A stretch of DNA of 21,556 nt, from the IMG/VR virus record IMGVR_UViG_3300034407_001675, positions 1 to 21,556 of that record; one strand, 5' to 3'. The DNA is from a virus. The translations under genes were made by a program, and so were the position numbers. The notes beneath the pieces were generated by a model that worked only from the letters and a program-made list of their open reading frames with translations, was not told where the DNA came from and ran no database searches. Each line of letters starts with the position of its first letter. Position 1 is the first letter of the stretch. Below, piece by piece: positions 1-21,556 of this stretch.

Positions 1-653
1 TTATGGCAAAAGCTAAAAATAAAATAATGTTTAAACACATAAAAGATGAAGCTGTTAAAGAATCTCAAAGATTAGCCGTAAAAAGAGGTGAAGCTCCGGA
101 TATGGAAGGCACTGGAATGAGAAATGCTCATTTACTTGCTGTTGCTCCTAATGCTTCAAGTTCAATTATTTGTGGAACTACTTCTCCAAGTGTTGAACCT
201 TTTAGAGCTAATGCTTATGTTCAAAAGACTATGTCTGGTTCTTTTCTTGTTAAAAATAAATTTTTAGAAAAATTATTAGAAACAAAAGGAATTAATAATG
301 AAAAAACATGGACTTCAATTTTAGGTAATAGAGGTTCTGTTTTACATATTAAAGAATTATCAGCTTGGGAAAAAGATGTATTTAAAACTGCAATTGAAAT
401 TAACCAAAGCTGGGTTATTGAACATGCAGCTGATAGACAAGAATTTATTTGTCAAGGTCAATCATTAAATTTATTTGTTCCTGCTGATGTTAATATTAAA
501 GAGTTACATGATACACATATGTTAGCTTGGAAGAAAAAATTAAAAACTTTATATTACTGTAGAAGTGAAGCAATTAAACGTGCTGAACTTGTAAGTAAAA
601 AAGTTGAAAGAACAATAATACCTGAAGCTGATTGCTTGGCTTGTGAAGGTTAA
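1..653 (+). CDS. nrdA: Ribonucleotide reductase class Ia, alpha (large) subunit, C-terminal part
   Basis: C-terminal 216 residues of the catalytic subunit that reduces ribonucleoside diphosphates to dNDPs. The reading frame is open to the window edge and the family is about 750 aa long, so the Met at position 3 is internal and the gene is 5' partial. Visible landmarks (numbered from that Met): the PNASSS segment at 49-54, matching the substrate phosphate-binding loop; ADRQEFICQGQS at 143-154; the stacked radical-transfer tyrosines Y184-Y185 (E. coli Y730/Y731 equivalents) in TLYY; and the C-terminal redox pair C211-L-A-C214, which passes electrons to the active site. The active-site Cys/Asn/Glu residues would lie upstream of the window. 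nrdB follows after 18 nt, so the two are probably co-transcribed. Identification is secure; whether the missing part is intact or carries an intein is unknown. Confidence 0.96.
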   Translation, partial: MAKAKNKIMFKHIKDEAVKESQRLAVKRGEAPDMEGTGMRNAHLLAVAPNASSSIICGTTSPSVEPFRANAYVQKTMSGSFLVKNKFLEKLLETKGINNEKTWTSILGNRGSVLHIKELSAWEKDVFKTAIEINQSWVIEHAADRQEFICQGQSLNLFVPADVNIKELHDTHMLAWKKKLKTLYYCRSEAIKRAELVSKKVERTIIPEADCLACEG

Positions 654-671
654 CAGAAAGATTAAAAAAAA

Positions 672-1625
672 ATGAGTTTATTTGATACTAGAAATTATTA
701 TAAGCCTTTCGATTATGAATGGGCGTTTGAAGCATATGAAACAATGCAGAAGATGCATTGGCTTCCTAGTGAAGTACCATTGCATGAAGATGTAAGGGAT
801 TGGAATGAAAGATTAACTGAAGAAGAGAAGAATTTAGTATCTCAAATATTAAAATTCTTTACTCAAGGTGATGTAGATATTGCACAAGCATATTTGGATA
901 GATATATTCCAAAATTTAAATCTCCTGAAGTAAGAATGATGCTTTCATCTTTTGTTTCATCTGAAGCTAATCATGTTCATAGTTATTCATTATTAAATGA
1001 TACTATTGGTGAAACACAATTAACTAATTTTAAAGCATTTCAAGAATATAAAGAAATGGCTAATAAACATGAATATCTTTTTAAATCTAAAGGTAAAGGT
1101 ACTCAAGGTTTAATAAGAGATATTGCTTGTTTTTCTGCATTTGGAGAAGGTTTACAATTATTTGCATCATTTGTAATGCTTTTAAACTTTCAAAGGTTTG
1201 GAAAAATGAAGGGTATGTGTCAAATTGTTACTTGGTCTATTAGAGATGAAACACATCATGTTGAATCAATGATTAAATTATTTCATACATTAGTAAAAGA
1301 AAATCCTGAAGTATGGACAGAAGATTTTAAAGCTGAATTATATCAAACATGTAGAGATATGGTTGAACTTGAAGATAAGTTTATTGACCTAGCTTTTGAA
1401 ATGGGTGGAATTCGTGGATTAAAACCTGAAGAAGTAAAACAATATATAAGATATATTGCTGATAAAAGATTATTACAATTGTCTTTAAAACCAAATTATA
1501 AAATTAAAGAAAACCCGTTAAGCTGGCTTGATTGGGTTATTAATGGTGTTGAACATACTAATTTCTTTGAAAATAGAGCTACTGAATATAGTAAAGGTTC
1601 AATTACTGGTAATTTGTGGGGGTAG
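672..1625 (+). CDS. nrdB: Ribonucleotide reductase class Ia, beta (small, radical) subunit
   Basis: Complete 317-aa R2 subunit that houses the metal cofactor and tyrosyl radical used by NrdA. Every key residue can be placed by ungapped comparison with E. coli R2: metal ligands D67, E98, H101, E159, E193 and H196; radical tyrosine Y105 (in SEANHVHSYS, 97-106); and the radical-transfer residues W30 and D192. Y306 near the C-terminus is a candidate for the E. coli Y356 role. The conserved Tyr argues for a standard class Ia enzyme rather than a Tyr-less variant. The protein is somewhat shorter than E. coli R2 (about 375 aa), as I recall for phage versions. The start is the first ATG, 18 nt after nrdA. 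In phages this pair boosts dNTP supply for replication. Confidence 0.97.
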   Translation: MSLFDTRNYYKPFDYEWAFEAYETMQKMHWLPSEVPLHEDVRDWNERLTEEEKNLVSQILKFFTQGDVDIAQAYLDRYIPKFKSPEVRMMLSSFVSSEANHVHSYSLLNDTIGETQLTNFKAFQEYKEMANKHEYLFKSKGKGTQGLIRDIACFSAFGEGLQLFASFVMLLNFQRFGKMKGMCQIVTWSIRDETHHVESMIKLFHTLVKENPEVWTEDFKAELYQTCRDMVELEDKFIDLAFEMGGIRGLKPEEVKQYIRYIADKRLLQLSLKPNYKIKENPLSWLDWVINGVEHTNFFENRATEYSKGSITGNLWG

Positions 1626-1628
1626 TAT

Positions 1629-1847
1629 ATGAAATTTATATTAACTATGTATATTTGTTCTGCTATTGCACAACAATGTAGTCCAGGAATAATAAAGCCT
1701 GGTCAATATAATGATTGGAATGATTGTTTACAAAAAGGTTATTTTGAATCTAAATTAATATTAAATGAATATACAACTGATCAAATTAATGAATATAAAA
1801 TATTAACTAAATTTGCATGTATAGAACAACCTGGTGAGGATATTTAA
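1629..1847 (+). CDS. Small cysteine-bearing phage protein (72 aa), function unknown
   Basis: Begins 3 nt after the nrdB stop. It has a short hydrophobic N-terminus (about residues 2-15, MKFILTMYICSAIA) and four cysteines, C10, C17, C33 and C64. From memory, small proteins of this pattern (hydrophobic start, early Cys pair, a D-x-x-D/N-C-x-x-x-G-Y segment, final F-x-C) recur in marine phage genomes without known function; here the middle reads NDWNDCLQKGY. The hydrophobic start could be a signal peptide or membrane anchor, and the cysteines could form disulfides; both are inferences. I considered a glutaredoxin-type RNR reductant, but there is no CxxC and no thioredoxin-fold signature. Position suggests co-expression with nrdAB. 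Confidence 0.8.
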   Translation: MKFILTMYICSAIAQQCSPGIIKPGQYNDWNDCLQKGYFESKLILNEYTTDQINEYKILTKFACIEQPGEDI

Positions 1848-1849
1848 TT

Positions 1850-2119
1850 ATGGCAGAATATCAAGGTAGAAAAGTTACTTTAAACAAACCAATGCGTGGT
1901 GATGTAAAAAAATTTAAAGTTTATGTCAAAAATTCCAAAGGTAATGTTGTAAAAGTAAATTTTGGTCATGGTGGAACAACAGCTAAAGCAGCTGGTCAAA
2001 AAACTATGAGAATAAGAAAAAACAATCCTGGAGCAAGAGCTAGTTTTAGAGCAAGACATAATTGCGCTAGTCCTGGTCCAAAAACAAAAGCAAGATATTG
2101 GTCTTGTAAGAAATGGTAA
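1850..2119 (+). CDS. Basic conserved phage protein (89 aa) with FRARHNC and YWSC motifs
   Basis: Lys/Arg-rich protein with a KVYVKNSKGNVVKVNFG strand pair (23-39), then SFRARHNC (65-72) and KARYWSCKKW (80-89). The family occurs widely in marine T4-like and siphovirus genomes, usually near virion genes; I think it corresponds to the DUF6321 group, but the number is from memory. H70, C72 and C86 are the conserved-looking polar positions and might bind metal; that is inference. Between the FG turn and the RHNC motif there is a Gly/Thr/Lys-rich stretch (40-51) that seems longer than in relatives I recall. The start is supported by a purine-rich GGTGAGGA about 10 nt upstream. It sits just before three smaller basic genes, so a DNA- or capsid-associated role is possible. 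Confidence 0.82.
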   Translation: MAEYQGRKVTLNKPMRGDVKKFKVYVKNSKGNVVKVNFGHGGTTAKAAGQKTMRIRKNNPGARASFRARHNCASPGPKTKARYWSCKKW

Positions 2120-2124
2120 ATAAA

Positions 2125-2250
2125 ATGGCTTATAAAAGAAAAAGTAGTGTTAAGAAAAGTTCAGGTAAGGCTAAACTTACTGCAAAACAAATGAAGCTTC
2201 CAAAAGCTTTAAGAGATAAAATATTGGCTGCTAAACGAAAAGGCAAATAA
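2125..2250 (+). CDS. Very small basic protein (41 aa), LTAKQ-LPKALR type
   Basis: A 41-codon ORF: ATG at 2125, stop TAA at 2248-2250, five bases after the upstream gene. The product is MAYKRKSSVKKSSG followed by a KLTAKQMKLPKALRDKILAA helix-like segment and a basic tail; about 17 of 41 residues are Lys or Arg. I recall similar LTxKQxKLPxxLxxxI microproteins in marine phages next to head genes, without known function. Its stop overlaps the next start (TAATG at 2248-2252), which supports real translation and coupling. The RBS is weak. A nucleic-acid-binding or virion role is conceivable from the charge only. Confidence 0.68.
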   Translation: MAYKRKSSVKKSSGKAKLTAKQMKLPKALRDKILAAKRKGK

Positions 2251-2354
2251 TGGCTTATAAAAAGAAAAAGGGTTCAGCAGGTAAAGCTTGTTGGAAAGGT
2301 TACCGAAGAGGTAAAGGTAATTCTTGTATTAAAATGAAAAGAGGGAGAAAATAA
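2250..2354 (+). CDS. Very small basic protein (34 aa) with ACWKGYR...C motif
   Basis: A 34-codon ORF whose ATG overlaps the preceding stop, with an AAAAGG Shine-Dalgarno-like stretch just upstream. The N-terminus MAYKKKK resembles that of its neighbour (MAYKRKS). The core, K12-A-C14-W-K-G-Y-R-R ... C26, resembles the motif I know from marine phage virion-associated proteins as (G)xACWxGYxxxGxKxKxGxxVPNC, here in shortened, free-standing form. Function is unknown. The two cysteines lie 12 residues apart. Conservation of this motif makes the gene more credible than its length suggests. Confidence 0.68.
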   Translation: MAYKKKKGSAGKACWKGYRRGKGNSCIKMKRGRK

Positions 2355-2355
2355 A

Positions 2356-2430
2356 ATGTCTAGATGTTGTTGCCAAGTAAGGGCACAAAGAAAAAGAAAA
2401 ATAACAATAAGAAGGAAAAGAAGAAAATAA
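2356..2430 (+). CDS. Putative microprotein (24 aa), CCC plus polybasic tail
   Basis: A 24-codon ORF: MSRCCCQVRAQ followed by a nearly pure Lys/Arg tail; 12 of 24 residues are Lys or Arg and C4-C6 are three consecutive cysteines. A purine-rich AGAGGGAGA lies about 8 nt before the ATG, and the stop is one base from the next start at 2432. Spacing and RBS fit a translated gene in the same operon. In purine-rich DNA a short Lys/Arg ORF can arise by chance, so confidence is lower than for its neighbours. Confidence 0.45.
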   Translation: MSRCCCQVRAQRKRKITIRRKRRK

Positions 2431-2431
2431 T

Positions 2432-2659
2432 ATGATAATAGAAAATAAACAAGAAGAAAATAAATCAATAGTAATTAATGATAAAAAATATTATGAAAAG
2501 GATTTAAACGAAAATATGAGAAATAGTTTAATTGCTTTATCAACACAAAGAACTAATAAAGCAAGATTAGAAATTGATGTTAATAATGCTGCTATTTTAA
2601 TTGCTCATCACGCTAAAGTAGTGGATGATGAACTTGCTAAAATAAAATCTATTGATTAA
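2432..2659 (+). CDS. Small phage protein (75 aa), DUF6447-like
   Basis: Acidic-start protein with IVINDKKYYEKDLNENMRN (13-31), then a long predicted helix ending in VVDDELAKI. The pattern (short beta hairpin I-x-I-x-G/D-K-x-Y, a D-L start of helix, then a helix with regular hydrophobics and a terminal L-A-x-I) matches small marine phage proteins that I believe are called DUF6447; the number is from memory. No catalytic residues are visible. The length (75 aa) is normal for such proteins. It ends 10 nt before the MuF-like gene and probably shares its mRNA. Its role is unknown, and a virion or head-assembly function is only suggested by position. Confidence 0.82.
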   Translation: MIIENKQEENKSIVINDKKYYEKDLNENMRNSLIALSTQRTNKARLEIDVNNAAILIAHHAKVVDDELAKIKSID

Positions 2660-2669
2660 GGAAAAATAA

Positions 2670-3692
2670 ATGTCTATAAACGATGATGTATATTCAAGAA
2701 TGCTGAAACACCGTGCATTACTTACTCTTTACGAAAAGAGATTGGATACTGAAATTGATAAAATTTTAGCGTCACACAAAATAAGATTACAACGAATTGT
2801 AGCATTATCTGGTACAACAAATATAAATGTTTTAACTAGAAAATTAAATACTGAAATTCGTTTAACTTATAAAAAAATATATAAAGAAGGTATTAGTGAA
2901 TTAAATAAATTAGCTGGTGTAAGTGCTAGATTTTATAAAAGTGTTTTTGCTAAAGCCTTAACAAATATTTATAAAGCTAAAGGTGTAAAAGATACTTTAA
3001 AGGTTAATGATTTAATTATTAGATCAAATGGAACCTATAGTCAACAATTAGCATCTATAAGTATTTTAGAACAAAGAAGAATAAAAAGTATAGTTAAAAC
3101 TGGAATGATTCAAAATAAAGCTATGATAAATATAGCTCAGGATTTAGGTAAAAGTGGATTATTAGCTTCTACCGTACAATTAAAAACATTAACAAGAACT
3201 GCAATAACTGAAACATCTAATTTTGTATCAAATACAACATATAAATTAAATGATGATGTTGTTCAAGGTTACCAATATGTGGCTACCTTAGATAGTAGAA
3301 CTAGTTTAATTTGTGGAAGATTAGATGGTAAAGTTTATTCATTAAGTAATAAAAATGCGCCTCAACCACCACAACATTTTAATTGTAGATCAACAACTAT
3401 ACCTGTTATAAAAAGTACTAATCAATTATTAAATACAGACAATAATAGATTACAAAAACGAAAAATTGCTGGATTATCAGATAGTCGTCGTGCCTCTATC
3501 AATGGTCAAGTACCAGGTAAAACAACTTATCCGGAATGGCTATCAAGTCAACCGAATGAAGTTAAACTGGCTGTATTAGGAAACCAAAAAAGAGTTACTT
3601 TGTTTAACTCGGGAAAAGTTAAATTTTCTCAATTTTCTAATAAAGATGGTAAATTAATTTCGTTAAAACAATTAGAAGAATTATCAAATTAA
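2670..3692 (+). CDS. Phage head morphogenesis protein, Mu F-like
   Basis: 340-aa minor head protein of the Mu gpF / SPP1 gp7 type, which associates with the portal and is needed for correct head assembly or DNA ejection. The N-terminal two thirds are helical (residues 1-170). The diagnostic C-terminal domain runs from TAITETSN (about 175) through QGYQYVATLDSRTSLICGRL (about 199-218, the T-x-D-x-R-T-x-x-x-C signature) to PPQHFNCRS (about 233-241), containing the two conserved cysteines. The tail continues to residue 340 without a recognisable toxin or protease domain. Normally the portal gene lies directly upstream, but here small proteins and nrdAB intervene. The start has AAGGAAAAATAA upstream. 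A 53-nt gap with GGCCGTGTCC, locally GC-rich, separates it from the scaffold gene. Confidence 0.92.
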   Translation: MSINDDVYSRMLKHRALLTLYEKRLDTEIDKILASHKIRLQRIVALSGTTNINVLTRKLNTEIRLTYKKIYKEGISELNKLAGVSARFYKSVFAKALTNIYKAKGVKDTLKVNDLIIRSNGTYSQQLASISILEQRRIKSIVKTGMIQNKAMINIAQDLGKSGLLASTVQLKTLTRTAITETSNFVSNTTYKLNDDVVQGYQYVATLDSRTSLICGRLDGKVYSLSNKNAPQPPQHFNCRSTTIPVIKSTNQLLNTDNNRLQKRKIAGLSDSRRASINGQVPGKTTYPEWLSSQPNEVKLAVLGNQKRVTLFNSGKVKFSQFSNKDGKLISLKQLEELSN

Positions 3693-3745
3693 TCTTTTGT
3701 TTTTAAATTAAAATATAACTAAGGCCGTGTCCAAAGGAAAAATAA

Positions 3746-4402
3746 ATGTCAGAAAACATTGAAAACAATACTCAAGTAAAAGAAGAAACAGCAGATGAAA
3801 CTAAACAACCGGATGTAAAACAATTGGTTGATCAAGAGGTTTCAAAAGCTATATCTAATATCAAATTAAATTTAGATAATGCATATAAAGAAAGAGATGA
3901 AGCTTTAAGTCAAATTGAGAAAATTAAAGTAGAGAAAAGACAAGCTGAAATTTCTAGCCTTGAACAACAAGGTAAACACTCTGAAGCTATGCAAATGAAA
4001 CTAAATGAAATGAATACTAAACTTGAGGCTTATGAACAAAAGAACATAGAATTGAGCAGAGATAATGCCGTGCGTACTCAGCTTAACTCTTTAAACTTTA
4101 AATCGGAAAAAGCCGCTAATATGGCCTATTCAGATATTGTAAAAAGTTTAAAGAAAGATGCTTTAGGAAATTGGGTGAATGAAAACGGAGCTAGTATTGA
4201 TGAGACAGTGTCAAATTATGCTAAGGACGATAATAATGAATTCTTATTTTCTGTTAAAGCAAACATGGGATCTGGAATAACTCCAGCCAAACCAAGTACA
4301 GGAACTACTCCTGTGTCATCTATAAAAGATATGACAACCGATGAAATGCTTAATGCTGTTAGCAAAGGGCAAATTAAGGTTGCTGGAGATTGGTCTCAAT
4401 AA
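3746..4402 (+). CDS. Capsid scaffolding protein
   Basis: 218-aa protein placed directly before the major capsid gene. It has a charged, disordered N-terminus, a long predicted coiled coil (about residues 28-110, many E, K and Q with heptad-like hydrophobics), and a Pro/Thr-rich linker (about 177-190). A short C-terminal helix (SIKDMTTDEMLNAVSKGQIK, about 193-212) would be the capsid-binding element by analogy with other phage scaffolds. No protease triad is visible, so it does not look like a protease-scaffold fusion. The RBS is AAAGGAAAAATAA. Composition plus position give the call; direct homology was not tested. Confidence 0.85.
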   Translation: MSENIENNTQVKEETADETKQPDVKQLVDQEVSKAISNIKLNLDNAYKERDEALSQIEKIKVEKRQAEISSLEQQGKHSEAMQMKLNEMNTKLEAYEQKNIELSRDNAVRTQLNSLNFKSEKAANMAYSDIVKSLKKDALGNWVNENGASIDETVSNYAKDDNNEFLFSVKANMGSGITPAKPSTGTTPVSSIKDMTTDEMLNAVSKGQIKVAGDWSQ

Positions 4403-4426
4403 GACCTATCTTTTATAATAATAACC

Positions 4427-4440
4427 GCACAATTATGTGC
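4427..4440 (+). other. Short hairpin before the capsid gene
   Basis: GCACA (4427-4431) and TGTGC (4436-4440) form a perfect 5-bp stem with an ATTA loop, in the 65-nt gap between scaffold and capsid genes. It is followed by TTTAAATAAT rather than a clean T run. It is one of the few GC-containing words in this gap. It could be an RNA-processing or mRNA-stabilising element, or a weak terminator. Stems this short also occur by chance. Confidence 0.35.
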
Positions 4441-4467
4441 TTTAAATAATAAAAGGAAAATAAATAA

Positions 4468-5529
4468 ATGACTGTAATAAGTTCAAACTTTAATAACATT
4501 GCAAGAGCAATTTCTGCTTACGAACAAGCTGGAAGAGCTGATGCCGCGTTATTAACATCAACTGCTATGGTTGGTTCTGACGCAAGAATCAATGATTCAG
4601 GTGAAAATTACACTGGTACATTAAGATGGTTAGATTTTACTGATCCAACTACTTTTAATAAACAGAACGAAACTGCTACTGATGTTGCTATTAATGAAAT
4701 GGCAGTATCAAATAAATCAGCAGTATATATCAAAAATATTGATCATATTGCTGCACAAGAAATGTCAGTTCAAAGATTAATCTCAAAAGTTGACGGATTA
4801 TCATACTTAGGTTCTCAATTTGCTTCAGTTAGAGCAAGAAGAGAAGATCTACAATTAAGATCTATCCTAAATGGTGTATCTGACAAAATTTGGGGTGCAA
4901 CTGTAATTGGTACTTCTGATCCTGCTGCTAAAGTTGGTACTTTTGGTTTCTATACTGGTTCTAATGCTAGTGATGCTCCAAATCCGTTATTTGCAATTGA
5001 AAACACAACTAACAATAGATCTGCTTTCTTTGATACTCTATTAGATGCTATCACTGAAGTTAAAGGTGAATTTGAAGAGCCTTTCTACTACTTAGTAGTT
5101 GATACTGCAACTTACAACATTATGAGAAAACAAAACGTTCTTGATGTTGCTCCAGTTGTAGACGGTAACTTCAATTTCTCTACTATTTTAGGTGGAAAAA
5201 TTAGACTTATTATTAACAACCAATCGTTAACTGCTAACCTACCTGCAGGCTTAAAAGTATCTTACTTAGCTAAAGCTGGATCTGTACATTATTCTGATAT
5301 TGCACAGACTAATCCAACTGCTATTGAAAGAAACGAACTAGCTGGTAATGGTGGTGGTCTTGTTACTGTTTTATCTAGATGGGGTAATATAATGCACCCT
5401 AAAGGATTCTCATGGGCTGGAAGTGCAACTGCATACCCTGCTAATGCTGATCTTGCTCTAGGTACAAACTGGGCAGTACATGCTACTAACGTTAACCAAA
5501 TTGGTTTATTCCCAATTTATCACGGTTAA
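4468..5529 (+). CDS. Major capsid protein (HK97-fold type, inferred)
   Basis: 353-aa protein after the scaffold gene. It builds the icosahedral shell. Segments typical of phage capsid proteins: a long alpha region (about 80-140, with SVQRLISKVDGLSYLGSQF and ARREDLQLRSILNG), a YYLVVDTATYNIM strand-helix segment (about 208-220), and a C-terminal beta part ending in NQIGLFPIYHG. The absence of a long cleaved N-terminal delta domain and the separate scaffold gene fit a scaffold-dependent capsid without the HK97 protease route. Codon choice differs from the fibre genes: by hand count about half of the Asn codons are AAC, and TAC outnumbers TAT, as expected of a highly expressed gene. The Shine-Dalgarno AAAAGGA lies about 10 nt before the ATG. 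Confidence 0.92.
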   Translation: MTVISSNFNNIARAISAYEQAGRADAALLTSTAMVGSDARINDSGENYTGTLRWLDFTDPTTFNKQNETATDVAINEMAVSNKSAVYIKNIDHIAAQEMSVQRLISKVDGLSYLGSQFASVRARREDLQLRSILNGVSDKIWGATVIGTSDPAAKVGTFGFYTGSNASDAPNPLFAIENTTNNRSAFFDTLLDAITEVKGEFEEPFYYLVVDTATYNIMRKQNVLDVAPVVDGNFNFSTILGGKIRLIINNQSLTANLPAGLKVSYLAKAGSVHYSDIAQTNPTAIERNELAGNGGGLVTVLSRWGNIMHPKGFSWAGSATAYPANADLALGTNWAVHATNVNQIGLFPIYHG

Positions 5530-5559
5530 TATTATAACTATTAGATACGGAGAAAAATA

Positions 5560-6105
5560 ATGGCTTTACAAAAAGGATACAATTCATTTGTTACTATAAC
5601 AGAAGCAGAAAGTTATTTCTATGATAGACTTAACCAAGCTTCATGGGATAGTGCTACAGATGAAACTGTTGAACGAGCTTTAGTAACAGCCACAGGAATT
5701 CTCGATAACTTGGATTGGGGTGGAACGGCTGTGCCTACTGCCCTTTATCCTTTATCGTGGCCTAGAGATATTACTTATTGGGATACAAAATCTGGTGGGT
5801 ATGAAACTTTAGAAGACGATAGATCAACAACAAGTTATGGAACTTTTCCTGAAGATATCAAAAAAGCTACCTATGAGTTAGCATTACACTTGATTAAAAA
5901 TATGAGCACAATAGAAGATCAATCATCAGGTTCGCCTAGGTTGAAAGATTTATCTGTTGGCTCTATTTCTTTAACATTTGATTTAGGATCTGGAATTAGT
6001 AATTTTAACGAATTACCTGATCATATTCAAAATATAATTGTTAAATTCGATAATCCTGCTAGTTCTGCAACTAATAGAGGAGTTAAAGTTAGTGGAGGTG
6101 CTTAA
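5560..6105 (+). CDS. Head-tail connector protein (family often labelled DnaT-like)
   Basis: 181-aa protein with SFVTITEAESYFYDRL (9-24), an A-T-x-x-L-D segment (43-51) and YPLSWPRD (63-70). This is the pattern of the small head-tail adaptor family that forms a ring under the portal. Automatic annotation often calls these proteins putative DnaT-like ssDNA-binding proteins; the position between capsid and head-closure genes makes the connector role much more likely. A loop rich in Gly, Thr and Ser (about 76-95) lies between the W-P-R motif and the following FPEDIKKATYELA helix. Its stop overlaps the next start (TAATG at 6103-6107), suggesting translational coupling. Confidence 0.85.
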   Translation: MALQKGYNSFVTITEAESYFYDRLNQASWDSATDETVERALVTATGILDNLDWGGTAVPTALYPLSWPRDITYWDTKSGGYETLEDDRSTTSYGTFPEDIKKATYELALHLIKNMSTIEDQSSGSPRLKDLSVGSISLTFDLGSGISNFNELPDHIQNIIVKFDNPASSATNRGVKVSGGA

Positions 6106-6461
6106 TGAGCTACTCAAAACTAATTAAAAATAATGTAAAAATGGCATTTAATATTATAGGTGATCTTGGTGAAGATATAGTATTTACAAATAAAACTGTA
6201 AGTAATTATAATTTTACTACACAATCTGTTGATACTGCTACTGATACTTCTTTTACTGCGAAAGCGGTAGTTGAAAATCAATTCAGAACTAACGATGATA
6301 CACCTAGACTAGAATGTAATTTAATATTTGATTCAGATTATTTAGATTCTAAGAAAATTGATAATTACGACACTGTTGTATTTAGAGGTAAAACTTGGAA
6401 AATAAATAAATTTGAAGATAATAATTATGTTATTACTTTAACTGTTGGAAGGGAATCTTAA
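6105..6461 (+). CDS. Head closure / head-tail joining protein
   Basis: 118-aa predominantly beta protein that probably stacks under the connector and seals the filled head, comparable to the SPP1 gp16 / HK97 gp7 class. The most typical piece is near the C-terminus: DTVVFRGKTWKINKFEDNN (about 89-107), the D-x-V-x-x-x-G-x-x-W-x-I pattern of head-tail joining proteins. It overlaps both neighbours by one base (TAATG), so the connector, closure and terminator proteins are probably made in matched amounts. The assignment rests on fold pattern and synteny. Confidence 0.75.
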   Translation: MSYSKLIKNNVKMAFNIIGDLGEDIVFTNKTVSNYNFTTQSVDTATDTSFTAKAVVENQFRTNDDTPRLECNLIFDSDYLDSKKIDNYDTVVFRGKTWKINKFEDNNYVITLTVGRES

Positions 6462-6853
6462 TGGCTACAATATCACAAATGTTGACAGCTGTTGAAGGTT
6501 TGTTTGCTTCCACCGCTTGGACATCTAATAACATCAAAGCATTTCCTGCGAATTATCAAGGGGAAATTAATGCTGAGGAATGGATACGAGTTTCTGTATT
6601 ACCATTTTCTTCAGAATTAGCTTATCAAGATGTAATAGCAAATGGTCAAATTGTATGTAATATATTTGTTCCAGCTGGAGCAGGTATGAAAAGAGCATAT
6701 CAAATTGCTGATTTACTAAAAACATTATTAGATCAAGAAGTAATCTCTGGATATCTACAAACAACTAATAGCTTTATAACAAACATTGGAATTGACCCAA
6801 AAGACGCTGGTTTATATAATGTAGACTATACGGTCAATTTCAAATCAATTTAA
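6461..6853 (+). CDS. Tail terminator / tail completion protein
   Basis: 130-aa protein located between head closure and major tail protein, the usual place for the ring that caps the finished tail tube. A helical N-terminus is followed by strands EEWIRVSVLPF (39-49) and GQIVCNIFVPAGAGM (62-76), then the helix KRAYQIADLLKTLLD (77-91), a pattern I associate with the gpU/DUF4128-type terminators (G-x-I-x-x-x-I-F-x-P-x-G-x-G then A-x-x-I-A-D). It starts with the TAATG overlap at 6459-6463 and ends 30 nt before the tail tube gene. Confidence 0.8.
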   Translation: MATISQMLTAVEGLFASTAWTSNNIKAFPANYQGEINAEEWIRVSVLPFSSELAYQDVIANGQIVCNIFVPAGAGMKRAYQIADLLKTLLDQEVISGYLQTTNSFITNIGIDPKDAGLYNVDYTVNFKSI

Positions 6854-6883
6854 CCAAAAATAATATAAAGGAAGAAAACAAAA

Positions 6884-7381
6884 ATGGCTCTAATTTCAAA
6901 TATAGGTGCTGGTATTTTCACTAAACTAAAATACAAAGCTGATAGTAGTTACACTTTACCAACTTCAGATGCTGAACACCAAACCTTCATCGGTGCTGGT
7001 GGTGATTTTGAAAATTCGGTAGATGTTACTAACATCAGAGAATTTCCTTCATTTGGTAAACCTGCTAACATTGTTAACGTACCTAGTTACGGACAATCTG
7101 TAAGTAGCCAAATACAAGGTCAATCTGATGCTCCAACACTAGAATTTAGTTTGAATTATGTACCAAGTGTACATGATACAATTCAAGCTTTAGTTCAAGA
7201 TGGAGTAACATATGTATTCCAGTTGGATGTAAAAAATTCAGCTACTGGTGCAAATGCTGCATTTTACGTAAAAGGACAAATAGCTTCTTTTGAAGTATCT
7301 CCAAATTTGACTGATTCAAATCAGGCAACTTTGACATTGAGTACTTCAACTGACTATACTGGTCCGTTTACTGACGCATAA
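6884..7381 (+). CDS. Major tail (tube) protein
   Basis: 165-aa mostly beta protein that would polymerise into the tail tube. It includes FSLNYVPSVHDTIQALVQDG (about 87-106) and YVFQLDVKNS (109-118), typical of the gpV/Hcp-like tube fold where strands alternate around a helix. The C-terminal SFEVSPNLTDSNQATLTLSTS (132-152) fits the final strands of this family. It is followed directly by a strong hairpin (7392-7421) and then the chaperone genes, the classical order of tail modules. Like the capsid gene it uses more C-ending codons than the fibres, in line with high expression. The RBS is AAAGGAAGAAAAC. Confidence 0.9.
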   Translation: MALISNIGAGIFTKLKYKADSSYTLPTSDAEHQTFIGAGGDFENSVDVTNIREFPSFGKPANIVNVPSYGQSVSSQIQGQSDAPTLEFSLNYVPSVHDTIQALVQDGVTYVFQLDVKNSATGANAAFYVKGQIASFEVSPNLTDSNQATLTLSTSTDYTGPFTDA

Positions 7382-7391
7382 TAAAATATAT

Positions 7392-7421
7392 ATTAGGCTG
7401 GGTTTAATCACCCAGCTTAAT
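7392..7421 (+). terminator. Strong intercistronic hairpin after the major tail gene
   Basis: Perfect 7-bp GC-rich stem GCTGGGT (7397-7403) / ACCCAGC (7410-7416) with loop TTAATC, extended outward by one G-T wobble and four A-T pairs to 12 bp (7392-7421). It is by far the best stem near this gene boundary in an AT-rich genome. No uninterrupted T run follows (next bases CAAATTG), so it may be a partial terminator or a 3'-end stabiliser. It could lower expression of the chaperones relative to the tail tube protein. Confidence 0.65.
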
Positions 7422-7442
7422 CAAATTGTATAGGATAAAATC

Positions 7443-7754
7443 ATGGATAATAAACCATTTAATAAATATTATGTATTAAGAATAACTTCTTTACACATAA
7501 AAAAATCTGTAGATACATCAATAAGAAAAACTTATGATAGACTGCAGGACGTAGATAATAAAGTCGAGGTCTTTGAAACATTAGATATTTTACATAAAAT
7601 TAGAAAAATGATGGAAGACTTTGAATCGAATAATAAACATTTATATATAAAACCCTTAGAGGAAATTAAAAATGAAACACATAAAGATAATAGAAATAAC
7701 GAAGAAAGTACCGTTCCTGGATCAGGAAGTGGAGATAAAACAACTAACAGTTAG
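7443..7754 (+). CDS. Small protein of unknown function before the tail chaperone
   Basis: 103-aa ORF with a good Shine-Dalgarno (TAGGA, 7 nt before the ATG). The N-terminal part is beta-like (NKYYVLRITSLHIKKSV), then helical and charged (about 30-70), and the last 25 residues are polar and low in complexity (THKDNRNNEESTVPGSGSG). The last 83 nt overlap the next gene in another frame, which probably explains the odd C-terminus. I do not recognise a family. Its location between tail tube and chaperone suggests a tail-assembly accessory role, but nothing in the sequence proves that. It may be an overprinted gene; the first two thirds look like normal coding sequence. Confidence 0.65.
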   Translation: MDNKPFNKYYVLRITSLHIKKSVDTSIRKTYDRLQDVDNKVEVFETLDILHKIRKMMEDFESNNKHLYIKPLEEIKNETHKDNRNNEESTVPGSGSGDKTTNS

Positions 7755-7989
7755 AGGTATAAAAGATTTACAAAAAACATTAGATGTAAATAAAACCGAT
7801 GATGTTGCTGGTATAAAAACTTTAAGTGCTATATTTAAACAAACTGTTGTAGGTGCTAATGAAATGGAAGATTCAGATTTTGAAAACTTTCCAATTAAAG
7901 CATTAACTGAACTATCACAAGAAATTCTTGTATATAATGGTTTAGCTGCATCAGATGATAAAGGTGGTGAATTGGGGAAGAAGAGCTAG
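7672..7989 (+). CDS. Tail assembly chaperone, lambda gpG-like
   Basis: 105-aa protein matching the tail chaperone that binds the tape measure before tube polymerisation. The start is MKHIKIIEITKKVPFLDQEV then EIKQLTVRGIKDLQKTLD, the typical beta hairpin followed by an L/I-T-x-R-x-x-K-x-x-D/L-x-K helix; a second helix is around 70-93 (ALTELSQEILVYNGLAA). A strong RBS (TTAGAGGAAATTAAAA) fixes the start despite the overlap with the upstream gene. It stops at TAG 7987-7989, but a -1 shift in GGGG at 7974-7977 joins it to the downstream frame to make a gpGT-like fusion (7672-8312). Function by synteny with lambda G is well supported. Confidence 0.85.
   Translation: MKHIKIIEITKKVPFLDQEVEIKQLTVRGIKDLQKTLDVNKTDDVAGIKTLSAIFKQTVVGANEMEDSDFENFPIKALTELSQEILVYNGLAASDDKGGELGKKS
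7961..7989 (+). promoter_or_regulatory. Probable -1 ribosomal frameshift site (G to GT)
   Basis: GGGGAAG at 7974-7980 lies at the end of the gpG-like frame; lambda uses GGGAAAG at the same place. The zero-frame codons are TTG GGG AAG. A tRNA on GGG (7975-7977) can re-pair perfectly with GGG at 7974-7976, after which GAA GAA GAG continue the downstream frame. The window for the shift is tight: the -1 frame opens after a TGA at 7968-7970 and the zero frame ends at 7989. An SD-like AAGGTGG (7961-7967) lies just upstream and might stimulate slippage. A weak stem (7983-7989 with 8001-8007) follows, unusually close. Which element matters is not known. Confidence 0.7.
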
Positions 7990-8312
7990 CAGAATATGAA
8001 TTGGCTCATCAATTAGGTGTTACATTAGATCATATTTATAATATGTCCAGCAAAGAATATATGGGTTGGATTAAATATTTTGAAACAAGACCGTACGGTT
8101 GGCGAGAAGATCATAGATCTGCTATATTGGCTCAAACAACTTATCAAGGTACTAAACCACTTAAAGTAAAAGATTTATTTCCATCATTAAATATGTTTTC
8201 AAAAAGTGAAGAACAAAGAGATATAAAATTAGAAGTTGGCTTTAATGAATTAAAAAACATAGCTAAAAGAAATAATATATCTTTTATGGAAGATAAAAAA
8301 TCTGAAAAATGA
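7971..8312 (+). CDS. Tail assembly chaperone extension, lambda gpT-like (frameshift product)
   Basis: Frame open from 7971 to 8312, reading ELAEYELAHQLGVTLDHIYN near its start and GWIKYFETRPYGWREDHRSA about 30 residues later. This is the gpT pattern: a short helix A-x-x-x-G-x-T, then M-x-x-x-E-x-x-x-W-x-x-Y-F-x-x-x-P-x-G-x-R-x-D-x-R. There is no ATG at the proper place; the only early start is TTG at 8001, without a convincing RBS, and conserved-looking residues begin upstream of it. The segment is therefore most likely made only as the C-terminal part of a frameshifted G-T fusion, about 215 residues in total. The T part usually recruits tail tube protein to the tape measure. The C-terminus (85-113) is a charged helix. 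Confidence 0.82.
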   Translation: MGEEELAEYELAHQLGVTLDHIYNMSSKEYMGWIKYFETRPYGWREDHRSAILAQTTYQGTKPLKVKDLFPSLNMFSKSEEQRDIKLEVGFNELKNIAKRNNISFMEDKKSEK

Positions 8313-8317
8313 TAGTA

Positions 8318-8337
8318 TGGGCGGTGTGAACTGCCCA
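8318..8337 (+). other. GC-rich hairpin with GTGA tetraloop
   Basis: TGGGCGGT (8318-8325) pairs with ACTGCCCA (8330-8337), eight pairs with one G-T wobble, closed by GTGA, a GNRA-type tetraloop. It sits in the 39-nt gap between the gpT-like frame and the next small gene and stands out against the AT-rich background. No T run follows, so it looks more like an RNA stabilising or processing element than a classical terminator. Confidence 0.55.
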
Positions 8338-8351
8338 CTTGAAAGGTAATT

Positions 8352-8513
8352 ATGAGAGACACAAAGAAAATAACTGCATATGCCCTTATCAATAAAAACA
8401 AAATTAAAGAACAAGAATTATTTAAAAACCTTAAAAAAGAAGTAAACATTGGTGCCAATGGTACACAAGGATATATTATTAAAAAGGGTATAAACAAGGG
8501 CAAAAAAATATAA
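8352..8513 (+). CDS. Small basic protein (53 aa), unknown function
   Basis: A 53-codon ORF with an AAAGGT Shine-Dalgarno 5 nt before ATG and a stop that overlaps the next start (TAATG at 8511-8515). The product is Lys-rich, with a possible central helix (NKIKEQELFKNLKKEV, 16-31) and a GANGTQGY turn (34-41). I do not recognise a family. Both junctions look like those of proven neighbours, so translation is likely. It sits between the gpT-like frame and the gp10-like gene, two genes before the tape measure. Confidence 0.7.
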   Translation: MRDTKKITAYALINKNKIKEQELFKNLKKEVNIGANGTQGYIIKKGINKGKKI

Positions 8514-8896
8514 TGGCAATAACTACTATAGGTCTAAGTTCGGCCTCTAAGAATTTAGCTAAAGATATTGATAAGGCAATTGAACAAGAATTTAGAACAA
8601 GGGCATTAAAAGCTTTTGCTGACGTAAAATTAACAACTCCAGTTGATACAGGACAAGCTAGAAATAGCTGGTACATTGGATACACTGAAACATACTATAA
8701 TCAAAAAACACCTATATCATCAAACATTAATATATTGGTTCCTAAAGATAAACCTGAAAAAATTATTGTTACAAATGGTACAACATATATAGAGTTCCTT
8801 AATAATGGACATTCTCAGCAAGCACCTACTAAATTTATAGAGGCTGCTTTTAGAAGACATTTTGATACAGTTAGTATTGAAGTAACTAACGGATAA
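8513..8896 (+). CDS. HK97 gp10-like neck / tail completion protein
   Basis: 127-aa protein with the two hallmarks of the HK97-gp10 / lambda gpZ class: TPVDTGQARNSW (42-53) and a final VTNGTTYIEFLNNGHSQQAP (86-105) followed by a helix (TKFIEAAFRRHF). Members act at the head-tail interface or in tail completion. In most siphoviruses this gene lies between head closure and tail terminator; here that slot (6461) has no such gene and this copy sits between the tail chaperones and the tape measure. The start overlaps the preceding stop, and seven bases separate it from the tape measure gene. Confidence 0.83.
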   Translation: MAITTIGLSSASKNLAKDIDKAIEQEFRTRALKAFADVKLTTPVDTGQARNSWYIGYTETYYNQKTPISSNINILVPKDKPEKIIVTNGTTYIEFLNNGHSQQAPTKFIEAAFRRHFDTVSIEVTNG

Positions 8897-8903
8897 AGGA
8901 AAC

Positions 8904-11021
8904 ATGGCTGTAAAATTAGACATAATTGCTAATGTAAAGGGACAGAGCGAAATAGGTAAATTACAATCTGGTTTAAATAAACTAGGTACAAATGCTACTA
9001 TAGCTTCAAAAAGATTAAAAGGTTTAGAAGTAGCAGCTGCAAGATCAAGGTCTACTTTTGCTGCACTTGGAACAACTTTAAAAGTTGGTGTTGCTGCATC
9101 ATTAGCTGCTGTAACTTTTGGTATTGGTAAATTTGTTAAAGACACATTTGCTGCAGGTAGACTTACTGAATCACTTCAAGTAAGATTTAAACTACTATTT
9201 AATTCAACAACAGAAGGTGCAAAAGCATTTGAGGAAATGAATAAGTTTGCTAGTAAAGTACCTTTCTCACTAGAAGCTATTGCTGCAGGATCTGGTAACC
9301 TAGCCGTTATATCTAAAGATGCTGGAGAATTATCTAAAATATTAGAAGTAACTGGTAACGTTGCTGCAGCTACAGGATTAGATTTTAGACAAACTGCTGA
9401 ACAAATTCAAAGAGCATTTGCTGGTGGTATTGCTGCCGCTGATGTATTCAGAGAAAGAGGTGTTAGAGCAATGTTAGGTTTCGAAGCTGGTGCTAAAGTA
9501 TCAATTGAAGAAACTAGAAAGAAATTCTTTGAAGTATTTGCTAATGGTGGTCAATTTTCTAAAGCAACAAAAGACTTTGAATCTACATTAGAAGCACAGG
9601 TTTCATTTGTTGAAGATGCTTACTTCAGATTTAGACAAGCGGCTGCACAACCCTTATTTGCAGGTGTAAAAGAACAAGTAATTGCTTTGGTTGGTAATTT
9701 TAAAGCCAATGATAAACAATTAAAAGAATTAGCTAAAACTGTAGGGGAAAGATTAGCAGGTGCTTTTAAAAGTGTTGAAAATGGAATTAGGTTTGTATCT
9801 AAAAATATTGATAATATAACTACAGCATTTAAAATATTTATTGGATTAAAATTAGGAGCATTTATTGCAGGTATTGCTGCACAATTTGTTCAATTAGCTA
9901 TAGTAGTTAAGGCAGCAACAGCTGGTATGTATGCTTTTAATGTGGCTGTAAGAGCAAATTTAATAGGAATTCTTGTAACAGGTATTCAAATTGCAGTGGT
10001 AGCTGTGATAGCTTTTAGTGATGAACTTAAAGCACTTGGTAAATATTTAATGGGTAATTTTAATGATAATTTAAATAAAATTAAAATAAACTTTTTAAAA
10101 TTTAAAAATGTACTTAATATAGGTGATGAAGATGTTAATCTTGAGGCTATAAAAAACTTACAACGTGAATTAGATGGTACTGCTGAAAAATGGAGAGCAT
10201 TAGCAGATGCCCAAGAAGCATATAGAACAGGTAAAGGTCCATTATCAAGAGCAGATAGATTTAGAGATTTTAAAGGTGCTGATCCAAGAGGGGATATGGC
10301 TCAGGATGATAAAATAGCAGCAGATAAAAGAGCAAAAGCTAATATGGCTTTAAATGAACGAATTATGAATATGAATAGAGATATGATTCGTGATCAAGGT
10401 AAACTTAATGCTGCTCAAACAACATATGGTAGTCTTTTAAAAGATGCTGGTATTGAAGCTAAATTAATTTCAAATACAATTAGTACAACATTACTAGATG
10501 GAATGAGACAAAACCTTTCAGTATTAGAAAATATAAAAAATATTTTTAGAAATGTATATCAAACTGTATTAGATACTATTATTTCAAAAACTATTGAATT
10601 ACAAATAGAAAAATTATTTGAAAAACTTGGTGAGAAAAAAGTTCAAAACCAAAAAGAAATTACTAATGAATATGCAAAACAATTAGGATTAGCTACTGCA
10701 ACTGCGGCTGTTAATAGTGCAAGTTCAGGTAATAGTTTATTTGGGTTTTTAGGTTTTAATAAAGGTGGAGTTGTACCAGGTGGTGCACCTTACACTGACA
10801 GGATTCCTGCAATGTTAACACCAGGAGAAGTTGTTATACCTAGAGGTCAAGTTGGACAACAAGGTTCAGTAACTAATAATACAATTAATATAAGTGGTAA
10901 TGTTGATCAAAGAGCAATAGATCAAATTAGAGCAGTTATATCATCAAGCCCATCACATGTTGGTGGTGCTAATAAAACTTTCAGTAGAAATACTTCTGGA
11001 TTAAGTATGAGGAGAAAATAA
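8904..11021 (+). CDS. Tape measure protein
   Basis: 705-aa protein that sets tail length and is ejected with the DNA. N-terminal tape-measure domain at about 85-190, with KVPFSLEAIAAGSGNL, TGLDFRQTAEQIQRAFAGG and FRERGVRAMLG segments. Hydrophobic stretches at about 57-75 and 309-371 could insert in the host membrane. A helical, charged middle (about 375-600) follows. The C-terminus has the classical FNKGGVVPGGAPYTDRIPAM then LTPGEVVIPRGQV segment (about 616-650), common to many tape measures. No lysozyme or peptidase domain is visible. Using the usual rule of roughly 1.5 angstrom per residue, the tail would be around 100 nm long. The RBS is AAAGGAAAC, and the stop overlaps the next start. Confidence 0.95.
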   Translation: MAVKLDIIANVKGQSEIGKLQSGLNKLGTNATIASKRLKGLEVAAARSRSTFAALGTTLKVGVAASLAAVTFGIGKFVKDTFAAGRLTESLQVRFKLLFNSTTEGAKAFEEMNKFASKVPFSLEAIAAGSGNLAVISKDAGELSKILEVTGNVAAATGLDFRQTAEQIQRAFAGGIAAADVFRERGVRAMLGFEAGAKVSIEETRKKFFEVFANGGQFSKATKDFESTLEAQVSFVEDAYFRFRQAAAQPLFAGVKEQVIALVGNFKANDKQLKELAKTVGERLAGAFKSVENGIRFVSKNIDNITTAFKIFIGLKLGAFIAGIAAQFVQLAIVVKAATAGMYAFNVAVRANLIGILVTGIQIAVVAVIAFSDELKALGKYLMGNFNDNLNKIKINFLKFKNVLNIGDEDVNLEAIKNLQRELDGTAEKWRALADAQEAYRTGKGPLSRADRFRDFKGADPRGDMAQDDKIAADKRAKANMALNERIMNMNRDMIRDQGKLNAAQTTYGSLLKDAGIEAKLISNTISTTLLDGMRQNLSVLENIKNIFRNVYQTVLDTIISKTIELQIEKLFEKLGEKKVQNQKEITNEYAKQLGLATATAAVNSASSGNSLFGFLGFNKGGVVPGGAPYTDRIPAMLTPGEVVIPRGQVGQQGSVTNNTINISGNVDQRAIDQIRAVISSSPSHVGGANKTFSRNTSGLSMRRK

Positions 11022-11635
11022 TGTCAAAAATATTTGAATATACAAATGATATATCATTAAATAGAACAGCAAGAGTTAGAAGATCAATATCTAATTCAGG
11101 TTATGCTAGACAAGAAAGAGGCAGTCCGACATTTTATTCTATGGAAGTAAATTTACCATTATTAACTAAAACAAAATATGATGAAGTTGAATCTGAATTA
11201 TTAGGTTTAATAGATGGTATTGATTTTAAAACAACTAGTTTACCATCAAATATTAATTTAACTTTTGCTAATGGATCTATAATTGCACAATCTGGTTTAA
11301 CAATTACAGTTGTTGATGCTAATACAAGTGGAGTTGATGTTCAATTAGCTAATGTAGATAATTCAAGTAATGTTAAGGCTGGTGATTTTATACAATTTAG
11401 TTCAAGTACAAAAGTTTATCAAATTAAAGAAGATGCTACTGCAAGTTCTAATATAATAAGTTTTAAATTAATGACTGGTGCAATTAATCCTATTGTAAGT
11501 CCTAATACTTTTACTTATGGTAACGGAGTACAATTTAAATTATTATTAAACGGTAGACCAAATGTAACGGTTGTGCCTGGTCCAGGATATAATTATTATG
11601 CATATGGATCTTTTGAATTTCAGGAGGTTTTATAA
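11021..11635 (+). CDS. Distal tail / minor tail protein
   Basis: 204-aa protein right after the tape measure, where Dit or lambda gpM-like proteins lie. It begins with an N-terminal beta domain in which an R-R-S-I-S-N-S-G segment is followed by FYSMEVNLPLLTKTKYDEVE, then LGLIDGIDF. That matches the marine and alphaproteobacterial phage family whose members read GQRWE-x-x-L-x-L-P-P then a helix and L-x-G. The central domain contains VKAGDFIQFSSSTKVYQIKED (about 121-141), and the end YGSFEFQEVL fits the family's terminal strand. The protein probably forms the hub ring joining tube and tip. It overlaps both neighbours by a single base, and the next gene has an unusually strong AGGAGG inside this gene's last codons. 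Confidence 0.8.
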   Translation: MSKIFEYTNDISLNRTARVRRSISNSGYARQERGSPTFYSMEVNLPLLTKTKYDEVESELLGLIDGIDFKTTSLPSNINLTFANGSIIAQSGLTITVVDANTSGVDVQLANVDNSSNVKAGDFIQFSSSTKVYQIKEDATASSNIISFKLMTGAINPIVSPNTFTYGNGVQFKLLLNGRPNVTVVPGPGYNYYAYGSFEFQEVL

Positions 11636-12222
11636 TGGTTAGAGTAATAGATTCAGTAACTTTAGCTGAAACAAATAGTACTAAAACTTATCCTATTGAA
11701 TTAATTAAATTTCAAGTTACTTCAGATAATGCTGATAGTTTATTTTTAAATACAGGTTACACAAATATTACATATAATAATGATACATATTTACCTGGTT
11801 CAAATATAGTAAGTTTATCTGCTGTTGAAGAAACTAAAGATGTAAAAACTAATGCAATAACTATAAAATTAAATGGTATACCAAATACAATTATAGCTGC
11901 TTTAGAAAATGTAAATGCTATAGGTGGTATAGTTACAATATATCAAGCCTTTTGGAATGAAGAAACTGGAGCAATCCAAGGTCAAGTTTATCAAAAATGG
12001 CAAGGTGTAATTAACTCACATGCAGTTGATGAAGAAAACACTGAAAGTGGTGATGTTAATATAAGTGTAGAATGTAAAAATATAGTAGGTGCTATATTAA
12101 ATACTAAATCAGGTAGATTTACATCTGATAGTTCATTTAAAAAATATACAAATAATGATGCATCTATGGAATTTGTTGCCTCAATGGTTGACTTTAATCC
12201 AAGATTTGGTGCAGAAGATTAA
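11635..12222 (+). CDS. Tail hub protein, lambda gpL-like (DUF2163-type)
   Basis: 195-aa minor tail protein. Features: SLSAVEETKDVKTNAITIKL (about 61-80), a GGIVTIYQAFWNEE strand (97-110), WQGVINSHAVDEEN (122-135) and a C-terminal region CKNIVGAILNTKSGRFTSDS, which resembles the S-x-R-x-(Y/T) plus F-V end of gpL-like hub proteins, many of which carry an iron-sulfur cluster. Here only C147 is visible, so the four-cysteine cluster of lambda gpL is absent. The AGGAGG at 11621-11626 suggests efficient initiation. The 22-nt gap after it ends the run of overlaps. Confidence 0.78.
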   Translation: MVRVIDSVTLAETNSTKTYPIELIKFQVTSDNADSLFLNTGYTNITYNNDTYLPGSNIVSLSAVEETKDVKTNAITIKLNGIPNTIIAALENVNAIGGIVTIYQAFWNEETGAIQGQVYQKWQGVINSHAVDEENTESGDVNISVECKNIVGAILNTKSGRFTSDSSFKKYTNNDASMEFVASMVDFNPRFGAED

Positions 12223-12244
12223 TAAGAAAAGAGAATAAAATATA

Positions 12245-12679
12245 ATGATAAGAATTGGAGAATATAAAGACGTTGATCAAGGTGTAAAATTACTTGAACA
12301 ACACAGAATGGAATTTGATTTTGGTCAATTTAAAGAAGACAATACGGAATATTATAAAGGCTTAATGGAAGCAATAGCTAAGGATAAAACTGCAATAATA
12401 TCAGAAAATGATGGAGTTATTGATGGTGTATTATTAGGAATGAAAATACCTAATCTATTAAATCCACAAATAACACAATTACATGTTTTATTAACTTGGG
12501 TTAATCCCAATAAAAGAGGATCCTCAATATTTTATAGAATGAATAAAATGTTAGAGAAAGAAATAAAAAATCATAAAGAAGTTAAAGATATAATTTTTTA
12601 TTCTATTCCAAAAACTAATATTAATTTTAATAAATTGAACTATAAAGAATTTCAATCAATGTACAAAAAGGAAGTTTAA
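12245..12679 (+). CDS. GNAT acetyltransferase-like protein in the tail module
   Basis: 144-aa protein with the order of a GNAT domain: IRIGEYKD opening strand and first helix, then strand TAIISENDGVIDGVLLGM (49-66), then the strand-turn-helix LHVLLTWVNPNKRGSSIF (79-96) where acetyl-CoA normally binds, and FNKLNYKEFQSMYKKE at the end (128-143), matching the usual G/N-Y-x-x-x-E/F-x-x-Y-x-K tail. The pyrophosphate loop, normally Q/R-x-x-G-x-G/A, reads N89-K-R-G-S-S94, so it is degenerate and catalysis is uncertain. It occupies the place of the gpK/gpI genes (NlpC/P60 peptidase) between hub and tail tip. It may modify a tail or host protein, or be a structural relic. Confidence 0.72.
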   Translation: MIRIGEYKDVDQGVKLLEQHRMEFDFGQFKEDNTEYYKGLMEAIAKDKTAIISENDGVIDGVLLGMKIPNLLNPQITQLHVLLTWVNPNKRGSSIFYRMNKMLEKEIKNHKEVKDIIFYSIPKTNINFNKLNYKEFQSMYKKEV

Positions 12680-12684
12680 CTATG
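12673..12684 (+). promoter_or_regulatory. Shared translation-initiation segment (tail tip gene)
   Basis: AAGGAAGTTTAACTATGGC before the tail tip gene closely matches AAGGAGTTTAACTAATGGC before the terminal fibre gene (20833-20851), differing only by single-base gaps. The purine-rich part is the Shine-Dalgarno sequence. A third copy of the AGTTTAACTAATG part is at 15245-15257, without the SD. Confidence 0.5.
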
Positions 12685-15255
12685 GCAGCAGCCGCACCTA
12701 TCATTACAGCAGTAACGGCACAAACCGTTCAGGGGTTTGTACTTAGATTTGCATTATCAGTAGCAGTATCATTTATTGCAAACAAATTATTTGCTCCAGA
12801 TGTACCTGCTGGTCCAGGAATAGCCGATCAAGCCCCAGATCCTGGTGTTAGACAAAGAATAGCTTCTGATCCTGGTAACAAATTACCTGTTATTTATGGA
12901 CAAAGTAGAGTATTTGGTTCAATTACATTTGCTGATATAACATCTGATAACCAAACAATGGCATTTATTATTACATTGTGTGAAGGACCTATTGAAAATA
13001 TTGGTCAAATATGGTGGGATGATTATAAATTAACTTTAGATAGTGATGGTAATGTAACAACTGCAACAGATTCACAAGGTGGAACTGATGATTTTTTAAA
13101 TGGAAATTTGACAGTTAAAAAATTTAAAGCAGGTGGAAGATGTTCTCCTATGGAAACATTTTCAAGTAAATGGGCAAGTAATGCTGTAAACAGAACAATG
13201 CCTAATGTTGCATATTTATATGTAGAATTAAAATATAATAGAGATGAATCTGTAACTGGTTTAACAAGTAAACTAGGAGCAGAAGTTCAAGGTAAATTAG
13301 TTAGAACATTTAATGGATCTACTTTATCAAGTGGTACATCTTATTCAAATAATCCTTCTGAATGTTTATTAGATTATTTAACTAGTACTGTTTATGGTTG
13401 TGGCGATGTAATGAGTGATAGTGATATTGATTTAACTACATTTGCATCTCATAAAACATTTTGTGATACTTTAATTACACACACAGATAAAGATGGTAAC
13501 AGCACAACAGCAAAAAGATATACAACAGATGGTGCTATAAATACATTTGATGAAAGAGATTTAAATGTTTCTGATTTAGTTGTTTGTTCTCAAGCTATAT
13601 TTTCTTATCATTTAGGTAAGTTTCAAGTTATTTCTGATACTACAGGATCATCTGTAATGTCATTTAATCCAGATAATATGTATGGTGATGTTACAATAGT
13701 TAATGATGGTTTTAATAGTGCATTAAATAAAATGAATATTTCATTCTCTTCTTATGATCAAAAATATCAAGATGATCAAGTATTTTTAAATTTACCTGAT
13801 AACTTAAAATCATATAATGAGCCTGAATTAGTTCAAGATACAAGATTTAAATTTGTAAATAATAATATAATGGCTGAAAGACTTGGTCATATTATTGTTA
13901 AAAAATCAAGAGATAATTTAATTATTTCATTTAAAACAGATACAAGGGCTTTAGCATTACAAGTTGTAGATATAATATCAGTTACAAATAGTACTTACGG
14001 TTTTACTAATAAATTATTTAAAATTAATTCTATTACTGAAAGTGATATGAATGAAGATGGTGTATCAGGTTATTTAATTACTGCTCAAGAATATAATGCA
14101 GATGCATATGCAGAAGAAGCATTAACAGAATTTCAAACAGCACCTAATACAAATTTAGCTAATCCTAGAAATTTTGGAGCAATTACAAATTTAACAGCAA
14201 TTAGTAGCGATACAAATTCTACTACTCCATTTGTACAATTACAATGGACTGTACCTACGGGATTAACAGAAACATTTGAAATATATGTTGGAGATAATAT
14301 TAATGCTGCTATTGCTGATAGAGAATTTAATATTTCATTTAGAACATCAACAGGTCCATTTACTGAAGGTGCAACAATAACACATAAAGTATTTGATTTA
14401 GATTTTACAGATACATTAGTATTTTGGGTAAGACCTATTAACCAATTTGCTAGAGGATCATTTTCTAATTCTTATAACTTTGGTGTATTTAGACCTAGTA
14501 CTGGTGGTATTACTTCAGGGGCTTCTGGAATTATTGTTGACCCTAATGATACAAAAAATCCTTATGGTGTTGTAAACAGATTTACTCAAATTAGATATGG
14601 TGATAGCAATACTGGTTTAAATATAAGAGATAGTTTTGATCCAGTAGATGCTGTTCAACAAATAGGTTATACAGGTACAACAATTAATAATATTACTAGA
14701 ACAGGTAATGCTGATGGTTCGGGATCTGTAACATTTCCTACAGCTTTTAATTCAGGTACATCTGTACAAGAAGTTCAAGAATTAAGTTTTACAGGAACAA
14801 GAGGTAATGTAACACAAAAAGAATTATTACATATTGGTTTAGCTGATGAAATATTAAATAGTACATCTAGAAAAACAATTTCAAATATTGCAGATTGGAA
14901 TGCTACAGGATTTTTAACTGCAGATAGTTCAAATGATAGTGTTAAAGTTAATGATACTTTAGAATTAGCTTCATTAGTATCTGAGGGAGTATCAAGTGGA
15001 TTTGGAAGATCAGTAACTATAGGTACTAATACTATATATGTAATGTCTGATACTGAATTATTTTCATTTAGAAGAACTAATTTTACATGGGAATCTTATG
15101 CAAGAACAAATGCAGGTGGTGTTCAAAACTTTAATGTTTCTAGTATGGGAGATGATGTTTTATTATATAATAGCTCAACTACTGAAGGTCAAATATGGAA
15201 TTATTATTTAATCCCAGCTACAACAGGGGCAACAGGGGGAGCACAGTTTAACTAA
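12682..15255 (+). CDS. Tail tip / host specificity protein, gpJ-like
   Basis: 857-aa TipJ-type protein at the tail tip that contacts the host receptor. The hydrophobic N-terminus (about 6-38) is followed by KLPVIYGQSRVFGS (about 65-78) and ITLCEGPIENIGQIWWDD (about 96-113), the core signature of the gpJ family. The hub domains reach to about 490, a fibronectin-III-like region follows (about 494-597, with VQLQWTVPTGLTETFEIYVG), and the C-terminal 250 residues are beta-rich and probably variable. The last residues are GATGGAQFN, a peptide also found at the end of two other tail genes. The nucleotide sequence of that end is unusually G-rich for this genome. Length is below lambda J (about 1,130 aa). 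The stop overlaps the next start. Confidence 0.9.
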   Translation: MAAAAPIITAVTAQTVQGFVLRFALSVAVSFIANKLFAPDVPAGPGIADQAPDPGVRQRIASDPGNKLPVIYGQSRVFGSITFADITSDNQTMAFIITLCEGPIENIGQIWWDDYKLTLDSDGNVTTATDSQGGTDDFLNGNLTVKKFKAGGRCSPMETFSSKWASNAVNRTMPNVAYLYVELKYNRDESVTGLTSKLGAEVQGKLVRTFNGSTLSSGTSYSNNPSECLLDYLTSTVYGCGDVMSDSDIDLTTFASHKTFCDTLITHTDKDGNSTTAKRYTTDGAINTFDERDLNVSDLVVCSQAIFSYHLGKFQVISDTTGSSVMSFNPDNMYGDVTIVNDGFNSALNKMNISFSSYDQKYQDDQVFLNLPDNLKSYNEPELVQDTRFKFVNNNIMAERLGHIIVKKSRDNLIISFKTDTRALALQVVDIISVTNSTYGFTNKLFKINSITESDMNEDGVSGYLITAQEYNADAYAEEALTEFQTAPNTNLANPRNFGAITNLTAISSDTNSTTPFVQLQWTVPTGLTETFEIYVGDNINAAIADREFNISFRTSTGPFTEGATITHKVFDLDFTDTLVFWVRPINQFARGSFSNSYNFGVFRPSTGGITSGASGIIVDPNDTKNPYGVVNRFTQIRYGDSNTGLNIRDSFDPVDAVQQIGYTGTTINNITRTGNADGSGSVTFPTAFNSGTSVQEVQELSFTGTRGNVTQKELLHIGLADEILNSTSRKTISNIADWNATGFLTADSSNDSVKVNDTLELASLVSEGVSSGFGRSVTIGTNTIYVMSDTELFSFRRTNFTWESYARTNAGGVQNFNVSSMGDDVLLYNSSTTEGQIWNYYLIPATTGATGGAQFN

Positions 15256-15782
15256 TGACAATATTAACAACATTAACAAATTTTGATATTAGTAACAATA
15301 TAGTAGATTCAAATGATAATATTATTGTTTGGTATAATGGAACTAAAATAAAATATTATCACAGATATGAACAAGTATCTACAGATGTAGAAACTATTAG
15401 TGGTGTTATTTCAATCAAACTTTTAAGTGATACTAATGTAAAAATAACTACAGCTTCAAAAGTTAGAGAATTAATTTTAACAAGACCAGGTACAACAAAT
15501 ACATATACAATTACTTTAGATAGTAATTATGATAATACAAGTAATCCGATAAGAGCATGGGAATTATCTTTAACAGATTATGGTAATTTAACAGCTGTTA
15601 TGTCTTCAACTGTTGCAGGTACGGCTACGGCTATAGCTTCAGCAATTAATAACTTAACTAATTTTAGTGCTAGTGCCAATAATAATATAATCACTTATAC
15701 TAATTCAGTTTCACAAATTGTACAAACAAGTTCAATAGATTTTAATGACTTTATTGCAACTGGTGGTGCACAATTTAACTAA
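15255..15782 (+). CDS. Beta-rich tail accessory protein with QFN C-terminus
   Basis: 175-aa protein starting one base inside the tail tip stop. It has an N-terminal beta region (1-80), then a module TNTYTITLDSNYDNTSNPIR ... TAVMSSTVAGTATAIASAIN (about 81-132), then FSASANNNIITYTNSVSQ. The A-x-A-I-A-x-A-I-N helix flanked by strands also appears in the next gene, so the two are probably related by duplication of a fibre module. It ends with IATGGAQFN. I know no function; location and low-complexity Ser/Thr/Asn composition suggest a tail fibre or tip decoration. Confidence 0.75.
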   Translation: MTILTTLTNFDISNNIVDSNDNIIVWYNGTKIKYYHRYEQVSTDVETISGVISIKLLSDTNVKITTASKVRELILTRPGTTNTYTITLDSNYDNTSNPIRAWELSLTDYGNLTAVMSSTVAGTATAIASAINNLTNFSASANNNIITYTNSVSQIVQTSSIDFNDFIATGGAQFN

Positions 15783-15800
15783 TAATAAAGGAAATTAAAA

Positions 15801-17945
15801 ATGGCAGCAATTAGTTCTGTTTATGTAAACGCAGGAACATGGGCAGGGTCAGATATTATTACTGGTGTTACTATGAGGAATAGTTTAAATAATATTCATC
15901 CTATAGATTCTAATTCTGTTGTTGCAGTAAATACTACAAATACTCAAGTATATACTGACGATGGAACTGGAACATATGTATCACAAGAAACTTATTCAGA
16001 TTCAAATGATGTTATTGGTTATGGTAAAGAATTTATTTTAAATAATAATTTATATATTTATAATACTACTGAGCCTAGTTCAGAAACAAGATGGATTTCA
16101 GGTTCAAATACTAAATATTCAGTAAATTTAGGATCTTTAGGATCTTTTACTAATAATATTTTTTCAAATCAAATTAATTCTATTGATGCATTAAATGAAA
16201 TTAGAACAGCAATATTAGGATTAAATATAAATAATTTATCAGTTTCATTACCAACTTATACATCAGATATAAATCCTGATAGTGGTACTATTAATTTTGA
16301 AGGATATGAAATAATAGTTAATACAGGTACAGCTACAAATGAAACAACATCTTTTTCAATTAATGATGCTGGTGCTGATGGTACAAATATTACTGCAAAT
16401 TATGAATATGAAACAGATGGTACTGGAACTTCAGCTGCTACAACTATAACTTTAACTGAGCCACATGGAACAGAAACATTAACATTAAGTGTTGCTGCTG
16501 ATACTGTTAATGATGATCAAGCTAATCAAATTGGAACAGATTTAATTGCATTAGTAAATAATAATATTGAATCCCCTAATGATTATTCTGCTACATATGA
16601 TAATATTAATAAAAAAATTACATTTACATCAGTACAAGCTATAGATTCAGATGTAACTAAATTATGGACTGCTACAGTAAATAATGGATCTGCTACTGCT
16701 CCTGATGTAGGTGATATTGTTTTTGGAACATCATCAATTACAACAACAGGTGTATTAGGAGAAACATATCTTATTTCAGCACCTAATTTAAATACTAAAA
16801 CTATAGGAAGTGATCCATTATTTAGTCAAGTTACATTTACTGGTGGAACAACACAAATATTTAGTAATAATTTAGATGCTACTGCTGCTGCTCTTGAATT
16901 TAAAAATGCATTAAATGCTTCTTTAAATGGATATATGACAGCAACTATAGATTCAGGAGATTCAAAAATAGTAAATTATACTACATCTATTCAAGATGAT
17001 ATTGGATTAGATTTTACTTTTTCTGATTCAAATATTACAAAAAGTATTACTCAAGGTATTTTAGGAACTACTCAAACTAATATAAATGATGCTGGTAAAA
17101 CTAATGTTTTATTATATAAACCAGGAAGTTCTGTTGCTGATTTAAATAAAAGTTTTGTTGGTTTTGTACCAACCTTATCTGGTGCTATAAATAATATATC
17201 AGATATAGTAAGTAATATAAATACATTAACTACTGATTGGGTTATTGAAAAAGATCAACCAACATCTGGTCAAATTAGATTTACTTCAGTTGATAGTGCA
17301 TATTATAATGATATATTTAGATTAATTGTAACAAATAATGCGGCAACAGGTACAACAGTTGGTGATTTTTCAACAGGATCTGGTAATGCTTCAATTACTA
17401 CATTAGGTTCATCGGTTCCAAATTATTATGGTTTAAGATCTGTAACTTTAGCTAATAAAGATATATTTTCAAATACTACAACAGATTATTCTTGGTTTGA
17501 AACTACTAAAAATAGTTTAAATACTATATTTCCAGGATATAAAGTAGATGCTTTAAAAACTCCAGAATTTGCTTTTGATGGATTATCAAATGGTTCTGCT
17601 GCATTAGTAGATGGGTTTTTTGATATAACTGCTAATTTAAATGGTCAATATGTTATTGATACTGATGCAATTACTTCTACGGAAATATCTAATATACCAG
17701 TTGATCAATCTACTAATACAATAAATGGATCTGAAATGGTTTATTATTCTACTAAATTATATTTAGCATACAGGGTAAACAATGACAGTGAAATTACTGG
17801 TTTATCATTAGGTGCTAATGATTCTGGTGCAACAATTTATACTAACCCAGGAACTACCTATACAATAGTAGATAGTAATAATGATGCTTTACTTGCATCT
17901 TATATCTATAAATGGAATGGTACAGCTTGGGTCAAAGAAACTTAA
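15801..17945 (+). CDS. Large beta-repeat tail protein, probable fibre
   Basis: 714-aa protein, Ser/Thr/Asn-rich with few Lys and no Cys. Two internal copies of a module are visible: KITFTSV (about 271) to TATVNNGSATAPDVGDIVFG and SSITTTG (to about 317), and QIRFTSV (about 489) to RLIVTNNAATGTTVGDFSTG and SITTLG (to about 536). Between them is a related helix-strand unit (TAAALEFKNALNASLNGYMT, about 354-373). The C-terminal domain ends with YIYKWNGTAWVKET, a W-N-G-T-A-W motif common in phage fibre and adhesin proteins. It lacks the QFN tail of its neighbours. Codons are almost all A/T-ending. Role in adhesion is inferred from position and composition. Confidence 0.75.
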   Translation: MAAISSVYVNAGTWAGSDIITGVTMRNSLNNIHPIDSNSVVAVNTTNTQVYTDDGTGTYVSQETYSDSNDVIGYGKEFILNNNLYIYNTTEPSSETRWISGSNTKYSVNLGSLGSFTNNIFSNQINSIDALNEIRTAILGLNINNLSVSLPTYTSDINPDSGTINFEGYEIIVNTGTATNETTSFSINDAGADGTNITANYEYETDGTGTSAATTITLTEPHGTETLTLSVAADTVNDDQANQIGTDLIALVNNNIESPNDYSATYDNINKKITFTSVQAIDSDVTKLWTATVNNGSATAPDVGDIVFGTSSITTTGVLGETYLISAPNLNTKTIGSDPLFSQVTFTGGTTQIFSNNLDATAAALEFKNALNASLNGYMTATIDSGDSKIVNYTTSIQDDIGLDFTFSDSNITKSITQGILGTTQTNINDAGKTNVLLYKPGSSVADLNKSFVGFVPTLSGAINNISDIVSNINTLTTDWVIEKDQPTSGQIRFTSVDSAYYNDIFRLIVTNNAATGTTVGDFSTGSGNASITTLGSSVPNYYGLRSVTLANKDIFSNTTTDYSWFETTKNSLNTIFPGYKVDALKTPEFAFDGLSNGSAALVDGFFDITANLNGQYVIDTDAITSTEISNIPVDQSTNTINGSEMVYYSTKLYLAYRVNNDSEITGLSLGANDSGATIYTNPGTTYTIVDSNNDALLASYIYKWNGTAWVKET

Positions 17946-17952
17946 TTAACAA

Positions 17953-17978
17953 AAATATATATCTACAGGTATATATTT
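17953..17978 (+). other. AT-only inverted repeat with nearby repeated word
   Basis: AAATATATA (17953-17961) and TATATATTT (17970-17978) form a perfect 9-bp stem with loop TCTACAGG. CTACAGG occurs again at 17993-17999, where it provides the Shine-Dalgarno of the following gene. The gap (17946-18006) is one of the longest in the window. It could be a weak terminator or a regulatory RNA hairpin; the stem is AT-only and may be weak. Confidence 0.4.
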
Positions 17979-18006
17979 AACTCATAACTAACCTACAGGA
18001 GATAAT

Positions 18007-18456
18007 ATGAGAATATCAAACATACAAAATTACTTAGGAGGAGCAGATAATATTATTGCTCGAGAAATATCTGAAGGTAATCAATTTTTACTATCAATAG
18101 AAGATGGCACTATAGATTTTAGTTCTGCAAGTACTACTTTTGATATAGAAGCTGTTTTATTTGAAGCAAATGTTACAAGAAAAAGAGGATCTATAGTAAT
18201 TGATTCATTAACAAAAGAGCCTACTGCAACACAACATAATTATACTAAAGCAGAATTAATACATAATACTGGTACTGCTGGTAAATTTGAATTATTAGTT
18301 CCCGAAACATTATTATCAGATCAAGGAAGTTTTACTTCAACACCTGATGATACATCACCCTATATTGTGGTAATGAAAGTACAATGGGCTGCAGGAACTC
18401 CTGAAGTTAAAAATTCAATTAGGTTTGTATTTGTAATAAGATACCAACCTCAGTAA
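18007..18456 (+). CDS. Unknown tail-region protein (149 aa), BppU-like N-terminal type possible
   Basis: 149-aa beta-sandwich-like protein. It begins MRISNIQNYLGGADNIIARE, then NQFLLSIEDGTIDFSSASTT, FDIEAVLFEANVTRKRG, and later YIVVMKVQWAAGTPEVKNSI with a final strand RFVFVIRYQPQ. The alternation of strands resembles small immunoglobulin-like or baseplate upper-protein (BppU N-terminal) domains that anchor fibres, but I cannot confirm homology. It has a clear AGGAGA Shine-Dalgarno close to ATG and is preceded by the hairpin gap, so it may start a new translation unit. The next gene is the collagen-like fibre, 13 nt away, suggesting a fibre-anchoring partner. Confidence 0.7.
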   Translation: MRISNIQNYLGGADNIIAREISEGNQFLLSIEDGTIDFSSASTTFDIEAVLFEANVTRKRGSIVIDSLTKEPTATQHNYTKAELIHNTGTAGKFELLVPETLLSDQGSFTSTPDDTSPYIVVMKVQWAAGTPEVKNSIRFVFVIRYQPQ

Positions 18457-18469
18457 GGAATAAAATAAT

Positions 18470-20788
18470 ATGACAATTAAAATAGATGGAACAACTGAAA
18501 CAATTGTAGTTTCAAAACAAACAGGACCAACTGGTCCAACGGGTCCTCAAGGACCAACAGGTCCACAGGGTCCACAAGGTGATCAAGGTATTCAAGGTTT
18601 AACTGGACAAACAGGACCAACAGGTCCAGCTGGTGCTAAAGGTGATCAAGGTATACAAGGTCAAGCTGGGGCTCAAGGTCCACAAGGTTTACAAGGTATT
18701 AAAGGTGATACTGGTGCTACTGGTTCAATTGATATTACTGGTATTAATAATACTATTGATTCACGTGTAAATAAAACATTTGTTGATGCTTTAAATGTTG
18801 ATGCTGCTACTTTAGATAATTATAATGCTTCTGCTTTAGAAAAAATTGCTAACAAAAATCAAATTAACGGATATGCAGGATTAGATGCTGCTGGTAAAGT
18901 TGCAAATGCACAATTACCAAGTTATGTAGATGATGTTGTAGAATATGCTAATTTTGCTTCATTCCCAGCTACTGGAGAATCAGGTAAAATATATGTTGCT
19001 ATTGATACTGGTGATGTTTACAGATGGGGTGGAAGTAGTTATGTACAAATTAATGACGCAGTTACATCTGCTGATCAAGCTACAAGATTAGCTACTGCTA
19101 GAAATATTGCTTTAACAGGTCCAATAACTGGTACTGCTAGTTTTGATGGTACTGCTGATGCTAATATTTCAACTACATTAGATTTATCTTCTAAGTCAAC
19201 TAATGATTTAATTGAAGGATCTAATTTATATTATACTGATACTAGAGCAAGATCTTCTGTATCAGCAACAGGTTCAATATCTTATAATTCTGGAACTGGT
19301 GTATTTTCTTTTACACAAGGTAATACTGATACAATTTCAGAAGGTTCAACTAATTTATATTATACTGATGCAAGAGTTCAGACAGTTATTAATACAAATA
19401 CAGCTGGTTTTATTACAGCAAGTTCAACTGATACTTTAACAAATAAAAGTGGTAATATATCACAATGGATAAATGATGCTGGTTATATAACAAGCGAAAC
19501 TGATAGCCAAACATTATCATTTAGTACTCCAGATTTAACTATTTCAAATGGTAACTCTGTTGATATTAGTACATTATATAATCAAAGTTTAAATACTACT
19601 GATGATGTTATTTTTGGCGAAGTTGAATCAACAGAATTTATTGGTCCATTAAGAGGTGAAATATTATTCAAAGCACAATCAGGAGAAGCTTTAACAAAAG
19701 GTGATGCTGTTTATGTAAGTGGTGTAACTGGTTCAACACCAATTGTATCAAAAGCAAATGCAAGTAGTGCCTCACATATGCCATCATTTGGTGTAGCAGG
19801 ATCAACTGTAAATACAAATAATCCAGTTGATATTATTGCATTTGGACAAGCAACAAATTTAGATACAACTGGTAATGGTGGTGAAACTTGGGCATTAGGT
19901 GATGAAATTTATGTAAGTGCTACAACTGCTGGTGATTTAACAAATATTCAACCAACAGGTGAATCAAACTTTGTTCAAAAGATTGCAAAAGTTGAAAAAT
20001 TACACGCAACTACAGGAACACTATTAATAAGTGGTGCTGGTAGAAGTAATGCTACACCAAACCTTAATGATGGTAAAATATTTATAGGTAATGCATCAAA
20101 TTATTCAGTAACTAATACTTTAGATACATCAATTGTACCTGAAAATACTAATTTATATTATACTGATGCAAGAGTTGATGCTAGAATAACAGCAGCTAAC
20201 CCTACACCAACTATTAGTTCTATTTCTCCAGACACAATTACTAATGCTGAATCAACAATTACAATTACTGGATCTAATTTTATATCGGGTACTCAAGTTG
20301 AATTTATAAATACTGCTACAGGTATATGGTATCCTGCTTCAACAATTACATTTAATAATTCTACATCATTAACAATTACAATTACTTTAAGTGTTGATGC
20401 TCAATATAGAATGAGAATAGAAAATCCAGATGGTAATGCAGTTATATCAACTTCAAATATTTTAACTGTATCTGATGCTCCTACTTGGACAACTGCTTCT
20501 GGTTCACTTGGTACATTTGCTGGAGATTTTTCTGGTATACTTGCAACCGTTGCAGCCACTTCAGATAGTGCTGTAACATTTAGTGAAGTTGGAAGTAATT
20601 TGGCTACGGCTAATGTTACTTTATCTTCTGCTGGTGTTTTAAGTACAACAGATTTTGGTGGTACAAGTACAACAGCAACAACATATAATTTTACAATCAG
20701 AGCAACCGATGCAGAAGGTCAAATAGCAGACAGAAGTTTCTCGCTTACATCTTCTTATGGTGCAACTGGTGGTGGACAATTCAATTAA
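18470..20788 (+). CDS. Tail fibre with collagen-like stem and IPT/TIG domain
   Basis: 772-aa fibre. A collagen-like Gly-X-Y region has 22 uninterrupted triplets (G19 to G85), likely a trimeric stalk. Next is the common fibre segment [20 protein letters not shown] (about 131-150) and [20 protein letters not shown]. Three NLYYTD(A/T)R repeats follow, at nucleotides about 19221, 19349 and 20147. An IPT/TIG-like domain (about 577-665, [20 protein letters not shown]) and a putative Ig-like domain (about 668-765, with [15 protein letters not shown]) lie near the C-terminus. It ends GATGGGQFN. The DNA repeat between copies two and three is 30 nt exact. The architecture indicates receptor binding; trimerisation is inferred from the collagen-like part. 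Confidence 0.9.
19221..20176 (+). repeat. Repeated DNA inside the fibre gene (NLYYTD repeats)
   Basis: Copies at 19349-19378 and 20147-20176 are identical over 30 nt, about 800 bp apart; 19221-19240 matches the first part over 20 nt. They encode [10 protein letters not shown] and [10 protein letters not shown]. All are in the same reading frame, so recombination between them would delete or duplicate an in-frame fibre section. Confidence 0.85.
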
Positions 20789-20808
20789 TAAAAGGAAAAT
20801 AAAAAATT

Positions 20809-20847
20809 ATGAAAAAAATAAATAAAAAAATTAAGGAGTTTAACTAA
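20809..20847 (+). CDS. Possible 12-codon leader ORF
   Basis: ATG at 20809 encodes MKKINKKIKEFN and its TAA overlaps the ATG of the next gene. AAAGGA lies 12 nt upstream, a little far. The peptide ends in EFN, reminiscent of the QFN ends nearby, and its last bases (AGTTTAACTAATG) equal the end of the tail tip gene. It could be a leader that couples translation, a scar of a lost QFN-tagged gene, or chance. Confidence 0.25.
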   Translation: MKKINKKIKEFN

Positions 20848-21556
20848 TGGCTAGTACATATTTAACATTTAATGAAACAAGAACACCATCTAATCAAACT
20901 AAATTTACTTATAGTTGTTGGCTTAAAAGAAGTAAAATATCAGCAGACCAAACAATTTTTTATAATCATAAAGATGTTAATAATTATGGTTATATGTATT
21001 TTAGGGGTACAGATGATATAAGATATTTTGATAGGGTAGGTGGTGGAGATACTGCTATTTTTGTAACAAATAATCTTTTTAGAGATACTTCAGCTTGGTA
21101 TCATTTAGTTTTAGAAGTAGACACTACACAAGTTACAAGTTCAAATAGAATTAAATTTTATGTTAATAATGAACAAGTAACTTTTGCTTCTTCAACAATT
21201 CCATCACAAAATCAAGCTCTTTCATTACCTGTAGATGGAACAAAAACTATTGGTGCAAGTAATGGTGGCAGTAATCATTTTGATGGCTCAATGTCACACA
21301 TTAATTTCATAGATAGCACAGCTTATGACCCAACAGCATTTGGAGAATATGATGCTAATGGTGTTTGGAAAATTAAAACTTCTCCAAGTGTAACTTATGG
21401 AACTAATGGTTTCTTTATTCTTAAAAATGGTAATTCAGTTACAGACCAATCTGGTAATGGTAATAACTTTACAGTTGCAGGTGGTACATTAACTAATACT
21501 GAAGATAATCCAAGCAATGTTTTTGCTACATTAAATCCTTTAGATAATTTTTATAA
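20847..21556 (+). CDS. LamG/concanavalin-like tail fibre protein, 3' partial
   Basis: 236 residues are visible before the window ends in an open frame. It resembles a marine phage fibre family with a LamG/concanavalin-A-like beta sandwich: FTYSCWLKRSK (20-30, usual F-S-x-W-V-K-R), then FRDTSAWYHLVLEVDTTQ (78-95), IKFYVNNEQVT (102-112), the G-S-N-H-F-D-G-S-M-S turn (141-150), and the glycine/asparagine-rich DQSGNGNNFTVAGG (about 199-212). Such domains usually bind sugars or surface glycans. The start is strongly supported by AAGGAG eight bases upstream and the shared initiation segment. The length of the missing part and whether it ends in QFN cannot be seen. Confidence 0.85.
   Translation, partial: MASTYLTFNETRTPSNQTKFTYSCWLKRSKISADQTIFYNHKDVNNYGYMYFRGTDDIRYFDRVGGGDTAIFVTNNLFRDTSAWYHLVLEVDTTQVTSSNRIKFYVNNEQVTFASSTIPSQNQALSLPVDGTKTIGASNGGSNHFDGSMSHINFIDSTAYDPTAFGEYDANGVWKIKTSPSVTYGTNGFFILKNGNSVTDQSGNGNNFTVAGGTLTNTEDNPSNVFATLNPLDNFY

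Follow-up and report, generated by a model that had tools for sequence, protein, structure and literature searches.

The window, i.e., the whole stretch of 21,556 nucleotides of viral DNA analyzed here, encodes several tail proteins, three of which end with nearly the same peptide, and a downstream lectin (Table 1). The pattern A-T-G-G-x-Q-F-N has exactly three matches in the window, each directly followed by TAA, and 100 dinucleotide shuffles gave an expected number of zero. The first-pass annotation had reported ATGG(A/G)QFN before the TAA of a J-like tip, a 175-aa protein and a 772-aa fiber, and had noted that the 714-aa and 149-aa proteins lack it; both statements are confirmed. Read from the sequence, the tag DNA of J and that of the 175-aa protein differ in 4 of 24 bases, all synonymously, and the fiber tag differs from the other two by an Ala to Gly change plus TTT/TTC and AAC/AAT changes, also as reported. 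The peptide (the tag) is not at the frequency expected from composition: the shuffles, a scan of IMG/VR and the frames read place it far above chance.

Table 1. Tail genes, tags and lectin gene of the window
Feature	Position	Strand	Remarks
J-like tail tip protein, 857 aa, tag carrier 1	12682..15255	+	phrog_31 central tail fiber J, E 6e-39
Tag of J, ATGGAQFN	15229..15252	+	stop overlaps next start (TAATG); Gly codons GGG GGA
175-aa tail protein, tag carrier 2	15255..15782	+	no family match
Tag of 175-aa protein, ATGGAQFN	15756..15779	+	Gly codons GGT GGT; separate ribosome-binding site for next gene
772-aa fiber, tag carrier 3	18470..20788	+	Pfam Collagen in N-terminal part; variable middle
Tag of 772-aa fiber, ATGGGQFN	20762..20785	+	Gly codons GGT GGT; next start not overlapped
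12-codon leader ORF MKKINKKIKEFN between fiber and lectin	20809..20847	+	stop overlaps lectin start (TAATG); AAGGAG just upstream
LamG lectin, proposed acceptor; gene cut by window end	20847..21556	+	starts MASTYL, without in-cis SLRFN strand

An open scan of IMG/VR found the tag plus TAA in at least 119 stretches. All 212 GG-x-QFN reading frames checked have a stop directly after the motif. In the final set of loci, the 337 ORFs that end with QFN are all tag-like, and no GG[AG]QFN internal to a protein was found in 1.65 million residues; the tag is strictly C-terminal on its carrier. Carriers among the IMG/VR matches listed are J-like tips, 175-aa proteins and fibers ending in a repeat-like domain. 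The fiber-type tagged domain is present in 25 Pelagibacter phage records; among these are podophages from several genera, namely Pelagivirus, Stopavirus and Votkovvirus, as well as unclassified groups, e.g., Greip, Skadi and HTVC103P. The tag is widespread in phages of SAR11, podophages and siphophages alike. A host motif was considered and rejected: only 7 stretches in 84,980 cellular genomes have the tag, and the frames read are phage-like tail genes.

Homology of whole domains extending upstream of the tag had been named as an alternative explanation. It applies to the fiber, whose C-terminal ~200 aa form a domain common to the tail fibers of cultured pelagiphages with up to about 80% identity (residues 573-772 are 80.5% identical to the HTVC201P fiber), but not to J and the 175-aa protein, whose tails are unlike that of the fiber. 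Residues 18-605 of the window J are about 50% identical to the tail tip J of Kolga, which has no tag. The 175-aa protein has no match in cultured phages (tblastn); the possibility that it is a fragment of the 714-aa protein was rejected, as there is no useful similarity between them. Residues directly before the tag, including the J linker, vary within the J family and within the 175-aa family, and QFN is invariant in 17 distinct J tails and 21 distinct 175-aa protein tails. Divergent J tails retain GSAQFN or IGAQFN.

The window lectin matches Pfam Laminin_G_3 (E 2e-13; 51.1 bits, above the Pfam curated cut-off of 27.6) and phrog_27411 (E 1e-63). Related lectins occur in two forms. One-piece lectins begin with ...GGYxIxRSLRFRSSASAYLNRTP... 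(in general form, ...NSLRFN..SAYLSRTP), and the lectins of tagged phages begin abruptly with MASTYLTRTP, without the SLRFN strand (split lectins). The junction is collinear: SLRF-R-SS-ASAYLNRTP aligns without gaps with GGQF-N-(stop-M)-ASTYLTRTP, the stop and Met lying opposite two serines. A lectin-centered scan that was blind to tags covered 80 loci. Strand-less MA.TYL lectins were found in 70 of these, and the adjacent upstream gene carried the tag or a variant in 70 of 70 (66 clean, 1 cut by the contig end, 3 degenerate); the in-cis NSLRFN form was found in 10, none with a tagged neighbor. Over all loci, 174 split lectins have an adjacent tag, no one-piece lectin has one, and 86 one-piece lectins (plus 3 more misparsed by the pattern) are without it; the loci are related, so that the counts do not represent independent evolutionary events and any Fisher value should be read as nominal. 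The remaining split lectins are those of L313 (tag cut by the contig end), L084:7025 (variant GSGGFQ) and L362 (tag only on J). Tag-like ends were found in 0 of 2866 ORFs around one-piece lectins. Since phages of diverse hosts have one-piece lectins, this form is likely ancestral and the split form derived.

Structure models agree with this division. In AF2 models built with family alignments, the one-piece lectin of locus L327 (mean pLDDT 88.5) has SLRF, residues 20-23, as its first strand, with pLDDT of about 95; the model of the window lectin (mean pLDDT 90.5) contains the matching later strands but not this one, and its first strand is formed by residues 5-9. The split model superimposes on C-reactive protein and serum amyloid P (Z 17.7, rmsd 2.6, about 180 residues aligned), which identifies the fold as a jelly roll. 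Against these two pentraxins, residue 17 of the one-piece model lies opposite residue 5, and residue 1 of the split model opposite residue 11. Alignments with neurexin and PAPP-A gave a shift of the same kind between the starts of the two models. Strand A is thus in the same chain in one-piece lectins but not in the window lectin, which, given its later start on pentraxins and the strand absent from its model, is without strand A of its fold. An acceptor fold short of one strand is also what donor-strand complementation involves.

Several other tags were found upstream of strand-less lectins, namely NNSMSFN, NNSGQFN, NNSGGFN, NNGGQFN, TGSGGFN and NSGQWNP, and a graded series leads from NSLRFN (in cis) through NSMSFN and NSGQFN to TGGGQFN. 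By itself, the tag resembles the one-piece strand weakly in sequence, the inward Leu being replaced by Gly. It adds 2.9 bits on average to the score with a one-piece HMM. When 1,500 C-termini drawn from 1,887 not ending with QFN were scored with this HMM, about 7% equalled the tag in three of four test cases, and in the fourth the tag gave no gain. For three of four lectins, NNSMSFN ends ranked among the five best; the main tag scored modestly, and this comparison is not one of the main lines of evidence.

The choice of glycine codons in the tag follows its context. Of 160 distinct cases in which the stop shares bases with the following start codon (TAATG), 153 have GGA, GGG or GGC as the second Gly codon and 7 have GGT; of the 25 without such an overlap, 21 have GGT and 4 have GGA, GGG or GGC (Fisher 5e-18, nominal). 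Both states occur inside the J family and inside the fiber family. GGNGGA(G) lies about 11 nt before the overlapping ATG, and most fiber genes read GGN GGA GGA CAA TTT AAC TAATG at the junction with an overlapping lectin gene. The Gly-Gly codons therefore probably supply the Shine-Dalgarno sequence of the overlapping gene, which would account for the many glycines of the tag. Where a separate ribosome-binding site serves the next gene, the peptide is still present, encoded with GGT GGT. In a class with a TAG stop (TAGGATAATATTATG), the ribosome-binding site follows the stop and the peptide is nearer the one-piece strand (NSMSFN); at L288, L301 and L315, the lectin continues in frame beyond the TAG. 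This role of the tag DNA had not been noticed in the first-pass annotation.

In cultured tagged phages, a gene for a LamG/SPRY lectin comes immediately or a short distance after the tagged fiber gene, and one for a DUF7483 protein comes next. The tagged domain is found in 25 of 26 Pelagibacter records having a downstream DUF7483 gene; the exception, HTVC202P, has the strand in cis. Lectin and DUF7483 form one protein in MEP301, CRP-811, SS120-1 and C72C1, and no tag was found on the tail genes read around the lectin in these four. The one-piece LamG-SPRY-DUF7483 adhesins of the first three contain a homologous lectin with its strand in cis. HTVC103P and HTVC104P have two fiber-lectin cassettes each, those of HTVC103P in tandem; the second lectin of HTVC200P is preceded by a 46-aa remnant of a fiber end that includes the tag; and L084 has three cassettes with an own tag variant for each lectin. 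The suggestion that the tag marks the boundary of an exchangeable module holds, since the fiber tag lies at the fiber/lectin joint of cassettes that were duplicated and inserted (HTVC200P, HTVC103P, L084). No natural fiber-lectin fusion was found among the loci. Pelagiphage genes for lectin-like proteins have already been described as hypervariable regions linked to receptors (PMC10504331; PMC3909814), in keeping with an exchangeable adhesin.

Each siphophage record that has three tags encodes just one lectin. In record G021 (locus L362), the only [AG]QFN end is that of J; records are fragments, and further tags may lie outside its 30,952 bases. Its fiber (1543 aa) is untagged, and its 175-aa gene lost the tag through an in-frame deletion that fused it to the 714-aa gene. 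A strand-less lectin, with its own ribosome-binding site and an untagged neighbor, is encoded about 8 kb downstream of J. A tag on J alone together with a distant strand-less lectin is what a role of the J tag in trans predicts.

The observed pattern consists of a reciprocal distribution of tag and in-cis strand, a strand absent in the model, a collinear junction, intermediate tags and a codon switch. We propose, with a probability of roughly 80%, that the tag is strand A of a LamG jelly-roll lectin, which is encoded at the C-terminus of other tail proteins and donated in trans. The lectin would be made without its first beta-strand, and the C-terminal peptide of a tail protein would insert as the missing strand, completing the lectin as a split-domain plug and fixing the adhesin non-covalently to the fiber tip. 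With the same peptide on J and on the 175-aa protein, the adhesin may also be placed on the central tail tip. In most fiber genes, the same nucleotides would double as the Shine-Dalgarno sequence of the overlapping lectin gene. The earlier idea of a docking tag for a common tail partner is thus supported, with the partner very probably the LamG lectin at 20847, although physical docking of the tag to the lectin is something we infer. Docking to J and the 175-aa protein would follow the same principle; for the latter, it is the identity of the tag that suggests it. We also lean towards a broader version, in which the plug is portable: the strand was lost to the fiber and copied onto the tip and another tail protein, so that one lectin could decorate several tips and pass between unrelated SAR11 phage families with no need to be refitted, the codons doubling as the ribosome-binding site of the lectin.

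Alternatively, the tag could be a passive relic, i.e., a scar of the fiber/lectin gene split and of recombination, with a built-in ribosome-binding site and a peptide that has no binding role. The TAATG overlap with Shine-Dalgarno-like Gly codons in most fiber genes, the duplicated cassette of HTVC200P with its fiber remnant, and the tandem cassettes of HTVC103P and L084 are all compatible with such a scar. However, J and the 175-aa protein are encoded away from the lectin and yet have an invariant QFN, J is the sole carrier in G021, the peptide is retained with GGT GGT where no ribosome-binding site is needed, and a scar would not leave all such lectins without strand A. We consider this explanation improbable. 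Slightly less credible still is that the tag docks another common partner (a chaperone, another tail protein, DUF7483 or a host surface component) and that the missing lectin strand is a coincidence. Such a partner could account for three tagged tail proteins, and in tagged podophages the gene for DUF7483 directly follows that for the lectin, but DUF7483 also accompanies one-piece lectins with no tag (MEP301, CRP-811, SS120-1), and the presence of the tag tracks the absence of the in-cis strand. In the annotated genomes read, no chaperone gene was noticed whose occurrence follows that of the tag, and nothing was found for the proposal of a chaperone or maturation signal. Finally, that the tag is purely a DNA signal for ribosome binding or translational coupling, with the peptide as a by-product, is very unlikely: GGNGGA(G) does precede the overlapping ATG and codon choice does follow context, but genes that are followed by one with its own site retain the peptide, using non-Shine-Dalgarno GGT codons, and the Q, F and N codons vary synonymously.

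Strand donation by the tag would have parallels in known systems. Chaperone-usher pili are assembled by donor-strand complementation, in which an incomplete beta-sandwich is completed by a strand of another polypeptide. Donor-strand exchange is also reported for TasA fibers (PMC9674648). As in these systems, an incomplete beta-sandwich would be completed by a foreign strand, here proposed from sequences and single-chain models. The present case differs in that a LamG/pentraxin-type lectin would be the acceptor and several unrelated tail proteins would act as donors with their very C-terminal ends; the strand also appears to have moved there from the N-terminus of the lectin itself. In K1E/K1-5/SP6-like and Klebsiella phages, short conserved peptides (7 residues and up) attach receptor-binding proteins (PMC6872550). 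Both there and here, a short conserved peptide links tail adhesins. However, in those phages the peptide sits at the N-terminus of the adhesin and is received by a T4gp10-like domain, whereas the tag is C-terminal on the carrier and would be a strand of the adhesin itself; no T4gp10-like domain was found among the Pfam matches of the window proteins scanned. In T-even phages, the gp37 fiber bears the tip adhesin gp38. The gp38 of PP01 is located at the fiber tip (PMC12892980). The likeness lies in a separately encoded adhesin for the fiber tip, with a gene adjoining the fiber gene, tip placement being proposed in our case; the window lectin has matches to LamG and SPRY only, whereas gp38 does not belong to the LamG lectins. 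We know of no tag shared by several tail proteins in the T-even gp38 system. No description of the tag, the split lectin or DUF7483 was found in the literature searched.

The hosts of pelagiphages are the most abundant bacteria of the surface ocean, and the proteins by which the virions attach to them are largely unknown. If the proposed strand donation is correct, one short sequence would serve as both a structural strand and a ribosome-binding site, a clear case of such double use. A short C-terminal motif would identify the adhesin, its tail carriers and the boundary of an exchangeable cassette from sequence alone. It would also suggest a rule for adhesin exchange, by which any tagged tail protein should accept a LamG lectin that lacks the strand.

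A second class of fibre-lectin junction, in which the stop codon of the tagged fibre gene is TAG, occurs in 10 loci of the compared phage set (L017, L038, L088, L105, L119, L287, L288, L301, L315 and L321). The junction sequence is TAGGATAATATTATG in most of these loci, with close variants in the others, and, where measured, there are 12 bases to the lectin start, which is in the same frame as the fibre. Judged from this arrangement, fibre and lectin look as if they had been split by a single stop codon.

In the window, the short leader ORF at the fibre/lectin joint (see table) ends in the residues EFN and overlaps the lectin start through TAATG. Short leader ORFs are likewise present at this joint in the relatives L258, L276 and L290.

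Features at or near fibre and lectin genes
Feature	Location	Context
Leader ORF, 12 codons, MKKINKKIKEFN	window 20809-20847	between fibre and lectin
Hairpin-like inverted repeat ATATAGGCCTA...TAGGCCTATAT	L362:20390-20424	directly before lectin gene; record with J as only tag carrier
Inverted DUF7483 gene and 46-aa remnant of fibre 3' end with tag	L128 (HTVC200P) about 31383-32592	upstream of second lectin

In the cultured pelagiphage HTVC200P, the inverted DUF7483 gene and tagged fibre remnant are a recombination scar from cassette insertion. In HTVC011P (L129, 32298-32576), the annotated tail fibre stops about 280 bases short of the tag, and an unannotated 115-aa ORF holds the tag-bearing 3' part; this layout suggests a frameshift or sequencing error. 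Contig CAKZOX010000150.1 (L136, L141), binned as Campylobacteraceae, carries J, 175-aa protein and fibre tags of the window's phage type and is probably mis-binned phage DNA.

In some cultured pelagiphages, the lectin and DUF7483 genes are joined by a one-base stop/start overlap (L124:34901 and similar); the two are fused in other phages. At this overlap, the same adhesin ancestor may have been split for a second time.
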